Shown in pieces: positions 1 to 64,000 of a stretch of DNA of 64,000 nt. How positions within the stretch are numbered: position 1 is the stretch's first letter; each line of letters opens with the position of its first letter. The notes beneath the pieces were generated by a model. That model was given only the letters and a program-made list of their open reading frames with translations, was not told where the DNA came from and ran no database searches. The position numbers were made by a program, and so were the translations under genes. The DNA is from Nitrospira sp. (GTDB lineage: Bacteria; Nitrospirota; Nitrospiria; Nitrospirales; Nitrospiraceae), in contig SWDM01000023.1 of NCBI GenBank assembly GCA_005116835.1, forward strand, positions 286,519 through 350,518. Direction: 5' to 3'.

Positions 1-88
1 GTGAAAGGTAAAACGTGAGACGTGAAATGTAAGACTGCCTGGTACTCTTTTCCTGAAACCTTTTACGTTTCACTTTTCACGTCTCACG
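1..88. repeat. Inverted repeat of GTGAAACGT-type short repeats
   Basis: The left arm (1-35) is an imperfect tandem of units such as GTGAAAGGT and ACGTGAGACGTGAAA. The right arm (61-88) is the complementary type, ending CTTTTCACGTCTCACG. The two arms can fold into a long hairpin just beyond the stop of the epimerase gene on the minus strand, so it may end that transcript, although no clear T-run follows. The same family recurs at 4025-4057, 14772-14815, 19913-19974 and 53722-53765. Confidence 0.7.
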
Positions 89-119
89 GATCGCTGGTCG
101 GCCTTTTTTGAGTATTTTG

Positions 120-1229
120 CTACTCGATCGTGGTGATGTGTGAAGTAGGTGTGGTTTGCATATCGAGACCTGGCCCTGACCAGGGTTGCAGATGTGAACC
201 CTGGTACCGGTAGCCACCAGTGACTGGATCATCTGCCAATAAGAGTGGGGTGTCGAGATCCAGCACGTCGAAGCCGCCAAGCCCTAGAACCAAGCTGAAA
301 GAGCAGCCCATCGCGATGCGTGTTTCGAGCATCCCACCGATCATCAACTTAAGGCCTGAAGCCTTGGTGAAGGAGGCAATTTCCACTGCTTCGGTTACGC
401 CGGTCTTCGTAATCTTGATGTTGATATAGTCAGCCGCGCCTCGCGCGACGACTTCCTGCGCATCAGCGAGCGAACGGACCGATTCATCTGCCGCCACGGG
501 AATCCCGGTTTCTCGACGAATTGCCGCCATGCTGTCGAGGTCGTCGCGTACCACCGGCTGTTCAAGCAACACCATCGTCCCACCGAATCGTTTCACTCCC
601 TGTGCAAACGTCAGGCAATCTTGGCAAGAGAAACCTTGATTGCCGTCGCCGATGAATGAGATGCCTGGGAGTGCACGATGCACGGCTTCCAGGCGTCGGA
701 TGTCGCCCTCGACATCGTTGCCAACTTTCATTTTGAAGCGGCGAAATCCCTTTCCATACCATCCGCGCGCTAGGGCGACGGTCTTGTCGAGGTCGGCGAT
801 GGGAATCGTGATATCTGTTTCCCTCGCTCGCACGTCTCTGCCGCCCCAAAGCTGCCACATCGGGATATTCGTTGTCCGACAATAGGCATCGATAACGGCC
901 GTCTCAAGCCCACAGCGTGCTGCGGGATAGGTGCGCGCCTGTTCAGATAGCGAGTGCCCAAGTTCTTTGTGGTTGGCAGCAGAACGACCAAGCGCTGTCT
1001 TGCTGAGTTGGTGGAGTGCTTGCAGGCAATTGTTACGAGTTTCTCCTCCAACTTCGGGGAACGGCGCCGCTTCCCCATAGCCCTGTATTCCATTGGCCAG
1101 CGTGACTCGCAGAAAGACGTTCTCCGCCACAGTTCGCGCGCCGGTCGCAACGACGAAGGGGTCAGTAGTCGGGATATCGACAGGCCAGTACTCGATTTTT
1201 GTGATGGTGGATGGGAGAGGGCCGATCAT
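120..1229 (-). CDS. Enolase-superfamily dipeptide epimerase / muconate-lactonizing-type enzyme
   Basis: About 369 residues, the usual length for the mandelate racemase/muconate lactonizing enzyme superfamily. Counted from the ATG at 1229, the catalytic Lys-Met-Lys is at about K166/K168, the metal ligands are Asp195 (DGNQ), Glu223 (EQP) and Asp248 (ADES), and the opposite base is Lys272 (KITK). This KxK plus KxK pattern is typical of L-Ala-D/L-Glu and related dipeptide epimerases, which act on murein peptides or other dipeptides; the substrate cannot be read from sequence. A GTG three codons upstream (1238) is an alternative start; neither has a clear ribosome site. It lies 82 bases downstream of the sulfite-oxidase-like gene on the same strand and may be co-transcribed. 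Confidence 0.85.
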   Translation of the reverse strand: MIGPLPSTITKIEYWPVDIPTTDPFVVATGARTVAENVFLRVTLANGIQGYGEAAPFPEVGGETRNNCLQALHQLSKTALGRSAANHKELGHSLSEQARTYPAARCGLETAVIDAYCRTTNIPMWQLWGGRDVRARETDITIPIADLDKTVALARGWYGKGFRRFKMKVGNDVEGDIRRLEAVHRALPGISFIGDGNQGFSCQDCLTFAQGVKRFGGTMVLLEQPVVRDDLDSMAAIRRETGIPVAADESVRSLADAQEVVARGAADYINIKITKTGVTEAVEIASFTKASGLKLMIGGMLETRIAMGCSFSLVLGLGGFDVLDLDTPLLLADDPVTGGYRYQGSHLQPWSGPGLDMQTTPTSHITTIE

Positions 1230-1311
1230 GGGTTGCACAGAGTCGGCGTGGTCCGATCCTCTGTTTCAGCAGCGTTCCAGTTGGTCATCTTCAGCATTCT
1301 GCGAGACGGTC

Positions 1312-1956
1312 TTATCCGTATCGATCATTCTCCCAGGGGAAGGCGCTGTTCGAATAGCCCCGCACCTCCCAGAATCCTTTTACATCCTTGTCCGAGAACG
1401 TAATCTCCTTTACCCACTTGGCGCCTTTCCAGGCATACCGTTTCGGGACAATCATGCGGACTGGACCTCCATGCTCCTTCGAAAGGGGCCTACCATTCCA
1501 CTTGTACGTCAGAAGCACATCCCCATCGTCGCAGGCTTCAAGCGGCAAGTTGGTGGTGTAGTCGTCGAACGATGTGAAGAGGACGAACTTCGCCGAGGGC
1601 AGAGGCTTCACCAGAGACAGAATATGTTTGAAACTGACCCCTTCCCATTCGTTGTCGAACCGGCTCCAACTTGTGACGCAGTGGAAGTCTGAGATGTTTT
1701 TGAACTGGGGCTGGGCAAGAAACTCTTCCCATGTCCATGTGATCGGATTGGACACGGACCCGCCGATGGTGAGTTTCCATTCTGTGAGTGGAATGTCTGG
1801 CTTTTGGCCGAGATCGAGTACCGGCCAGGTCTCGACGAGATGTTGCCCCGGTGGCAGGCGGGCATCTCCTTCGTAAAACACTTCCCGTTCTTCACCGCCA
1901 CGCCGGGCCTTCGCCCACTGCTCTTTGGTCTGGGTCAATCGGCTGGGTTCATCCAT
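1312..1956 (-). CDS. Sulfite-oxidase-like molybdopterin oxidoreductase
   Basis: A 214-residue protein of the oxidoreductase molybdopterin-binding (sulfite oxidase fold) family. The sequence DFHCVTSWS holds the cysteine expected to bind molybdenum (about residue 93), and RMIVPKRYAWKGAKWVKEI is the characteristic C-terminal cofactor region. There is no signal peptide and no dimerisation or heme domain, so it is probably a cytoplasmic minimal member. The start at 1956 is chosen because GGAGG stands 7 bases upstream; an in-frame ATG at 1995 lacks such a site. Physiological substrate unknown; in-family activities include sulfite oxidation and sulfoxide reduction. Confidence 0.85.
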   Translation of the reverse strand: MDEPSRLTQTKEQWAKARRGGEEREVFYEGDARLPPGQHLVETWPVLDLGQKPDIPLTEWKLTIGGSVSNPITWTWEEFLAQPQFKNISDFHCVTSWSRFDNEWEGVSFKHILSLVKPLPSAKFVLFTSFDDYTTNLPLEACDDGDVLLTYKWNGRPLSKEHGGPVRMIVPKRYAWKGAKWVKEITFSDKDVKGFWEVRGYSNSAFPWENDRYG

Positions 1957-2108
1957 CTGGTGGCCTCCAGACACAGAATAGGGTAATGAGGTCATACCTT
2001 ACAAGTGTGAAGTCTTAAAACACAGTGAAACCGTTGGCTAACTCATTGAAATACAACATGAGTGGCAAGGCCTGCTACACTTGCAGGGATTCATTAATCG
2101 GGAGGGGT

Positions 2109-3041
2109 ATGGGCAGAGGAATTCTCGAACTTGTTGTACTCGGAGCGGTCTGTTCCCTGGCCGTGTTCATGGCTGTGGTTGGTCAGACGAGCGCGGCAAC
2201 TGAAAAAACAGATGGATCTGCTCCGGTCTCTATTACAGCCAAGCCTGCTAAGCAACCGCTTGTACAGGGGCAGACCTCGTCGACTCATCAGGCCAAGAAG
2301 AGCTCCATACCCACTGCTAATCAACAGGAGCCTGGTCAGAAGCAGGTCAAGCCGGTGGTAGTTGAACCCAAGCTCAGGAGCCCGAAGGGCCTGCTACCAG
2401 CCTCCGCTCAACGTGAGGCTGAAGCCGTGCATAAGCAGTCGCAGGCAATAGTACCTGAGCCTAAGCCGGTTAGTCCAAAGATTCCTCAGCCCACTACCAC
2501 TACGCGTCCATCAGCGGCCATTCAGAAACAGACCAAGCCTATATCGGCTGAGTCCAAGGGTACAAGTCCGAAGAGTCCCATGTCTGTTGCTACGGAACGT
2601 CAACCGGAGGTGAGGGAAAAGCCGGTCAAGTCCGAATCGGTTGAACCCAAGCCGGTGAACCCGAAGAGCCCGCTGCCTATTGTCTCGGGGCCTCAACAGG
2701 AGGCGATCAAGAAACAAGCCGAGCCAGTACAAGCCGGCCTCAAGCCGACAAGCCGGAAGAACCCGCGGCTGTTGAAGGTTCGTACGGTGGAGGTGCCAAA
2801 GGCTGTTGTTCAGCCAAGTACCGAGCTCATGTATCACGGTATTTTGGAGAGTCCCCAGCGTTATGATCCTCGCCGGATTCATCATATTGGGGCAGGTGCG
2901 CCGGACCCTCACAATCCTGAATTGACTCACGACCATTTCCAGGAACTCGATCGCAATCAAGATGGCTCGATCGATCCAGTTGAGCGGGTATTCGGCCGGC
3001 TCGACATGGATCGCGACCTCCACGATCGTCGGCCACGTTAG
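2109..3041 (+). CDS. Exported Pro/Lys-rich repeat protein with C-terminal EF-hand
   Basis: About 310 residues. The N-terminus is a signal peptide or membrane anchor (hydrophobic LVVLGAVCSLAVFMAVVG). The middle consists of roughly 34-residue degenerate repeats rich in Pro, Lys, Gln and Ser, with recurring 'EPKPxSPK' blocks, and is probably unstructured. The C-terminus carries a canonical EF-hand calcium loop, DRNQDGSIDPVE, followed by a second partial one (DMDRD). The start at 2109 follows a close GGAGG; the frame is open further upstream to 2025, but those residues precede the signal peptide. Function unknown; a periplasmic calcium-responsive or wall-spanning linker protein is possible. Confidence 0.7.
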   Translation: MGRGILELVVLGAVCSLAVFMAVVGQTSAATEKTDGSAPVSITAKPAKQPLVQGQTSSTHQAKKSSIPTANQQEPGQKQVKPVVVEPKLRSPKGLLPASAQREAEAVHKQSQAIVPEPKPVSPKIPQPTTTTRPSAAIQKQTKPISAESKGTSPKSPMSVATERQPEVREKPVKSESVEPKPVNPKSPLPIVSGPQQEAIKKQAEPVQAGLKPTSRKNPRLLKVRTVEVPKAVVQPSTELMYHGILESPQRYDPRRIHHIGAGAPDPHNPELTHDHFQELDRNQDGSIDPVERVFGRLDMDRDLHDRRPR

Positions 3042-3275
3042 CTGTCTCTGCTGCCTCCTTCGGGTCAACCCACGCATTATTCTCGCAGATTTTTCCTGCA
3101 ATAGCCGATGCTCAGGCCGGAAGCCGAGGTGAGAAGAAGGAACATTTTTCTTCTCGCCTCGTCCCTTGTCTGGTTTCCAAGCCTTTGTATGTGGCAGGGT
3201 ACGGTCATTGTAAGACCCTGGGACTTCGGGCGACTGAGGAGCAGGCCCAGATTGACAGGCAGAAAAGGAGTCCCC

Positions 3276-4013
3276 ATGATACATGAGCAAACAGTCATGA
3301 CTAACGACATGCCACCATCTGAAGCAAAGAGCGGGCTGAGTGCCGGAAAAATCTCAACGATCCTCGCGATTGTGGTTGCGGTTGCCGCATTTCTCTACTT
3401 CGATCTAGGGCGGTTTCTTTCCTTGGATGCGCTGAAGGACAATCGCGATTATCTATTGTCGTTTACTGAAACGCAGTCTGCTCTAGCAGCGGCCTTGTTC
3501 GTCCTGATTTACGTGGCCGTGGTCGGGCTTTCGCTTCCCGGCGCCGTGATTTTGACATTGGCAGGAGGGTTCCTCTTCGGGGCAGTATGGGGTACGCTTT
3601 TCGTCAATCTGGGGGCCACGACAGGCGCGACGCTTGCGTTTCTTGCCTCCCGCTACTTGTTACGCGATTGGGTAGAACGGAAATTTGGAAAGTGGTTAGG
3701 GCCTGTCCAGGAGGGCTTTGCGAAAAATGCGTTCAGTTATCTCATGACTCTCAGGCTCATCCCACTCTTTCCGTTTTTTGCGGTGAATCTGATATCAGGG
3801 CTGACTCGCGTGAATGTCGGCACCTACGTTGCGGCGACCGCGCTCGGGATTATCCCTGGCTCCTTCGTCTATGCCTACGCCGGCAGGCAACTCGGCACGA
3901 TCAATTCGTTGAAAGACATTGCTTCTCCAGGAGTGATCGGAGCATTTGTATTGCTGGGGCTTCTGGCGCTCATACCGAACCTGTATAAGAAGTGGTCTGG
4001 GAAACCGGCATGA
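3276..4013 (+). CDS. TVP38/TMEM64 (SNARE-associated/DedA-like) membrane protein
   Basis: A 245-residue integral membrane protein. There is an N-terminal TM helix (about residues 22-42), then the SNARE-associated core with the glycine-rich stretch LPGAVILTLAGGFLFGAVWG and the late motif PGSFVYAYAGRQLG typical of TVP38/TMEM64 proteins. The ATG at 3276 is preceded by AAAAGGAG at good spacing; the open frame from 3108 lacks a site. The FAD-disulfide oxidoreductase begins 64 bases downstream. This pairing recurs in many bacteria, which suggests a joint but unproven membrane redox or transport role. Confidence 0.88.
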   Translation: MIHEQTVMTNDMPPSEAKSGLSAGKISTILAIVVAVAAFLYFDLGRFLSLDALKDNRDYLLSFTETQSALAAALFVLIYVAVVGLSLPGAVILTLAGGFLFGAVWGTLFVNLGATTGATLAFLASRYLLRDWVERKFGKWLGPVQEGFAKNAFSYLMTLRLIPLFPFFAVNLISGLTRVNVGTYVAATALGIIPGSFVYAYAGRQLGTINSLKDIASPGVIGAFVLLGLLALIPNLYKKWSGKPA

Positions 4014-4024
4014 CCCGAAGCCCT

Positions 4025-4057
4025 GTGAAACGCGAGGCGCGAAGCGTGAAGCGTCGA
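4025..4057. repeat. GTGAAACG-type short repeat array
   Basis: An imperfect tandem of GTGAAACGC, GAGGCGCGAAGC and GTGAAGCGTC units lying between the TVP38 gene and the oxidoreductase gene. It has one arm only, with no complementary partner nearby. Same family as 1-88 and 14772-14815. Confidence 0.6.
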
Positions 4058-4077
4058 AGAAAAGCGAGAGTGATGCG

Positions 4078-5667
4078 ATGGTCACACAGTCGTCAGGGAA
4101 AGTCGTAATGTCGGATCAGCATGAAGAGGGTCTCATGCTGCCGGATGACGAGCATAATCGCACGCTCGTCGGCAACGTGCATCCCTCGAACTGGGTCAAC
4201 CCTGAACCAGCCGGACGCTACAACATTGTGGTCATCGGGGCTGGGACCGCCGGGTTGATCACTGCCGTCATTGCGGCGAGCCTGGGAGCCAAGGTGGCTT
4301 TGATCGAAAAGCACTTGATGGGTGGTGACTGTCTGAATGTCGGTTGTGTTCCCTCAAAAGGCCTCATTCGTGCGGCAAGGGCTTGGGCCGACTTGCGGAA
4401 TGCCGAGGAGTTCGGCCTGCACATTCCTCCCGGCGTGAAATACGACTTCGGCGCGGCAATGGCCCGCATGAGAAAACTGCGGGCGCAGATCAGCCATAAC
4501 GATTCGGCCCATCGCTATAGAAAGTTGGGCGTGGATGTCTATATTGGCAGCGGACGATTTACCGGCACCGACTCCATTCAGGTCGAAGGGCCGTCAGGGA
4601 ATCGGACCTTGACCTTCGCAAAGGCTGCGATCTGCACCGGTGCGCGAGCAGCGGTGCCTCCCACGCCAGGATTGAAAGGGGCGGGCTATCTCACCAATGA
4701 AACGGTGTTTGCTCTGACTGAGTTGCCGCCACGCATCGGAGTGATTGGCGCCGGTCCTATCGGTTGCGAGTTGGCTCAGGCGTTTACCCGGTTCGGGAGC
4801 CAGGTCTATCTCATCGAAACGACTCACGGCATCATGCCGAAGGAAGACCGCGACGCAGCAGACATCGTTGAACAGCAAATGTTACGTGACGGGGTGAAGT
4901 TGCTCTGTTGCGGGAAAGATTTGGACGTTACCAAGACCGCCAACGGCAAGCGGCTTACCGTCGAGTCACATGGTCAGCAGTACGATGTGACGGTTGACGA
5001 GATTCTTGTCGGCGTTGGCCGCACTCCGAATGTCGAAGGGATTGGCTTGGAGGCGGTCGGCGTTGAGTATGACAAGAACGGGGTTAAGGTCAACGAACGG
5101 TTGCAGACGACGAATCCAAGGATTTTCGCGGCGGGCGACAATTGTTCGCGCTACAAATTTACCCATGCTGCCGATGCCATGGCGCAGATCGTCATTCAGA
5201 ATGCGTTGTTCCCCCATCCATTCGGTTTCGGCTATGCCAGTGTCGAATCCTTGATCATGCCCTGGTGTACATTTACGGAGCCGGAAGTCGCGCATGTCGG
5301 GATGTACGAGAAGGATGCGAAGGAAAAGGGCATCGAGGTCGAAACCTACACGTTCAAACTGGATGAGGTCGATCGCGCGATTCTTGATGGGGAAGACGAG
5401 GGCTTTGCGAGGATCCACATCCAGAAGGGTACGGACAAGATCCTGGGCGCGACGATTGTGGCGGCCCATGCCGGCGAGATGATCGGCGAGTTTTCTGTGG
5501 CCATGAAGGCCGGCGCCGGCGCCAAAACTATTGCAGGCACAATCCATCCCTACCCGACTCAGGCAGAAGTCAATAAGAAGGTCGTGAACCTGTGGCGCAA
5601 GGCGCACTTTACTCCGCGTACGAAGGCCCTGCTGATGAAGTTATTTGCCTGGACGAGGAGGGGGTGA
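4078..5667 (+). CDS. FAD-dependent pyridine nucleotide-disulfide oxidoreductase (MerA/Lpd-like)
   Basis: About 529 residues. The FAD dinucleotide fold is at residues 50-60 (GAGTAG), the redox-active disulfide at C85/C90 in GGDCLNVGCVPSK, the NAD(P)H fold at GVIGAGPIGCELAQ, and a FAD-closing ATG-like box at FAAGDN. The dimerisation domain ends with IHPYPTQAE, carrying the catalytic His-Glu region. It lacks the N-terminal metal-binding domain and the C-terminal Cys-Cys pair of true mercuric reductases, so Hg(II) reduction is doubtful. About 45 residues precede the FAD fold. The start (4078 or 4108) is uncertain. It follows the TVP38 gene, as in other genomes with this pair. Confidence 0.85.
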   Translation: MVTQSSGKVVMSDQHEEGLMLPDDEHNRTLVGNVHPSNWVNPEPAGRYNIVVIGAGTAGLITAVIAASLGAKVALIEKHLMGGDCLNVGCVPSKGLIRAARAWADLRNAEEFGLHIPPGVKYDFGAAMARMRKLRAQISHNDSAHRYRKLGVDVYIGSGRFTGTDSIQVEGPSGNRTLTFAKAAICTGARAAVPPTPGLKGAGYLTNETVFALTELPPRIGVIGAGPIGCELAQAFTRFGSQVYLIETTHGIMPKEDRDAADIVEQQMLRDGVKLLCCGKDLDVTKTANGKRLTVESHGQQYDVTVDEILVGVGRTPNVEGIGLEAVGVEYDKNGVKVNERLQTTNPRIFAAGDNCSRYKFTHAADAMAQIVIQNALFPHPFGFGYASVESLIMPWCTFTEPEVAHVGMYEKDAKEKGIEVETYTFKLDEVDRAILDGEDEGFARIHIQKGTDKILGATIVAAHAGEMIGEFSVAMKAGAGAKTIAGTIHPYPTQAEVNKKVVNLWRKAHFTPRTKALLMKLFAWTRRG

Positions 5668-5681
5668 GGGCGGACGTGGTT

Positions 5682-5719
5682 GCCTTCTTTGCTCGCAGAA
5701 CGCGCACATTCAGAAAATG
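5682..5719. repeat. Dispersed GCTCGCAGAACGCGC motif, copy 1
   Basis: In the spacer between the oxidoreductase and the DUF3047 gene stands TTTGCTCGCAGAACGCGC followed by a TCAGAAAATG segment. A close relative with the same two blocks and spacing is at 44148-44181, and partial copies are at 43112, 44104 and 44203. Confidence 0.5.
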
Positions 5720-5780
5720 CTCGTTCGATGCGCGCAGTCGAAAGCGAACTACGCCAGGTTTCAGCGGGGGAAACGGTAAG

Positions 5781-6533
5781 ATGCTGGTTGGGATAGGCAT
5801 ATTCCTAGTGACGGTGCTATTCATTGCTCCGGCATGTCTCTGGGCGCAGAATGGGACAACTCTCGAGGTGGGAAAATTTTCCGCCAGTCAGGTCGGGACC
5901 GCTTTGCCCGAGGGATGGAAGCCTCTGACCTTTAAGAAGATACCAAAATTGACCACATACGAACTGGTGAAGGATGGGGAGCATGTCGTCGTGAAAGCCA
6001 CAAGCGACGCATCTGCATCAGGGCTGACCAAAGAAGTTAAGATCGACCCAAAAGAATTTCCAGTCGTGCGGTGGCGATGGAAGATCGACAATCTGCTCCA
6101 GAAGAGCGATGCGACCAGAAAAGATGGCGACGATTATCCCGCGCGCCTCTATATCACGTTCGAATACGATCCGGATAAGGTGAATTTCAGCAAGAAGCTC
6201 AAGTTCAAGGCAGGCCAGGTAGTTTTTGGAGACATTCCGATCGGGGCGATCAGCTATGTGTGGGAAACGAAGGCGCCGGTCGGCGCGATTCTCGATAATG
6301 CCTATACGGATTTTGTGAAAATGATTGTGGTAGAAAGCGGACCGCAAAAGGTCGGACTATGGGCTGATGAATCGCGCAATATCTACGAAGACTACAAAAA
6401 GGCGTTTGGAGAGGAGCCGCCGATGATCAACGGTGTCGCGATCATGAGCGATACGGACAATACCAGGGAGCAGGTCACGGCCTATTACGGCGACATCCTG
6501 TTTCAGAAGTCGTTGAAGGCATCGTCCCGATGA
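5781..6533 (+). CDS. DUF3047 exported protein
   Basis: About 250 residues with a signal peptide (MLVGIGIFLVTVLFIAPACLWA). The mature part matches the DUF3047 pattern: EVxxFS near the start, a central VRWRWKIDN, then DDYPARLYITFE, and late blocks ISYVWETKAPVG and VVVESG. DUF3047 proteins are periplasmic, of unknown function, and probably beta-rich. The start at 5781 is the last ATG before the signal peptide; the upstream extension in frame crosses a dispersed repeat. A strong hairpin at 6563-6593 follows the stop. Confidence 0.82.
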   Translation: MLVGIGIFLVTVLFIAPACLWAQNGTTLEVGKFSASQVGTALPEGWKPLTFKKIPKLTTYELVKDGEHVVVKATSDASASGLTKEVKIDPKEFPVVRWRWKIDNLLQKSDATRKDGDDYPARLYITFEYDPDKVNFSKKLKFKAGQVVFGDIPIGAISYVWETKAPVGAILDNAYTDFVKMIVVESGPQKVGLWADESRNIYEDYKKAFGEEPPMINGVAIMSDTDNTREQVTAYYGDILFQKSLKASSR

Positions 6534-6562
6534 TCCCTGTGTTCCGCAGTGACTCATGACAA

Positions 6563-6593
6563 AACGGGCCGGCCTGTTGAGGGCCGGCCCGTT
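6563..6593. terminator. Bidirectional hairpin terminator
   Basis: A perfect 12-base-pair GC-rich stem (AACGGGCCGGCC ... GGCCGGCCCGTT) with a 7-base loop lies between two converging genes (DUF3047 on plus, small exported protein on minus). T-runs are weak on both sides. Confidence 0.75.
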
Positions 6594-6641
6594 CGAGGAC
6601 ACCACCGCGTGAGAGGCGGGTGCGCGGATTCGAAATAGAAG

Positions 6642-7034
6642 TTACTGAACAGAATTCGCAAAGCCGCCTCGTGTAATTTCTGCGCGGACCGTGTCCCCGA
6701 CCTTTTTCTTATTGATGTGCTTGGTCCCTTGCCCGACACGCAACACGACTTGATTGCCGTCGTAGTCTTCAACCGTGTAGCTGTTGCCTTGGACCTTCTT
6801 CAGCGTTCCACCGACGGTTCTCCATGCCGGGCCAGGCGAGGAGTCAGCGTGGCCGGTCTTCGGCGCATCGACTTGCTCTGGAACATGGCCGACTGCTTGA
6901 GCCGCCGCCCTTGCAGAGGAATGACTGGATTTCTTGGAGCTCGAGTCCTTGGCCAACGCCGAGGTGGCCGCCAATGTCACAATAGCTACTGTGGCGACTA
7001 GGATCGGGAGGATCTGTTTTTTCGCGTGCTCCAT
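6642..7034 (-). CDS. Small exported protein of unknown function
   Basis: 130 residues. A clear signal peptide ends at ATSALA. A Ser/Lys/Ala-rich linker follows, then a compact C-terminal domain of about 60 residues (WRTVGGTLKKVQGNSYTVED, then a Val-rich strand and KVGDTVRAEI) that reads like a small beta-barrel or OB-like fold. A strong AAGGAGGT lies ahead of the ATG at 7034. No family is recognised with confidence; a periplasmic location is inferred. Confidence 0.7.
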   Translation of the reverse strand: MEHAKKQILPILVATVAIVTLAATSALAKDSSSKKSSHSSARAAAQAVGHVPEQVDAPKTGHADSSPGPAWRTVGGTLKKVQGNSYTVEDYDGNQVVLRVGQGTKHINKKKVGDTVRAEITRGGFANSVQ

Positions 7035-7241
7035 AACGAAACCTCCTTAGCGCGTGAGGGTCAATTACGACCTAGCACTCAGCAGCAAGGTATGTGCCGC
7101 CGGATAGGAAGAGATTGATGAAGGAAGTTCAGCAGGTTAGGTGAGTCGGTGGGTAAAGGCTCCGGAGATGCCTGGGAAACAGGGGAAAAACGGCATTGGC
7201 CTGTCCAAATATGGCCATGTCTGCGGAAGTGAGGATGGACG

Positions 7242-8255
7242 ATGTCTTTCTCGATTACATCTCTAACCCAAGCGCTCAGGCCGGTTAAGAATCTCCTGGC
7301 CGGCCGACCGGTCTTGGCCACCTTCCAGGTCAACCTCCGATGCAACTCCGCTTGTGGCTACTGCGATCTGCCGCTCAACGTCGGCCGCTACGAGATGACC
7401 AGGGAAGAAATCCGAGATGTATTTTCCCGTCTCTATCGTGACGGTGTGAGATTTGTGCTGGTGCAGGGAGGTGAGCCGCTGCTACGCCGCGATCTACCGG
7501 AGATCCTCGAAGACCTCTCGGCGATCGGCCTTCATCTCACCCTGATTACGAACGGCACGAAGATCACGCCACAACTGGTCGAGCGGCTGGCCCGGCTGCC
7601 GGTCTCAATTTCAGTAAGCCTGGACACATTGGATCGAGAGAGGTATCGGCAGATTCGCGGCGCCGATCAGTTGCCGTTGGTTTTAGAGGGCATCGCCCTC
7701 TTGAAAGATTTTCCGCACCCAAAATTTCTCACGTGCATTGTGAGCGAGGCCAATCGAGCCGAGGCGCCGGCGGTCGTGCGATTTGCGCGAGAGCAAGGAT
7801 TCTTGCCTGTGATGGGGGCCTATCATTGGAGCGTCGGAACCTACGGCAGACCTGACGAGCTGCTGATGTACGATCGAGCGAGTGTCGCCGCGGTCTTTAG
7901 CGGACTGCTCGATGGTGAGCTGATTCCACCCGGCTATCTCAGAAAATTCGTCGAGGACAATGTGAGTTGGTTGCGTGGACAGAAGCTGGAACCCTGCGAT
8001 GCAGGTCGATACAGTATTGCCATCGATGCATCGGGAAACGTGTCTCCCTGCCTGGCTTTTCCTTCCGTGGGGAACCTGCTCGAATCGCCGCTGAGTGAGA
8101 TCCTGGGCCGTTTCGACCGAGAGGCAATCAACACCTGTTCCAATAACTCATCGTGCAATCGTCTCGACGGTCGTGTTGTCGGAACAATCCTGCGCCACCC
8201 GATCGCGGCTCTCCGCTCGGCGCAGGCATTGACCTCGCGAGGAGCTCTCTCATGA
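7242..8255 (+). CDS. Radical SAM protein with SPASM-like C-terminus
   Basis: 337 residues. CNSACGYC at C34/C38/C41 is the CX3CX2C ligand set of the radical SAM 4Fe-4S cluster; the GGEP SAM-binding block (VQGGEPLL) and later core strands are present. Near residue 250 and downstream, Cys-containing segments (EPCDAGRYSI, SPCLAF, TCSNNSSCN) suggest auxiliary cluster ligands as in SPASM/twitch enzymes. The substrate is unknown. The stop overlaps the start of the DUF547 gene by 4 bases, so the two are translationally coupled. Together with the diiron protein and TIGR04283-type transferase it forms one transcription unit. Confidence 0.88.
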   Translation: MSFSITSLTQALRPVKNLLAGRPVLATFQVNLRCNSACGYCDLPLNVGRYEMTREEIRDVFSRLYRDGVRFVLVQGGEPLLRRDLPEILEDLSAIGLHLTLITNGTKITPQLVERLARLPVSISVSLDTLDRERYRQIRGADQLPLVLEGIALLKDFPHPKFLTCIVSEANRAEAPAVVRFAREQGFLPVMGAYHWSVGTYGRPDELLMYDRASVAAVFSGLLDGELIPPGYLRKFVEDNVSWLRGQKLEPCDAGRYSIAIDASGNVSPCLAFPSVGNLLESPLSEILGRFDREAINTCSNNSSCNRLDGRVVGTILRHPIAALRSAQALTSRGALS

Positions 8256-9052
8256 ATCGTTGGCTCGGCCTAGCCCTCCTTCTTGTCACCCTGACCGGCT
8301 GTTCAATTACGCCGCGGACTTTTCAGCCGGTCGATCCGATTGCGCCCGATCGGGTCTCTCACCAAGCTTGGGACAAGATTGTCGAAGCCCACGTCCACGA
8401 TGGGCAAGTGGACTACCCAGCCATACAGGCCAGCAGTCGGCTTGATGGCTACTTGAGGGAGCTCAACCGTATCGATCCAACGAAATTACCCACGAAGCAG
8501 CATCAGTTGGCTTTGTGGATCAATGCCTATAATGCCTTTGCCGTCAAGGGCATCCTCGACCACTATTCGCCCATGACACTTTGGGGGCGCTATCGCTATT
8601 TCATCGGTCGGGACTATCAAGTCGGCGGCACCGCCATCAATCTATATGATCTTGAACGGCAAGTGCTGATCGAGCAGTTCCATGAGCCGTTGATGCACTT
8701 TGCCATTGTCTGCGCCTCCACATCCTGTCCGAAGCTCCAGCCTTGGGCCTATCAGCCGGAGCAGTTAGATCGCCAGCTGGTTCAGGCAGCCAAGGCCTTT
8801 ATCAATGATCCCGCGCGCAATCGTTTCAATCGAATGCGGAAAGTGGCTTCTCTGTCGATGATCTTCCAATGGTTTGAAAAGGATTTCGTCGAATCTGCGG
8901 GATCGGTGTTGGCCTATATTGCTCGATATGTCGATGATCCCGAGTTGGCGCGGGAACTGGCACAGCCGGGCTATGGTATCGAGTATCTCGACTATGACTG
9001 GAGTTTAAACGGCATCCCGCCCAAGGAGATTCCCCATGTTGGTAAGTCATGA
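8252..9052 (+). CDS. DUF547 lipoprotein
   Basis: 266 residues from the ATG at 8252, which sits in ATGA with the radical SAM stop. A lipoprotein signal (ALLLVTLTGC) puts it in the envelope. The body is the DUF547 domain: KQHQLALWINAYNAF, HFAIVCASTSCPKL and the WFEKDF block are its conserved segments. DUF547 proteins have a conserved Cys and His reminiscent of papain-like folds; activity is unproven. In other genomes DUF547 genes stand near radical SAM and TIGR04282/4283 glycosyltransferase genes, as here. The gene end overlaps the next gene by 17 bases. Confidence 0.87.
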   Translation: MNRWLGLALLLVTLTGCSITPRTFQPVDPIAPDRVSHQAWDKIVEAHVHDGQVDYPAIQASSRLDGYLRELNRIDPTKLPTKQHQLALWINAYNAFAVKGILDHYSPMTLWGRYRYFIGRDYQVGGTAINLYDLERQVLIEQFHEPLMHFAIVCASTSCPKLQPWAYQPEQLDRQLVQAAKAFINDPARNRFNRMRKVASLSMIFQWFEKDFVESAGSVLAYIARYVDDPELARELAQPGYGIEYLDYDWSLNGIPPKEIPHVGKS

Positions 9053-9665
9053 CGAGAGAGTCCCCATTGCACGCTTGCTGACGTTTCTTGAGCATGGTGA
9101 GCGCATGGCGCACGAATGTGCCAAGGCACAGGTGTCGTTGGCGCCAGATTTCGAATCGCGGCGCTTTCTCCTCAGCCAGGCTCGTCAGGAGGCTGGGCAT
9201 GCCGTGGTGTTTCAAGGAGCCATTGCCTGGCTGGCTCCGAGGCATCTCGGCGATGTGCCATTCCTGCCTGCGTTAGAAGAGTATCGGAAGCTACTCGGCG
9301 ACGCGATGACCCGACAGGATTTGCTCGAAACATTTCTGGGCGAGCAGGTTATTCTTGAAGGACTGGGCGAAGCGATCCTGACTCGCATCGAAGAAGGATT
9401 AGCCAAGCGCGCTGCGCCGTTCGGTCGGCTAAGGCGAATCTTACTCCAGCAAGAGGAGGCTCATCACGGATTCGGTCGGCGCATGCTCGAACGGGCCATG
9501 GCCGAAGGACGCATCGATGCGGAGACGTTACGCTGCCGCGCGCAGGGCTACCTCGCGCTAACGGACCAGATCGTGCTGACATTGAGCGATCTATTCGAGT
9601 CGATCGCCGAAGATCCCACGGCGTGGGCGCAGGATGTCAGGAAATTTCTGCCCTTGTGGTTGTGA
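9036..9665 (+). CDS. Ferritin-like diiron protein
   Basis: 209 residues, predicted all-helical. Carboxylate/His ligands fit a four-helix diiron site: Glu22 on helix 1, Glu52-x-x-His55 (RQEAGH), Glu103/Glu108 on helix 3 (LGEQVILEG), and Glu140-x-x-His143 (QQEEAHHG). This resembles rubrerythrin, AurF or ribonucleotide-reductase-like oxygen-activating proteins. AAGGAG lies 8 bases before the ATG, within the end of the DUF547 gene. An oxygenase or oxidase role in the same pathway as the radical SAM enzyme is inferred from the operon. Confidence 0.75.
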   Translation: MLVSHDERVPIARLLTFLEHGERMAHECAKAQVSLAPDFESRRFLLSQARQEAGHAVVFQGAIAWLAPRHLGDVPFLPALEEYRKLLGDAMTRQDLLETFLGEQVILEGLGEAILTRIEEGLAKRAAPFGRLRRILLQQEEAHHGFGRRMLERAMAEGRIDAETLRCRAQGYLALTDQIVLTLSDLFESIAEDPTAWAQDVRKFLPLWL

Positions 9666-9672
9666 GAAGAGG

Positions 9673-9739
9673 AGCCATCAGCCTTCAGCCTGCGAAGCCG
9701 AAGAACTGATAGCTGAAAGCTGGCGGCTGAGAGCTTCAG
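9673..9739. repeat. Inverted repeat of CAGCCAT-type short repeats
   Basis: The left arm GCCATCAGCCTTCAGCC (9673-9689) is partly complementary to the right arm (9705-9739), which holds CTGATAGCTGAAAGCTGGC and GGCTGAGAGCTTCAG. It fills the gap between the diiron and glycosyltransferase genes and ends only 2 bases before the latter's ATG, so it could fold over its ribosome-binding region. Confidence 0.65.
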
Positions 9740-9741
9740 AT

Positions 9742-10446
9742 ATGGTTTCAATCATTATCCCAGCCTATAACGAAGAAAAGGCGCTTCCTCACACGTTGAG
9801 CGAATTGCTCTGCCAGCCTGGCGACTACGAAGTCATCGTCGTCGATGGCGGCAGCACCGACCGCACCCACGCCGTCGTTCAAGATTTCTCTCTCAGCACT
9901 CAGCACTCAGCACTCCGGTCTTTTCGCTTCCTCGACGCTCCAAAGGGCCGCGCTTCCCAAATGAATGCCGGGGCCAAGGAGGCGGACGGAGAGTGGCTCC
10001 TCTTTCTCCATGCTGATACAGTCTTACCATCCGGGGCTATTCAACGACTGAACGGGATGGAGGCCGATCTCACGATTCAAGCAGGCGGTTTTATGCACCG
10101 ATTCTCCGGCGGCGATTGGCGGCTCAAGCTGATCTCGTTCCTCGATAATATCCGCTGCGTCCGCAGCCGAATCATCTACGGCGATCAGGCCCTCTTCGTC
10201 CGCCGCCCATTGTTCGAGCAGCTTGGCGGGTTTCCCAATCAGTCTATTCTGGAAGATGTCGCCTTCTGTGAAAAGCTCATCAATGTAACGAAGCCCCTGA
10301 TTCTGTCTCCATCCGTTGTGACCGACGCCCGTAAGTTTCTGAAAATGGGCGTGTGGCGTAGCTTCTTCCGCGTGCTCCTCATCATTCTCCATGTCGAGTT
10401 CCGCCTGCCGATCCTGCCTCGTTCGTTCTTCCAGGACGTGCGATAA
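9742..10446 (+). CDS. Family 2 glycosyltransferase, TIGR04283 type
   Basis: About 234 residues. The GT-A core shows SIIIPAYNEEKALPHTL, VIVVDGGSTDRTH, the family signature PKGRASQMNAGA, and LFLHADTVLP holding the metal-binding aspartate region; the acceptor side has GDQALFVRR and LEDVAFCEKL. TIGR04283 transferases were named for association with radical SAM/selenodomain proteins and later linked to arsenosugar biosynthesis. An oddity: residues encoded by 9889-9915 (LSTQHSALR) come from a short-repeat insertion, and the same nine residues occur in the unrelated helicase at about 38768. The start is the ATG at 9742; the upstream frame runs through a repeat. Confidence 0.85.
   Translation: MVSIIIPAYNEEKALPHTLSELLCQPGDYEVIVVDGGSTDRTHAVVQDFSLSTQHSALRSFRFLDAPKGRASQMNAGAKEADGEWLLFLHADTVLPSGAIQRLNGMEADLTIQAGGFMHRFSGGDWRLKLISFLDNIRCVRSRIIYGDQALFVRRPLFEQLGGFPNQSILEDVAFCEKLINVTKPLILSPSVVTDARKFLKMGVWRSFFRVLLIILHVEFRLPILPRSFFQDVR
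9889..9915 (+). repeat. In-gene CTCAGCA-type short repeat array
   Basis: Three and a half units of CAGCACT lie in frame within the glycosyltransferase gene, between the GGSTD block and the PKGRASQ block, lengthening a loop by about nine residues. No inverted partner is nearby. Confidence 0.7.
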
Positions 10447-10465
10447 GAACCTGCCGTTTACCTTT

Positions 10466-10505
10466 CTTCTTGCCCCCCGTCTAACCAAACAGACGAGGCA
10501 AGAAG
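10466..10505 (+). promoter_or_regulatory. Hairpin that covers part of a ribosome-binding site
   Basis: CTTCTTGCC (10466-10474) and CGTCT (10478-10482) pair with AGACG (10491-10495) and GGCAAGAAG (10497-10505) around an 8-base loop. The 3' arm runs into AAGGAGG, the ribosome site of the next lipoprotein gene. It could terminate the glycosyltransferase transcript or mask the site; no T-run follows, so the second is at least as likely. Confidence 0.45.
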
Positions 10506-10514
10506 GAGGGTGTC

Positions 10515-10955
10515 ATGCAACAGATCTACACTAGAACAAGCGCGCTGATCCTATCGGTGGCTCTTTTGCTATCAGGCTGCACTTCGACGCTAGTTCGTGA
10601 CGACGTGAAGCGGACGGCGGGGTTGGATGGCCATTGTGCCGGGAGTGAATGGGTGGATGACTCCTCACTCGCGGTCCTGCCAGTTCCGGTGGTGGCCTTC
10701 TTCGTGCCCCATTTCGATCTGCACAAGGTGTCCGGTGAGCCCTATCTGAATCGGTGCGGGGCTACGACCCGAGTCGTCAATCGAGAGGTGTCGATCACCA
10801 CAACAGCCTGTATACCAGCCGGCTTCACCAGAATCATCACACTCGGAGTATGGCAATGGTGTCCGGCACATGTGTCTTGGTCTGCCGATGTCTTGTCAGA
10901 AGGGTCACGGTCTGCGGACTTGTCAATAAACAATCATTCAAAACCACAATCCTAA
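10515..10955 (+). CDS. Putative lipoprotein of unknown function
   Basis: 146 residues with a lipoprotein signal, LILSVALLLSGC, and a good AAGGAGG site. The mature part has a short hydrophobic stretch (LAVLPVPVVAFFVPHF), several cysteines (CGATT, TTACIPAG, WQWCPAH) and a basic/polar tail. The late hydrophobic block ITLGVWQWCP faintly recalls Bor-type lipoproteins, but this is not enough for assignment. It precedes a DUF5666 lipoprotein by 26 bases and may share its transcript. Confidence 0.6.
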   Translation: MQQIYTRTSALILSVALLLSGCTSTLVRDDVKRTAGLDGHCAGSEWVDDSSLAVLPVPVVAFFVPHFDLHKVSGEPYLNRCGATTRVVNREVSITTTACIPAGFTRIITLGVWQWCPAHVSWSADVLSEGSRSADLSINNHSKPQS

Positions 10956-10981
10956 TCATCATCTTAACCAGGGGGCATTCA

Positions 10982-12421
10982 ATGAGACGGCCATCAATTC
11001 TATTCAATCTTTTCGGTGCGGTGGGGCTGATCGGGCTTTTAAGTGGCTGCGGCAGCGGTGGCGGCGGGGCTGCGACAGGGACTGGCGGAGCTACCAGCGG
11101 ATCTGCCGCTGCTTCAGGCACGATTACTGGCTTCGGCAGTGTGTATGTCAACGGAAAGAAGTTCGAGACGAACGGCGCGTCGTTGATGGTTGACGGCCAA
11201 GCGGTTCCATGTACTGTCAGTGCGGCCTCAAAGTGCGGCCTTAAGGAAGGGATGACGGTGACGGTTACCGGTTCGTTCAGCGGGGATCAACGGTTTGCCG
11301 GCACGGTCAGCCAGAGCGATGCAGTCGAAGGCTTGGTGCAGTCGATCGCGCCAGATGGATTGAGCCTGGTTGTGATGGGGCAAACGGTATTCGTTGACAG
11401 TACGACGTTGATCGATGACAGCAATGGTCTTAACGGGAATATTGGCAACCTTGTTGTTGGAAACTTTGTAGAGGTGAATGGCCATGTCAGGCCGAATGGG
11501 GTGATTCAGGCGACGTTTATCGAGAGGAAGGTGGCTGGAATAACGCCGGAGGTGCGTGGGTTTGTGACGGGGCATAACGCCATAACCGGAACCTTCCAGA
11601 TCGGGGGATTAAACGTCGTCTATAACGGCATTACGATTATCGGCGACATGCCGACTCCGAGCGGAAGTAATTGGAATGGTCGCTTTGTGGAAGTGAAAGG
11701 AACATTCATTTCTGCGACGACGACGCTCACTGCCTCAAAAGTTGAACCAGAGAATCAGGGCATCGGCAATAATATGGATGAATTCGAAGTCGAGGGATTC
11801 GTGACCAGGGTAGACGCACCTGGCGATTTCTTCATCGGAACGACACATGTGCAGACGACCGGAAGCACCCTGTTCCGTGGCGGCACGATCGATGAAATAA
11901 TCGTGGGAGCTAAGCTATCTGCCGAAGGCCGGTTGGCCAATGGGATCCTGACGGCCAAGCACGTGAAGTTCCATGCCGCGGTGAAGCTGGAAGGGAACAT
12001 TGCCACGATCAACGGGAATGCCTTTACGATTGCCGGCCTTCCAGGTGTCACGGTCACTGTGAATAGTCAGACGGAGGGCGGAAATACACTGAACAATCTG
12101 CTCGGGAGCCATGTGCGGGTGCGTGGCCGTTTGGGGAGCAGCAATTCCGTGATCGCGACGCGAATTGAAGACCGAGGGCAGGCGGACAGCGATGTGGATC
12201 TCCAGGGGCCGGTGCAATCAGTCGTCGGACAGGATCTGACGATCCTGGAAGTGGTAGTTGATACATCGACGATCAGCAATGACAATTTCGAGGGGCTCAA
12301 CGATCAAATCATCGGTCGCGCAGCCTTCTTCAACGCAGTGAAGGAGGGAACGTTGGTGAAGATGCAGGGCCGCCTAAGCGGCAGCACCGTGACGTGGCGT
12401 GAAGCGGAACTCGAAGATTAG
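10982..12421 (+). CDS. DUF5666 multi-domain lipoprotein
   Basis: 479 residues from the ATG at 10982. The lipoprotein signal ends LLSGCGSGGGG, followed by a Gly/Ala/Thr-rich spacer. The rest is a series of DUF5666-like beta domains beginning GTITGFGSVYVNGKKFET, with recurring 'GxxVEVxGxxxxxGxIxAxxIE' strands (for example VVGNFVEVNGHVRPNGVIQATFIE and KMQGRLSGSTVTW). DUF5666 proteins are secreted or surface proteins of unknown function common in environmental Gram-negatives. The next gene begins 25 bases on with its own strong ribosome site, so co-expression is likely. Confidence 0.85.
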   Translation: MRRPSILFNLFGAVGLIGLLSGCGSGGGGAATGTGGATSGSAAASGTITGFGSVYVNGKKFETNGASLMVDGQAVPCTVSAASKCGLKEGMTVTVTGSFSGDQRFAGTVSQSDAVEGLVQSIAPDGLSLVVMGQTVFVDSTTLIDDSNGLNGNIGNLVVGNFVEVNGHVRPNGVIQATFIERKVAGITPEVRGFVTGHNAITGTFQIGGLNVVYNGITIIGDMPTPSGSNWNGRFVEVKGTFISATTTLTASKVEPENQGIGNNMDEFEVEGFVTRVDAPGDFFIGTTHVQTTGSTLFRGGTIDEIIVGAKLSAEGRLANGILTAKHVKFHAAVKLEGNIATINGNAFTIAGLPGVTVTVNSQTEGGNTLNNLLGSHVRVRGRLGSSNSVIATRIEDRGQADSDVDLQGPVQSVVGQDLTILEVVVDTSTISNDNFEGLNDQIIGRAAFFNAVKEGTLVKMQGRLSGSTVTWREAELED

Positions 12422-12446
12422 TTCTTACTCAAGGAGGAGAAACATT

Positions 12447-13064
12447 ATGGGGTCGAGGATACGAATCTCCACAGCAGTCTGGCTTTTGAGTGGGTTGGCG
12501 ATCCTGACAAGCCCCGTTTGGGGGCAGGCCACAACACCAATACAGAATGAGCAGTCCGACCGATTGCATCTCGAAGGAGCTAACGATCGCGGGGGGAATC
12601 GAGGCGAGAATCGTAGCGGACGTGGCGGAAGTGAGAACAGTGGGTCTGGCTCCACGAACAGCGGGTCAGGCCATGGCGGAGGCGACAATAGCGGTCCCGG
12701 TTCAGCCAACAGCGGGTCAGGCCGCGGCAGCGATCACAGTGGTCGTAGCGGGCGAGACGATGTTCGCAACGTGAACGACGATCGGCGCCAAGATCGCCAA
12801 ATGGATCGTCGAGAGGATCGCCGTGAAGACCGGCAATTGGACCGAAGGGAAGATCGTCGTGAGGATCGACAGCTCGATCGGCGCGATGATCGTCAAGCTG
12901 ATCGACAGATGGATCGCCGTGACGATCGACAACAGGATCGAGTTGCGCAGATGGACCGTCCTGACCGTCCGGACAGACCGGACAGACCGGACAGACCGGA
13001 AAGACTAGATCGACCGGACAGACCAGACAGACCGGATCGACCCAACCGGTCCGGTCACAACTAG
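12447..13064 (+). CDS. Exported low-complexity Gly/Ser then Asp-Arg repeat protein
   Basis: 205 residues behind AAGGAGGAG. A signal peptide (LSGLAILTSPVWGQA) is followed by three tracts: Gly/Ser/Asn repeats (SGSGxxNSGSG), about 70 residues of tandem DRREDRQ-type units, and a tail of DRP triplets ending RPNRSGHN. The composition is extremely polar and zwitterionic, with no aromatic core, so it is probably disordered and may bind polyanions or mineral. The final tract is encoded by a GACAGACCG nonamer array. No known family. Confidence 0.7.
   Translation: MGSRIRISTAVWLLSGLAILTSPVWGQATTPIQNEQSDRLHLEGANDRGGNRGENRSGRGGSENSGSGSTNSGSGHGGGDNSGPGSANSGSGRGSDHSGRSGRDDVRNVNDDRRQDRQMDRREDRREDRQLDRREDRREDRQLDRRDDRQADRQMDRRDDRQQDRVAQMDRPDRPDRPDRPDRPERLDRPDRPDRPDRPNRSGHN
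12951..13047 (+). repeat. In-gene GACAGACCG tandem repeat
   Basis: Nonamer units GACAGACCG, some decayed (GAAAGACTA, GATCGACCG), encode the Asp-Arg-Pro tail of the preceding protein. The unit length is a multiple of three, so copy number can change without shifting frame. Confidence 0.75.
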
Positions 13065-13096
13065 CAGCGGCAGAAAAGCGATGCAGATCAAAGAAC

Positions 13097-13131
13097 GGGG
13101 ACAGGCGTCACTAAGAAGGGCGCCTGTCCCC
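13097..13131 (+). terminator. Hairpin terminator after the Asp-Arg repeat gene
   Basis: An 11-base-pair perfect stem GGGGACAGGCG ... CGCCTGTCCCC with a 13-base loop, 32 bases after the stop, followed by ATTCCTACATTC. Confidence 0.7.
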
Positions 13132-13230
13132 ATTCCTACATTCTCAGGCGAGGCGGGCAGGACTAGCGGCACGAAGTTCCAAACACTTCAGCCGTCAGCC
13201 TGCTTTACCCGATAAGATCGGAGCCTAGTT

Positions 13231-13695
13231 ATGGCAACGCACGACGACAAAATTCTATTCTTCCCCTCTCCAGAATCCATAGGGCAAGAACAGAACGCAG
13301 TACCTAGAACCGTAGCCCAAGTACCTTCCGAGAAGCCAGATACGACTGCTTACCTGGAACGCCGTGCTGAAGTGCGCATGGACTACAAGCAGAGTTGTTC
13401 GTACGAAGTGCTTGAAGCCATTGAGGAAGAGTCGGTCGTCATCCGGCAAGGAGAGGCCTTCACATTAAACCGGAGCAAGGAAGGGGTGCTTCTACTTATG
13501 GGCCAAGCTCTTTTCGATAAGCAGATATTCGAGGTGCAGAACCTCCAGACTGGATTAGGCAGTGCCGTGAATGTTTTTGAAACCAGATGGGCTAGGCCTG
13601 TACCGGTGGAGTCATTCGGAGAACTCTATCTGGTCGGATGCCAGCGGATATTCGGCCCGCTGGCAGATGCGTCAGCGCAGCAGCCTACTGAATAA
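13231..13695 (+). CDS. PilZ-like domain protein
   Basis: 154 residues, no signal peptide. ERRAEVR near residue 45 followed about 45 residues later by NRSKEG resembles the RxxxR and D/NxSxxG pair by which PilZ domains bind cyclic di-GMP, followed by short beta strands (GVLLLMG, VFETRWARPV, LYLVGCQRIF). The resemblance is partial: Asn replaces the usual Asp. A role as a cytoplasmic second-messenger receptor is tentative. It stands alone between a terminator and the barrel gene. Confidence 0.55.
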   Translation: MATHDDKILFFPSPESIGQEQNAVPRTVAQVPSEKPDTTAYLERRAEVRMDYKQSCSYEVLEAIEEESVVIRQGEAFTLNRSKEGVLLLMGQALFDKQIFEVQNLQTGLGSAVNVFETRWARPVPVESFGELYLVGCQRIFGPLADASAQQPTE

Positions 13696-13832
13696 GTCTT
13701 GTCTTTTCCGGTTTCCTGGGATATATGGATGCTCGTGGTGTATCTACTCAGGTAGATAGGCTGATAAAGCTCTAACCTCAAACGAATCGTTTCAGCTTCG
13801 GCAAGAGAATGATCGGGTAGGAAGGCTTGGTT

Positions 13833-14771
13833 ATGAAGAAGCAGTGGTCGGTGGTGTGCCTGGTAGTTGGATTCACTGTTGCGAGCGGAGCGGGATTAGC
13901 ATATGCGGCGGACAAGACCGATATAGGGCCACCTCCGTCCGAGCGGAATTGGCAGATTGGATTCAATCCCAGCTACAGTAGAGGGAATTACGGGACAAAT
14001 ACGACCAGTTCATTTTTTTATGCCCCAATTTCAATTCGCCGGTTCTTTAAAGACGGCGATGTGGCCATTGTGATTCCATTCGTTACCGCGATGACAGATG
14101 GACGAACTACTCAGGCCGGAGACAACGCAGTCCAAGTAGACGACGGCGACGGGAGTAATTCCGGGTCAGGTGGCGGAGGTGGCGGAAGCACTGACGACGG
14201 TGGCTGTACCGGGAAAGGGTCGAACGTCAGTGGTAGTGATCGAGTATGCGGTACCACGACACGGTTAGCTGGACAGAAGGTGACGACATCCGGCCTCGGC
14301 GACATCATTCTCAGGGGGCGCTACTACCTCGTTGAAGAGAAGGACTGGGTTCCTCTCATTGCAATCACAGGACGATTGAAGCTGCCGACAGCCGATGAGT
14401 CGAAAGGGCTTGGGACTGGCAAGATGGACGAGGGAGTTGGAGCGGAAGTCTCCAAACTCTTGGGGGACAATTGGATTACGTTTCTCGATGGAGGCTTCAA
14501 CGTCATTGGTCGACCGGAGGGCCTAAATCTGAGGAACCAGTGGTGGTATGACATCGGAGGGGGCTACTACTTCTCGAAGAATCTACTTGGCAGCGTCTAT
14601 TTCGAAGAATTCCGGTCTCTTGTCTCCGGAGCCCAAAATATCCGCGACGTCTTTCTCGGCATGAGCTACAGGGCCTCCCCAGAGTGGCGTTTCAATGGGG
14701 GAGTCGCCGTGGGCTTATCTAATGGTGCCCCTGACCAGGTTGTATCTGTCGGGACCAGCTACCGTTTCTAG
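13833..14771 (+). CDS. Outer-membrane beta-barrel protein
   Basis: About 312 residues. A signal peptide ends GLAYAAD; the mature chain alternates strands with aromatic ends (WQIGFNPSYSRG, SSFFYAPISIRRFF) and finishes VSVGTSYRF, with the C-terminal Phe required for barrel insertion. The layout resembles transporter-like proteins of the phenol-degradation MetA type. A Gly/Ser/Asp-rich insert with two cysteines (SGGGGGGS ... CTGKGS ... VCGTTT) forms a probable surface loop. The ATG at 13833 has GGAAGG upstream. Cargo unknown. Confidence 0.75.
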   Translation: MKKQWSVVCLVVGFTVASGAGLAYAADKTDIGPPPSERNWQIGFNPSYSRGNYGTNTTSSFFYAPISIRRFFKDGDVAIVIPFVTAMTDGRTTQAGDNAVQVDDGDGSNSGSGGGGGGSTDDGGCTGKGSNVSGSDRVCGTTTRLAGQKVTTSGLGDIILRGRYYLVEEKDWVPLIAITGRLKLPTADESKGLGTGKMDEGVGAEVSKLLGDNWITFLDGGFNVIGRPEGLNLRNQWWYDIGGGYYFSKNLLGSVYFEEFRSLVSGAQNIRDVFLGMSYRASPEWRFNGGVAVGLSNGAPDQVVSVGTSYRF

Positions 14772-14908
14772 AGGCGTGAAGCGTATCTCGTGAAGCGTCG
14801 TTCGTCTCTCGTCCGAAGAAAAGAGCCTATGGCGTATAGCCGATAGCGTATGGTCAGAAATAAATTGGGGTGTCTTTGTTCCCGCTATAAGCCATTAGCC
14901 ATACGCTC
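14772..14908. repeat. Two adjacent short-repeat arrays, one an inverted repeat
   Basis: In the 371-base gene-free stretch after the barrel gene. 14772-14815 holds GTGAAGCGT-type units. 14823-14853 is a tandem of ATAGCCGATAGCGTATGG-like units whose complement (CGCTATAAGCCATTAGCCAT and on) is at 14883-14908, giving a stem around a 29-base spacer. The remainder of the stretch, to 15142, shows no gene or further structure that I can recognise. Confidence 0.7.
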
Positions 14909-15142
14909 TTATCTCCAACGAAATACGGTTCACGAACGACGCCGGAGAGTCTTCTTGACCATCCTGCAAGGTGCATCATTGCCATCCATGGTTGCGGCAT
15001 CGCCTGTTCCCACAGTTCCCCCCAGTCCTTTCAATAGCTTACAACCCTCTGCGCGGGTGTTTACTTCCGGCCCGGCGTTACGTCCAATGGTACAGAGACA
15101 CAGCACGAGTGGAGCCCAAGTGGCCATGTCGGGTCAGCGAGC

Positions 15143-15730
15143 ATGGTCATGCAGATAAATCACGGTGGATCGGACGATGAAGCTAAGCTGATTGCACGGA
15201 GCCTGAAGCAAGATTCTGATGCCTTTGGGCAGTTGGTAGATCGATACGCGACGGTCATTGTGAACCTGGCCTATCGGATGGTGGGTGATCGAACAGAGGC
15301 GGAGGATCTGGCGCAGGAGACATTCGTGGCGGCGTTCAAGGCGCTGCCGAGGTTCAGAGCCGAGTCGAAGTTCTCTACCTGGCTCTACCGGATCGCCGCG
15401 AATAAGTGTAAAGATTGGCTCCGGGCTAAACGACCGGGGCAGGGGGGCCAGGATGTCGATGTTGATGAGGTGCTTGATGCCGGAGTGGCGGCGGAAGAGC
15501 GAACCCCGGAACGGCTCTTGTCGCAGCAGCAAGTCGCTGAGCAGTTGGATCGGGCAATTCAACGGTTGCCGCCACTCTATCGTGAAGCCTTTGTGCTGAA
15601 GCATGTCGAAGGACTCAGTTACGAGGAGATGCAGGAGATTGTCGGCGTGAATGCGGATACGTTGAAAATGCGCGTCTATAAGGGGCGATTACAGCTGAGC
15701 CGGGAGTTGGCGGAATTGAAAGAGGCGTAG
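15143..15730 (+). CDS. ECF-family RNA polymerase sigma factor
   Basis: 195 residues with region 2 (FGQLVDRYATVIVNLAYRMVGDRTEAEDLAQETF, FSTWLYRIAANKCKDWLR) and region 4 (AIQRLPPLYREAFVLKHVEGLSYEEMQEIVGVNADTLKMRVYKGR, a helix-turn-helix). This is the RpoE/SigW layout without regions 1 and 3. Alternative starts are the ATGs at 15143 and 15149. The stop is separated by 2 bases from the anti-sigma-like gene, so the pair forms a sigma/anti-sigma unit. Confidence 0.92.
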   Translation: MVMQINHGGSDDEAKLIARSLKQDSDAFGQLVDRYATVIVNLAYRMVGDRTEAEDLAQETFVAAFKALPRFRAESKFSTWLYRIAANKCKDWLRAKRPGQGGQDVDVDEVLDAGVAAEERTPERLLSQQQVAEQLDRAIQRLPPLYREAFVLKHVEGLSYEEMQEIVGVNADTLKMRVYKGRLQLSRELAELKEA

Positions 15731-15732
15731 GG

Positions 15733-16419
15733 ATGCGTGAACAAGATCTGCTGATACAACGCTTTCTCGATGACGATCTGACGCCGGAGGAACGGGTGGC
15801 CTTTCTCCAGGCGGTGGATGCCGATTCGTCGTTGCGGCGGCGCTGGCTGAATCTAGAGTTGGTTGTGGCGGAGGCGGCGCAGTTGCCTCGTCTCGCCCCC
15901 TCGGCACGGTTCCGTGCGCAGGTGCAGGGTAAGTTGGCGATCCAGTCCCCCAGTCTGTGGGATCGACTCCGTGCGATGGTCACGACGCCGAGAACTCTGG
16001 AGTGGAATTTCGCCGGGGCGATGGCAGCTGCCTGCGTGGCACTGGTGGCGGTCGTAGGCCTCCTGCAATTTGGGCCGGAACGGATTGTGGAGGTCCCAAT
16101 CCCGATTGCTGGGAATCAGGCGAAAACTGCGTCGTTCGCGCCAGGACAAGAGAGCAAGGTGTATGTGCGGCTCGTATTGCTTCAGCCCGATGCCCGGTCT
16201 GTTTCGGTGGCCGGCGACTTCAATGACTGGAATCCAGGCCAGACCAAGCTGGAACGGTCCGAGGGCGGGATGTGGACTGCGACAATTGCCCTGAAGCCTG
16301 GCCGCTATCAATACATGTTCGTCATTGACGGCAAACAGTGGGTCGCCGATCCGTTGGCGGAAGAGGGAACGGGTGATGGATTTGGATCGCAGAATGCGGT
16401 GCTCGATATTGCCATCTGA
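15733..16419 (+). CDS. Anti-sigma factor fused to a glycogen-binding (CBM48/AMPK-like) domain
   Basis: 228 residues. Residues 1-75 resemble an anti-sigma zinc-finger-like or helical region (LIQRFLDDDLTPEERVAFL) but lack the HxxxCxxC zinc motif. A TM helix (FAGAMAAACVALVAVVGLLQF) follows at about 95-115. The periplasmic part from about 140 is an early-set glycogen-binding domain: VRLVLLQPDARSVSVAGDFN, DWNPGQTKL, MWTATIALKPGRYQYMFVID. It immediately follows the sigma gene. It is inferred to hold the sigma factor at the membrane until its outer domain senses a glucan or a partner protein. Confidence 0.82.
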   Translation: MREQDLLIQRFLDDDLTPEERVAFLQAVDADSSLRRRWLNLELVVAEAAQLPRLAPSARFRAQVQGKLAIQSPSLWDRLRAMVTTPRTLEWNFAGAMAAACVALVAVVGLLQFGPERIVEVPIPIAGNQAKTASFAPGQESKVYVRLVLLQPDARSVSVAGDFNDWNPGQTKLERSEGGMWTATIALKPGRYQYMFVIDGKQWVADPLAEEGTGDGFGSQNAVLDIAI

Positions 16420-16472
16420 TATTTCCTACAAGTCTCTTGCAACGAGACAAGGGCTTGAGTACTCTCTCGCGC

Positions 16473-16853
16473 ATGGGAACCCTGTCCGCATGCTTCAACC
16501 GTCTCCTGCGCGTCGTCATCGCCGGATGCATGATCGTCGGTCTGTCGGCCTGTGCAAAACCGATCAAGCTGGAGCTGCCGAAGCCTGTGGCCGGTGGTGT
16601 GCGGTTTGCGCTGCTGGCTCCAAAAGCCAAACAAGTGTCACTGGTGGGCTCCTTTAACGGGTGGGCCAGGGAAGCGACTTTGATGAAGGTGCGTGATGGG
16701 AGAGGGCTCTGGTCGGTGGATGTACCGTTGAAAGAGGGAGAGTATACCTTCATGTATCTGGTCGATGGGACAGAGTGGGTCACGCCTCCCTTGGCTGAGG
16801 ATTTTGTGACGGATGGGTTCGGACAAACAAACGGAATTGTGACGGTTCACTAA
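16473..16853 (+). CDS. CBM48-like lipoprotein
   Basis: About 126 residues. A lipoprotein signal (VVIAGCMIVGLSAC) precedes a single early-set glycogen-binding domain (VRFALLAPKAKQVSLVGSFN, GWAREATLM, LWSVDVPLKEGEYTFMYLVD). Its end, AEDFVTDGFGQTNGIV, parallels the anti-sigma factor's AEEGTGDGFGSQNAVL, so the two domains are probably a tandem duplication. The start is uncertain: 16437 is also open, but ATG 16473 gives a better signal. It may be the sensory partner of the anti-sigma domain. Confidence 0.75.
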   Translation: MGTLSACFNRLLRVVIAGCMIVGLSACAKPIKLELPKPVAGGVRFALLAPKAKQVSLVGSFNGWAREATLMKVRDGRGLWSVDVPLKEGEYTFMYLVDGTEWVTPPLAEDFVTDGFGQTNGIVTVH

Positions 16854-16857
16854 GACT

Positions 16858-17769
16858 ATGCGTAAGCGAATCGATATACGAGTGGTGCTTCTCTGCCTGG
16901 CGTTGGGGCTACCAGCCGTTCCAGCCCTGGCAGAGTCGCTCTCGACGCAAGATCGGGAGGCGATTACTCGATTGAGTACGGCGCGGGGGCACTCGGCGGA
17001 AGAGGTCAATCAGTTGCTCAATCAAGTATCGAGGGCCGGAGAAAGAGGCCTTCCGACCGAGCCCTTGGCGAATAAGGTGAAGGAGGGGTTGGCCAAGGGG
17101 GTAGAGCCGAGGCGAATCGATCCGGTGTTGAAACAGATGGTGGGGAACTTCGAGTCGGCCCGAGAGGTGTTGCAAGAGTCGGTGACGAAAGGGATGGTCG
17201 ATCAGGATCAAGGGAACCGTCAGCGAGCCATGGAGTCGTTGGCCGAAGCCTTTGGCCGTGGCGCTACGGCCGATGAAGTGCGTGATTTGGCGCGAGCCGG
17301 GCAGCGCCAAGGACAAAGAATGAGCCCTGATATGCTGGGGGGCGGTGCGAAGAGTTTAGCCGTGATCAAGGAAGCCATGATTCCCTCCAAAGACGGTGCA
17401 GCGGTTGTGGCAGAGGGTATGAGACAGGGTTTTCGTCCAGCCGAGCTGGCGGATCTGGCTCGTGAGATAAAACGGCACGGATCAGATTTTCGAGAGGGGC
17501 GTATCACCACGGAATCCATTCGCGATCAGATCTCAAGAGGTGAACGGAGCGATCGGCTCTTCCGAGACCAGGACCACGGTGGATCTGGTGGTGGGGATCG
17601 AGGCGGAGACAGGGGCGGAGACCGGATGGATCGAGGCAGAGACTCAGATCGCGGTGGGCGGGATGATCGCGGTGACCGTGGCGACCGATCAGATCGTGGC
17701 GGGGGCCGCGACGACCGAGGGGGACGATCGGACGGCGGTGGGGGTGGCGGCAGCGGGCGGGATCACTAG
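16858..17769 (+). CDS. Exported helical protein with Arg-Gly-Asp-rich tail
   Basis: 303 residues. A signal peptide ends VPALAES. About 190 helical residues follow, with repeated amphipathic segments (AEEVNQLLNQVSRAG, DEVRDLARAGQRQG, AELADLAREIKRHG). From about residue 240 to the end is a disordered tail of RGGDRGG/DRGDRSDRG repeats. It begins 4 bases after the CBM48 lipoprotein, so it is probably the fourth gene of the sigma-factor operon. No family is recognised; the tail resembles the zwitterionic tracts of the protein at 12447. Confidence 0.72.
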   Translation: MRKRIDIRVVLLCLALGLPAVPALAESLSTQDREAITRLSTARGHSAEEVNQLLNQVSRAGERGLPTEPLANKVKEGLAKGVEPRRIDPVLKQMVGNFESAREVLQESVTKGMVDQDQGNRQRAMESLAEAFGRGATADEVRDLARAGQRQGQRMSPDMLGGGAKSLAVIKEAMIPSKDGAAVVAEGMRQGFRPAELADLAREIKRHGSDFREGRITTESIRDQISRGERSDRLFRDQDHGGSGGGDRGGDRGGDRMDRGRDSDRGGRDDRGDRGDRSDRGGGRDDRGGRSDGGGGGGSGRDH

Positions 17770-17937
17770 ACTTTCTTCTTTTTCTTTCCATTCTCTCAAA
17801 TCCTAGTACAGTGGGGGTAGCCTGGGGGCGCGCGCGACAAGCGCGAAATGCGAGACTTGCGTGAGCTGTGAGCCTATGCCTGCTCGTCGTGCTTTTCCCG
17901 CCCGTCTCGCTTAACTCAACATTCCATGGAGGTCAGG

Positions 17938-18264
17938 ATGAAGAAGATATTGCTGGCGGTCAGCGCGATGACCCTGTTGATGACCGGAATGGCCCATGCC
18001 CAGGCAGAAACGCCTGCGATCGATCAGCGTCAGGCCAATCAAGAGCAGCGGATCGATCGGGGAGTTGCGAGCGGGCAACTGAATGAGCGAGAAGCAAACC
18101 GGCTGAACAAACAGCAGGAACACATTAACAAGATGGAAGACCGGGCAACCTCTGACGGCATTGTGACAAAAAAAGAGCGGGCCAGGATTGGCGCAGCACA
18201 AACACGCACATCCCGTCATATTGCGCGCGAGAAGCACGACCGCCAAGGCAAGCGGCACCGATAG
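17938..18264 (+). CDS. Small exported helical protein
   Basis: 108 residues. A signal peptide (LLAVSAMTLLMTGMAHAQA) is followed by a charged helical body with two similar segments, QANQEQRIDRGVASGQLNER and INKMEDRATSDGIVTKKERA, which look like paired helix-turn units with Asp/Gly turns. GGAGGTCAGG precedes the ATG at 17938, supporting it over the in-frame codon at 17926. A very strong terminator follows at 18292. Function unknown; small periplasmic proteins of this type are common in Nitrospira-like genomes. Confidence 0.75.
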   Translation: MKKILLAVSAMTLLMTGMAHAQAETPAIDQRQANQEQRIDRGVASGQLNEREANRLNKQQEHINKMEDRATSDGIVTKKERARIGAAQTRTSRHIAREKHDRQGKRHR

Positions 18265-18291
18265 CCGTAGGGCTGTCGTCGGAGAGAAAAG

Positions 18292-18327
18292 AAGAGGGGC
18301 TCACGACGGATGTCGTGAGCCCCTCTT
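18292..18327. terminator. Strong bidirectional terminator hairpin
   Basis: A perfect 16-base-pair stem AAGAGGGGCTCACGAC ... GTCGTGAGCCCCTCTT with a 4-base loop, followed by TGTCATT on the plus strand and by CTTTTCTC on the minus strand. Confidence 0.9.
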
Positions 18328-18334
18328 GTCATTA

Positions 18335-18436
18335 TTAGAACGTACCGGCGAGTATGGCGGGGCTCAGGCCGATCTGAAAGGTCTGGCCACCAGTGACCAC
18401 AGGGACGGCCTTCCCTTCCTGCGTGCTGAGATCCAT
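18335..18436 (-). other. Micro-ORF or gene remnant ending at the terminator
   Basis: The 318-base stretch 18265-18582 has no sizeable gene. On the minus strand a 33-codon frame from ATG 18436 stops with TAA just ahead of the terminator at 18292-18327, in an otherwise gene-like arrangement. The peptide ends QIGLSPAILAGTF. The frame remains open for 15 codons upstream of the ATG. It may be the 3' remnant of a lost gene or a genuine small protein; no ribosome site is evident. Confidence 0.3.
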
Positions 18437-18582
18437 TTCACCGCAGAGTAAGTTGTTGGGCCGGAACCGGACAAGTCTTCACCGGGGCCGTTGAACACCT
18501 TGTGGTCGCCCCTACGAGATGAGACGAGCCTGCGGTCGTTTCGTACACGGGAAATTAGCTAGAGGGTAGGGAGATTGCTACA

Positions 18583-19923
18583 ATGTCCGGAATGAAGAAC
18601 CAGGTAAACCGGGTTGTGTCGCTGAACAGATTGCCTGTGCGACAGCTGCGCTTGTTGAAACAAATCGGACGACTTGCCGATGAGCAAGGTATGTCCGTTT
18701 ATCTTGTCGGTGGAGTTGTTCGAGACCTCTTGCTGAAGCGGGAGAACTGGGACCTCGATCTCACCATAGAAGGAGACGGGATTGCCTTTGCTCGGCTGGT
18801 GGCGGACCGGTACAAGGCTGGGCTGGCGGTGTTTGACCGGTTTGCGACAGCGAGGCTCGTGTTTCCAGATGGGCTCAAGGTCGATATTGCGACAACCAGG
18901 CGGGAGTCCTACGCGCAACCTGCTGATTTGCCGACAGTTCAGCCTGCGTCGATTGAAGAGGATCTCTCCCGGCGGGATTTCACGATCAATGCCATAGCGG
19001 TGCAACTCAACCAGCGGCAGTTTGGTCGCTTGCTTGACCCCTACGCAGGGCAGCGCGATCTTCGGGCGCGCACCATTCGCGTGCTGCATGCAGGCAGTTT
19101 CCAGGACGATCCAACACGCATCTTCAGAGCGATCCGGTTCGAACAACGGTTCGGTTTCCACCTTGAGCGCACCACCTTGCGCCTGCTTGCGCAAGCGGCC
19201 TCCACGAATTTGATCCAGCAACTCTCCGGCCCTCGATTGCAAAACGAAATTCTGTTGTTACTTGCAGAGCGTGACCCGGCGCGCGCGATTTCGAGGCTTG
19301 CGCAGTTGAAGCTGTTTCGCTTCCTCCCTCGCAGTCTGAGCTACACGAAAAACGTGAAGCGAACGGTCACTGCCGTTCCCAAGGCGCTCGCCTGGTGGGC
19401 ACGTCGATTCCCGGACTCTGCGATCGACCGGCCGATCGTCTATCTGATGGCCTTGTCGAGCGAGGCCAGCCAGGCCGTCGTGGCAACGATGATCCGGCGA
19501 TTAGCGCTTTCACGTGAGCAGGCCAAGAAGGTGAGCACTGGAAGACGTCGGGTCGATCGCGCGCTGAAGAGACTTACCGATAGAAAAATAGCACGGCCGT
19601 CGCAGGCATATCGCCTCTTGGAAGATTTCTCGAATGAAGCGCTCGTGCTGCTTCTCGCGAAGCAGGTCAGTATGCAGCAAGGTGTGCGACTGAGCCTACT
19701 GAGACGACGCTTGGTGGCCTATATGAAGAATAGGACAACGAAGACGGCACTGACCGGGCGGGATCTTCAGGCCATGGGATTGCAGCCAGGGCCGCAGTAC
19801 AAGACAATCTTGGGAAAATTATTGGACGCACGAATTGATGGAGTGGTGACAACCGAAGCGGATGAACGCGCTCTAGCCCACAGGCTGCTCAAGAAGTCCG
19901 TTCTTGTCATTCGTGAAAGGTGA
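18583..19923 (+). CDS. tRNA CCA-adding enzyme / poly(A) polymerase family nucleotidyltransferase
   Basis: 446 residues, class II tRNA nucleotidyltransferase. The head holds LVGGVVRDLL (G43-G44, R47-D48) and the metal-binding D57-L-D59; the NTP pocket has RRDFTINAIA and RIFRAIRFEQRFGF, followed by the helical neck and an extended helical tail. There is no HD domain. CCA addition to tRNA 3' ends and polyadenylation are indistinguishable by eye here. The last codons and stop (GTGAAAGGTGA) lie inside a short-repeat array, so the original C-terminus may have been altered by repeat insertion. Confidence 0.88.
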   Translation: MSGMKNQVNRVVSLNRLPVRQLRLLKQIGRLADEQGMSVYLVGGVVRDLLLKRENWDLDLTIEGDGIAFARLVADRYKAGLAVFDRFATARLVFPDGLKVDIATTRRESYAQPADLPTVQPASIEEDLSRRDFTINAIAVQLNQRQFGRLLDPYAGQRDLRARTIRVLHAGSFQDDPTRIFRAIRFEQRFGFHLERTTLRLLAQAASTNLIQQLSGPRLQNEILLLLAERDPARAISRLAQLKLFRFLPRSLSYTKNVKRTVTAVPKALAWWARRFPDSAIDRPIVYLMALSSEASQAVVATMIRRLALSREQAKKVSTGRRRVDRALKRLTDRKIARPSQAYRLLEDFSNEALVLLLAKQVSMQQGVRLSLLRRRLVAYMKNRTTKTALTGRDLQAMGLQPGPQYKTILGKLLDARIDGVVTTEADERALAHRLLKKSVLVIRER

Positions 19924-19974
19924 AACGTAAAACGTGAGACGTTCGAATGAGTCCGATGACGAACGACGCTTCAC
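19913..19974. repeat. GTGAAACGT-type short repeats with partial inverted arm
   Basis: 19913-19945 holds GTGAAAGGTGAAACGTAAAA followed by a CGTGAGACGTTCG unit, overlapping the stop codon of the CCA-enzyme gene. GAACGACGCTTCACG at 19960-19974 is a short complementary arm. Confidence 0.65.
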
Positions 19975-20000
19975 GGGTGTTGGATATGCTGTCTGTGAAC

Positions 20001-20122
20001 AGGCTGTTCAAAATGATCGTCCAGCAAGGCCGCAGGCGGAGCAAGAACCGGAGGCGTACCCTTGGGGTACGTTGAGGATTCTTGCGAGCTGAGAACGCCG
20101 CTGGCGGGCTATTTCAACAGCC
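20001..20122. repeat. Core-hairpin element, copy 1
   Basis: A 122-base imperfect palindrome between convergent genes. The outer arms GGCTGTTCAAA and TTTCAACAGCC pair. The inner hairpin at 20041-20085 runs GCAAGAA, GGAGGCGTACCC, a TT loop, GGGGTACGTTGAGG, TTCTTGC. Copies 2 (25989-26114) and 3 (61929-62118) carry the same core in the opposite orientation with different outer stems. Confidence 0.8.
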
Positions 20123-20124
20123 GG

Positions 20125-20796
20125 CTAATTCAGCGAGGTGATGGACAACGACACTTCATTCGGCAGTAAAAGCGTCACATTCGCTTGATGCGTGGGGTCT
20201 GCTTGAATGAGGGCAAACAACGGCACGGGTTGGGGAGTTCTGCTCGGAGGCAAGGCCAGCAAAACCGGGAAGTCGAGCAGGGGCGATACCGTCGTCAGGC
20301 TGGCTAGGCGCAAGCGGAAGGCCATAAGGATATCGCGTACTCGGCTGGTCTGATCTTCTTCGGGGAGTGCTTGATCTGTGACAATTCCTACTTCCCAGAG
20401 CGGTCGGGTGATCGTGACAGGGAACGTGATGCCGAGTTGCAGGGCGGCAGGCGTCACGTCGATCAGGATCCCAGCCTGAATGGCCGCTTCCCGGTCGCGA
20501 ATGGCCGGGGGCATTGCAGTCTTCTCGACCAACTCCTGCCCAGCGACCTGTTCTTGCGCGATAGGCTCTTCAGATGGGAGAGGTTCGCTTTGGGTGGAAG
20601 GAGCCGATGCGGACTCTTCGACGTCAGACGGTGAGGAAATCAAGGCCTCTGTGTGAGGCATGGCCTTTACGATACCGTTGTAGATCGTGCGCGCCGAATC
20701 AGACCATGCATCATTAAAAGGGCGGCCTGCAAAGGCTGCGTCGGCAGCTTTCTTCTCGTCGTGGGTCAGGGCTTTGTGTGGTGGTGTAGTAGTCAT
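20125..20796 (-). CDS. Hypothetical cytoplasmic protein
   Basis: 223 residues, no signal or membrane segment. The N-terminal 50 residues are charged and helical (DEKKAADAAFAGRPFNDAW), followed by an acidic Ser/Pro/Glu/Gln linker, then a beta-rich C-terminal part (AGILIDVTPAALQLGITFPVTITRPLW and LPNEVSLSITSLN). No family recognised. It stands divergently from the DnaJ-domain gene, with the core-hairpin element beyond its stop. Confidence 0.65.
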   Translation of the reverse strand: MTTTPPHKALTHDEKKAADAAFAGRPFNDAWSDSARTIYNGIVKAMPHTEALISSPSDVEESASAPSTQSEPLPSEEPIAQEQVAGQELVEKTAMPPAIRDREAAIQAGILIDVTPAALQLGITFPVTITRPLWEVGIVTDQALPEEDQTSRVRDILMAFRLRLASLTTVSPLLDFPVLLALPPSRTPQPVPLFALIQADPTHQANVTLLLPNEVSLSITSLN

Positions 20797-20930
20797 GGTA
20801 TGAACATAAGCTGCTTTACCGGGATGTCAAGGGTTGGTCCGTTTAAATCTGACTTGGACTGCCTATTCCAGCAACGGTGTGCCCTCCCCATCCTGCTAAC
20901 CTGTTAATTCCCATGCTATAGTCGCTCGCC

Positions 20931-21572
20931 ATGGCACGAATCGACTTCTACCGGGTGCTGGGGGTTTCTCGCGACGCGTCCGATGACGCGATTAAGAAGG
21001 CCTACCGCAAACTGGTATTTCAGCACCACCCAGACCGCAACCCCGATAGCGCACTTGCCGAATCCAAGATCCGTGAAATCAATGCAGCCTACGAAGTTGT
21101 GGGCGATCAGGACAAGCGCCGGACCTATGATCGGCTGAATTGGGGGGATGAGCCGGAACGGGATGAAGCGGCAGACCCAGCCGTCATCCTTGACGAGATG
21201 GAGCAGAAGCTCTTCGATGAAGGGCGCAAGGAAGTGTTTGCGGTCTTGATGAAAGACGTAAAGCGGATCAAAGCTGAACTCGCCGTGATTCGTGAACGAA
21301 CCGTGGCGGATCAAGGCTATGACACGTTCAAGGAAGCGATTATTCGGGAGCGGGCATCGGAGGTCATAGAAGAGTTGGTCACGGTTGAAATGGAGGGACG
21401 CAAGCAGCGGCTCGTCGAAGTGGCGACAGAGATGTTGCTGTCCCAGGGCGTGGTGAAACGAGACGATAAGGGAGGAGTCAGATCGCTACGAGGGCAGCTT
21501 GAGGATGTGTTCCGCAAGGGTCGGGCGAAGGGCTTTGCCGCGGCGCTGGAGCTGTTCTATGAAAGACGGTAA
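20931..21572 (+). CDS. J-domain (DnaJ-like) co-chaperone
   Basis: 213 residues. A J domain fills residues 4-65 ([27 protein letters not shown] at 33-35, then [21 protein letters not shown]) and would stimulate DnaK ATPase. There is no Gly/Phe region, zinc finger or substrate-binding barrel, so it is a type III J protein. The helical C-terminus (about 75-213, Glu/Lys/Arg-rich coiled-coil-like) is unrecognised and probably gives client specificity. No dnaK or grpE is adjacent. Confidence 0.85.
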
Positions 21573-21578
21573 CGAATA

Positions 21579-21664
21579 GTGCTGAGTTCTGAGTGCTGAG
21601 TTGCGAGTTCCAGGAGCTGGATTTCAAGACTCAGCACTTATAACTCAGAACTCATAACTCATTC
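21579..21664. repeat. Inverted repeat of ACTCAGCA-type short repeats
   Basis: The left arm 21579-21610 is GTGCTGAGTTCTGAGTGCTG followed by an AGTTGCGAGTTC segment. The right arm 21628-21664 is its complement type (GACTCAGCACTTATAACTCA then GAACTCATAACTC). It lies between converging DnaJ-like and amidohydrolase genes and may serve both as terminator. Confidence 0.75.
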
Positions 21665-22873
21665 TTATGCCAGAGGACCTGACACAAACTTGCCCGCCTG
21701 CATGACACCGACAATCCTGCTGCGGTCACGGAGCAGATCGATGTGGCGTAGAGGATTGCCTTTGAATAACAGAAGATCCGCCAGTTTCCCCTTTTCCACC
21801 GTTCCTACCTGGTCCTGAATCCCGATCAGTCGTGCCGCGGCGGAAGTTGAGGCGAGAATCGCCTGCATCGGGCTCATGCCGAAGGACACCATCCGCTCGA
21901 GTTCCTGCGCGTTCTCGCCGTGAAAGTTAAAGGGTGTTCCTGCATCCGTACCCATCGCAATCTGGATCCCGTCACGCAGGGCATTCTTGAAACTCACCCG
22001 ATGGCGCTTCGTCATGGATTTGGCTTTATCCAAGGCACTATCTGGAATGCCGCATCCAAGCCTGCAAGCGGCAGTGGTGGCCAGGGCCGAGAGTGTCGGC
22101 ACCATGAAGACACCCTGCTCTTTCATCATGGCTGCGGCTTCTTCATCCATGAGCGTCGCATGCTCGATCGAATGGACTCCGGCGCGGATCGCGTTCTTCA
22201 TTCCTGACGATCCGTGGGCATGGGCGGCGACTTTCCGTCCGGCTCGTTGTGCTTCTTCCACGGCAGCCCGGAGTTCCTCCACAGTCATTTGTGCTTGGTC
22301 CGGCGAAGTGCCAGGTGTGAGGACGCCGCCTGACGCAATGACTTTAATGACGGAAGCCCCGGCGGCAATTTGCGCGCGTACGACGGAACGGACTTGCTCC
22401 GCCCCTTCCACCTCTTGCCCGATAAATCTTGCGTGGCCGCCGATCATGCAAATCGCCAGGCCTGCTCCGACAATGCGAGGGCCAGGAATAAGACCGGCGT
22501 CGATAGCTCGTTGTAACGTAAAGATGGAGTGATCTCGCGAACCCACATCGCGCACGGTGGTGAAGCCTGCTTCCAATGTTTCTCGCGCAGCCCGGCTCGA
22601 CTTCAGCAGGGTGAAGGACGGCGTCTCCTTGGCGATCGCATCGACGACATCCGGCTCAGCGCCGAGGCAGAGATGCACGTGACAGTCGATCAAGCCAGGT
22701 AACAAGGTGAGTCCACGGCCATCGATCTTGGTGGCTCCACGTGGGATGGAGAGGTCTCGATCCAGACCGACTGCAGCAATTGTGGCGCCGCGAACGATCA
22801 CCGTGGCCCGCTCGATCGTCCGACCGGTCCCGTCGATGAGGCGCACTGAGCGAATAGCGAGGGATTTCATCAT
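21665..22873 (-). CDS. Metal-dependent amidohydrolase (imidazolonepropionase-like)
   Basis: 402 residues. Metal ligands are H65/H67 (DCHVHL), a lysine in SVIKVIASGG (about residue 173), a His in AHAHGSSG, a His in HSIEHATLM and an Asp in MGTDAGTPFN, as expected for binuclear amidohydrolases related to imidazolonepropionase and Xaa-Pro dipeptidases. No signal peptide. GAGGGG precedes the ATG. It is the last gene of a tight minus-strand unit with an aminotransferase and a 51-residue membrane protein, which suggests a common catabolic or detoxifying path; the substrate is unknown. Confidence 0.88.
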   Translation of the reverse strand: MMKSLAIRSVRLIDGTGRTIERATVIVRGATIAAVGLDRDLSIPRGATKIDGRGLTLLPGLIDCHVHLCLGAEPDVVDAIAKETPSFTLLKSSRAARETLEAGFTTVRDVGSRDHSIFTLQRAIDAGLIPGPRIVGAGLAICMIGGHARFIGQEVEGAEQVRSVVRAQIAAGASVIKVIASGGVLTPGTSPDQAQMTVEELRAAVEEAQRAGRKVAAHAHGSSGMKNAIRAGVHSIEHATLMDEEAAAMMKEQGVFMVPTLSALATTAACRLGCGIPDSALDKAKSMTKRHRVSFKNALRDGIQIAMGTDAGTPFNFHGENAQELERMVSFGMSPMQAILASTSAAARLIGIQDQVGTVEKGKLADLLLFKGNPLRHIDLLRDRSRIVGVMQAGKFVSGPLA

Positions 22874-22883
22874 GGTACGCCCC

Positions 22884-23039
22884 TCACATCGGTGGCTTTG
22901 TTGCCTCTGTCTTGTTAGGTGGAACGGTAGCGGCCTCCCAGTGATCGGCCAACGTCAGGGCAAAGAAGAGGTATGCGATCATGGCGACAAGGACAAAGGC
23001 TCCGGCAGCGAGCATAAAGAAGGACGGTTTCTTTTTCAT
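22884..23039 (-). CDS. 51-residue single-pass membrane protein
   Basis: A small frame between the aminotransferase (20 bases downstream of its stop) and the amidohydrolase (10 bases before its ATG). It starts MKKKPSFFMLAAGAFVLVAM, forms one TM helix with a positive N-terminus, then a short polar tail (ADHWEAATVPPNK) ending in Met. The tight spacing on both sides and the typical positive-inside topology support a real gene; the low length explains why it is easily missed. Function unknown; it may anchor or modulate one of the flanking enzymes. Confidence 0.65.
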   Translation of the reverse strand: MKKKPSFFMLAAGAFVLVAMIAYLFFALTLADHWEAATVPPNKTEATKPPM

Positions 23040-23059
23040 ACGATCGATGCCCTCTGCTG

Positions 23060-24247
23060 TCACGAGGTCGTGCGGCCATAGATTCTTGCGGCAGCTCTGA
23101 GTGCGATCCCTGGAGTGGAAAGCCAGCCGCCGCGAATAAAGAGGTCTTCCAATGCATTGAGCAGGGTCAAGACGTGGGCCTCAGTCGATGATTCACCCAT
23201 CAATCCAATGCGCCAGACCTTCCCCTTGAGCGGCCCAAGCCCACCGCCGATTTCAATGCCGTAGATCGAGAGCAGGTCTGCCCGTATCTTGGCTTCAGGG
23301 ATATGAGGAGGGACCGTAACACAGGTCAACATCGGAAGTTGATGGCCGACTGGGGGAAGGGGAAGCAGCCCTAGCTCGACCAAGCCCGCGATTAAGGCTT
23401 CGCCATTACGGCGATGGCGAGCGAAACGGGCCGGCAATCCTTCTTCTTCGACCAGCCGCAGGGCCTCCCGCAAGGCATAGAGCATGGAGATCGGAGCCGT
23501 GTGGTGGTAGGCTCTGGAGCCGTCAGCCCAGTAGTTCGCGATCAAGGCCATATCCAGATACCAACTCTGGCAGGGGAGGCGCCTGGCTCTGATGGTGGCC
23601 ATCGCGCGGTCGCTGAGGGTAAACGGAGACAATCCGGGCGGACAGCTCAGGCATTTCTGTGTGGCGCTATAGCAGACATCGATGCCTAAACGATCGACTT
23701 CGACCGGTACACCTCCCAGTGAGGTCACAGCATCGACGACGAAGAGAGTGTCATGTTCTCTACAGAGCTTGGCGATCGGTTCGAGCGGTTGCCAGGCACC
23801 GGTTGAGGTTTCACCATGGACGATGGCTACGGCCTTGACCGGGCCGGATCGACGCAAGGTCGCTTCAATGGTTTCCGCTTCAATGATCTGTCCCCAGGGG
23901 GCTTCTACATGAATGGCTTTACCGCCGCAGCGTTCAACCATAGAGCCAAGGCGTGTGCCGAACAGGCCGTTGACTCCGACGATCACCGTGTCTCCCGGCT
24001 CAACGATATTCACGATCGAGGCTTCCATCCCGGCTGAACCGGTGCCGGAGACGGCAATGGTGAAGCGGTTCTTGGTTTGAAAGACGATGCGCAGCAGGGC
24101 TTGGATGTCGTCCATGAGGGCAAGAAAGGCCGGATCCAGATGGCCGAGCAGAGAAGTCGAAAGGGCGCGCAGGACCCGCTGGTGTACCATACTCGGCCCT
24201 GGGCCCAGGAGCAGCCGGCGAGGGGGGATGAAGTTTTTAAGCGGCAT
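23060..24247 (-). CDS. Class V aminotransferase (alanine-glyoxylate / serine-pyruvate type)
   Basis: 395 residues. The N-terminal LLLGPGPSMVHQRVLRAL, the PLP-phosphate segment SGTGSAGMEASIVN, HGETSTGAWQP, the PLP-ring aspartate in VVDAVTSLGGVPVEVD and the Schiff-base lysine in SATQKCLSCPPG identify a serine-pyruvate/alanine-glyoxylate aminotransferase-like enzyme. It would move amino groups between alanine or serine and glyoxylate or pyruvate. First gene of the unit with the 51-residue membrane protein and amidohydrolase. The 5' side adjoins an inverted repeat at 24262-24360. Confidence 0.9.
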   Translation of the reverse strand: MPLKNFIPPRRLLLGPGPSMVHQRVLRALSTSLLGHLDPAFLALMDDIQALLRIVFQTKNRFTIAVSGTGSAGMEASIVNIVEPGDTVIVGVNGLFGTRLGSMVERCGGKAIHVEAPWGQIIEAETIEATLRRSGPVKAVAIVHGETSTGAWQPLEPIAKLCREHDTLFVVDAVTSLGGVPVEVDRLGIDVCYSATQKCLSCPPGLSPFTLSDRAMATIRARRLPCQSWYLDMALIANYWADGSRAYHHTAPISMLYALREALRLVEEEGLPARFARHRRNGEALIAGLVELGLLPLPPVGHQLPMLTCVTVPPHIPEAKIRADLLSIYGIEIGGGLGPLKGKVWRIGLMGESSTEAHVLTLLNALEDLFIRGGWLSTPGIALRAAARIYGRTTS

Positions 24248-24261
24248 AAGATTCCAAAACT

Positions 24262-24360
24262 AGTTCATTTGGTCTATTTGGTTCATTTAGTTTGTTTGGT
24301 TTAATGAAAGTAACCAGATGAACCAAATAAACCAGACAAACCAAATAGACCAGACAGACG
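24262..24360. repeat. Inverted repeat of TTTGGTTCA-type short repeats
   Basis: The left arm 24262-24302 is TTCATTTGGTCTATTTGGTT followed by CATTTAGTTTGTTTGGTTT. The right arm 24311-24360 contains the complementary AACCAAATAAACCAGACAAA then CCAAATAGACCAGACAG. The 8-9-base periodicity is degenerate in both arms. It lies between the divergent aminotransferase and CPBP-protease genes, so it can hardly be a simple terminator. Confidence 0.75.
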
Positions 24361-24485
24361 AGAGTATAGCGGAGTGTGATCTCTTTCGGCCACGGGTATT
24401 CTGCGTAGAAGGGCGAGACTCCTGAGACCTGATTCCCCACCCTGCCTGTTTCGAGTTCGAAAAACCGCATGGTATAGTTCGAGCC

Positions 24486-25988
24486 ATGATCGAGCCAACC
24501 ACGGGGTTTTCCCCTGAGCCATCGCAGCCGACATCTTGGTGGCGAGCGGCCAATGTGCCGCCGACTATCGGGGTCTATGCCAGCCGGTTCTCGCCCATGG
24601 TCACGCTGCTGTCCGCGATCTTTCTCACGGTAGCCTTGGGATCGGTTGTCGGGCTATCGGTATCGGCATCGAAGTTGGATCGGATTGAGTCACCCGAGCA
24701 GGCCCTCAGTCTGATGGTCAGTCGGACCAGGGATGTCGAGGAAGGCCTCAAACGCGCCCCTCGGTGGGAACGGCAGCTCTTGGCATGGATATCTGGTGAC
24801 GACGAGGCGGAACGATCGCATGAGATCCAATGGTATCGCGAGTTGGCCGAGGTTTCTGAAGACCCGTTGGTGCCTCTTCAATTGGCGATTCTTCAAGCCG
24901 AAGCAGGCCATGTCTCGCAGGCGCTTCTCTCTGCTCATGATTGGGCTAAGGAGGATGATCCACTTCCTCAGTTTGCCGATCTGGTTATGGCGGCCTACGG
25001 AGAGGGGCCCGCTCAAGACGCGGACAGTTATGCCGTATGGCAAGCAGAGTTGGCAGAGGTCTTGCCATCCGGCTGGTTTTACGATCGCCTGGCGGAACGG
25101 TTGGCACAACGCGCGAACGATTCCGCTCTCGTGACGAGAATTCAGGAACAGGCCGCAGAGCGTGTCGACCGTCAGTTTGCCCGGTCGCATCGCCTCACCC
25201 TCGTTGAACTCGGCGCGATGGCCGTCGGCACCGTGGTGTGTGTGCTGCTTTGGGTAAAGCGGAAGGAAACGGTCAGTTTCGTTCGGCTGCATGAGCCGGG
25301 GGTCCCACCTCCTTGGCCCGGTGGTGTCGGCGCGGCTGTCTTGCTGCGTGGGGGCGCGATCGGCGCCATGCTCACGGCGCTGTTTTTACTATATGCTCCA
25401 CCGGACAATGTTTCGCTCCGGGCCTTGGCCATTCCGTTGACGAATGTGCCGCTGCTTCTCTTGGCCTATCGCCATCTCTTCCGTCCGTCGGGCATGACAT
25501 TCGATGAAGGATTCGGGCTGGAAATCGGATGGGCTCGTACTGGTCGCTTAGCGCTAGCTGTGTTGGCGGTGGTGGCAGCCGGTTTATGGGGTGGGTGGAT
25601 CATGGATCGCTTGTCTGAAGCTCTCCATCAGACCAGCCACTGGGCCGAATGGTTCGATGCCGATCTCGTCTGGGCCACTCCCTCCCTCACAGTGGTAAGT
25701 CTCCTTGAGTATGTCGTCTTTGCCCCGCTGTTCGAAGAATTGGCGTTTCGTGGATTGCTGTTTGCGATTCTACGACGAAAGTTCAGTTTTCTACCGGCCG
25801 CGTTGATCAGTGCAGGGGTCTTCGGCATCGCCCATGGCTATGGATGGGTGGGGCTTCTGAGTGTCTGTTGGAGCGGAGTGCTCTGGGCTTGGATCTATGA
25901 AAAGACCGGCAGCATCTTGCCCGGCATTCTCGCCCATGCGATCAACAATTTGCTGGTGTGCTTAGCCGTAATGGCCCTCCTCCGTTAG
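24486..25988 (+). CDS. CPBP-family intramembrane metalloprotease (CAAX-like)
   Basis: 500 residues. The N-terminus has one TM helix (about 38-62), followed by about 180 soluble helical residues (TPR-like, EDPLVPLQLAILQAEAGHVSQALL), then a membrane domain with about seven helices. The three catalytic motifs of CPBP proteases are intact: EELAFR (EExxxR), FGIAH (FxxxH) and HAINN (HxxxN). Substrates in bacteria are mostly unknown; some members process anti-sigma factors or prenylated or exported peptides. The large soluble N-terminal domain is unusual for the family. Copy 2 of the core-hairpin element follows the stop at once. Confidence 0.88.
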   Translation: MIEPTTGFSPEPSQPTSWWRAANVPPTIGVYASRFSPMVTLLSAIFLTVALGSVVGLSVSASKLDRIESPEQALSLMVSRTRDVEEGLKRAPRWERQLLAWISGDDEAERSHEIQWYRELAEVSEDPLVPLQLAILQAEAGHVSQALLSAHDWAKEDDPLPQFADLVMAAYGEGPAQDADSYAVWQAELAEVLPSGWFYDRLAERLAQRANDSALVTRIQEQAAERVDRQFARSHRLTLVELGAMAVGTVVCVLLWVKRKETVSFVRLHEPGVPPPWPGGVGAAVLLRGGAIGAMLTALFLLYAPPDNVSLRALAIPLTNVPLLLLAYRHLFRPSGMTFDEGFGLEIGWARTGRLALAVLAVVAAGLWGGWIMDRLSEALHQTSHWAEWFDADLVWATPSLTVVSLLEYVVFAPLFEELAFRGLLFAILRRKFSFLPAALISAGVFGIAHGYGWVGLLSVCWSGVLWAWIYEKTGSILPGILAHAINNLLVCLAVMALLR

Positions 25989-26114
25989 CAGGCTTGTGAA
26001 AACGGTCCCCAACGTCGTTCTCGGGTCGTCAAAATCCTCAACGTACCCCCAGAGGGTACGCCTCCGGTTTTGACTCGCCTGTGGCCTAGTTGGATGACCG
26101 TTTTGACAAGCCTG
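25989..26114. repeat. Core-hairpin element, copy 2
   Basis: A 126-base palindrome between convergent genes. The outer stem CAGGCTTGTGAAAACGGTC / GACCGTTTTGACAAGCCTG is 17 of 19 paired. The inner hairpin at about 26031-26071 is TCAAAATCCTCAACGTACCC, a short loop, then GGGTACGCCTCCGGTTTTGA. Confidence 0.85.
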
Positions 26115-26117
26115 CCA

Positions 26118-26930
26118 CTATACCCTGTCTGTTGATTCGATCATCGCTAGAGCCTCGTATAAGTCTGGGTACTTTAGAATATAGCCCAGTTCTGCTCGAA
26201 GCTTGGCGGTGCTGATTCGTTTTCCGGTTGAGCCGTCTTCTTTTACCACTGCTGTTGCCACGCCCCATCGCTGCTGCGCAGTGGCATAGATCTCCTTCCA
26301 CGTTCGTGGTGTGCCATCGCTCACGTTGTAGGCCTCGCCGGGTTTTCCTTTTCCCAGCGCAAGCAGGCAGATGGATGCCAAATCCTCCGCGTGAATCAGG
26401 TTCACATATTTACGTGAGGGGCCGACGCGACCGCTCCTGATCCAATCCAGCGGGTTTCGCCCTGGTCCATAGATGCCTGCCACGCGTAGGATGATCGCGC
26501 CACAGTTGGTGCGCAAGAACTCTTCTCCCTGCACGCGTGATTTGGTCAGGTCGATCGGGGACGATTCGTCAGTCCAGGGCGGAGGGTACTCGGTCGATTG
26601 ACTGGGTGCATCGTAGGCGGACGTGCTTCCTAAGACGACAAGGCGTTGAGCCGGTGCGTCGAGCGTGCGTGCAAAGGCCTGTACCTGTTCGAGCGGTGTG
26701 GCGGGAAAACACCAGGTGAGATCGGCGCTAGCGGGAATGTTCCCCCATGTCGAGGGTTGCTCTAAATCGAATTGCAGACGCTGTTCCGAAGGGATGCCTG
26801 CGAGATTGGTCAGGGGATTTCTGCTGGTGGCGTAGACAGTCCGCCCTTGTGAGGTTCCCATCTCATGTAACAGGAGCCCTGTGTATCCAGATCCCAACAC
26901 AACGAGCGGTGATGTCGATGATCGCGTCAC
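26118..26930 (-). CDS. NAD-dependent epimerase/dehydratase-like protein (atypical SDR)
   Basis: 270 residues from a GTG start. The nucleotide-binding fold opens LVVLGSGYTGLLL (GxGxxG variant), then LVVLGSTSAYD, a possible active-site region (TEYPPPWTDES), GAIILRVAGIYGPGRNPLD, and a late YNVSDGTPRTWKEIY block found in sugar-nucleotide-type SDRs and the YeeZ-like group. The catalytic YxxxK is not obvious, so activity is uncertain. It converges on the CPBP protease gene with the core-hairpin element between them. Confidence 0.8.
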   Translation of the reverse strand: MTRSSTSPLVVLGSGYTGLLLHEMGTSQGRTVYATSRNPLTNLAGIPSEQRLQFDLEQPSTWGNIPASADLTWCFPATPLEQVQAFARTLDAPAQRLVVLGSTSAYDAPSQSTEYPPPWTDESSPIDLTKSRVQGEEFLRTNCGAIILRVAGIYGPGRNPLDWIRSGRVGPSRKYVNLIHAEDLASICLLALGKGKPGEAYNVSDGTPRTWKEIYATAQQRWGVATAVVKEDGSTGKRISTAKLRAELGYILKYPDLYEALAMIESTDRV

Positions 26931-27028
26931 TCAATCCCCCAAATCCGTAAGGCCAACCCATCTTTTCACAGTTGCATAATACGGCACAACTGTTGCGTCA
27001 ATAAGGAATTCGCAGGAGAATGCCTCAT

Positions 27029-28441
27029 ATGAAATCCATTGCGTCTGTGCTGTCGGTTATTGCTCTCGGACTCGCACTCTTCAGCTGCTCAGGTGGCGGG
27101 GGCGGCGGCGGGGGCAGTACCCAGGCGTTTGCCGTGTCGACGACCGCAGCCGACTTCGGTGTGGTTGACAATGCCTATACGTCGACTCTCGCGACCACTG
27201 GAGGAACGGCTCCATTCACCTGGACGCTGTTCGGCGGAGTCTTGCCGACTGGCTTACCTGCTTTTTCCATCGATCCAGGCACGGGTGTCGTGAGCGGTAC
27301 TCCGACTGTAGCAGACAATTTCACTGCGACATTTACTGTAACGGACAGCGCAGGTCAAACCGCGACAGGCTCAGTGCTGTTTGCTATCCATCCAAGGACG
27401 GATCGCGTCTCGGTGAATAGCAGTGGAACGGCAGGGAATGGGACGAGTACTGAGCCCGCCATCAGTAGCGCTAACGGTCGTTTCATCGCGTTCACTTCAT
27501 TGGCGACCCTGGCACCGACTCCAGGTGGGAGTGGTGCTCAGATTTTTGCGCATGATCGTCAAACAGGTCAACCCAGCTTGGTTTCTATAAATAGCATTGG
27601 CAATGCTGGTGATGGGGCAAGCAGCCAACCCACCATCAGCGCCGACGGTCGCTATGTTGCATTCACGTCAGTTGCTCCAAACTTAGCGCCCATTCCTGGG
27701 GCAATCGGCTCTCAAATTTTTCTACGCGATACGCAGAGCAACACGACCGTACTTGTGTCGCAGGACGCGGTTGGCAACGCCGGCAACGGCGCGAGCAGTG
27801 AACCCACCATCAGCGCTGACGGCCGTTTTGTTGCCTTTACGTCCGCTGCTACCAATCTGGCACCGATTATTGGCGGTAGTGGCTCCCAGATTTTCCTTCG
27901 CGATACTCAGGCCAATCAAACTATTCTGGTGTCGCGGGATACTATGGGCAATGCCGGCAACGGCGCAAGCAGTGAGGCCACTATCAGTGGCAACGGTCAG
28001 TTTGTTGCCTTCACGTCGCAAGCGACGAATCTGGCATCGCTTGTGGGAGGAAGCGGCTCTCAGATTTTCCTCCGGGACACGATCGGCAACGCCACTACGT
28101 TGGTGTCGCGGGATACCACGGGCAATGCCGGCAACGGGGCAAGCAGTCACCCCACGATAGGTGCCACGAATGGGCAATTTGTTGCCTTCACTTCTTTGGC
28201 TACCAACTTGGCGGCTACTCTCGGAGGGAGTGGCTCTCAAATCTATCTTCGCGACACGCAAGGAAATCAAACGAGCCTTGTGTCGAAGGACAATAGCGTT
28301 CCCGCTAACGCCGGTAACGGCGCAAGTAGCGCTCCTGCAGTCGTCGGAGACGGCGGGTTCGTTGCGTTTGCTTCAGGAGCAGCAACCCTGGTCTCTGGAG
28401 GTAATGCCGCTTCGCAGGTCTACGTGAGGGCGATGCCGTAA
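27029..28441 (+). CDS. Lipoprotein with He_PIG/Ig-like domain and PD40 (TolB-like) repeats
   Basis: About 470 residues. A lipoprotein signal (IALGLALFSC) is followed by a poly-Gly linker, then a putative Ig domain of the He_PIG type (GGTAPFTWTLFGGVLPTGL, GTGVVSGTPT). From residue about 125 to the end are six near-identical units of about 56 residues (PTISADGRYVAFTS, then SQIFLRDTQ and LVS), matching the WD40-like PD40 propeller repeat. A six-bladed propeller on the cell surface or in the periplasm is likely. ATG 27029 is preferred because AGGAG is too close to ATG 27020. Confidence 0.82.
   Translation: MKSIASVLSVIALGLALFSCSGGGGGGGGSTQAFAVSTTAADFGVVDNAYTSTLATTGGTAPFTWTLFGGVLPTGLPAFSIDPGTGVVSGTPTVADNFTATFTVTDSAGQTATGSVLFAIHPRTDRVSVNSSGTAGNGTSTEPAISSANGRFIAFTSLATLAPTPGGSGAQIFAHDRQTGQPSLVSINSIGNAGDGASSQPTISADGRYVAFTSVAPNLAPIPGAIGSQIFLRDTQSNTTVLVSQDAVGNAGNGASSEPTISADGRFVAFTSAATNLAPIIGGSGSQIFLRDTQANQTILVSRDTMGNAGNGASSEATISGNGQFVAFTSQATNLASLVGGSGSQIFLRDTIGNATTLVSRDTTGNAGNGASSHPTIGATNGQFVAFTSLATNLAATLGGSGSQIYLRDTQGNQTSLVSKDNSVPANAGNGASSAPAVVGDGGFVAFASGAATLVSGGNAASQVYVRAMP
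27570..28300 (+). repeat. In-gene tandem repeats of about 168 bases
   Basis: Consecutive units share long near-identical DNA blocks (GGCAATGCCGGCAACGG, CAGATTTTCCTTCGCGA-type), encoding the propeller blades. DNA-level similarity indicates recent duplication or recombination between blades. The 248-base stretch that follows the gene, 28442-28689, shows no recognisable feature. Confidence 0.7.
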
Positions 28442-28689
28442 CACTCCTGCTCGACGCCCCCTCTGTACGATCAGCCTGAGCAACCGCAATGGAGCACAGA
28501 TATCTGTGCATGATAACATTCGGTTGCATGTCGCTTTCTCGATTCATCCGCTCATTGCTGACTGGTTCCGCTCGAATGTCGGCGCACATACCGATGTCCA
28601 GGCGTAGCATCGAGCCTGCGTCGATGAGGTCTATTTCCATGCCTCAGAATATCGCTTGGGCCCTGCGGTGAAACCGCCTATCCAGCCAT

Positions 28690-29940
28690 CTAGTCAGATA
28701 GTGGCGCGCATCCAGTCTGTTCCGCCTTGGGTTCGAAGGGGACCGTAAACTGAAAGAGGCTGCCCCGGCCTGGGGTGCTGTCCACCGCAATGGTCCCGCC
28801 CATGAGTTCCACCAGCTGCTGACAGATCGCGAGCCCCAATCCTGTCCCTCCGTATTTCCTCGATGATGAGCCATCCGCTTGCACGAAGGGTTGAAAGATC
28901 CGTGCACAGGCTTCCTGTGCAATCCCGATCCCCGTATCGGAGACGGAGAAACGCACGCGGACGACATGCCCTGTCCTCCCCCGGCGATCGGCGAACGGTG
29001 CAGTGAGGCCAGCGTCAATCGGGTGTGGGTTGTCCAGTGTCTCCACCACGTACGCACGGACCTTGATCTCGCCGCACTCGGTAAATTTCACGGCGTTCCC
29101 CAGTAGATTACATAGGATCTGGCGCAAGCGCCCGGAGTCTCCGTACAGCCCTGACGGCACCTGTGATGAGATTAGGCAGGATAGTTTTATGCCCTTACCA
29201 CGCGCACGATCTTGAAACAGGCCGATGATGTCGTCGAGCAGCTGGTTCACGTCGAAGTGGTCCTCTTCCAGCCGCAGGGTGCCGGAGTCGAACTTCGAGA
29301 AATCAAGAATGTCATTGATGATCAAGAGTAGCGCTTCGCCCGAGGTACGGATCGTGTCCGCATAGTCAGATTGTTCCGGCGTTAGCGCCGTGTCCAGCAG
29401 CAACTCGGCCATGCCGAGGATGCCGTTCATGGGCGTCCGGATTTCATGGCTCACGGTGGCAAGAAATTCCGATTTGAGGCGTGTGCCCTCGAGCGCCGCA
29501 TCGCGAGCCTGGGCCAGACTCGCTTGGCTGGCCTGCAACTCTTGCAAGACGCGGGACGACCGCACGATGTATCGGACGCGGTGGGTGAGTAGCAGGCCGT
29601 TCAGCGGTTTGGTCAGGAAGTCGGTGGCACCGGCATCGTAGGCCTGCGTGATGGAGCCGTAATCGTCCAGACCGGTCATGATAAGGACGGGAGTGTGCTC
29701 TCCTCCCGGAAGTTTTCGGAGTGCCGCGCAGGCCGTAAACCCGTCCATTTCCGGCATCATGATATCGAGCAGTACGACATCAGGATGGAGCAGCTGAAAG
29801 GCAGCCAGTGCTTCCCGACCATCCTCAGCTTCTTCGATGCTCCATCCGGAGCTCTCGAGGGCTGAGCGTGCCAGTAGCCTGTTCACCGCATCATCGTCCA
29901 CAATCAAGGCGAGGGGGGCTTTCCGTTGTTCAGGTGTCAT
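28690..29940 (-). CDS. Receiver-histidine kinase (REC-HisKA-HATPase)
   Basis: 416 residues. A receiver domain (LIVDDDAVNRLLA, VVLLDIMMPEMDGF, MTGLDD, TKPL) is followed by HisKA (FLATVSHEIRTPMNGILGM) and the HATPase with LLGNAVKFT, DTGIGIAQ and GGTGLGLAIC boxes; it ends shortly after. No sensor or TM segment and no output domain. The start overlaps the stop of the large hybrid kinase by 11 bases, so the two are co-translated. It would accept phosphate on its receiver from the partner's HPt and regulate its own kinase core; downstream target unknown. Confidence 0.92.
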   Translation of the reverse strand: MTPEQRKAPLALIVDDDAVNRLLARSALESSGWSIEEAEDGREALAAFQLLHPDVVLLDIMMPEMDGFTACAALRKLPGGEHTPVLIMTGLDDYGSITQAYDAGATDFLTKPLNGLLLTHRVRYIVRSSRVLQELQASQASLAQARDAALEGTRLKSEFLATVSHEIRTPMNGILGMAELLLDTALTPEQSDYADTIRTSGEALLLIINDILDFSKFDSGTLRLEEDHFDVNQLLDDIIGLFQDRARGKGIKLSCLISSQVPSGLYGDSGRLRQILCNLLGNAVKFTECGEIKVRAYVVETLDNPHPIDAGLTAPFADRRGRTGHVVRVRFSVSDTGIGIAQEACARIFQPFVQADGSSSRKYGGTGLGLAICQQLVELMGGTIAVDSTPGRGSLFQFTVPFEPKAEQTGCAPLSD

Positions 29941-32900
29941 GGGGTGTTTCCTGGTGGAGTGTGGCTTGAAAGATGGAACAGACGGCTTCGAAATCCCGTT
30001 CCAAGTGCCGAAAGTGGTCCGAGGCCCCCTCGATCCGATGACTGCGACCCAGAGCCTCCAGCTCCTTGCAGCGGGCCGCCACGGTCAAGGCGCCGAGCAA
30101 GGCGCTGCTGGATTTGAGGCGGTGGGCCACGGCGTGGAGTGTCGCCGGATCATTCGATTCAATTGCGTGGCGCAATTGGTCGACCAGTTGCCGGGAACTC
30201 TCCACGTATTTGGCCAGCAACTTTCCGAGCGGGTCCGGATGGCCCGGGCGCTTCAGCGCCCGGATGAGATCCCAGGCTGTGCAATCGACCACGCCCCTGG
30301 AGTCGATCTGTTCCGCTTGAATTGTCGGTGCTGAAGACTCGGGCGCAGCGTGGGGCGGCCCCGAACCCGGATCTCTTTGTGACGAGGAAGCGTCCGTCTG
30401 GCTGAGCCAACGGATCAAGATGTCCTTCAGTTGACCGTGAGTGAAGGGTTTGGTGAGATAGTCGTCCATTCCGGCGTTCAGGCACCGTTCCCGGTCTCCC
30501 TCCACGGCATTGGCCGTCAGGGCAATGATGGGGGTGTGCTGTCGTGAGCCACCGTTGCCGATTCCACGCTCCCACTCTCGTATCAGTCTGGTGGCTTCGA
30601 ACCCGTCCATTTCTGGCATCTGGCAGTCCATGAGGATGATGTCGTAGCTGGTCTTCTGCACCGTATGGACCACTTCTCGACCGTTCTGGGCCACGGTGAC
30701 GGAGCAGCCAAGACTCTGGAGCATGAGAAGGGCGATCTCTTGGTTGACCAGGTTGTCTTCACCCAATAACACATTGCCGGTCAATCGAGGAGCCGGGGAA
30801 GACGTCGTGTTTGATTGCAGCAAGGCAACCGGTTTATTGTCGAGGAGATTGAGGAGCGCGTGATAGAGCGCCTTGTAACAAAGCGGTTTTGTGACGAAGG
30901 GAATCCCGCCGAATATCGGATCCTCTTCCACGTCGGCCCGGCGAATAAAGGACACGAGTCGAAGAATGCCGATATCCGCGAGGACGGAATCAGACCGAAG
31001 ATCCTGCATCAGTTGAATATCGGTTATGTCTGTGAACGTTTCATCGATGAGCGCAATCACTCTGCCGCCTTCTGTTGCCAGTTCGTTCATCACCTGCTCG
31101 AGAAACTCCGCTTCTGTGCCGGCCATTCGGGGAATGATTCCCCACTTTGAAAGGTAACGGGTGAGGAGCTGACGGGTAGGGAGGTGACTCACGGCTGAGC
31201 AAATCCGGAGGCCTGCGAGTGCGGGGAGCGGCGCACTCAATTCGCCAGGATCAGCTTGCAAAGGTAATGGAATACGGACCCAGAACGTGCTTCCCTGTCC
31301 GATGACGCTCTGTACGCCGATGGTGCCGCCCATCAATTCACTGAGCTGCTTACAGATACTGAGTCCCAGCCCAGTTCCCCCATGGACCCTCGTCGAGGAT
31401 CCATCCACTTGGGAAAACGATTGGAAGAGCCTCGCCTGTCCTTGGCGGCTGATACCCGCACCTGTGTCTGTGACGGCGATTTTGACGGTGGCAGGGCCGG
31501 CTTCTCCGAACTGCTGTGGGGTGATGGTTACCTGTACCCTCACGTCGCCCTGCTGGGTGAATTTGATGGCATTGCCGAGAAAGTTCGTCAGGATCTGACG
31601 GATACGAATGGGATCGCCGATGACTGCGGTAGGGGCAGACGGCTCATACTCCGCCAGCAGCTGCAGACCTTTCCGTTGGGCACGCTCGGCCAACTGTTCC
31701 GCAGTGCTTTCGACCAGGTCTCTGAGGTCGATCACGCTCGCTTGGATTTCCAGTTTGCCGGCCTCGATCTTTGAGAAGTCGAGAATGTCATTGATGAGGG
31801 TGAGCAGGGTGTCTCCGGAGTTGCGGATCGTATCCACATAGTGGCGTTGTGTCTCGGAGAGAGAGGTGCGCGCGAGGATGTCGGTCATGCCGATCACCCC
31901 ATTCATCGGCGTACGGATCTCGTGACTCATATTGGCGAGAAATTCTGCCTTGGCTTTGGTGGCGTCTTCTGCCGTCGTCTTAGCAATGGCGAGCGCTTCC
32001 TCGGACTCGCGGCGGCGAGCCGCCTCGAGGACAAGCGCCATGAAGTTGGCCAGCGCCTGTGAAAACTGTTGTTCGTCGAGCGCCCATTCTCTGGGAGGAC
32101 CGACATGTTCGATCGACACCACGCCGGCCAATCCTTCCTTGGTGCGGATAGGAGCGTCCAGTCGTGAGGTCACGCTCCGTGGCGCAAGGACATTCGTAAC
32201 CAACTCCTGAAAGTTCGCATCTTGTTGCGCATGAGCCGCTGCGATCACGGTTTCGCGCTCCAGAGCCTCGAAATAGGTCGGAAGTTGTGTCTGTGATAGT
32301 TTGGCCTCCGGGGCGTGAAGATCCCCGGACCGTTCATAGCTATCGAGGCAATAGAGGGTTTGCGATGTAGCTTCAAGGATCCACACACTGGCTCGCTCCA
32401 CGGCGAGCGCCTGGGTGGCAGTGGCGGTGACCTGTGTGGCAGTTTCTGCAAGCGAGCCTTCGTAGATCGTACGGTCTTTCACCAGCACCAGCATGGCGCT
32501 TTGCTGGTGCCGCAGCCGTTCTTCTTTCGTCTGCAGCGACTGGTTGGCCGCTTGGAGCACCGTCGCCCGTTCTTCAGCCTGCTGTTTCGCGTCAACGGCT
32601 CCGACCAGCTCCAACTGGGCACGTAAGCGCGATTCAATGGCACGGCTGTTTGTCAGGGCGACGGCAACTTGATCGGCCAGCCGGCGGGCATGAGTCACGT
32701 CGTCAGTGGACGGCTTTTCCCCTTGGCGGTACCCGAGCACCAATATGCCGCTCATGCGATTGTTCACGACGATCGGAAAGACAGCGAAGACAGAGCTTCC
32801 CCGGGGGGCCATCGGTGCTAGGTAGTCGAGCAAGGACGATGACGGCACCATGACATGGTTTGGATGGGCCTGTAGGATGGCGAGATCGCCCTGCGAGAAC

Positions 32901-34156
32901 TGACAGGCATACTCTGTGATCTCATTCTCGGACTGGGAGTTCAGCTGCCTTACGAACATTATGACCGGTTTTGGATTGTCCGGATCCATCAGGGCCATGC
33001 CGACGGCGTGACAGGCAATCGTTTCGGAGATCCGGGAATGGACGATCTTCACCATCGCGCTTGTGTCGTGGCTGGAGAGGATGGATTGACTGATGGCCGA
33101 GAGGGTTTCCAACATGTGAAACTGTTGGCTGAGTTGGCCGGTCATGCTGTTGAAGGAGGTTGCCAGGTCTTCGAATTCGTCGCGGCTGTTGACGGTGACC
33201 CGAGTGGTAAAGTCTCCGCCGGCGAGACGGGCGGTGCCTTCCTGCAAGAGTGTCACTGGTTGGAGACTCCGACGGATTTGGGAGAGGCTGAGCAGTACCA
33301 CGGCGCTCAACGCCGAGGCCATGACAAGGAAGAAGGTGTGACGAAATTGATCGACCGGGGCTAACGCAGATTCTTTGGATTGGCTCAGGGAGATGATCCA
33401 TGGGTCCGCAAGAAAGTTATACCGTAGCGGGATCGTCCAGGCTCCCGCAATGTACTCCTGGCGGCCCGCCTGCCATACAAACGTCTCCGTCATGGGGGCC
33501 GCAAGATCCTGCCGATGGAGATCCAGGAGGTCTATTTGGTTCGGAAAGGTGGAGTAGAGGGCCTGTCGCCCTTGATCTTCGATGACGAGGTCGATATCGG
33601 GCGGCAGGGATTCTTTGACCTGCGTGCTCCAGAGCAGTGTCTCGTCAACCTGTGCCGACAGAAGCCCTGCCTCCCACCGATCAGGGTTGACGGCGCGGAT
33701 CAGGACTAATTGCGACGGATGGTTTGGTATGGGCTGAAGCCTCAGCAGTGACTTACCTATCTGTAGGTGGTTGATCTGTGCCTGGCTCAGTTGGTGTCGA
33801 TCTGGACTGTCGTACAGGAGCAGTCGGAGTTTGCGGAAACGACGGCCCACTTCCTGTCCCGCGACGGTGACAGGTTTGTCCTCAGTGACGGTTCCGTCTG
33901 AAGGCAGTTCGGTGGCGATTCGATCGAGATCAGCCTTTAGTGTCAGGAGGTGGTTGTAGAGAACCATCCCCTGAGATTTGCTCTCTAGCTTGAGACGGGC
34001 TGAAGATTGAAGCATCAGTTGTTCTGTGACTTGCCGGTAGGATATCCAGCCAAGAATGGATGTTGGAACCAAAGCACAGAGAACGAACAGCGCCAAGATG
34101 CGGCGTGCGATGCGGCTCTGGAATAGTGAAATGGAAAACGCAGTCCTCATAATCAC
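29930..34156 (-). CDS. Large membrane hybrid histidine kinase with two GAF, two REC and HPt domains
   Basis: 1408 residues. A TM helix at about 17-37, a periplasmic sensor of about 240 residues, a second TM at about 278-297, HAMP (RRSLQPVTLLQEGTARLAGGDF), two GAF-like domains (about 350-520 and 545-720), HisKA (FLANMSHEIRTPMNGVIGM), HATPase (FLGNAIKFT, DTGAGISR, GGTGLGLSIC). The first receiver is degenerate: its acidic pair is replaced (ICSAVSH), although an IDE aspartate remains. The second is canonical (GEDNLVNQEIA, MDCQMPEMDG, LTANA, TKPF). The HPt has HAVAHRLKSSSALLGA. A complete intramolecular phosphorelay, fourth gene of the five-gene sensory unit. Confidence 0.93.
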   Translation of the reverse strand: MIMRTAFSISLFQSRIARRILALFVLCALVPTSILGWISYRQVTEQLMLQSSARLKLESKSQGMVLYNHLLTLKADLDRIATELPSDGTVTEDKPVTVAGQEVGRRFRKLRLLLYDSPDRHQLSQAQINHLQIGKSLLRLQPIPNHPSQLVLIRAVNPDRWEAGLLSAQVDETLLWSTQVKESLPPDIDLVIEDQGRQALYSTFPNQIDLLDLHRQDLAAPMTETFVWQAGRQEYIAGAWTIPLRYNFLADPWIISLSQSKESALAPVDQFRHTFFLVMASALSAVVLLSLSQIRRSLQPVTLLQEGTARLAGGDFTTRVTVNSRDEFEDLATSFNSMTGQLSQQFHMLETLSAISQSILSSHDTSAMVKIVHSRISETIACHAVGMALMDPDNPKPVIMFVRQLNSQSENEITEYACQFSQGDLAILQAHPNHVMVPSSSLLDYLAPMAPRGSSVFAVFPIVVNNRMSGILVLGYRQGEKPSTDDVTHARRLADQVAVALTNSRAIESRLRAQLELVGAVDAKQQAEERATVLQAANQSLQTKEERLRHQQSAMLVLVKDRTIYEGSLAETATQVTATATQALAVERASVWILEATSQTLYCLDSYERSGDLHAPEAKLSQTQLPTYFEALERETVIAAAHAQQDANFQELVTNVLAPRSVTSRLDAPIRTKEGLAGVVSIEHVGPPREWALDEQQFSQALANFMALVLEAARRRESEEALAIAKTTAEDATKAKAEFLANMSHEIRTPMNGVIGMTDILARTSLSETQRHYVDTIRNSGDTLLTLINDILDFSKIEAGKLEIQASVIDLRDLVESTAEQLAERAQRKGLQLLAEYEPSAPTAVIGDPIRIRQILTNFLGNAIKFTQQGDVRVQVTITPQQFGEAGPATVKIAVTDTGAGISRQGQARLFQSFSQVDGSSTRVHGGTGLGLSICKQLSELMGGTIGVQSVIGQGSTFWVRIPLPLQADPGELSAPLPALAGLRICSAVSHLPTRQLLTRYLSKWGIIPRMAGTEAEFLEQVMNELATEGGRVIALIDETFTDITDIQLMQDLRSDSVLADIGILRLVSFIRRADVEEDPIFGGIPFVTKPLCYKALYHALLNLLDNKPVALLQSNTTSSPAPRLTGNVLLGEDNLVNQEIALLMLQSLGCSVTVAQNGREVVHTVQKTSYDIILMDCQMPEMDGFEATRLIREWERGIGNGGSRQHTPIIALTANAVEGDRERCLNAGMDDYLTKPFTHGQLKDILIRWLSQTDASSSQRDPGSGPPHAAPESSAPTIQAEQIDSRGVVDCTAWDLIRALKRPGHPDPLGKLLAKYVESSRQLVDQLRHAIESNDPATLHAVAHRLKSSSALLGALTVAARCKELEALGRSHRIEGASDHFRHLERDFEAVCSIFQATLHQETPHDT

Positions 34157-34162
34157 GACATC

Positions 34163-35650
34163 TTAGAAATTGGATGCTAATCCGTAATAGCTGCCATCAT
34201 TTGCCCGAATGACGTCATCATGACTTTTCTGTGCCGTCAGTGGGCCAACAGATTGTCCATCCTTTCCCATACTGTAGAGATCGAAATCGGAGTTGATCGG
34301 GACTAGGAAGCGGTCCTTCCTTGCTCCTCCGATACCACCACAGGGTGGACCGCCTCCGCCTCCGCCCCCGCCTCCGCCCCCGCCCCCGCCCCCGCCCCCG
34401 CCTCCCGCCGTAAGATGAATCAACCCTTGGTGACCGCCCTCATCCACTGCGAAGGAAATGTGCGCTTTGACAGAAGGTAGAACAACGCTGACGGGCAGGA
34501 CAGGTCCGACAGAACCGATCGCAGGTGACTCTGTTGTGTCGAGACGGCCAATGATTGCAGCCCCGCAATTGATCCGATAGTACTGATAGGGATTCCCCCA
34601 TGGGTCCAACGGTGCGCTGCGGCCTATTTGTGCGAGGCTGTCGGGGTACAGTTCTGTGGAAAGGGCGTACCCGCGAACTTCCTTGGCGATGGCGTTCATT
34701 TCGGCCACGGCCCTGGCTAGTCTGGCCTTCTCAACAAATCCGAGGTAATTTGGAATAGCCAGGCTGCTCAAGATTCCGACGATCGCCACGGCGAGCAAGA
34801 GTTCAATGAGGGTGAACCCGCCGCTGTGCTCGAAGCCCTCCGGTGTCGGGTATCTTGCGACGCGAGGTTTTGTCGCCGAGGGGAATGTTCTCCAATCGCT
34901 CATCTGCGTTCGTCTACCGTTGTGCGTTTTGAATGAATTGCGGGAAGCTTTCAGGTCTGCCAGGTTGTGTTCTGCCATGGTGGGATTGCCCGCCGTTGCG
35001 CTCGTCTGTTTCAACCGGTCGATATCAAGAGCGACGATTGCCTGCGCCATCTTGATCGCGCTGACGTTGGCATCGAGCTGCGCCGTCATCTGATTCACGA
35101 GTTCTGCTTCGGAAGTCACGAAATCTCCTTTCCGAAGCGTCGTTCTGATCGAGAGGTTGCCCTGGCCGATTTGCGAGAACATGCTCTTGAGACGATACAG
35201 AGAGCCGGCGACGTGAGATACGATCCACATGGAATGGATGCAATGGATCATAAGAACGAGGCCAGCGCCGAGAGCCCAGGGCCAGTATCTGGCGTGGAGG
35301 TCGAGTAAATTGTTCGAGACGACGGCCTTCTCTTGCCAAGAGAGTGAATGATCGTCGAGGGCCTGCATCAGCGGTCTGGACACGGGAATAGCCAGCAATA
35401 AAAAGATGATCAGAGTATACGAGAGAATCATGCTGAGCATTCGAACCTGGAGCGGATGCTTTAAGGTCAATCGTCGCCGATGTATTCGGTAGATGTGAGG
35501 CTTATTGTGGGCGTGGTTTGGAGATGTTTCACGAACGGGAGAGGGTGGAGGTGGCCTCGAAAGTGTTTGTGCAGAAGCGGAGTCCCTGGGTTCGGGATCG
35601 GTGGTCTGCTCGGATGAGAGCGCCGCACGAAGTGGTCGGCTCATTGTCAT
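34163..35650 (-). CDS. Fusion of a two-TM HAMP-like protein with a GspG-type pseudopilin
   Basis: 495 residues in one frame. Residues 1-60 are polar; TM helices at about 70-92 and 125-147 bracket a short periplasmic loop, followed by a HAMP-like helix (HVAGSLYRLKSMFSQIGQGNLS). This half is a paralogue of the upstream 222-residue protein. At 277-305 is a class III prepilin motif, GG-FTLIELLLAVAIVGILSS, with Glu at +5, and a pseudopilin body (DPWGNPYQYYRINC, DFDLYSMGKDG) of the GspG kind. A poly-Gly tract of about 20 residues interrupts it. An internal ATG at 34901 could give a separate pilin, but no ribosome site is seen there. Peptidase cleavage after G278 would free the two halves. Confidence 0.8.
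   Translation of the reverse strand: MTMSRPLRAALSSEQTTDPEPRDSASAQTLSRPPPPSPVRETSPNHAHNKPHIYRIHRRRLTLKHPLQVRMLSMILSYTLIIFLLLAIPVSRPLMQALDDHSLSWQEKAVVSNNLLDLHARYWPWALGAGLVLMIHCIHSMWIVSHVAGSLYRLKSMFSQIGQGNLSIRTTLRKGDFVTSEAELVNQMTAQLDANVSAIKMAQAIVALDIDRLKQTSATAGNPTMAEHNLADLKASRNSFKTHNGRRTQMSDWRTFPSATKPRVARYPTPEGFEHSGGFTLIELLLAVAIVGILSSLAIPNYLGFVEKARLARAVAEMNAIAKEVRGYALSTELYPDSLAQIGRSAPLDPWGNPYQYYRINCGAAIIGRLDTTESPAIGSVGPVLPVSVVLPSVKAHISFAVDEGGHQGLIHLTAGGGGGGGGGGGGGGGGGGGPPCGGIGGARKDRFLVPINSDFDLYSMGKDGQSVGPLTAQKSHDDVIRANDGSYYGLASNF
34350..34412 (-). repeat. In-gene hexamer repeat encoding poly-glycine
   Basis: About ten CCGCCY units (plus-strand view) encode the run of about 20 glycines in the pseudopilin. 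Six-base units keep frame on slippage, so tract length may vary between cells or strains. Confidence 0.8.
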
Positions 35651-36312
35651 GCGGCTTTCTGCGTGGCCGGTGAATCCTTGGCAACCGGAGCGGCAAAGTC
35701 GAGCGCTCGCTGATCGTGCGGCGGCGGAAGAGCTCGTGTCTTGAGGCCATCAAGACAGAGCCTGAATTGGAGGATCTCTTCTTTGAGTTTCGCGAGGGCG
35801 GCATTCGCGCGGGCTGGTGGCTGCTTGCGGACAAGCAGTGCCAGATCCTCGTAGGCGCTCGTCACCGTGGAACAATGCACGTTCAAGGCTTCGATTTTCT
35901 GTTCCAGTCGGTCCAGCATGGCGTTGAATTCTTGGGCCTCTCGATGGAGATAATCGTGCTCGCGTAGTTTGGCCCGCCGATGCAAATTGCCGGCTCCGAT
36001 CGTCTGGAAGAGCGCTGTAAAGCGATACAGGGGGCCGGCGATGCGGTGCATGAAGTAGATGGAATGGAGTAGGAGGCCAAGGAAAGTCACAAGCAGCCAT
36101 GGCCAGACCCGCGCATTAATGTCCAGGAAATGAGCCGCCGCCTGAGCCTGTTCTTGCCATGGCATGGATGGGTCTTCGAGGGATTGAACCATCGGGAGTA
36201 CTACGATGCCGTACAGCAACACCAATATGCAGGAGAAGTACACCAACGTCGTGGCAACGAACCAATACTGAAGCGGGTGGACGAATAGTTGCCGCCGCTT
36301 ATAGCGTGACAT
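35647..36312 (-). CDS. Two-TM HAMP-like membrane protein
   Basis: About 221 residues. TM helices at about 19-42 and 72-95 flank a loop of about 30 residues (EDPSMPWQEQAQAAAHFLDINARVWPW). The HAMP-like stretch RIAGPLYRFTALFQTIGAGNL is followed by a long coiled-coil C-terminus (AQEFNAMLDRLEQKIEALN). It resembles the membrane part of chemoreceptors or kinases without the signalling end, so it probably passes conformational signals to a partner. Its stop overlaps the fusion-protein start by 4 bases (ATGA). GTG 36315 is an alternative start. Confidence 0.82.
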   Translation of the reverse strand: MSRYKRRQLFVHPLQYWFVATTLVYFSCILVLLYGIVVLPMVQSLEDPSMPWQEQAQAAAHFLDINARVWPWLLVTFLGLLLHSIYFMHRIAGPLYRFTALFQTIGAGNLHRRAKLREHDYLHREAQEFNAMLDRLEQKIEALNVHCSTVTSAYEDLALLVRKQPPARANAALAKLKEEILQFRLCLDGLKTRALPPPHDQRALDFAAPVAKDSPATQKAA

Positions 36313-36737
36313 CACGAGTACACCGTTTTCCTAGTCCAGACGAGGCGCGACTGGGTTTTGAAGGTGATGGTCTGCTCGCGCGGGTGATAATGAAAAGACA
36401 AAACTTGTTCGTCGCCTCGCGAGGCGCCGTAGACGATCGTGTACAAGGTTCGAGGTCCGTCGGGGATCGCCTCCAAACGCAGAACTGCCTGTCCCTCGGC
36501 CGTACCTTCTCCCGAGTTGAATGCCAGTCCTTTCTTGGTTATCAAGAGCACCTTGTCTTCGTAGCCTTGCGCGGTGGTCGTCCAAGCGCCGATCAATTCG
36601 CCAGGGCACGAAGGGGTATTTGCTAGAGAGGAGAAGACTCCTCCGATGACAACCAGGGCCAGGATAATGACGATCACGGCCAGGATGTTGCCGCGCTTCT
36701 TCGAAGAGTCGGCTGGGGCTTGCGCCGCTACGTTCAT
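36312..36737 (-). CDS. Small membrane-anchored protein, first gene of the sensory unit
   Basis: 141 residues. One N-terminal TM helix (ILAVIVIILALVVIGGVF) is followed by a beta-rich domain (ELIGAWTTTAQGYEDKVLLITKKGLAFNSGEG, FHYHPREQTITFKTQSRLVW) that looks like a lipocalin-like or small barrel fold facing the periplasm. Its stop overlaps the next gene's start. The start at 36737 was chosen because the TM helix follows at once; the frame is open further upstream but would give an implausible leader. Unknown function, presumably a sensory or accessory subunit. Confidence 0.75.
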   Translation of the reverse strand: MNVAAQAPADSSKKRGNILAVIVIILALVVIGGVFSSLANTPSCPGELIGAWTTTAQGYEDKVLLITKKGLAFNSGEGTAEGQAVLRLEAIPDGPRTLYTIVYGASRGDEQVLSFHYHPREQTITFKTQSRLVWTRKTVYS

Positions 36738-36902
36738 GAGGACCTCATCTGTAAGTCTATGGAGGTTCGTACAAAAATCGCTCAGTTGAGATGCTACCCC
36801 CGTTACGTTATCGGTCAGTAAACCATGGACTTTATGCATTCCGCTGATCAGGCCGAGATGCCAAGGCTGCCTGAGTAGAGCACCTTCCCCTCGCATGGTA
36901 AG

Positions 36903-39900
36903 ATGCCGCCGATGCCCCTCTCTCGATTTCATCCTCTCATCGCCGAATGGTTTATGTCGTCCGTCGGGACTCCTACCGATGTCCAGGCTCAGGCCTGGCC
37001 GGCCATTCAGTCGGGGGTCGATGTGCTGATTGCCGCGCCGACCGGGTCCGGCAAGACGTTCGCCGCATTTCTCTCCTGCATCGATCGTCTGTTCAAACAA
37101 GCACTAGCCTGTGAACTCGATGACCAAACCCAGGTACTCTACGTGTCGCCGCTGAAAGCGCTCAGCAACGATATCCAGAAGAATCTTCAGCAGCCACTGG
37201 CTGAAATCGGTGCCGCAGCCCTGTCTGCCGGGCTCTTAATGCCGGAACTCCGTGTACTGGTCCGCACCGGAGACACGCCGATGACGGAGCGCCAGCAGAT
37301 GCTCAAGCGTCCGCCCCATATCCTTGTGACCACACCGGAGTCGCTGTTCATCTTACTGACAGCAGAGAAGAGTCGGCGCCTTTTGCAGACGGTTCGGACC
37401 GTCATCGTCGATGAAATCCACGCCGTTGTTCCGAATAAACGCGGCGCGCATCTGGCTCTGTCGCTGGAGCGATTGGAAGCGCTAACGCTGACGAAACCGC
37501 AACGTATCGGGCTTTCCGCGACGCAACGGCCGATTGAAACCATCGCTCAATTTTTGGTCGGGAACCGGGACTCGTCAACCGTTAATCGTCAACGGTCAAA
37601 CGTCTCCAACTCAGCACTCAGCCCTCAGCACTTTCCGTTGGCGATCGGTTCTTCCCCCTGCACCATCATCGACATAGGCCACAAGCGTGAGATGGATCTG
37701 GCTGTGGAGGTACCGAAAGATGAGCTGAGCGCCGTGGCCACGAACGCCATTTGGGCCGATGTTTACGATCGCATCGCCGAACTGGTCCGGCAGCATCGCT
37801 CGACCCTGGTATTCGTCAATACAAGGCGCCTCGCTGAACGTGTGTCCCACTCCCTGGAAGAACGGCTATTGGACTTAGGCGCCGATGCCGTTGCAGCGCA
37901 CCATGGCAGCCTCTCGCGCCAAATTCGTTTGTCGGCTGAAGAACGGCTCAAGAGCGGCAAGACGCGCGTCGTCGTTGCCACTGCTTCGCTGGAACTGGGC
38001 ATCGATATCGGGGCAGTGGATCTCGTTTGTCAGATCGGTTCACCCCGCGCGATTGCCACCTGCCTACAACGGGTTGGCCGGGCCGGTCACTGGATCAAGG
38101 CGATTCCCAAGGGCCGCCTCTTTGCCATGACGAGAGATGACTTGCTCGAATGTGCGGCGCTGGTGCGTGCCATTCGGACCGGAGTTTTGGATCGCATCGC
38201 TGTGCCGCCCGCTCCGCTCGATATTTTGGCGCAACAGTTAGTGGCAGCTGCGGCGACGCAGACTTGGCAGGAAGATGACCTGTTCGATCTCTGCCGACGG
38301 GCCGACCCCTATCGGGCCTTGACCCGTTCGGAGTTCGATCAAGTATTGCGGATGTTGGCGGATGGGATTGCGACTAATCGTGGGAGAGGTCTGGCCTACC
38401 TGCATCACGATCGGATTAATCGTTGCATCAAAGGCCGACGAGGGGCTCGATTGGCAGCAATCACGTCCGGCGGGGCCATTCCTGACACAGCGAACTATGC
38501 AGTGGTCGCTGAGCCTGAAGGTACGGTCGTGGGATCGGTCGATGAAGACTTTGCGGTGGAGAGTCTGGCCGGCGACATCATGTTGCTAGGCAATACCTCC
38601 TGGCGCATCAAGGGCGTGGAGAAGGGTAAAGTGCGGGTGGAAGACGCCCATGGAGCACCACCCAACATTCCCTTCTGGCGGGGCGAAGCCCCGTCGCGGA
38701 CGGCAGAACTGTCGGCTGAAGTCGCTAGGCTCCGGAGCGATCTCGACCATCTCCTCTTCTCCGAAGATCCACTCAGCACCCAGCACTCAGCACTTCGCTG
38801 GCTCCGCGAAGAGTGCAGTCTCGATCAGCGAGGCGCGCAGCAGGCCATCGAATATGTGTTGGCAGGTAAGGCTGTGATTGGAACCATTCCGACGCAGCAA
38901 ACGATCGTCGCTGAGCGGTTCTTCGATGAAAGCGGCGGGATGCAGCTGGTCTTGCACACGCCCTTCGGTGGCCGGATCAATCGCGCCTGGGGCCTCGCCT
39001 TGCGGAAGCGGTTCTGTGTGACCTTCGATTTTGAATTGCAAGCTGCGGCGACTGACAACGGGATCGTGATCTCCCTCGGAGAGAAGCACAGTTTCCCGCT
39101 CGATGCTGTGTTCGGGTTCCTGCATAGCCAGACACTTCGCGAGGTCTTGCTTCCTGCCGTGCTTCAGGCGCCGATGTTCATGACGCGCTGGCGATGGAAT
39201 GTCAGCCGCGCCTTGGTCTTATTGCGGTTCTCCAACGGGAAAAAAGTTCCCCCGCAGATTCAACGGATGAAGGCGGAGGATCTGCTTGGTTCCGTCTTTC
39301 CCGACGCAATTGCCTGTCAGGATAATATAGTCGGCGAGCGGACTCGCCAGATTCCGGATCATCCGCTTGTGAACGAGACTTTGCGGGACTGTTTCACTGA
39401 GGCGATGGACCTGGACGGGTTGATTGCGGTCCTCAAGCAAATTGAAGCGGGAGCTATAAGGTGCGTAGCGGTTGATACACCGATGCCCTCTCCTTTCTCG
39501 CATGAGATCTTGAATGCCAACCCCTATGCCTTTCTCGACGACGCTCCGCTGGAAGAGCGGCGGGCGCGGGCGGTGGAAATGCGGCGTACGTTGCCGGCTC
39601 AACTGGCCGGCGAGGTCGGGGCGCTGGACCCGGCAGCGATTGAGGAGGTGCAACGGGAATCCTGGCCCATCGTGCGCGATCCGGATGAACTGCACGATGC
39701 CCTGCTCACTCTCGTATGGGTTCCCGATGCATCAGCGATTGATTGGGCAGCGTTTTTCCCGCCGCTTATAGAGTCTGGGCGCGTTGTGCATATGTCTTTC
39801 CCCTCGCCTCACCCCTCACCCCTCACCCCTGACGAATTGAGAGGATGGGTGGCCAAGGAAAATCAGGCCCGAGTTGAAACGATGTTGGCAAATGGCGACG

Positions 39901-41375
39901 AGGCGACACTAGATGTCATTCTGCTCGGTTGGTTGGAGAGTATCGGACCGACCACGGTAGCTGAGTTGGCCCAACGGCTCGATCTCTCTGCTGAAGACGT
40001 GAACAGCTCCATGGTACGCCTCGAAGTTTCCGGGCAAGTCCTCAGAGGCCAGTTCCGACCCGCGGGCCTAATTCAAAATTCAAAATTCAAAATTGAAAAT
40101 TCTGGCGCGGCTAACGCCGCGCCCGAGTGGTGTCACCGCCGTCTCCTCGCTCGCATTCATCGTCTGACCATCGGCAGACTTCGAAAAGAAGTCGAGCCAG
40201 TGACCGCGGCTGAGCTCATGCAATTCCTATTTCAATGGCAGCATGTTGCACCCGGGTCGCGTCTCCATGGCGAGGCAGGTCTCTTGGGGATTGTCGCCCA
40301 GTTGGCTGGCTTTGAAGCTGCAGCGTCGGCTTGGGAACCGCATCTGCTTCGCACGAGGCTGGCGAAGTATCAGCCGGAGCTGTTGGATCGGCTCTGTCTG
40401 AGCGGGGCGGTCAGCTGGGGCAGGCTATCTCCTCACCCGCGGCTTGGTCAGGCCGGCGATCTTGGACGACGCCGAATTATCCCGACGAGTGCGGCGCCCA
40501 TTAGCATCTTCCCGCGTGAGGAGGGCGAATGGTTGATGAATGTCTTCTGCGATCAGGCCGAATCTGCTGGGCCCGATCCGTTTGATCAGTTGAGTGCGGT
40601 GGCGCAAGACCTGCGTCGTACTCTGCAGGAGCGAGGCGCAAGCTTCTTTGCCGACCTTGTGAGGATGACCAGTCATCTTCCAGCAGAAGTGGAGGAAGGA
40701 CTCTGGGAACTGGTGGCAGCTGGGCTCGTCACAGCCGACGGTTTCGACAATCTCCGTGCCCTCAGGGACCCACACCGTCGACGTGCGGAAGGGCGGGAGC
40801 GGTCTCGACGTCCGAGACATTCAGCTGGTCGATGGTCGCTGCTGGGACAAGCGTTCAGCCATCAGCCATCAGCCGTCAGCTCCGAGCGCGTGGCTTCAGC
40901 CACCTCACCCCTTACCCCTCACCCCTCACGCTCGGTCGAGCCCATGGCTCGTCAATTATTGCGTCGCTACGGCATCGTCTTCCGTGACCTGCTGGCGCGT
41001 GAGTCGCTGGTTCAGTCCTGGCGCGACCTGCTGGTCCAGTACCGTCGGATGGAATTGCAGGGCGAGATCCGTGGGGGGCGATTCGTGAGCGGCTTTACAG
41101 GGGAGCAATTCGCGCTGCCTGAAGCGGTCGAATCGTTACGGGCGATACGCAATAGAAATGAATCCGGCAGTACCTCTCACGAGATCAAGTTGTCTGCCAG
41201 CGATCCGTTGAATCTCGCAGGAGTGATCTTGCCTGGTCCTCGCGTACCGGCTGTTTCGACGAATTATCTCGTGTTTCGTGATGGAGTGGTGGCGCGAGCT
41301 GTGATCGGGCGGGAAGCGAGAGGCGGGGAGGCTGACCCTGGTGGCAGCCTCCCCGCCGTGGCCCGTTCGAGATAG
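36903..41375 (+). CDS. lhr: Lhr-type large DEAD/DEAH helicase
   Basis: 1490 residues, near the length of E. coli Lhr (about 1540). RecA1 has AAPTGSGKTFAAFLS (Walker A), VDEIHAV and SATQRP; RecA2 has TLVFVNTRRLAERV, ELGIDIGAVDLVCQIG and QRVGRAGH. The winged-helix, Lhr-beta-barrel and long C-terminal regions follow. Lhr enzymes are 3'-5' DNA/RNA-hybrid helicases in genome maintenance. Oddly, the frame is interrupted by five in-frame short-repeat insertions at about residues 224-244, 623-632, 966-977, 1056-1067 and 1317-1343, all outside the motor motifs, presumably in surface loops. Confidence 0.9.
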   Translation: MPPMPLSRFHPLIAEWFMSSVGTPTDVQAQAWPAIQSGVDVLIAAPTGSGKTFAAFLSCIDRLFKQALACELDDQTQVLYVSPLKALSNDIQKNLQQPLAEIGAAALSAGLLMPELRVLVRTGDTPMTERQQMLKRPPHILVTTPESLFILLTAEKSRRLLQTVRTVIVDEIHAVVPNKRGAHLALSLERLEALTLTKPQRIGLSATQRPIETIAQFLVGNRDSSTVNRQRSNVSNSALSPQHFPLAIGSSPCTIIDIGHKREMDLAVEVPKDELSAVATNAIWADVYDRIAELVRQHRSTLVFVNTRRLAERVSHSLEERLLDLGADAVAAHHGSLSRQIRLSAEERLKSGKTRVVVATASLELGIDIGAVDLVCQIGSPRAIATCLQRVGRAGHWIKAIPKGRLFAMTRDDLLECAALVRAIRTGVLDRIAVPPAPLDILAQQLVAAAATQTWQEDDLFDLCRRADPYRALTRSEFDQVLRMLADGIATNRGRGLAYLHHDRINRCIKGRRGARLAAITSGGAIPDTANYAVVAEPEGTVVGSVDEDFAVESLAGDIMLLGNTSWRIKGVEKGKVRVEDAHGAPPNIPFWRGEAPSRTAELSAEVARLRSDLDHLLFSEDPLSTQHSALRWLREECSLDQRGAQQAIEYVLAGKAVIGTIPTQQTIVAERFFDESGGMQLVLHTPFGGRINRAWGLALRKRFCVTFDFELQAAATDNGIVISLGEKHSFPLDAVFGFLHSQTLREVLLPAVLQAPMFMTRWRWNVSRALVLLRFSNGKKVPPQIQRMKAEDLLGSVFPDAIACQDNIVGERTRQIPDHPLVNETLRDCFTEAMDLDGLIAVLKQIEAGAIRCVAVDTPMPSPFSHEILNANPYAFLDDAPLEERRARAVEMRRTLPAQLAGEVGALDPAAIEEVQRESWPIVRDPDELHDALLTLVWVPDASAIDWAAFFPPLIESGRVVHMSFPSPHPSPLTPDELRGWVAKENQARVETMLANGDEATLDVILLGWLESIGPTTVAELAQRLDLSAEDVNSSMVRLEVSGQVLRGQFRPAGLIQNSKFKIENSGAANAAPEWCHRRLLARIHRLTIGRLRKEVEPVTAAELMQFLFQWQHVAPGSRLHGEAGLLGIVAQLAGFEAAASAWEPHLLRTRLAKYQPELLDRLCLSGAVSWGRLSPHPRLGQAGDLGRRRIIPTSAAPISIFPREEGEWLMNVFCDQAESAGPDPFDQLSAVAQDLRRTLQERGASFFADLVRMTSHLPAEVEEGLWELVAAGLVTADGFDNLRALRDPHRRRAEGRERSRRPRHSAGRWSLLGQAFSHQPSAVSSERVASATSPLTPHPSRSVEPMARQLLRRYGIVFRDLLARESLVQSWRDLLVQYRRMELQGEIRGGRFVSGFTGEQFALPEAVESLRAIRNRNESGSTSHEIKLSASDPLNLAGVILPGPRVPAVSTNYLVFRDGVVARAVIGREARGGEADPGGSLPAVARSR
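37573..37634 (+). repeat. In-gene short repeats, Lhr site 1
   Basis: Two families are adjacent: GTCAACCGTTAATCGTCAAC plus GGTCAAACGTC (37573-37604), then AACTCAGCACTCAGCCCTCA plus GCACTTT (37608-37634). They encode an extra loop rich in Ser, Asn and Gln between RecA1 motif III and the RecA linker region. Confidence 0.7.
38771..38795 (+). repeat. In-gene ACTCAGCA-type repeat, Lhr site 2
   Basis: ACTCAGCACCCAGCACTCAG plus CACTT encodes LSTQHSAL, the same peptide as in the glycosyltransferase repeat at 9889-9915. Confidence 0.7.
39800..39833 (+). repeat. In-gene ACCCCTC-type repeat, Lhr site 3
   Basis: Heptamer units CACCCCT and CCTCACC, four copies, encode PSPHPSPLTP. The same family lies at 40901-40931 and 53824-53861. 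Confidence 0.7.
40070..40102 (+). repeat. In-gene AATTCAAA-type repeat, Lhr site 4
   Basis: AATTCAAAATTCAAAATTCA continuing into AAATTGAAAATTC is strikingly AT-rich within a GC-rich gene; it encodes IQNSKFKIENS. A second array of the family is at 52194-52227. Confidence 0.75.
40853..40931 (+). repeat. In-gene CAGCCAT- and ACCCCTC-type repeats, Lhr site 5
   Basis: GTTCAGCCATCAGCCATCAG plus CCGTCAGC (40853-40880), then CACCTCACCCCTTACCCCTC plus ACCCCTCACGC (40901-40931). Both are read in frame and add about 25 Ser/Pro/His-rich residues. Confidence 0.7.
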
Positions 41376-41377
41376 GG

Positions 41378-41785
41378 TTATTGTCTGGATGCTAGGGGCA
41401 TCGATACGTCGCGCAGAGCTGCGACGACTTGCTCTGGCGCCGTGAAGTCCATGGCGGCGAACGTTTGGTAGCGTGCTTGGACTACGGTATAGAACTCGGC
41501 TTTCCGATCTGCGGGCACATTCAGCAAGTTGCCGACAGAGGAGAGATATTCACCCTGTCCGCTTGCCATGTCATGGCGAAGGTTCTCTTCATTCAACGCG
41601 ACAAAGGCCACCACCTTAAAATCTGGTTTCAGGATGCCCTCTTCGGTGAACCAGGTGCGACCGGAAGTCGTACCTGTGACGTTGGAAGTCGTGTCCGTGA
41701 TCTGTTTAACCGTACCCTTGATGGTGCAGCCTGATGCTAACAACATGAGCATCGGAATGATGGCCCAAACCGTGAGCTGTCTCAT
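41378..41785 (-). CDS. DUF3015-type lipoprotein
   Basis: 135 residues from the ATG at 41785, behind GAGGAGG. The lipoprotein signal IIPMLMLLASGCT is followed by the DUF3015 pattern: TVKQITDTTSNVTGTTSGRT, a central FVALNEENLRHDMASGQGEYL and LLNVPADRKAEF, then a helical end. DUF3015 proteins are periplasmic and of unknown function. It converges on lhr, its stop lying 2 bases from the helicase stop with no terminator between them. Confidence 0.85.
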   Translation of the reverse strand: MRQLTVWAIIPMLMLLASGCTIKGTVKQITDTTSNVTGTTSGRTWFTEEGILKPDFKVVAFVALNEENLRHDMASGQGEYLSSVGNLLNVPADRKAEFYTVVQARYQTFAAMDFTAPEQVVAALRDVSMPLASRQ

Positions 41786-41936
41786 TCTTGAACCTCCTCG
41801 GTGTGGAAGGGAGTAGTTCCCTTCATTGCTGATCGCCTCCACTATACCATAAGCAGGCTAAAGTTCAGCCAAATGTCTGCCGATAGAAGAGCTACGCGGT
41901 ACGTTGCACCGAGCCTAAATATCGAGGAGATGCCAT

Positions 41937-43004
41937 ATGTCTGTTCAAGCCCTGACCCAATTCGATCCTACGCAGTTTTTTAATCTACCCTCTGCTACTG
42001 GCACAGCGCCTCAGCGCTTGGATACCAAGGTCAGCGGGGTCGCAGTCTCCAATGACTTTTCAGGCCGCTTGAGTGTGACGACGGCGGAAGGCGACAAAAT
42101 CACCCTCTCGGCAGATATCGAATCTGATTTCCGTGCAGTGAACTACAAGTCCCATGTCGAGGGCGATGGCCGGACGGTGGATGTGAAGGGGAAGCATGCC
42201 GAGTATTCGCTGAAGCAAGAGTTTGGTGTGACTGTGGAAGGCGACCTGAACGAACAAGAAGTCAAGGATCTAGCAAGCCTGTTTCGAAAAGTCGCCAACA
42301 TTTTCAAGAAGTACTTGAGTGGGCAGGATGAAGCGGCTCTGGCCAAGACTACAAAGCTGGCCGATAGATTTGAGCGCTACTCCTCCCTTTCCGATCTGAG
42401 TCTGAATATCGATCTCGAACGGTCGGTGACCCTCTTTGCCGCAGCGTTGACCGGTGAAGCGACAGTGCAACCAGGCACGCCTGCTGCGTTGCCGTCAACG
42501 ACACCTCCTGCGCCCAGGCCTCCGGCTCCAACGACTCAAGCTGTGACCCAAGGTGAGGCACCTGCGACGGATGCGGCGATCCCGTCTCCGTCTTCCGATA
42601 CCACAGTTCCTGCGACCACACCTCCGGCTTCAACGACCGAGGCCGTGACCCAAGGTGAGGCGTCTACGACGGATGCGGCGATCCCGCCTCTGTCTACTGG
42701 TATCACGGTGCCCACCCAGGTTTCGGCGCCTGTATCGGGGCCTAGCCAGCCTTCATCCATCGTTCAGCAAGTGTTGGATGCGGTTCACAATGCACAGGTC
42801 GAACCACGAAAGCTCAATAACTATTTCTCGCAATTCCTGAAGAATCTCGGGAATGTGCTTCAGCATGGCAGGCCAGGCGAGAGGCCGACTGAGGGGAGCC
42901 AGACGAATCAGCCTCCTGCGGTTCCTGCACAAACAGGAACCGTGGCGTATCTGGCTTATCAATCGACGCGCCAGACGACGTTCTCTCTCTCGATTCATAC
43001 ATAG
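41937..43004 (+). CDS. Hypothetical protein with Pro/Thr-rich repeat linker
   Basis: 355 residues behind GAGGAG. Residues 1-175 form a folded-looking domain (GRLSVTTAEGDKITLSADIESDFRA, SLKQEFGVTVEGDLNEQEVKDLASLFRKV) with charged helices. Residues 180-265 are two copies of a Pro/Thr/Ala-rich unit (TTQAVTQGEAPATDAAIPS / TTEAVTQGEASTTDAAIPP), and a helical end (SIVQQVLDAVHNAQVEPRKL) follows. No signal peptide. Family not recognised; architecture is compatible with a secreted or surface filament-related protein. A strong terminator follows. Confidence 0.65.
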   Translation: MSVQALTQFDPTQFFNLPSATGTAPQRLDTKVSGVAVSNDFSGRLSVTTAEGDKITLSADIESDFRAVNYKSHVEGDGRTVDVKGKHAEYSLKQEFGVTVEGDLNEQEVKDLASLFRKVANIFKKYLSGQDEAALAKTTKLADRFERYSSLSDLSLNIDLERSVTLFAAALTGEATVQPGTPAALPSTTPPAPRPPAPTTQAVTQGEAPATDAAIPSPSSDTTVPATTPPASTTEAVTQGEASTTDAAIPPLSTGITVPTQVSAPVSGPSQPSSIVQQVLDAVHNAQVEPRKLNNYFSQFLKNLGNVLQHGRPGERPTEGSQTNQPPAVPAQTGTVAYLAYQSTRQTTFSLSIHT

Positions 43005-43045
43005 AGCAACAGCGTCAGCCGCACGGTTGGCGTCAAGTGTGGATG

Positions 43046-43076
43046 CGGCGAGGCGTGGGTATCCCACGCCTCGCCG
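43046..43076. terminator. Strong hairpin terminator
   Basis: A perfect 14-base-pair stem CGGCGAGGCGTGGG ... CCCACGCCTCGCCG with a TAT loop, followed by TTGTCGTTTC. Confidence 0.88.
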
Positions 43077-43111
43077 TTGTCGTTTCAGCTACACAAGGGA
43101 GTAGCCAGGTG

Positions 43112-43137
43112 CCCTTCTCGCTCGCAGAAAAAGTCAG
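43112..43137. repeat. Dispersed GCTCGCAG motif, partial copy
   Basis: CCCTTCTCGCTCGCAGAAAA followed by AGTCAG, resembling the first half of the motif at 5682-5719. Confidence 0.4.
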
Positions 43138-43179
43138 CCTTGTTTGAGAAGGAAGCAAAGAGGTCTGGCCGTCTAATAT

Positions 43180-43599
43180 TTAGCGTGTATTGAGTCGTTG
43201 GGCGACTGCTTGGGCGAACTGTCGAAAGTCGTCGAGGTGGCGGCTGCAGATCTGATAGACGATGTTCCAATCGATGGCTTGATAGCTATGAACGGCGATG
43301 TTTCTGAAACCGACGGCTTTGGCCATGCGTTCGCTGAGTGCGGGAGTGATGAACTGAAGATTCTTGAGGACCTCGAAATTCTCCGCCATCGTGGAGGGCG
43401 GACGAGCGTCAGTTTCCGCGATTAAATGGGAGGCCAGATCGACAGAAAGTTGGACGGCACGCTGGAGATTCAGAGCGATAATGTCTTGCAGGTCAGGATT
43501 CTGCGCCAGTTGATCAGCAGTCGACGGCGTCTTGGCCGCAATTCGTTCGACGCAACGTCGGAGCGATTCGAGCTTGGCTTCGACTAGGTTCCGATCCAT
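43180..43599 (-). CDS. hepT: HepT-like HEPN toxin (DUF86)
   Basis: 139 residues, all-helical HEPN domain. The RX4HXY ribonuclease motif is intact as RNIAVHSY at about residues 99-106; its tyrosine is the site that partner MntA enzymes modify with AMP. It lies immediately after and overlaps the mntA-like gene by 16 bases. Together they are the MntA-HepT (type VII) toxin-antitoxin arrangement, in which HepT cleaves RNA unless AMPylated. An unrelated host function is possible, as in many chromosomal pairs. Confidence 0.88.
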   Translation of the reverse strand: MDRNLVEAKLESLRRCVERIAAKTPSTADQLAQNPDLQDIIALNLQRAVQLSVDLASHLIAETDARPPSTMAENFEVLKNLQFITPALSERMAKAVGFRNIAVHSYQAIDWNIVYQICSRHLDDFRQFAQAVAQRLNTR

Positions 43600-44021
43600 G
43601 CCTGTCTTCTTTCCGCGAGAATGCGGCGATAATAGGGCATCATGTCGGCTTCTTCATAGACGACTTGCAAGAGTAGGTCTGCGTAGCGTGTCCGATCCGT
43701 GCAAATGAGCAGGCGACCCTTCGTCACAATCTGCTGCAAGAGCGGTCCGTGGGCCTGTGCGAGATCAATTAGATCGACAGGTCGGCCGAACGCCATGGCC
43801 AGCTCTTCGATGAGCTGGACTCGAATTTCTGGGCTGAGCGAGATGGTTGAAGCCACCGCAAGGTCCAGATCGCTGTCATTACGGCTGTGGCCTGCCGCGA
43901 GGGAGCCGAAGAGGATCGCAATAACGATAGATGGATGGCGTGCCAAGACTTGTCCAATTGCGTCCTGAAGCGAGGGGTTTCCCTCAGAGGGCGTGGGGCG
44001 GATGTGATGGGTCTCATTCAT
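43584..44021 (-). CDS. mntA: MntA-like nucleotidyltransferase antitoxin
   Basis: 145 residues. The minimal nucleotidyltransferase motif GS-X10-DXD is present in GSLAAGHSRNDSDLDLAV, and a third acidic residue lies at PVDLIDL. The C-terminal helical part (ADLLLQVVYEEADMMPYYRRI) is typical of antitoxin MntA proteins that pair with HepT. It precedes and overlaps hepT, so antitoxin is made first. By family knowledge it transfers AMP to the HepT tyrosine. Confidence 0.88.
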   Translation of the reverse strand: MNETHHIRPTPSEGNPSLQDAIGQVLARHPSIVIAILFGSLAAGHSRNDSDLDLAVASTISLSPEIRVQLIEELAMAFGRPVDLIDLAQAHGPLLQQIVTKGRLLICTDRTRYADLLLQVVYEEADMMPYYRRILAERRQAWIGT

Positions 44022-44103
44022 ATCTGTTCAGTTATCATGAATGGCTTGTAGGCGCAAGGACTTGCATGTCAGGCACTAAGGGGGAGAGGGGAGCAGCCAT
44101 ACC

Positions 44104-44220
44104 GTCCTTCTTGCTCGCAGAACAGAGAAGGGATGGAGCCTGATGATCTACTGTGCTCGCGCAACGCGCGGCCTCAGAATGATGCGAAGGCTCAGGAAGA
44201 CAGTTCTTCTTGCTCGCAGT
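44104..44220. repeat. Cluster of dispersed GCTCGCAGAACGCGC motifs
   Basis: In the 397-base gene-free stretch 44022-44418. Copies are CTTGCTCGCAGAACAG (44109-44124), TGTGCTCGCGCAACGCGC followed by a TCAGAATGATG segment (44151-44179), and CTTGCTCGCAGTGTTC (44207-44222). The second matches the copy at 5682-5719 over both blocks. A 61-codon frame crosses the cluster (44133-44318) but has no ribosome site or recognisable product. The rest of the stretch shows nothing else until the cassette boundary at 44402. Confidence 0.5.
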
Positions 44221-44402
44221 GTTCTCGCGATGAAGCGGCAGGGCCTTATACGGAGCTGTGTGAGACCCCGTATGAGTATGATGCAGAGAACAACTTCGAG
44301 AAAATTACTTTGACTTAGGTCGTAATACTGGGAGGATATCACGGAGATCGAATCCTCTATCTCAAGGCGATCGGCATCTTATACGGAATCAGATAATACA
44401 AG

Positions 44403-44811
44403 TTAGGGCTTATGCCACATGACATTTGGCTCTCAAAAATATTTTCCTCTCGGCCTCGGGCTATTATCCATAATGGGTGCGGCATTCCTGTTCTTCATCA
44501 TGTTCAAAGCAGGGTGTGCTGGCGACTCAAAGGGCGGCTCGCTTGGCAACCCAGTTCGCGCACTGCAATTGGAAAGCTATGGCCTTCTTCCGTTGCTTCT
44601 CAGCGCAGCCTCAGGTGGTGCTGCAATAGGCTTTATGTCAAAGTCAGTTCATCGTGTTGCACACGGACTCGGCGTTGCATTGCTCATGCTTTTTTGCTTA
44701 TGGTTGGCTGCCATGCAATTCGAGATGAGGGGAATTCAATCATGCTTCTAGCCTTAACTCTACCCTCAAGCGGAACTATGCAAAAGTGCGCAGCCCTTAG
44801 CTCCACGGCCG
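44403..44811 (+). mobile_element. Candidate integron-like gene cassette
   Basis: A unit of about 409 bases bounded by GTTAGGG (44402-44408) and GTTAGCC (44811-44817), both close to the GTTRRRY recombination site of integron cassettes. It contains one gene (44419-44751) that starts 16 bases after the left boundary and ends at the attC-like segment, which is the standard cassette plan. No integrase is in the window and both boundary sites deviate in one base from consensus, so this is a candidate. Confidence 0.5.
44419..44751 (+). CDS. Small three-TM membrane protein (cassette-borne)
   Basis: 110 residues with three hydrophobic helices (LGLLSIMGAAFLFFIMF, LLPLLLSAASGGAAIGFM, LGVALLMLFCLWLAAM). 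No family recognised. It has no neighbours in operon spacing and is embedded in the candidate cassette, a context in which short orphan membrane proteins are common. Confidence 0.6.
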   Translation: MTFGSQKYFPLGLGLLSIMGAAFLFFIMFKAGCAGDSKGGSLGNPVRALQLESYGLLPLLLSAASGGAAIGFMSKSVHRVAHGLGVALLMLFCLWLAAMQFEMRGIQSCF

Positions 44812-44817
44812 TTAGCC
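44751..44817 (+). other. attC-like recombination site
   Basis: Directly after the stop of the cassette gene: GCCTTAAC (R''-like, 44751-44758), CTCAAGCGGAAC (L''-like, 44765-44776), CCCTTAGCTC (L'-like, 44794-44803) and GTTAGCC (R'-like). The order and the total of 67 bases fit attC sites of gene cassettes; the inner palindrome is imperfect. Confidence 0.5.
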
Positions 44818-44826
44818 AGACTCGCG

Positions 44827-45000
44827 ATGCCTGATCCCATCACTATCATCAAGGAGCCCGCTGCCAAGACTTACATGGACCTGCTTGGGTTTGAGAACAG
44901 GAAAAGCTTTCAGGAACCATTGATTCGGCATTCTGGAAAACCAAGTGCTCAATCCCCTCAATTTATTCGCTTGAGAAACGATAGGCAGAGTGATTGGTGA
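44827..45000 (+). CDS. Possible 57-residue protein upstream of the ankyrin gene
   Basis: A frame starting ATG at 44827, just beyond the attC-like site, and ending with TGA whose last base begins the ankyrin ATG (TGATG). The peptide is polar (DPITIIKEPAAKTYMDLLGF at residues 3-22) with no known domain. The stop/start overlap suggests translational coupling, but no ribosome site is clear; it may be a truncated gene cut by cassette insertion. Confidence 0.35.
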   Translation: MPDPITIIKEPAAKTYMDLLGFENRKSFQEPLIRHSGKPSAQSPQFIRLRNDRQSDW

Positions 45001-45557
45001 TGCGTGCCGAGCATGAACAGTTCATGAAAATCGATGCGGCGTTCAAGGCCGGTGATCTTGCTGCGCTCCGTGCTGCGGTGGATGATCCAGCCATCGTTCC
45101 GAATGGGCCAATGCCGCTTTCGATCGGGCCATGCCTCGAATATGCGATCTACCACAGTCCTATTTCATTCATCCGCACGTTGTTGGATATCGGGGCAGAC
45201 CCGAATCCCATCGATCATGCTGGGTTTCCCCCATTGATCGCGGTACTGTCCTGTAGCCGCCCTTGTCCGGGATCTGCCGGACGACCGGATGTGCTGGAAG
45301 TGATGAAGCTCCTGCTCGCCTTTAACACCGACCCCAATCAGCGCGGCATTAACGACTACACCCCTTTGCACATGGCGGCGGCTGAGGGAAATCTGGCGGC
45401 GGTTGAATTGCTGCTGGGTTCGGGCGCCGATCCGCTATTGCGCACTCGTATTGACGATTTCGAAACTGCGCGAGAGATGGCCGAGCGTGCAGGCCATGAC
45501 GACATTGCGCGACTGCTCGCGTCCTGCGAGGATGGAAAAGGTTTCGGGAAACATTGA
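45000..45557 (+). CDS. Ankyrin-repeat protein
   Basis: 185 residues, no signal peptide. Three or four ankyrin units are seen: TLLDIGADPNPIDHAGFPPL, LLLAFNTDPNQRGINDYTPL with HMAAAEGNLAAVELLLGSGA, and the final DFETAREMAERAGHDDIARLL. It should act as a protein-binding adaptor; bacterial single ankyrin genes often sit next to the partner they inhibit or present. Frames at 44994 and 44997 are also possible starts. It converges on the small exported protein at 45565. Confidence 0.82.
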   Translation: MRAEHEQFMKIDAAFKAGDLAALRAAVDDPAIVPNGPMPLSIGPCLEYAIYHSPISFIRTLLDIGADPNPIDHAGFPPLIAVLSCSRPCPGSAGRPDVLEVMKLLLAFNTDPNQRGINDYTPLHMAAAEGNLAAVELLLGSGADPLLRTRIDDFETAREMAERAGHDDIARLLASCEDGKGFGKH

Positions 45558-45564
45558 GTGCATT

Positions 45565-45900
45565 CTATCGATCGTTGAATCGGTGGGGTGAGTAGGGATT
45601 GCCGTAGTGGCCGAAGGGAGCGCTGAGCCAGTCCGGGTTATAGTGATCTGTGCTTAGCTGGTTTGGATCGTACAGAGATAGTGTAGGGATCGCCTCGAAA
45701 TTTGTTGCGGATCCGGGGCTATAGGGATTGCCATAGGGTCCCCATTCATTGAGAGGGCTATCCGGGTCGTAGGGATTGCTCGTGTCGGCACGAATAGTTA
45801 CGGATTTTGGATCGATCTCGTTGGCCGACAGATTTTCAGGCGACTCAGCCTGGGCAGCCAGGGGAAGGAAGGCAAGAATGCTGGCGAGCAGGAGTCGCAT
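45565..45900 (-). CDS. Small exported protein with NPYSP repeats
   Basis: 111 residues. A signal peptide ends AAQA; the mature chain is short, Pro/Tyr/Asn-rich and holds two copies of a YGNPYSP block (GPYGNPYSPGSA and HYGNPYSPHRF) with NPYDPDSP between. AGGAGAGG precedes the ATG at 45900. Similar short exported proteins are found in diverse bacteria; function unknown. Confidence 0.75.
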   Translation of the reverse strand: MRLLLASILAFLPLAAQAESPENLSANEIDPKSVTIRADTSNPYDPDSPLNEWGPYGNPYSPGSATNFEAIPTLSLYDPNQLSTDHYNPDWLSAPFGHYGNPYSPHRFNDR

Positions 45901-46107
45901 ATTTCCTCTCCTGGTTTTAGCGCCAGCCTACGCCTTTCAATGAAAAGAGATCAAGGGCCTGAATACCTTTGAGTCTGTCCGATCGCGCAAGGGGGGGAAT
46001 CAAAGGGGTCTAATCCACTTAAGCCTGTTCATGCGATTGACATTTCTTGGCCTTGTAGCTAGGGTCCGGTCTGTTGGGTGAATGGCCGTTGGGAGGAGGG
46101 TGGATTC

Positions 46108-46422
46108 ATGCAGATTCAGGTCCATACAGACAACAACATCACAGCGCGTGAGGATGTCGTAAATCTCGTCCAGTCCACCGTCGAAGGGGCTATCGGCCGT
46201 TTTAGCGACCGGATTACCCGTGTGGAGGCGCACCTCAGCGACACGAACAGTCACAAGTCGAAGGGGGACGACAAACGGTGTTTGCTCGAAGCCAGACTAG
46301 CCGGTCTCCAGCCCTTTGCCGTCAGCCATGAGGCAGCGACAATTGAACTGGCAGTGGCTGGGGCCACGGACAAACTCGAGCGGGCGATCGAAAGTAGAAC
46401 CGGGCGACTCCAAGACCGATAA
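46108..46422 (+). CDS. HPF/RaiA-like ribosome hibernation factor (short form)
   Basis: 104 residues from ATG 46108 behind GGGAGGAGGG. It reads MQIQVHTDNNITAREDVVNL, then the four-stranded/two-helix HPF fold (VEAHLSDTNSHKSKGDDKRCLLEARL, ATDKLERAIESRTGRLQD). The family binds the ribosome decoding region and stops translation in stationary phase. It has no long C-terminal dimerisation domain. It converges on pyk with an 18-base gap. The family match is moderate; an HPF-like protein of other function is possible. Confidence 0.72.
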   Translation: MQIQVHTDNNITAREDVVNLVQSTVEGAIGRFSDRITRVEAHLSDTNSHKSKGDDKRCLLEARLAGLQPFAVSHEAATIELAVAGATDKLERAIESRTGRLQDR

Positions 46423-46440
46423 CACTACTCGCCGGTGGGG

Positions 46441-47892
46441 TTACCCTACTTCCTGCAACTTGATCAAGTTGGTCCCGCCTGGGTGCCCCACTCTGGTCCC
46501 GGACAAAATCACAATCCGTTGACCGGCTGTGACCAATCCTTCTGCCTTTAGTCGTTGTTCGGCCTCGAACACACGCGCATCGGTCTGTTCGATCTGATGC
46601 ATGGTATAGGGGCGCACACCCCAATAGAGGGCCATCCGTTGTCGAATCGGCTCAAATGGGGTAAATGCGATAATCGGTGCTCGCGGACGCTGTTTCGAGA
46701 TCAACCGGACGGTTCGGCCCTGCTCGCTGAATGCCACGATGGCGCTGGCGCTGATTGACATGACGGCGGAAGCGGCGGCAGCGCAGACCGCTTCTGTAAT
46801 TGATATTTCCCCAGACTGAGTTTCGGCCTTTGGTTTCCAGCCCAGCGCCGGTTCTGCTTCGGCTGCCCGAATGATGCGATCCATGACTTGGACCGTCTCG
46901 ATCGGATGGGCGCCGATAGCTGTTTCAGCTGAAAGCATGACCGCATCGGTGCCATCGAAGACCGCATTGGCGACATCCGAGGCCTCCGCTCTTGTGGGGC
47001 GCAGTGCTTGCGTCATCGATTCCAACATCTGTGTGGCCGTAATGACGAGTTTGCGACTGCGGTTGGCTTCGACGATAATTCGTTTCTGCAGCAGCGGCAC
47101 GGTTTCAGGGTCCATTTCCACGCCGAGGTCGCCACGGGCGATCATGACGCCGTCTGCTTGCTCCAAGATCGCGTCCAGCGCAATCACAGCTTCCGCCCGT
47201 TCGATCTTGGCGATGATCGGCAATTCCCTGCCGCATTCCGCCGCGAATTTTCTCGCTGCCGCGATATCCTCCGGTCCTCTCACGAACGAGAGGGCGAGAT
47301 AGTCCACACCCTGCGCGATTCCGAAGCGAATGTCTTCCCGATCCTTGTCGGTGAGCGTGGGAGCGCTGACCAGGGTGCCTGGTAGGTTGATCCCCTTGTG
47401 CGACGTGATTTTCCCGCCTGTGGTGACGGTACATTCGACTGAACCGCCGATGATGCGATCGGCCACGAGTTCAATGAGTCCGTCGTTAATCAGAACTCTT
47501 GCGCCTGGCCGGATGTCACGCGTGAGGAACTGATACGTCACGGGGATTTCTGCTATGGCAGCCCGCGCAATAGATTGTGCGCCGAGTTGACCGCCTGCTC
47601 GCGCGAGCATCGTCTGTAAGCGCACCGGCTGACCGGTTCTCACCTCGATGCCTTCAGCGGCCAGTTCGCCCACTCGAATGCGTGGTCCCTGCAGGTCCTG
47701 GATAATGGCGATTGCCTTCTGCCGATGTTCTGCAGCCTGTCTGATCGCCGCGATGGCTGCTGCGTGAGATTCATGGGTGCCATGGGAGAAATTCAGCCGA
47801 GCGGCATCCATCCCCTGCTCGATCAGTCGGTCCAACATCGACAGCGAATTACAGGCGGGACCGATCGTGCAGACGATTTTGGCCTTGCGCAT
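46441..47892 (-). CDS. pyk: Pyruvate kinase
   Basis: 483 residues from ATG 47892 (GAGGAA upstream; an open frame reaches 47949 but adds residues without a site). The N-terminus KIVCTIGPACNSLSMLDRLI, the active-site lysine in IAKIERAEAV, metal ligands in MIARGDLGVEMDPE, TQMLESM and the C-terminal allosteric domain are all present. It makes ATP and pyruvate from phosphoenolpyruvate. It is divergent from the phosphatase/PFK fusion, 120 bases apart, so the two opposing steps of glycolytic control share one promoter region. Confidence 0.95.
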   Translation of the reverse strand: MRKAKIVCTIGPACNSLSMLDRLIEQGMDAARLNFSHGTHESHAAAIAAIRQAAEHRQKAIAIIQDLQGPRIRVGELAAEGIEVRTGQPVRLQTMLARAGGQLGAQSIARAAIAEIPVTYQFLTRDIRPGARVLINDGLIELVADRIIGGSVECTVTTGGKITSHKGINLPGTLVSAPTLTDKDREDIRFGIAQGVDYLALSFVRGPEDIAAARKFAAECGRELPIIAKIERAEAVIALDAILEQADGVMIARGDLGVEMDPETVPLLQKRIIVEANRSRKLVITATQMLESMTQALRPTRAEASDVANAVFDGTDAVMLSAETAIGAHPIETVQVMDRIIRAAEAEPALGWKPKAETQSGEISITEAVCAAAASAVMSISASAIVAFSEQGRTVRLISKQRPRAPIIAFTPFEPIRQRMALYWGVRPYTMHQIEQTDARVFEAEQRLKAEGLVTAGQRIVILSGTRVGHPGGTNLIKLQEVG

Positions 47893-48012
47893 ATGATGTT
47901 CCTCAACACTGGACAAGATGTGGCGGACACTCAATGATACTTCCGCCAAGGTTTGTTCATGCCTGCCGCCGAAGCGCGGTGGCGCAAATCATACGGAGGC
48001 TCAAAAGAGAGT

Positions 48013-50340
48013 ATGCAGACTAGCCCAGATCCGCTAGATTTCGTGACGATTGAAGGCTTGCTGGCCTATGGGGAACATTTTGCGCGACGACCATCAGCGG
48101 ATGGAGTGCTGTTGCCGGCTGCTCCGGCTTCTTCGAACGACCGGGCTCGACAAGCCCTTGTCGCGATGACGAAGATCGAGGCATTTGTCCAAGAGGCCCA
48201 AAAGGGATTCTCAGGCGCAGAGGCCTACCGGGCGGCAAGACAAGCCGTCATCGACGAGGCCTGTGCCGGCGATGATCTGGTGTTTTTTGCCGGCTGGAAT
48301 CGCTTAGTGGTGGAGGGAAAGCTCCAGCCCTTGTTACTGGCTCCAATCGGATCGGTGTTGAAGCCGACCCAGCGCCGTCCGGTGGCGATTGTCCCGCGCG
48401 CGCAGCTCACGCCGCAACTGGCGGAGGGACGCATCGTGCTGGACCTGGGTAACGAGCAATTCTGGTTGTTGCCACGCGATTTGGCCGATCGCACCCTGTT
48501 CTTTACAATGCGGCACGGTGTCTCTCGTGTGGAGAGCAAGACCCATCGGGTCGGGCGCCGCTTGGCAAATCAGCTGGATCAGGAACGGGGCGTGCCACGG
48601 GCCGATGCTGTCGGGGCTGCGTTGGCCCGGATGATCGGTGTGGTCGGACAGCAACTGGACTTTCTACATTTGTCCAATTACTTGGATCCGCGCACGTTTC
48701 TCCACTTCATCAGCCGGAGTCCCAATACCCGCCAGCTCTTTGATCGTGTGATTGCCTCGCTCGTGCGAGACCCACTCCCTTCTCCTGCACCAGATATTGC
48801 GCCTGCATTGGAGTCGTCCGACTTCGGGTGGATGACCGGTGTGGAAAAAACGGTGGAGGCCCAGGAACTTGCCAAAGTGTTCGAGGTCGATGTCCCCACT
48901 GCCAAACGACTGATCAAAGATCCGCTGTATTGTTACCCAGGCGGCAATTCGTTTTTCGATCTGTACGTTGACGTCATCGACGGGCTTCATAAGCTGGGAC
49001 AGGCCAATCAGGGCAAAGTGGCCTGCCTGTATACGCACAGTTCCACGTTGCGGGCTCTCATGATCTATTTAGATCCCCGCCCGTTTCATGAGGCCTTCAC
49101 CGAATTCAGCGACTACAAAGAGAGTCAGGACAATGTGGTCCTTTTGGCGGTCGAGAAGGGGCGATTATCGGGCTATTCCACAGCAGTCGGACTGTCGGAG
49201 CGGGAGAAGGCTTCGCGAGAATCCTGGGTCGCAGTCGAACGGGTGCGAAAAGACCGTATTGCGCTGAAACCTGGACAGATCAAACGGATCGTGGCGTTGG
49301 TCTCCGGAGGAGACTTCGCCGGCGCCGGCGCCGCATTGAAAGAGTTACGCGTGGCAGGCAACAGATTCGGGTTGGATGTCCACTTCGTCCGACATGGGTT
49401 TCTGGGGCTCGCGAACAATTGGATTGAAGCCGTGACGGAAGAGGATACGCGCGGCATGAGCAGCCATGCGAGCAGTCCGATCGGCAGCAGCCGCTTTGAG
49501 GGTTTTAAGGAGGAGCAGGTTCAGCAGGCGGCAATAGGGCATCTCGCGCCGTTTCTGAAAGACGCAGCGTTGGTTGTCCTGGGTGGCGACGGGAGTCTTC
49601 GAGGCGCGCGGGCGATCTATGAAGGGTTCGGTGTCCAGGTCGTGGGCATTCCCGGCAGTATCGACAACAATATCGATGGTACGACCTCGCGGGGCTACCA
49701 TTCGGCCGTTGCCCTGGCGGATAAGTCGATCGAGTCGCTCAAGGCTACGAGCGCCGCGATGGGCAGTATCTTCTTCGTCGAAGTTATGGGCGCTGGGTCG
49801 GGGCATCTTGCCTTAGCCTGTGCCTATCAATCGAGGGCTGAGGGGATACTGGTCAACGAGCATCCCGATCCCGATGCCTACATCGATGAGGTCATCCTCG
49901 GTACGCTGAAGCGAACGTTGGGGGTTCGGAACAAGAGCCACATTTTCATCGCAGCCGAACGAACCCCGCATCGCCACCATCGGGAGGGAGGCGTGCACGG
50001 GCTGGTCGATTATGTGGCCGGCGTGATTGCGGGCTGGCCTCAGCGTCAGGCGCGGTCTGGTCAGTATGCAATGACCCTTGCGACCAAGGCCACGATTCTC
50101 GGACATACCTTACGGGGCGCTCCTCCAACGCCTGAAGATAAAGCGATCGCCCAGCATTTGGCCTATGAAACCGTTCGCCGTCTGGTTGAATGTCCGGAGG
50201 ATATCGTGGGCTGTATGCTCGCCTACCGAGAGCGAGGCGCGATCGATGCGATCCCGCTCCATGCCTTGAAGGTGAAACCGTTCGACTGGGATGTCTTTGC
50301 CAGAATGCACGGCAGCGAGCTGCATGAAAAGCTGTCGTGA
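48013..50340 (+). CDS. Histidine phosphatase / 6-phosphofructokinase fusion
   Basis: 775 residues. Residues 1-160 are unassigned. About 160-400 resembles a histidine phosphatase: R167-H168-G169 and a second THSSTLR. From about 420 is an ATP-PFK domain: VSGGDFAGAGAAL, GGDGSLRGA, PGSIDNNIDGT (catalytic base Asp kept, second Asp changed to Asn) and VEVMGAGSGHLAL, where the usual MGR is MGA. The design recalls the eukaryotic PFKFB enzyme with order and partners changed, but PFKFB has a kinase first and phosphatase last. The deviating PFK residues leave donor and product uncertain. Start chosen at ATG 48013. Confidence 0.82.
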   Translation: MQTSPDPLDFVTIEGLLAYGEHFARRPSADGVLLPAAPASSNDRARQALVAMTKIEAFVQEAQKGFSGAEAYRAARQAVIDEACAGDDLVFFAGWNRLVVEGKLQPLLLAPIGSVLKPTQRRPVAIVPRAQLTPQLAEGRIVLDLGNEQFWLLPRDLADRTLFFTMRHGVSRVESKTHRVGRRLANQLDQERGVPRADAVGAALARMIGVVGQQLDFLHLSNYLDPRTFLHFISRSPNTRQLFDRVIASLVRDPLPSPAPDIAPALESSDFGWMTGVEKTVEAQELAKVFEVDVPTAKRLIKDPLYCYPGGNSFFDLYVDVIDGLHKLGQANQGKVACLYTHSSTLRALMIYLDPRPFHEAFTEFSDYKESQDNVVLLAVEKGRLSGYSTAVGLSEREKASRESWVAVERVRKDRIALKPGQIKRIVALVSGGDFAGAGAALKELRVAGNRFGLDVHFVRHGFLGLANNWIEAVTEEDTRGMSSHASSPIGSSRFEGFKEEQVQQAAIGHLAPFLKDAALVVLGGDGSLRGARAIYEGFGVQVVGIPGSIDNNIDGTTSRGYHSAVALADKSIESLKATSAAMGSIFFVEVMGAGSGHLALACAYQSRAEGILVNEHPDPDAYIDEVILGTLKRTLGVRNKSHIFIAAERTPHRHHREGGVHGLVDYVAGVIAGWPQRQARSGQYAMTLATKATILGHTLRGAPPTPEDKAIAQHLAYETVRRLVECPEDIVGCMLAYRERGAIDAIPLHALKVKPFDWDVFARMHGSELHEKLS

Positions 50341-50462
50341 CGGATTGTTGAGAGGTTTTTGAGTCGGCACGACAATCACAGTGGAATTTCTGGAGCTGTT
50401 TTGCGTACTATGGCGGTTAGTATACGCACTGGCCAGGGGTCTAATATTGGAGGATGGATACA

Positions 50463-50699
50463 ATGACCACACGTTTTGTCATACCGGTGACCGCTGCTCT
50501 CGCTTGCACCATTTTTATTGCAGGATGCGGACAAGGCTCAGCTCCCAGTAAAGCATGTGTTGAGGCCGCCCGTTTATATGCGGAGGCACTCGACGTGGAC
50601 CGTACCGTCCCTGAAGGAGAGAAAGCGGAAAAAATTGCCATTAAAAAGGAATCCCTTGAGGCATTGGAGGATCGGAAGAACAAAGCCTGCGGGGAGTAA
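50463..50699 (+). CDS. Small lipoprotein
   Basis: 78 residues. A lipoprotein signal (VTAALACTIFIAGC) follows ATG 50463, which has GGAGGATGG upstream. The mature part is short, charged and helical (ACVEAARLYAEALDVDRTVPEGEKAEKIAIKKESL). Unknown function. It stands alone after the fusion gene, 122 bases on. Confidence 0.72.
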   Translation: MTTRFVIPVTAALACTIFIAGCGQGSAPSKACVEAARLYAEALDVDRTVPEGEKAEKIAIKKESLEALEDRKNKACGE

Positions 50700-50782
50700 G
50701 CTTCAGTAACTGTACAACGCGTTTTTGGCAATTACGGCAGAATCATTCAAGGATAACGAAGGTTAGGGCCGGGTAGTCGCGG

Positions 50783-52183
50783 TTACCGATCGAGGATCAA
50801 ATCGATGGTGATCTGAGCGAGCGATGAATCTTGATTGATGACGTAGGTCGCGCGTTCCGGTGATTTCTCTGCCCCGCTTGGCGTGATAGATTCTTGGAGT
50901 TGGTTGAGAGAGAGCCGGTTACGCGAGGCAATCTCTCGCTTGGTGAATAGCCCTAACGGGATTCGGGCGAGGTGGACTGTCAGGGTGATGGGCCCGTTCT
51001 CTTTGGCAAGAGGAACCTGCTGCCGTTGTCCAGGGGAAATTTTCAAGGAACTTTGGCCGGTTTCTTTTTGAGGCCATAACGGTTGTGGAGTGGAAGAACC
51101 AACGATCTTCCATATCTGTACATAGGCATCCTGATTGGCTTCCACGGTAAGAAATACCGGCTGAATACTCGTTGAGGCCGCACCTGCATCCACCTCTTGA
51201 TCCTGCCCATCGGTCCCACGAACGACAAAACTGTAGCGGAGTCCCAGAGGCCCCGGTTGGGCCGCTGTGACTCCGCTGGTGCCTACCTGTGAAGGCCCTT
51301 CCAGCGGTCGTTCAAGCCTGCCTGCTTGCGGCGACGATTCGGCCAGAGGCTTCATGGTCTGCTCTTTGGCCATCAAGCGCGTATCGGTTTTGGTTGTCTC
51401 TCCTCCGTAGAACAAGGCACGAGCGCCGGCGATCGGTGTGACGGTACCAGCGATTTGTCCACTAGCTGGCGTTTGTCTCTGTCTTGGCTCCGGCGCTGTG
51501 GTTGATGGTGTAGGGCTCGCTACAAGTTTTTGGTCTGCCAAGGAGGCCACTTCTTCCGTAAGTTTTTCTTGCCCAGCTGCGGGAGATTTAGCTTCTCTCA
51601 GAAATTCGTCTTGCCGGCTTCGCTGTTTTAGCCTGTCTTGTCCAATATTAGCGGTTTGTTCTTTCTTTGATGGAGGAGATGCGGCCCGTTCTGGCATGGA
51701 CAACTTCCCGACCAGCATGTCTCTTTCTGGAAGCTCGCTCGACGGATCTAGGTTCTCTTTCGTCTTTGCCCGGAGTTCTTTAGCTTGAGGAGTCACCGAT
51801 GGAGGCAGAGGAATGGCCTCATCGGTCGCTGTCGATTGTGCCGCCTGTCGCAGACTATCCTGATATATCCTGACGCCCAACACCAAAGAGAGGGCTGCCG
51901 CCGTAAGGCCTCCAGCGAGCGCAAAGCCGGCTGGACGGCGGAACCAATCCAGCCATGACAGAGAACCGTCAGCGCCTGTGGTGCTCTTCTGTTCCAACGA
52001 AGCGAGTAGTCTGCGGCGCACGGCTGGATTGGAGAGCAGCTCTTTGAATGCCTGTTCATCCGCAATGGCGTTAAAGAGTTGCTGATCCTGCAATGCGGCC
52101 GTATAGAGCGCCTGCTTCTCCTCCGGCGTCAGCGTATCTGCCGCAAATCCACCCAGTAGTTTTTCGAGATCGTGTTCAGACAT
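50783..52183 (-). CDS. Anti-sigma-factor-like protein with DUF4384-like domain
   Basis: 466 residues. The N-terminus (EHDLEKLLGGFAADTLTPEEKQALY) resembles the cytoplasmic inhibitory part of anti-sigma factors. One TM helix follows at about 92-112 (FALAGGLTAAALSLVLGVRI). A disordered periplasmic stretch of about 190 residues rich in Ser, Gln, Pro and Glu precedes a C-terminal beta domain (RYSFVVRGTDGQDQEVDAG, VFLTVEANQDAYVQIWKIVG) similar to DUF4384. It starts 57 bases downstream of the sigma-factor gene, with a short AATTCAAA repeat between. Confidence 0.75.
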   Translation of the reverse strand: MSEHDLEKLLGGFAADTLTPEEKQALYTAALQDQQLFNAIADEQAFKELLSNPAVRRRLLASLEQKSTTGADGSLSWLDWFRRPAGFALAGGLTAAALSLVLGVRIYQDSLRQAAQSTATDEAIPLPPSVTPQAKELRAKTKENLDPSSELPERDMLVGKLSMPERAASPPSKKEQTANIGQDRLKQRSRQDEFLREAKSPAAGQEKLTEEVASLADQKLVASPTPSTTAPEPRQRQTPASGQIAGTVTPIAGARALFYGGETTKTDTRLMAKEQTMKPLAESSPQAGRLERPLEGPSQVGTSGVTAAQPGPLGLRYSFVVRGTDGQDQEVDAGAASTSIQPVFLTVEANQDAYVQIWKIVGSSTPQPLWPQKETGQSSLKISPGQRQQVPLAKENGPITLTVHLARIPLGLFTKREIASRNRLSLNQLQESITPSGAEKSPERATYVINQDSSLAQITIDLILDR

Positions 52184-52193
52184 AGCCTAGAGA

Positions 52194-52227
52194 CAATTCA
52201 AAATTAAAAATTCAAAATTATTAATTG
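52194..52227. repeat. AATTCAAA-type short repeat array
   Basis: CAATTCAAAATTAAAAATTC followed by AAAATTATTAATTG fills most of the gap between sigma and anti-sigma genes. It is very AT-rich and partly self-complementary. Same family as the Lhr insertion at 40070-40102. Confidence 0.7.
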
Positions 52228-52240
52228 GGCAATCGGATAG

Positions 52241-52738
52241 TCACTCCCAACTGCCACCCATCAAGCTCAATAGCTGTTTTCGGCATCGCAGATCCCAGGT
52301 GTAGATGGTGTTGATCGAGGTTTGCCCCATGAGTTTCTGGATTTCTGGAAAGCTGTTCCCTTCCAACTTCCACTTGAAGAGTTCCCGGCAGCGGTCGCCA
52401 AGCTGAGCCATGGCGGCCAGCAACCGATCTACTCGCTGTTTCTGGTCGAGTTGGATCATCGGATTGTCGCCGGGATCGGCGAGTGGAAGGTCATCGACCG
52501 ATTCCTGATTGTACTCGCCTCGTCTGATCGACTTGCGATGGGCATCCAGCATTTTGAATTTCAGGACTTGAAATGCGAGAGGAACGAGCTCGGTCAGCTC
52601 CTTCACATGGGCATATTTCTCGTGCAGGACGGCGAGGACCTCTTGGGTGAGATCTTCCGCACGATCCCTCGATATACGTAATGTCGCAAAGGCGAGAATC
52701 CTTTCACGCAGTCCGGCTAGTATCTGATCTCGATCCAT
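52241..52738 (-). CDS. Sigma-70 family (ECF-like) RNA polymerase sigma factor
   Basis: 165 residues. Region 2 shows FATLRISRDRAEDLTQEVLAVLHEKYAHV and LVPLAFQVLKFKMLDAHRKSIRR; region 4 has MAQLGDRCRELFKWKLEGNSFPEIQKLMGQTSINTIYTWDLRCRKQ, an HTH. It lacks regions 1 and 3. The next gene in the same direction encodes its likely anti-sigma factor. The upstream amidohydrolase ends 3 bases before, so they may be co-transcribed. Confidence 0.85.
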   Translation of the reverse strand: MDRDQILAGLRERILAFATLRISRDRAEDLTQEVLAVLHEKYAHVKELTELVPLAFQVLKFKMLDAHRKSIRRGEYNQESVDDLPLADPGDNPMIQLDQKQRVDRLLAAMAQLGDRCRELFKWKLEGNSFPEIQKLMGQTSINTIYTWDLRCRKQLLSLMGGSWE

Positions 52739-52741
52739 GGC

Positions 52742-53770
52742 CTACAGAGGTTGTGACGATTGAGGAGGCGTGATGACGTCACTCAGAGATCGAAACCCAA
52801 GCTTCAGCCCATTACAGACCTCGACTTGCCGATCGAAGCGGTTTTTGGTCCGGACCATCTTGAGTAGTGTGCCGAAGGCCACGCGGCCCCAGGCGGCGAG
52901 GTGGAACACGGATAGTGGATAGTCGGTGCCGAAGAGCAGTCGCTCCTGGATGTCAGGATATTGGCGGAGGTGTAGGAGCATCCGGAGACGGTTCGGCAGC
53001 GTGAGGGCGGAGATATCGGCGTAGAAGTGTGGATAGCGCTCGACGAGGTCGCGCAATGTCGGGAGAAACTTTTCAAAAAGGATGAGGCCGTAGCTGCAGG
53101 CATGGGCAGCGATGACTGTGGCCCCTTCATCCAACGCGACTCTGAGTCGTTCGGGGTCGCCGACCGATTGATCCTTCCCGATGAGACTGAATTCGTAGCC
53201 CACGTGGCTGAGGAAGGGCATTTTCCTCTCGGCGAGAGCCCGATAGAAGGCTTTGTAGCGCGGATCTGACGGGTTGAACTGCTGCGCGTTGGGCAGCACT
53301 TTGACCAGTGTGGCTCCGGCGTCGGCGCAACGGTGTACTTCTTCAACCGCATCTTGCCGCTGTGGATTGATCGAGACACCCGCGAGCAATTCGTTCGGAT
53401 GGGCCTTCGCGGTTTTGAGCACATAGTCGTTGCCGACCAGGAGATCTGTGTGGTCCAGGCTGAGCCTGCCGTTGGAATCGTAATGGCCATCCATGCCGAG
53501 GAGCACAGCCTTTTGCACGTGGCGAGAGGCGCGTAATTCTGTTAGGAGATCGTCGAGATATTTCTGATTGGCCTCGCGCGGTTTGTCCGGGGCAAGCTCA
53601 TGTTTCCACAGCAAGAACCGAAACAGCGGGCTCTTGAGCATTTTCGGCGAGATATAGCAGCCGTTGTCTCCATCCGGCAATGCAGCCAGATGCACATGGC
53701 AATCGATCAACGATTTCTCGGTCGTAACTCGTGAAGCGTCATTCGTGAAACGTCGTTCGTGAAGAGCCAT
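52742..53770 (-). CDS. Amidohydrolase-2-type metal-dependent hydrolase
   Basis: About 342 residues. DCHVHL near residue 23 is the HxH metal site; other ligands are in LSHVGYEF, AAHACSYG and the final LLFGTDYPLS Asp. This is the TIM-barrel amidohydrolase-2 group (decarboxylase/TatD-like relatives); the substrate is unknown. The first about 20 residues (ERRFTNDASRVT) are encoded by a GTGAAACGT-type repeat, so the true start may be downstream, or repeat insertion has replaced the original N-terminus. Three bases separate it from the sigma gene. Confidence 0.8.
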   Translation of the reverse strand: MALHERRFTNDASRVTTEKSLIDCHVHLAALPDGDNGCYISPKMLKSPLFRFLLWKHELAPDKPREANQKYLDDLLTELRASRHVQKAVLLGMDGHYDSNGRLSLDHTDLLVGNDYVLKTAKAHPNELLAGVSINPQRQDAVEEVHRCADAGATLVKVLPNAQQFNPSDPRYKAFYRALAERKMPFLSHVGYEFSLIGKDQSVGDPERLRVALDEGATVIAAHACSYGLILFEKFLPTLRDLVERYPHFYADISALTLPNRLRMLLHLRQYPDIQERLLFGTDYPLSVFHLAAWGRVAFGTLLKMVRTKNRFDRQVEVCNGLKLGFRSLSDVITPPQSSQPL

Positions 53771-53861
53771 CAGCAGTCAGCCCTCAGCTTTCCAAGCAAC
53801 TCAGAACTCAGAACTCAGAACCTCTCCCACCCCTTACCCCTCACGCCTTACCCCTCACGTG
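53722..53861. repeat. Composite array of four short-repeat families
   Basis: Four families follow one another: GTGAAGCGT-type (53722-53765), GCCATCAGCAGTCAGCC-type (53766-53792), ACTCAGA-type (53798-53822) and ACCCCTTACCCCTCACG-type (53824-53861). The array covers the start of the amidohydrolase gene and the stop of the acyltransferase-ligase gene, whose last codons (AGREG-like end) it supplies. Confidence 0.8.
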
Positions 53862-56800
53862 ATTGAAGCCGTTCCATCGCAATCCGTTTGAGACCGCGCA
53901 AATCCATCTTGCCGGTTCCCAGTACCGGGAGGGCCTCGACTTTGACGAAGTTGGCGCGGGAAGGAACGAAGAGGTTGGGGAGTCCCTCTGCGGCGAGTTG
54001 ATTCAGGATCTCCGGAATACGAGCTTCATCCAGCGTATGCAGCACAGCCAAACGTTCGCCCTTCTTTTCATCCGGAATGCCGGTGACAGCGAAGACTTGT
54101 ATCTCGGCGCCGGCAGCCTGTTGCAATGCTTCTTCCACGCGACCATGCGGGACCATTTCTCCGCCGATTTTTGAGAAGCGCGAGAGCCGATCGGTGATCG
54201 TCACAAATCCGTCTTCGTCCAACATCGCGATGTCCCCCGTGATGTACCAGCCGTCGCGCATGGCGTTGGCTGTGAGATCCTCACGGCCTATGTATCCCTT
54301 CATGACGTTGGGCCCCTTGACCAACAACATGCCGGGAGTATCGGGGGGCAAGGGAGCGAAACTGTCTGGGTCGACGATTTGCACAGACACGCCGGGCAGC
54401 GGTTGGCCGACCGTTCCACGCCGCGAGGCCGGTTGGAAATATCCGGCGGCTCTGAAGTCCGGACAATTGACGGCAACGACGGGGGCGCATTCGGTGACAC
54501 CGTAACCCTGGACTGGTTCGATGCCGAACTGGTCTTGAAAAGCCTGCGCTAGTCGGGACGACAGTTTTTCGGCTCCGGTCAGGACCACGCGTATTGAGCT
54601 GAATTGCTCCGGCGTGCAACGGCGGAGATAGAGCTGGAGAAAGGTCGGCGTGGTGACGAGGAACGTGATGCGATAGCGGTGCACGAGTTCGCCGATGGCG
54701 GCAACATCGAGCGGGGATGGATGAAAGACCATACCCAGGTTCTTGAACATGACGAGCCAGAAGACGAGATAGCCGAACGAGTGGAAAAATGGAAGGATGC
54801 CGAGCACTCTTTCGTTCTGGTAGAGCTGGAGAATTTGGGCGGCCCCCTGCTCATTGGAATCGACGTTGAAGTGAGAGAGCATCACACCCTTCGGCTCCCC
54901 CGTGCTGCCGCTGCTGAAGATGATCGTGGCGAGGTCGTCCATCGTCAGCGGAGTGTCCTGTCCGCAGACCCGTTCGATCAACCTGGCAGGGGCGCAAAGG
55001 GCGAGGAGAGCCGCGACGAGTTTTTGTCCTGTGCCGATGGTGCGGGCAATATCTTCCAGCCAGAGGATCGATGGCCCATCCGGCAATTCCAGCTTAGCCT
55101 TTTGGACAAAGACTTTGCTGGTCACGATCGTGCGGAGGTCTGCGAGCCGTACGGCTGCTTCGAGGCCGGATTTGCCGACCGTATAGTTCAGGTTCACGCT
55201 GGTTTTCCCGCAGAGAGGCGCCGCCACATTGACGAGTGCGCCGGCGACGGTCGGAGGAAGCAAAATGCCGACATGGCGCTGGTCTTTCCAATGTGGCCGA
55301 AGCGATCTGGCGAGGACGATGGATCCGATTAAAGCTTGGATCGACGACACATGCGGGCGGTTCTGGTCCGCCATGGCGAAGCGGAAGGGATGGCGCCTCA
55401 TGGCATGGATGAATTCACGATGGAGTGTGCGCCGGCTGGACTTGCGCAGGCGCCAGGCCTCTTCTCCGAGCGCGCGAATCGCGGCGCGGAGCTCGTGAGC
55501 TGAGGTATCGGAAGGTAGCGGTGCGCCGAAGGACACCGTCAAGGGGTAGGGAATCTGTTCAGGCCATTTTCTGAAAAAATGCCCACCCTCAAAACTGAAG
55601 ATGCTGCCCCAGACGCGATCCAAATGCACGGGAATGACCGGCACCTGTCGTCCCTTCACGATCCGTTCGAAGCCTCGCCGGAACGGCAGCAATGTGCCGG
55701 TGCGGGTAATCTGTCCTTCAGGGAAGATGCAGACGATCTCTCCGTCGTCGAGCGCCTGTCCCGCGCTGCGTAGCGCTCGGAGGATGATGCGGGGGCCTCC
55801 TGTCGAGGCAATGGGGATGACCTTCATGGCGGTCATCAGCCATTTGAACAAGGGATGTGCCGCATAGGCTGCGTCCACGACGAACCGTATGGGCCGATCG
55901 ACGCTGGCCATGAGTAAGAAGCCATCGATGAACGACATATGGTTCGGAACGAGCAGCGCTCCGCTGGATTGGGGAACATGGTGCTGGCCGACGATGCGGA
56001 GGCGATAGAGGGTGTTCGTCAAGATGACGAGCACCAGCCGGATGAACACATCGGGCATCAGTCGGAGCGCCCACAGGGTGCCTCCGATGGTTACAGCACC
56101 GGTGACGAGGAAAATGTTGCTTGTCGAGAGGCCGGCCTGAGCCATCGAGCCTCCGGCGAGGGAGCCCAAGAGGATTCCGGTGAAGACGCAGGTGTTGGAG
56201 AATGAGATCACAGCGCCGCGCCGATCGGGCGGGGATCTCCATTGGAGAATGGCATTCAGCGGGACGAAGATGAAGGAGCAGGAGATTCCGAGGAACCCCA
56301 ATATGAGAAACGTGCCCAACAATGGCGGGGTGAGTGCGCCTAGCAAGCACAGGGCGATAGACGCGCCTGTGGCTCCTAGGGGGACCAGCCCATACTCGAT
56401 CCGGTTGTTCGACAGCCGGCCAACCAGTATGGCGCCGGCCCCGATGCCGATGGAAAGCAAGGAGAGCGGGAGGCCCGACATCGAATCCGAAAGCTGCAGC
56501 ACGGCTTTGGCATAGACGAGGATGTTTTGGGCGAAAAGGCTTGCGATCGTCCAGAAAAAGATCTCTCCGGGAATGGCCAGACGCAACAGACGTTCTGCTT
56601 GAATGGCAGTCCAGGCGCCTCTGATCGTCGAGCCGATACCGCCGACGGCGCGCGCGGGCGAGACATGGGGGACGGCGAAGGATGCAACCAGGCCCACCAT
56701 CGACAAGGCGGCCAGGACGAGAGGGGCTATCCAAACCTGGTCGCCGGCGCTCTGCAAGAGAAAGCCTCCGGCTGCCGTGCCGGCCAGGATGGCGGCAAAG

Positions 56801-57270
56801 GTCCAGACTTCCAATAGGCCATTTCCGGCGGCGAGACGTTCGTGCGGAATCAATTCGGGAAGAATGCCGTATTTCGATGGGGCGAAGAGCGCGCTGTGCG
56901 CGCCCATTCCGCATAAGACAATCAAGGGCAGAATGCCTCCGGTCGGGTTGAACCAGAGTGCGAGGGTGCCGGCGCTCATGAGGAGCACCTCGACGACCTT
57001 GATCGAAATGATGACCGTGCGTTTGCTCAATCGATCGGCCAAGGTGCCGCCGACCAATGACAGCAAGACCAGCGGCAGGGTGAAGATGATGAAGGTGAGA
57101 GCGGTTTGCGTCTGTGCCGTAGCTTCCAGCTCAGGGCCCGGCGTCATCTGCGCGGTCGCTTGCCGGATGGCCAGCAAGGCCACCATGAGTTTCCAGGCGT
57201 TGTCGTTAAAGGCGCCGAAAAATTGGGCGATCAGCAGGCCACGGAGAGGATGCGATACCGTATTAGCCAT
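53848..57270 (-). CDS. Tripartite MFS transporter / PlsC acyltransferase / acyl-ACP synthetase
   Basis: 1140 residues. Residues 1-410 form about twelve TM helices of an MFS (LplT-like: LLIAQFFGAFNDNAWKLMV). Residues about 420-620 are a PlsC acyltransferase (NHMSFIDGFLL with HxxxxD, and FPEGQITRTG). Residues about 640-1140 are an AMP-forming ligase (FSSGSTGEPKGVMLSH, YGVTECAPV, TGDIAMLDEDG). It joins in one chain what E. coli keeps as LplT plus Aas: uptake and re-acylation of lysophospholipids using acyl-ACP. The last codons lie within the composite repeat array at 53824-53861. Confidence 0.92.
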   Translation of the reverse strand: MANTVSHPLRGLLIAQFFGAFNDNAWKLMVALLAIRQATAQMTPGPELEATAQTQTALTFIIFTLPLVLLSLVGGTLADRLSKRTVIISIKVVEVLLMSAGTLALWFNPTGGILPLIVLCGMGAHSALFAPSKYGILPELIPHERLAAGNGLLEVWTFAAILAGTAAGGFLLQSAGDQVWIAPLVLAALSMVGLVASFAVPHVSPARAVGGIGSTIRGAWTAIQAERLLRLAIPGEIFFWTIASLFAQNILVYAKAVLQLSDSMSGLPLSLLSIGIGAGAILVGRLSNNRIEYGLVPLGATGASIALCLLGALTPPLLGTFLILGFLGISCSFIFVPLNAILQWRSPPDRRGAVISFSNTCVFTGILLGSLAGGSMAQAGLSTSNIFLVTGAVTIGGTLWALRLMPDVFIRLVLVILTNTLYRLRIVGQHHVPQSSGALLVPNHMSFIDGFLLMASVDRPIRFVVDAAYAAHPLFKWLMTAMKVIPIASTGGPRIILRALRSAGQALDDGEIVCIFPEGQITRTGTLLPFRRGFERIVKGRQVPVIPVHLDRVWGSIFSFEGGHFFRKWPEQIPYPLTVSFGAPLPSDTSAHELRAAIRALGEEAWRLRKSSRRTLHREFIHAMRRHPFRFAMADQNRPHVSSIQALIGSIVLARSLRPHWKDQRHVGILLPPTVAGALVNVAAPLCGKTSVNLNYTVGKSGLEAAVRLADLRTIVTSKVFVQKAKLELPDGPSILWLEDIARTIGTGQKLVAALLALCAPARLIERVCGQDTPLTMDDLATIIFSSGSTGEPKGVMLSHFNVDSNEQGAAQILQLYQNERVLGILPFFHSFGYLVFWLVMFKNLGMVFHPSPLDVAAIGELVHRYRITFLVTTPTFLQLYLRRCTPEQFSSIRVVLTGAEKLSSRLAQAFQDQFGIEPVQGYGVTECAPVVAVNCPDFRAAGYFQPASRRGTVGQPLPGVSVQIVDPDSFAPLPPDTPGMLLVKGPNVMKGYIGREDLTANAMRDGWYITGDIAMLDEDGFVTITDRLSRFSKIGGEMVPHGRVEEALQQAAGAEIQVFAVTGIPDEKKGERLAVLHTLDEARIPEILNQLAAEGLPNLFVPSRANFVKVEALPVLGTGKMDLRGLKRIAMERLQSREG

Positions 57271-57440
57271 GAACGATGGAATCCCTCTGTTGCACTGGTG
57301 CTTAATATGCGGAAAAATTGCTGAAATATCAAAGGAAAGGAAGAAGGCGTTTGGTTGACACTAAATAGAAGGCTGGTAGTTTGAGGGAGGGTTCTTGGTC
57401 TGACCGAATGGTTCATGTGTGCCAAGACAAAGGAGCTGCG

Positions 57441-58925
57441 ATGATCTCGCGTAGACAATTCCTGAAACTGGCTGGCGCGGCAGCAATCATGCCTTGGGGT
57501 TGTGCTCAGTTGGGGGTCCGTCCGTCCGGCATCCTGCTCAACGATGTGCATTCAGGACTGAATCCGACGATTGTGCGCGACGTGATTCCAGTGCGATCGG
57601 TTCAGGCTATCCAGTCGGCGTTAGAACGGGCCATGAAAGAGGAGCGAGGGGTATCGGTAGCCGGTGGTCGTCACGCGATGGGTGGACAACAGTTCGGAAC
57701 CGACACGCTGCATCTTGATATGCGATCGTTTAACCAAGTGTTGAATTTCGATTCCGGTTCTGGGTTAGTCGAGGTTGAGGCCGGGATTCAATGGCCTGAG
57801 TTGATCCAGGCGTCTTTGGCCATGCAGGAAGGCGCTATTAAGCAATGGGGCATTGTTCAAAAGCAGACCGGCGCTGATCGGCTGAGTGTCGGCGGAGGCC
57901 TCTCGGCCAACATCCATGGGCGGGGTCTGAGGCTCAAGCCCTTCGTCGGCGATATCGAGTCCTTCAAGCTCGTCTTAGCCGATGGACAGGTAATGCTGTG
58001 CAGCAGGTTTCAGAACTCCGATCTGTTCAAGCTCGCAGTCGGCGGGTATGGTCTTTTCGGCATCGTGTCGTCGGTCACACTTCGGCTCATGCCACGGCAG
58101 AAACTTCAACGCGTGGTCGAGCTGGTCCGAGTCGATGACGTGATACAGCGGTTCGAGCAACGGGTCGCAGAGGGATTTCTCTATGGGGACTGTCAATTTG
58201 CCCTGGATCCTGCCTCCGAAGACTTTCTCAGTCGCGGTATCTTTTCCTGCTACAGACCGGTCGATCCCGCTATGCCGATTCCTGATCGTCAGCGGGAAAT
58301 TTCCGAAGACCAATGGCTGCGCCTGCTCTATTTGGCCCATGCGGACAAGACGAAGGCCTTCGAGGTTTACGCCAGCGAATATCTGACGACGAATGGCCAG
58401 ATCTATTGGTCCGATACGCATCAAGCGAGCTATTACCCGGAAGGCTATCACCGGTCGCTCGACAGCAAGATGAAGGCTAGGACCACCGGGTCGGAAATGA
58501 TTTCTGAGCTCTATGTGCCTCGGCAGGAACTGGCATCGTTCTTTGCGGACATGCGGGAAGATTTCCGGCGCCATAAGGTCGAAGCGATTTACGGCACGAT
58601 TCGACTGATCGAACGGGACGACGAATCGTTTCTTGCCTGGGCCAAGGAGCCATGGGCCTGTACGGTCTTAAACCTTCACGTATCCCACACAACGGAGGGC
58701 ATTGAACGGGCAGCGGCATCGTTCCGTCGGCTGATCGATCTGGCAAGAAAGCGAGGCGGTAGTTATTTCTTGACCTATCACAAATGGGCGACTCGCGGAC
58801 AGGTCGAGGCCTGCTATCCGCAGTTCTCCGAGTTCCTTCGGTTGAAGCGGAAGCACGATCCGCAAGAGCGATTCCAGAGCGACTGGTACCGACACTACCG
58901 AACAATGTTCGCCGATCGCCTATGA
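57441..58925 (+). CDS. Tat-exported FAD-dependent oxidase (PCMH type)
   Basis: 494 residues from ATG 57441 with AAAGGAG upstream. A twin-arginine leader SRRQFLKLAGAAAIMPWGC ends in a possible lipobox cysteine. FAD binding is by a PCMH domain (VSVAGGRHAMGGQQFGTDTL, SVGGGLSANIHGRGL, VGGYGLFGIVSSVTLRL), as in D-lactate and aldonolactone oxidases. The C-terminal substrate domain is unassigned. The stop overlaps a membrane protein gene by ATGA, so an electron acceptor or membrane partner is likely. Confidence 0.87.
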   Translation: MISRRQFLKLAGAAAIMPWGCAQLGVRPSGILLNDVHSGLNPTIVRDVIPVRSVQAIQSALERAMKEERGVSVAGGRHAMGGQQFGTDTLHLDMRSFNQVLNFDSGSGLVEVEAGIQWPELIQASLAMQEGAIKQWGIVQKQTGADRLSVGGGLSANIHGRGLRLKPFVGDIESFKLVLADGQVMLCSRFQNSDLFKLAVGGYGLFGIVSSVTLRLMPRQKLQRVVELVRVDDVIQRFEQRVAEGFLYGDCQFALDPASEDFLSRGIFSCYRPVDPAMPIPDRQREISEDQWLRLLYLAHADKTKAFEVYASEYLTTNGQIYWSDTHQASYYPEGYHRSLDSKMKARTTGSEMISELYVPRQELASFFADMREDFRRHKVEAIYGTIRLIERDDESFLAWAKEPWACTVLNLHVSHTTEGIERAAASFRRLIDLARKRGGSYFLTYHKWATRGQVEACYPQFSEFLRLKRKHDPQERFQSDWYRHYRTMFADRL

Positions 58926-59377
58926 TCACCCCGCCACGCCGATTGGTTTGGTTGTTGTGGTTGCTCCTCTTCGCATTCTGTTGCCGCGTGCTGGGCCAGG
59001 CCTTGGTCGCCTTTCTTGGCGTCACATGGTTGCCGCCGATGAAGGAGTGGTACTCCGGCTTGATGGCCTATCCCCTGTTGCTTCCAACGCAGCTTCTCAT
59101 CATTGCAATGTACACCAAGGTCTGCTGGGACTTTACGAGCGGGGACGGCTACTTTGTCCAGGCCAAGCCCCTGTTCGGCAGAGGCGTGCTCTGGTTCGGC
59201 TATATCTATCTGGCCGCCATGGTCCTTCGATACATCATTCGCATGAGTCTTTATCCGGAGGCCCGTTGGTTCGGTGGGACGATTCCGATTGCCTTCCATT
59301 TGGTATTGGCGAGCTTCATCATCGCTTTTGGACGGTATCATAGGGACAGACTTATTCACCGGCCTCGGCCATCGTAA
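58922..59377 (+). CDS. Four-TM membrane protein
   Basis: 151 residues with about four TM helices (LVWLLWLLLFAFCCRVL, LMAYPLLLPTQLLIIAMY, GVLWFGYIYLAAMVLRYII, IAFHLVLASFIIAF). It starts in ATGA overlap with the FAD-oxidase stop and is followed, 7 bases on, by a second membrane protein. Family not recognised; the operon suggests a membrane partner of the oxidase. Confidence 0.78.
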   Translation: MITPPRRLVWLLWLLLFAFCCRVLGQALVAFLGVTWLPPMKEWYSGLMAYPLLLPTQLLIIAMYTKVCWDFTSGDGYFVQAKPLFGRGVLWFGYIYLAAMVLRYIIRMSLYPEARWFGGTIPIAFHLVLASFIIAFGRYHRDRLIHRPRPS

Positions 59378-59384
59378 TTCATCC

Positions 59385-60017
59385 ATGTCTCTCTCCGAAC
59401 CAACCACGATGGGGACAGACTATGTGCTTGCCTCTCTGTGTGGGTTCTTTGCCTGGCGGCTTTGGAGGGTGGGGAATGGGGCTGGGCAGGCGAGTGTCTG
59501 TGCCTGGGCTGCGGGGTTCGTGTGTTTTGGAATGGCTTCGCTAGCCGGCGGGACGGTTCATGGCTTCTCAATGGTTTTCGGTGAGGCTCTCCTACAGGAG
59601 TTATGGAAGCTCACCGCGTATGCGATTGGGTTGGCGAGCTTCTTTCTACTGACCGGCACCCTCAGCGCCTGCCTTCTTCCGTCTGTGCGTCGGGTTGCGA
59701 TGTTGATTCCCTATACCCAACTGATTCTCTATGCGTTCTGGATGGCGACTCATGATGACTTTCGCTATGTCATCTATGATTACGCCTTCACCAATCTTGG
59801 CATCTTGGCGCTACATTTTCGTGCTGGTCTTGCGAATAGGACCATGAGTGCCCTATGGCTGGTCGGCGGCGTGCTGCTGAGTTTCTTCGCGGCGGCTGTT
59901 CAGGCCGGTGGAGTCTCGCTCCACCGGCACTTCAACCACAATGATCTCTATCACGTGATCCAGATGGGCGGGATGTACCTATTCTATAGAGGCGCGCTCC
60001 TACTCAAGGATTGTTAA
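59385..60017 (+). CDS. Seven-TM membrane protein (DUF6962/ceramidase-like)
   Basis: About 210 residues, six or seven TM helices. The conserved His residues (GGTVHGFSM; LHRHFNHNDLYHVIQM) and the ending MGGMYLFYRGALLL resemble the alkaline-ceramidase/CREST-like family (DUF6962), where the histidines bind zinc. This is inference by motif only. Third gene of the FAD-oxidase operon. Its 3' end overlaps the convergent MutS-like gene by 14 bases. Confidence 0.68.
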   Translation: MSLSEPTTMGTDYVLASLCGFFAWRLWRVGNGAGQASVCAWAAGFVCFGMASLAGGTVHGFSMVFGEALLQELWKLTAYAIGLASFFLLTGTLSACLLPSVRRVAMLIPYTQLILYAFWMATHDDFRYVIYDYAFTNLGILALHFRAGLANRTMSALWLVGGVLLSFFAAAVQAGGVSLHRHFNHNDLYHVIQMGGMYLFYRGALLLKDC

Positions 60018-61884
60018 CCTTCTTGCCCACTTCTTCTTTGGGGACCGGCAACCCTTCCCACTCCATAATCCGCAACGCGTTAGTGGTGGGGCAGGGGCCT
60101 GGCCTGAGCTTGTAGTCGAATTGCAGCGCGCCGGCTGCCACCGTTTCTTGAAAGTGGCCGTTTCGCAACCCTGGAACTGTTTTATCGAGGTCGGTCAATT
60201 CCAGATCGTGGGTGGTGACCAGGCCGAACCCGTTGCCTTGCGAGAGTGCGGTAATGAAGGAACGGCTTCCGATCAACCGTTCACGATTGTTGGTGCCTTT
60301 GAATATCTCGTCGATCAGAAAGAGCACGGGTGGGCTGGACCGATCCGCCGTCGCGTCGAGCAGGCTTTTGAGACGTTTCACTTCGGCATAGAAAAACGAC
60401 AGGCCCGCTTCGAGCGAGTCATCCACGCGGATACAGGTCGCGAGGCGGACCCATGTCCACTCGAATCGATCGGCGCAGACTGGGGCTCCTGCTTGGGCCA
60501 GGCACAGATTGATGCCCAGCGTTCGAAGGAAGGTGCTTTTCCCCGACATGTTGGATCCGGTCACCAGGAGGACGGATCCAGGCGATTCGAGAGAGAGATC
60601 ATTCGAGATCCGGCGCGTTTCAGGGAGCAGGGGATGGGCGAGGCCTATGACTGACAGCCTGGCCTGCGCGCCATTACGCTGAGGGTCGGTATTGAGTGGG
60701 TCCGGCCAACGGTACGATGGATGGAGCGCTGAAAATGTGGCGAGCGCCGAGGCCGCCTCGACTTCAGCCAGCCGATCCAGCCAGGTCGGCAGGTGGGAAG
60801 CCACTTGTGCCTGAATTCGTTGGAGCCGATAGGTGAACCACAGATCCCAGGGGCAGACTGCATTGACGGCAAGGTGGATGAGTGGATGGGCTTTGACGCT
60901 GATTGCATGCAGGGTGCGGGCTGCTTGCCTGACGAGTTGAGGCGGATTCATGCCGGGGGTGCGCAACGGTTCCCAGAGTCCGGCAAGCGCCGAATGGCGA
61001 GGTTTGGCATGTCGTTCGACAAATCCCAGCACGGCTCCCAGTTTCTCCAGTTGGAAATGCACGCCCACTGCATGTTCCAACAGCTCTTCTCCCTGATCGG
61101 TCCAGAAATAGAGCAAGGCATAAGGCGCGAAGGACCACATCCAATAATTCGGCAGCCAGTCGAGCAGGGCGCTCAACCCAAGCGCGAGGGTGGCGGTGGC
61201 AAGCAGGAGTTGAATGCCTAAGACGGTCGTGAGGTGAGGGAAGCCGACTGCATGATTCAGGACGGCCTCCAATCGTTGTCCGTTGATTTCCTGCTCACCG
61301 ATGAGTTGAGCTTCCAGCCCCAGGCGGTCGCGAAATAGCGATCGCGGGATGAGTTCCTCCACGAGGCGCCGGCGCAGGAGCCATTGGTCAGGTTTCGGTG
61401 GTTGCTCAAGCAGCCATGACTGCAGCCGTGTTTGTCCTTGCGAGGAGACAGTGGTGTCGAGCAGATGGAGAAGCGAGTGGGGGCCGACAATGTCCAAGTC
61501 TTTGGCGTAGGGGTGGTGATCGGGCACAGTCGATTGACGAGCGGGAATGTGAGCCCAATCCAGCCGGAGACGAGCCAGATGCACGAGCTTGATCTGCTTC
61601 CAAAGGCGAAGCCGGTGCAAGCGACTTTCGAGCCTGTTATGATAGACGGCCACAGTCAAAAATAGTGCGGCGAAAGCGATGAGTGCCCCATTGCCTGCTT
61701 GGTACCATCCCATTTTGTAGAGGGTTACCGTGCAGATCGCTCCAAGGATGAACAGGATGAGACGCCAGCGGCTGAGTCTGGAGCTGGCGGCTGTGGCCAG
61801 GGTGATCATGCGGTCGAGTTTCGCCACCAGGCCGGTAAGCGCTAGGGTTTTTGATTTTGGCGTCATAGGCTGGTTGTGGCCCAT
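60004..61884 (-). CDS. MutS-family ATPase with N-terminal membrane segments
   Basis: About 626 residues. The C-terminal ATPase has GSNMSGKSTFLRTLGINL (Walker A), VRLATCIRVDDSLEAGLSFFYAE and LFLIDEIFKGTNNRERL (Walker B), with the MutS core domain before it. The mismatch-recognition domain I is absent. Instead two hydrophobic helices (LILFILGAICTVTLYKMG and ALIAFAALFLTVAVYH) near residue 45-90 imply membrane anchoring, and more hydrophobic stretches follow around residue 235-275. These proteins exist in several phyla and are not proven in mismatch repair. Start set at ATG 61884 behind AAGG; a TTG lies at 61920. Confidence 0.82.
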   Translation of the reverse strand: MGHNQPMTPKSKTLALTGLVAKLDRMITLATAASSRLSRWRLILFILGAICTVTLYKMGWYQAGNGALIAFAALFLTVAVYHNRLESRLHRLRLWKQIKLVHLARLRLDWAHIPARQSTVPDHHPYAKDLDIVGPHSLLHLLDTTVSSQGQTRLQSWLLEQPPKPDQWLLRRRLVEELIPRSLFRDRLGLEAQLIGEQEINGQRLEAVLNHAVGFPHLTTVLGIQLLLATATLALGLSALLDWLPNYWMWSFAPYALLYFWTDQGEELLEHAVGVHFQLEKLGAVLGFVERHAKPRHSALAGLWEPLRTPGMNPPQLVRQAARTLHAISVKAHPLIHLAVNAVCPWDLWFTYRLQRIQAQVASHLPTWLDRLAEVEAASALATFSALHPSYRWPDPLNTDPQRNGAQARLSVIGLAHPLLPETRRISNDLSLESPGSVLLVTGSNMSGKSTFLRTLGINLCLAQAGAPVCADRFEWTWVRLATCIRVDDSLEAGLSFFYAEVKRLKSLLDATADRSSPPVLFLIDEIFKGTNNRERLIGSRSFITALSQGNGFGLVTTHDLELTDLDKTVPGLRNGHFQETVAAGALQFDYKLRPGPCPTTNALRIMEWEGLPVPKEEVGKKVNNP

Positions 61885-61928
61885 AGAGCCGACCTTACTG
61901 GATGGGGCGGTCCTCGTCAATCACCTAG

Positions 61929-62118
61929 CCCGCATGATTCATGAACGCTTCTGCTGCAATCGCCGATCCGCTGCTGCGACAAGCCTTCGGTCGGCGGGCT
62001 CGCCCATCGGACCCTCAACGTACTGCACGAGTACGCCTCAGGTCCTCCGGGCTCCGCGCGCCGCTCTCGCGACGCGGCTCAGCGATTTCGCGGCGAACCG
62101 TCATGAAGCATGCGGGCT
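61929..62118. repeat. Core-hairpin element, copy 3
   Basis: The outer arms AGCCCGCATGATTCATGAAC (61929-61948) and its complement (62099-62118) bracket a 190-base element. Its core at 62011-62045 is CCCTCAACGTACTG, then CACGAGTACGCCTCAGG, the same core as copies 1 and 2. Here the element lies between divergent genes and reaches to 10 bases before the prmA ATG. Confidence 0.75.
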
Positions 62119-62127
62119 GGTGTCGTG

Positions 62128-63009
62128 ATGCAGGATGAGTGGATCGATGTGACGGTTCGGAGTGACGTGGATGCCGCTGAGCTGCTTGGACTCCTGGCAG
62201 ATCCATTCGTCCAGGGTAGCTGGCAAGACGACGGCGCGATCCACATTTATTGGCCCAGTCAACATTGGTCACAGGATCGATACGTTCGACTCAGGCAAGT
62301 CCTTCAACAGATGGAGGGACGGGGAGATCAAGGGCTCAACATTCTGGTGCAGTCCCTTTCGCACCAGGATTGGAATCGACAGTGGGCAGAATCGGTGAAG
62401 CCCCTTCGTGTCGGGCATCGGATCGTCATTCGACCCAGTTGGGAGCCGGTCGATCTGCGGCCCGGCGATGTGGAAATCATCCTCGACCCGAAGCAGGCAT
62501 TCGGAACAGGCCACCATGCGACGACCAGAATGTTGTTGGAATGGCTCGAAGACCGTATTCAAGGGGGCGAATCTGTGCTGGACGTGGGGGCAGGGAGCGG
62601 CATTCTGGCTATGGCATCATTGCGGCTTGGCGCAACCTCGGCCTTGGGGGTAGAATGCGATCCTGTTGCGGTGGATTGCGCGCGCGACTATGGCGCAGAG
62701 AACGGGTTCGGAAGTAATCTTGAATTCCGGTGCGGAACGCTGGAAGAGGTTCACGGGGAAAGAGCACTGAGGCCGGACCTCGTATTGGCCAATCTGGATC
62801 GGCAGACGTTGTTGCAGTTGCGCGATAAATTGGCGCAGTACGTGAGCCGTGGTGCGCGTCTGTTGCTGTCCGGTATTCTGATCGAACAAGAGAAAGAAGT
62901 TGTCGAGGCGTTCTCCTCGCACGGCGCCTTGTTGCTTCAGCGGCGGGAACAAGAGGGCTGGGTGGCTTTGGAATTGCTGATGGCGGAGTCTTGCGAAGGA
63001 GTAAATTGA
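62128..63009 (+). CDS. prmA: Ribosomal protein L11 methyltransferase
   Basis: 293 residues from ATG 62128; a second ATG at 62110 belongs to the repeat element. The N-terminal substrate domain (WIDVTVRSDVDAAELLGLL) is followed by the Rossmann methyltransferase with PKQAFGTGHHATTRM, VLDVGAGSGILAMASLRLGA and LVLANLDRQTLLQL. PrmA trimethylates L11 lysines using S-adenosylmethionine. The stop TGA overlaps the MOSC start by 1 base. Confidence 0.92.
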   Translation: MQDEWIDVTVRSDVDAAELLGLLADPFVQGSWQDDGAIHIYWPSQHWSQDRYVRLRQVLQQMEGRGDQGLNILVQSLSHQDWNRQWAESVKPLRVGHRIVIRPSWEPVDLRPGDVEIILDPKQAFGTGHHATTRMLLEWLEDRIQGGESVLDVGAGSGILAMASLRLGATSALGVECDPVAVDCARDYGAENGFGSNLEFRCGTLEEVHGERALRPDLVLANLDRQTLLQLRDKLAQYVSRGARLLLSGILIEQEKEVVEAFSSHGALLLQRREQEGWVALELLMAESCEGVN

Positions 63010-63500
63010 TGACCGAAAATGGACGACCTCCATATTCCCACCTGCACCAAATCAATGTATCGGATGGAGGTGTGCCGAAATGGCCGGTACTGGAGGCCCT
63101 CATCACCAAGGCGGGAATCGAGGGCGACCGGCAACAGAACCTGAAAGCACATGGCGGGCCCGATCGCGCGGTCTGTCTCTATTCGCAAGAGCTGATTGAG
63201 CGGTTGCAGGATGAGGGCCACTCAATCGAGGCCGGTTCCTCCGGAGAGAACCTGACGCTTGCCGGGCTTGAGTGGGAGAAGTTGAAACCCGGCGATCTGC
63301 TTGAGGTGGGGCCAGAGGTCAAGCTCGAAGTCACGAGTTATACCAGTCCTTGCGAGAAGAATGCCCAGTGGTTCCGGGAGAGAGACTTCAAGCGAGTGTC
63401 CCAGAAAATAAATCCAGGATGGAGTCGGCTCTACGCGAAAGTGCTGCGCGAGGGGGTGGTGAGACCGGGGGATGAAGTGGTGATTGAAAGGAAGGAATAG
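63009..63500 (+). CDS. MOSC-domain protein
   Basis: 163 residues. The MOSC fold is shown by HLHQINVSDGGVPKWPV, GIEGDRQQNLKAHGGPDRAV, CLYSQELIERL, EAGSSGENLTL and the conserved cysteine in TSPCEKNA. The family carries sulfur or molybdopterin ligands for the detoxication of N-hydroxylated bases (YiiM-like). Coupled to prmA by overlap (TGATG). Substrate unknown. Confidence 0.87.
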   Translation: MTENGRPPYSHLHQINVSDGGVPKWPVLEALITKAGIEGDRQQNLKAHGGPDRAVCLYSQELIERLQDEGHSIEAGSSGENLTLAGLEWEKLKPGDLLEVGPEVKLEVTSYTSPCEKNAQWFRERDFKRVSQKINPGWSRLYAKVLREGVVRPGDEVVIERKE

Positions 63501-63502
63501 CT

Positions 63503-63572
63503 ATCAGTTGTCAGCCATCAGCGTTCAGTTTCCGATACCGGATGACTTGCTGATGGCTGAATGCTGATAGCA
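63503..63572. repeat. Inverted repeat of CAGCCAT-type short repeats
   Basis: The left arm 63500-63528 (GCTATCAGTTGTCAGCCATC onwards) pairs with the right arm 63548-63572 (TGCTGATGGCTGAATGCTGA then TAGC). The outer eight bases GCTATCAG / CTGATAGC are perfect. It separates the MOSC gene from the last gene, 8 bases before whose ATG it ends. Confidence 0.75.
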
Positions 63573-63580
63573 GGGGGCCC

Positions 63581-64000
63581 ATGGACCGTATACTCGAACC
63601 TGAATTGATGGATGACCCTGAGCAGGCCCTTGCCTATGCGCAGATGGACTTTGAAACGGAGAATCAAGACTTCGTCGATCGCTTCCGCGAATACTTTCCT
63701 GATTTTTCCAATGGGCATGTGCTCGATCTAGGTTGTGGGCCAGGCGATATTCCTATCCGCTTTGCTCAGGTGTTTCCCGCTTGCCGCGTTACCGGTGTCG
63801 ATGCGTCGGGCCCCATGTTGCGATTGGCTGAGGAAGCGGTGCACCAGGCCGGCTTGACCGATCGTGTGACTTTCCGCTGTGAGCGATTTCAAGATCTCGC
63901 CGGAGTCAGTTTTGCTGACGCAGCCATTTCCAATAGCTTGCTGCATCATGTGCCGAATCCATTGCAGTTTTGGCACAAGCTGCGATTGGCCGTGAAGCCT
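63581..64000 (+). CDS. Class I SAM-dependent methyltransferase (truncated by window end)
   Basis: The first 140 codons only. GGGGG upstream of the ATG may be the ribosome site. The SAM-binding segment is VLDLGCGPGDIPIRFAQVFP, with the acidic end VTGVDASGPML and later SNSLLHHVPNPLQF. This is a typical class I methyltransferase of the ubiE/biotin type; substrate not knowable from this piece. No stop is reached. Confidence 0.85.
   Translation, partial: MDRILEPELMDDPEQALAYAQMDFETENQDFVDRFREYFPDFSNGHVLDLGCGPGDIPIRFAQVFPACRVTGVDASGPMLRLAEEAVHQAGLTDRVTFRCERFQDLAGVSFADAAISNSLLHHVPNPLQFWHKLRLAVKP

What the first reader, a model, noticed from the sequence alone, without database searches (positions are those of the whole stretch)
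20001..20122. Three dispersed elements share a core hairpin but have different, self-complementary outer stems
Copies at 20001-20122, 25989-26114 and 61929-62118 all contain CTCAACGTAC ... GTACGCCTC around a short loop. The outer stems differ in sequence (GGCTGTT..., CAGGCTTGTG..., AGCCCGCATG...), yet in each copy the two arms pair. A conserved core plus covarying outer stem is what selection on RNA or DNA secondary structure gives. Two copies lie between convergent genes, one between divergent genes.
Basis: partly seen in the sequence, partly recalled or inferred. Interest (0 to 1): 0.75.

Follow-up and report, generated by a model that had tools for sequence, protein, structure and literature searches.

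The report
Palindromic mobile elements sharing a hairpin
The three repeats are copies of small jumping DNA elements, present more than a hundred times in this Nitrospira-like genome, whose folded hairpin core with covarying stems recurs in very distant bacteria, so the fold itself is probably being maintained even though the elements code for nothing.

Summary
The core pattern occurs 3 times in the window (0 in 100 shuffles), 72 times exactly in the whole genome and at least 127 times by covariance model. Each copy folds into a long imperfect hairpin. Across 59 copies, 23 of 47 pairs change on both sides and no measure was reached in 500 shuffles, while three unpaired motifs stay constant. The window copies are two kinds of miniature mobile element. 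Copies 1 and 2 (type A) have ends of an ISAzs10-like IS5 insertion sequence: a Nitrospira defluvii IS has an identical 17-base terminal repeat and the same YTAR target duplication. Copy 3 (type B) is a 192-bp palindrome with other ends and CTAG flanks. Both carry the same hairpin core. The same core and architecture form multi-copy families in Rokubacteria, Geobacter, Peptococcaceae, gut Clostridia, Treponema vincentii and a candidate-phylum genome. The RAYT idea is not supported: 0 of 32 Y1 transposase loci carry the element and four host genomes have no such gene. Close copies differ mainly by pair-breaking changes, distant ones by compensated changes, so the constraint probably acts on spreading lineages. 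What binds the hairpin, as DNA or RNA, remains unknown.

The parts
20000..20124 (-). Copy 1: type A hairpin element, 125 nt; its left end is at 20124
   Evidence: alignments A1/A3 and model R1, 115.7 bits; fold z -4.3
20051..20076 (-). Conserved core of copy 1 (CTCAACGTAC ... GTACGCCTC)
   Evidence: exact pattern match
20125..20128 (-). YTAR-type left flank of copy 1 (TTAG), overlapping the stop codon of ORF 20125-20796
   Evidence: sequence and ORF list
25989..26114 (+). Copy 2: type A hairpin element, 126 nt
   Evidence: model R1, 133.1 bits; fold z -8.1; site occupied in 27 congeners
25985..25988 (+). YTAR-type left flank of copy 2 (TTAG), overlapping the stop codon of ORF 24486-25988
   Evidence: sequence and ORF list
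26037..26064 (+). Conserved core of copy 2
   Evidence: exact pattern match
61927..62118 (+). Copy 3: type B palindromic element, 192 bp, with ends AGCCCGCATGATTCATGAA / TTCATGAAGCATGCGGGCT
   Evidence: end search and alignment A2; fold z -6.4
62014..62039 (+). Conserved core of copy 3
   Evidence: exact pattern match

Best explanation
The repeats are short non-autonomous mobile DNA elements (MITE-like) of at least two kinds that carry the same structured hairpin module. Shown: complete type A elements have terminal inverted repeats and a 4-bp YTAR target duplication matching ISAzs10-like IS5-family insertion sequences; type B elements have other palindromic ends with CTAG flanks. The target tetramer often overlaps a TAG or TAA stop codon, so many insertions lie just behind genes. 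Shown: the hairpin stems vary but stay complementary, while three unpaired motifs (the G.G mismatch in TGAAAA/TTTTGA, CGTT/GCCTNG, and CTCAA/CCTC next to the apical stem) are largely conserved in sequence and spacing, the last two across several phyla. Inferred: an IS5-type transposase supplied in trans moves type A. Inferred: the folded single strand, more likely DNA (replication, excision or cruciform) than sense-strand RNA, is recognised at the unpaired motifs, and only lineages that keep the fold go on spreading; resident copies then decay.
For: 72 exact and at least 127 modelled copies in one genome. Covariation: 23 pairs with both-sided changes, 0/500 shuffles; across 32 sequences of several phyla 8 of 11 predicted pairs. 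Ends: CTAG-179 nt-CTAG in 22 of 23 near-identical Peptococcaceae copies (one of them with 176 nt between); in the own genome 23 of 59 copies keep the right end, 9 with identical YTAR tetramers, shuffle P 0.003. YTAR at 30 of 59 left ends against 0.36% of positions. N. defluvii IS with perfect TIR CAGGCTGCGGAAAAAC and TTAG duplication, IS5-family transposase; ISAzs10 with CAGGMCGCGGAAAAA and TTAG duplication. Type A inserted into the CTAG of type B at three places. Decay of close copies and compensation between distant ones: 78% pair-breaking or mending at 94-97% identity, 42% compensated at 60-85%.
Against: No matching autonomous IS was found in the window's own genome. Most own copies lack a recognisable right end (36 of 59). 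The ends of the Clostridia, Treponema and Uhrbacteria elements are unresolved, so an IS5 origin is shown only for Nitrospira, Rokubacteria and, by YTAR flanks and similar ends, Peptococcaceae. One type B form without the interior exists, so the core is not needed for that family's presence. The protein or process that would read the hairpin is not identified. The site of copy 2 is occupied in 27 species, which could also mean a host use.
Confidence: 0.7

Rival explanations
1. Host-used RNA element: the hairpin acts in transcripts at 3' ends of genes (RNase processing site, stabiliser or terminator), as reported for Correia and ERIC elements, and is kept at its sites for that reason.
For: Many copies abut stop codons (25 of 59 at the left end), lie in ribosomal-protein operons of Clostridia and, by inspection, behind tRNA or 23S rRNA 3' ends in Uhrbacteria; one site is occupied in 27 species with pairing arms. 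RNase III cleavage is reported for Correia-element transcripts and an RNase E effect for ERIC at 3' ends (PMC10969869).
Against: The stop-codon placement follows from the YTAR target and is orientation-neutral in young copies (6 left, 7 right of 20). Close copies mostly break pairs. Non-consensus sense-strand G.U cells are fewer than C.A cells (15 against 69).
Confidence: 0.17
2. REP-like elements moved by a RAYT (Y1 transposase).
For: Palindromic, intergenic, high copy number; Y1_Tnp genes occur in 12 of 16 host genomes and 3 times in the own genome.
Against: 0 of 32 Y1_Tnp loci have the element nearby; no Y1_Tnp in T. vincentii, which has 30 copies, nor in three other hosts; the elements are 125-192 nt with target duplications, not 20-40 nt with a GTAG or CGTC tag.
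Confidence: 0.04
3. No selection on structure: arm-to-arm copying by template switching (quasi-palindrome correction) keeps arms complementary.
For: Long inverted repeats are known hot spots for such copying (own knowledge). Occupants of the orthologous site fall into discrete classes, and some loci hold parts of two classes side by side.
Against: Mismatches at fixed places survive between distant genomes (G.G, CGTT/GCCT, CTCAA/CCTC), where correction would remove them. Changes between close copies are mostly uncorrected.
Confidence: 0.07

Closest known systems
ISAzs10-like IS5-family insertion sequences and MITEs derived from IS elements
   Same: Type A right end identical over 17 bases to the N. 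defluvii IS end; YTAR 4-bp target duplication; no coding content expected in 125-200 bp
   Different: The IS has no hairpin. The hairpin core is shared with type B, which has other ends, and with elements of distant phyla whose ends are not IS5-like or are unresolved
REP / REPIN elements with RAYT transposases (GTAG and CGTC superfamilies)
   Same: Palindromic intergenic repeats in high copy, superfamilies spread over several phyla (PMC3733652)
   Different: 125-192 nt instead of 20-40, target duplications, no constant tag, no RAYT beside any copy tested
Correia/NEMIS and ERIC elements
   Same: Short mobile palindromes that fold as long hairpins and lie between genes (PMC10969869; general knowledge)
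   Different: Other ends and hosts; stems here covary around conserved unpaired motifs; processing by RNases not tested. Sequence comparison with these families was not run
Multicopy nucleotide sequences of Geobacter genomes
   Same: Intergenic multicopy families, some palindromic, described in G. metallireducens and G. bemidjiensis (PMC2700814, PMC2996986). One has the palindrome GRCGTAGCGCTGCTACGCC, which resembles this core
   Different: Their alignments are in supplementary files I could not read, so identity is not established
TD-1 and TD-2 RNAs (Rfam RF03155, RF03162)
   Same: Neighbours of the element in Treponema vincentii, sometimes directly after its apical sequence
   Different: A different structure and sequence; the Rfam models match beside the element

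Membership tests
MITE of the IS5 family (type A) | Terminal inverted repeats matching an autonomous IS | tested here: met
   17 of 17 bases with the N. defluvii IS, similar to ISAzs10; not found in the own genome
MITE of the IS5 family (type A) | Short target duplication at both ends | tested here: met
   YTAR tetramers: 22 of 23 CTAG/CTAG in Peptococcaceae; 9 of 23 identical in the own genome, P 0.003
MITE of the IS5 family (type A) | Mobilised in trans by the IS transposase | not testable with these tools
   needs a transposition assay
MITE of the IS5 family (type B) | Ends matching an autonomous IS | tested here: inconclusive
   192-bp palindromes with CTAG flanks; no IS with these ends seen among the end pairs under 3 kb that were examined
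REP/RAYT element | RAYT (Y1_Tnp) gene flanked by the repeat | tested here: not met
   0 of 32 loci
REP/RAYT element | Y1_Tnp gene in element-bearing genomes | tested here: not met
   absent from 4 of 16, including complete T. vincentii
REP/RAYT element | 20-40 nt palindrome with unpaired GTAG or CGTC tag at one end | tested here: not met
   length 125-192; left tetramers vary (GTAG in 4 of 59)
Any Rfam 15 RNA family | Match to the covariance model | tested here: not met
   no match in the window at gathering thresholds; in loci of other genomes only neighbouring TD-1/TD-2 and two low, implausible miRNA-family matches below their gathering scores
Integron attC site | Complementary R boxes RYYYAAC ... 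GTTRRRY | tested here: not met
   by inspection of A3 and A6: CTCAAC faces GCCTC, not GTTRRRY
Correia/NEMIS, ERIC | Sequence identity to these families and RNase processing | not tested
   considered as functional analogues only

The most novel reading that the evidence does not exclude
The hairpin core is an independent structured module with its own trans-acting partner, present across distant bacterial phyla including candidate-phylum bacteria, that has been carried by different mobile ends (IS5-like, type B and others) and whose conserved internal loops are read in folded single-stranded DNA or RNA.
Probability: 0.3. Interest if true: 0.85.

Novelty: new variant of a known kind. Interest (0 to 1): 0.62.

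Why it matters
MITEs are usually read as decayed leftovers of one insertion sequence. Here one hairpin with fixed internal loops and freely covarying stems recurs on two different sets of ends in one genome and in genomes of very distant phyla. If that holds, the fold does something for the element that its end sequences alone do not, and the three unpaired motifs at fixed spacing give a concrete object for finding the protein that reads it. It would also name a large class of unannotated intergenic repeats in Nitrospira and relatives and explain why many sit at stop codons.

Tried and rejected
RAYT partner: tested over 32 loci, rejected. PF01609 transposases of the own genome and of Peptococcaceae as partner: no matching ends. 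Plasmid and phage records: no match for one query each. Viral contigs: 4 exact core matches, none reported by the model search that included them; treated as chance or coding sequence. Rfam: none for the element itself. Literature by sequence string and by name: nothing that describes the family; the held library lacks most subscription journals, so this is weak evidence of novelty. Sense-strand RNA function by wobble asymmetry: leans against, but inconclusive because much of the excess lies in a few columns. A left-end bias at stop codons in the own genome (25 left, 1 right hairpin end) looked like an RNA signal, but the young copies in G067 show both orientations and own copies with a tail put the right end about 75 nt further out, so I dropped it.

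Full report
OBSERVATION. The three copies exist at the stated places. The core pattern occurs exactly three times in the window and never in 100 dinucleotide shuffles. Each copy folds better than 200 of 200 shuffles (z -4.3, -8.1, -6.4). Copies 1 and 2 lie between convergent and copy 3 between divergent ORFs, most with clear Pfam domains.

FAMILY IN THE GENOME. The whole genome (3.94 Mb, unnamed; inferred to be Nitrospira because the same elements are found in records named Nitrospira) holds 72 exact cores and none of the reversed control pattern. I fetched them with flanks and aligned 59 type A copies. A covariance model finds 127 matches at E up to 0.01, a lower bound because only 150 candidates were scored. 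It finds matches in 59 of 61 genomes searched (the own one included), in all 16 genera.

STRUCTURE. The consensus is a hairpin of about 125 nt with 47 pairs. 88.9% of cells pair (82.1% in shuffles, 42% or less when slid), 23 pairs have changes on both sides (11.6 in shuffles), the covariation score is 0.183 against 0.070, and 0 of 500 shuffles reach any measure. Examples: columns 45-82 GC 31, AT 26, CG 1; columns 5-124 AT 42, CG 11, GC 2, TA 1. What does not vary is unpaired: the G.G mismatch inside TGAAAA/TTTTGA, CGTT facing GCCT, and CTCAA facing CCTC beside the apical stem.

TWO KINDS OF ELEMENT. Type A (copies 1 and 2) continues in complete copies into a tail of roughly 60-75 nt and a right end TTTTTCCGCAGCCTG, the inverted counterpart of the left end CAGGATGCTGAAAAA. 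23 of 59 copies keep the right end, and in 9 of these the flanking tetramers are identical (shuffle P 0.003). The left tetramer is YTAR in 30 of 59, against 0.36% of positions. In Peptococcaceae BRH_c4a, 23 near-identical copies show the ends sharply: CTAG on both sides in 22, 179 nt between (176 in one). Type B (copy 3) is a 192-bp palindrome with ends AGCCCGCATTATTCATGAA, 113 such ends in the genome at up to 3 mismatches, and CTAG flanks. Some type B copies have the core in the covarying form CATAC/GTATG; a 72-bp form has lost the interior and another has a different interior. Type A sits in the CTAG of type B at three separate places.

PARTNER OF TYPE A. In Nitrospira defluvii a 1316-bp IS has perfect ends CAGGCTGCGGAAAAAC, one end identical over 17 bases to the right end of the type A element, and a TTAG duplication. 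Its 342-aa transposase belongs to the IS5 family (NF033581, 278.9 bits, cut-off 140; PF05598 and PF01609). ISAzs10 of Azospirillum (65% identical protein) has ends CAGGMCGCGGAAAAA and a TTAG duplication. The IS itself has no match to the hairpin model. No such IS was found in the window's own genome. YTAR contains TAG or TAA, which explains copies directly behind stop codons. In the young Peptococcaceae copies 6 of 20 have an ORF's stop codon at the left end and 7 of 20 at the right end, so orientation is not fixed at insertion.

OTHER PHYLA. It lists Nitrospira and also Rokubacteria, Geobacter, Desulfuromonadales, Acidobacteria, Peptococcaceae, gut Clostridia, Treponema vincentii (complete genome) and an Uhrbacteria genome. 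Some single hits must be chance at this pattern length. The model built from the Nitrospira copies nevertheless recovers the full architecture in most of the non-Nitrospira loci tested, and the genomes hold it as multi-copy families: N. defluvii 116, Rokubacteria 79, Treponema 30-31, Peptococcaceae 27, Uhrbacteria 16-18, Clostridia 11-16 (one Clostridia genome only 1). Outer stems are genome- or copy-specific while the unpaired motifs and their spacing are kept. An alignment of 32 inner hairpins has 8 of 11 predicted pairs with both-sided changes, including the apical stem (GTAC/GTAC, GTGC/GCAC, GTAT/ATAC). Rokubacteria elements have IS5-like ends with YTAR flanks in several copies. Ends in Clostridia, Treponema and Uhrbacteria are not resolved. 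Some hits are draft bins and could be misbinned; the complete T. vincentii genome and the genome-specific stems argue against that as a general explanation.

WHERE THE CONSTRAINT ACTS. At the site of copy 2, 27 Nitrospira genomes carry an element directly behind the same gene, with stems of several distinct classes. Own arms pair at 0.86-0.95 and swapped arms at 0.69-0.77. Within the genome, copies 94-97% identical differ mostly by one-sided changes that break or mend a pair (78%; 14% compensated), while distant copies differ by compensated changes in 42%. I read this as decay of resident copies and selection on lineages that continue to spread; gene conversion or renewed insertion at a hot spot could also contribute at the orthologous site. 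Sense-strand G.U pairs outside one consensus column are rarer than C.A (15 against 69), which does not favour a sense RNA. Other repeats (a hairpin plus GGGGTGGGCGGGTGA in Nitrospira, TD-2 RNAs in Treponema) lie in the apical loop, which would fit an extruded DNA hairpin. This part is inference.

VERDICT. The elements are mobile-type, structured and widespread. Type A has ends of ISAzs10-like IS5 elements. The RAYT interpretation fails its tests. What the shared hairpin does, and what reads it, is the open and interesting part.

Noticed in passing
L011 1686-2045, L012 1674, L031 2462, L397 2279, L418 2280; also L007 1579, L390 2317: A second REP-like repeat (a palindrome followed by GGGGTGGGCGGGTGA) lies inside the hairpin element, often exactly in its apical loop, otherwise at GCCTTGC in the right arm.
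   Followed up: partly
L341-L360 (Treponema vincentii): TD-1 or TD-2 RNAs (Rfam) lie within about 350 nt of the element in 9 or more of 13 loci; several TD-2 copies follow CTCAACGTATCAG directly, as if placed in the apical loop.
   Followed up: partly
whole genome G000; window 61927-62118: Type B ends AGCCCGCATTATTCATGAA occur 113 times at up to 3 mismatches, including interior-deleted and core-less forms.
   Followed up: partly
L063, L064, L065 (own genome): Three Y1_Tnp genes are bounded by other repeats (for L064 GGGGACAGGCTAC / GTAGCCTGTCCCC; for L065 a GGTCAGTTCTTGACTTTGCAC-like sequence), not by this element.
   Followed up: no
window 9898-9926, 21571-21603, 37594-37639, 38771-38799, 39801-39834, 40070-40115, 40845-40930, 52181-52226, 53723-53859, 63494-63547: Short intergenic tandem-like repeats of several kinds (CAGCACTCAGCACT, CACCCCTCACCCCT, AATTCAAAATTC, GTGAAGCGTCGTTCGTG) recur on both strands.
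   Followed up: no
window 27020-28441: ORF with several tandem copies of a 174-nt unit, about 65-75% identical.
   Followed up: no
L193 and L119: A Geobacter draft bin and a Nitrosospira-named bin each hold a Nitrospira-like element at over 100 bits; recent transfer or misbinning.
   Followed up: no
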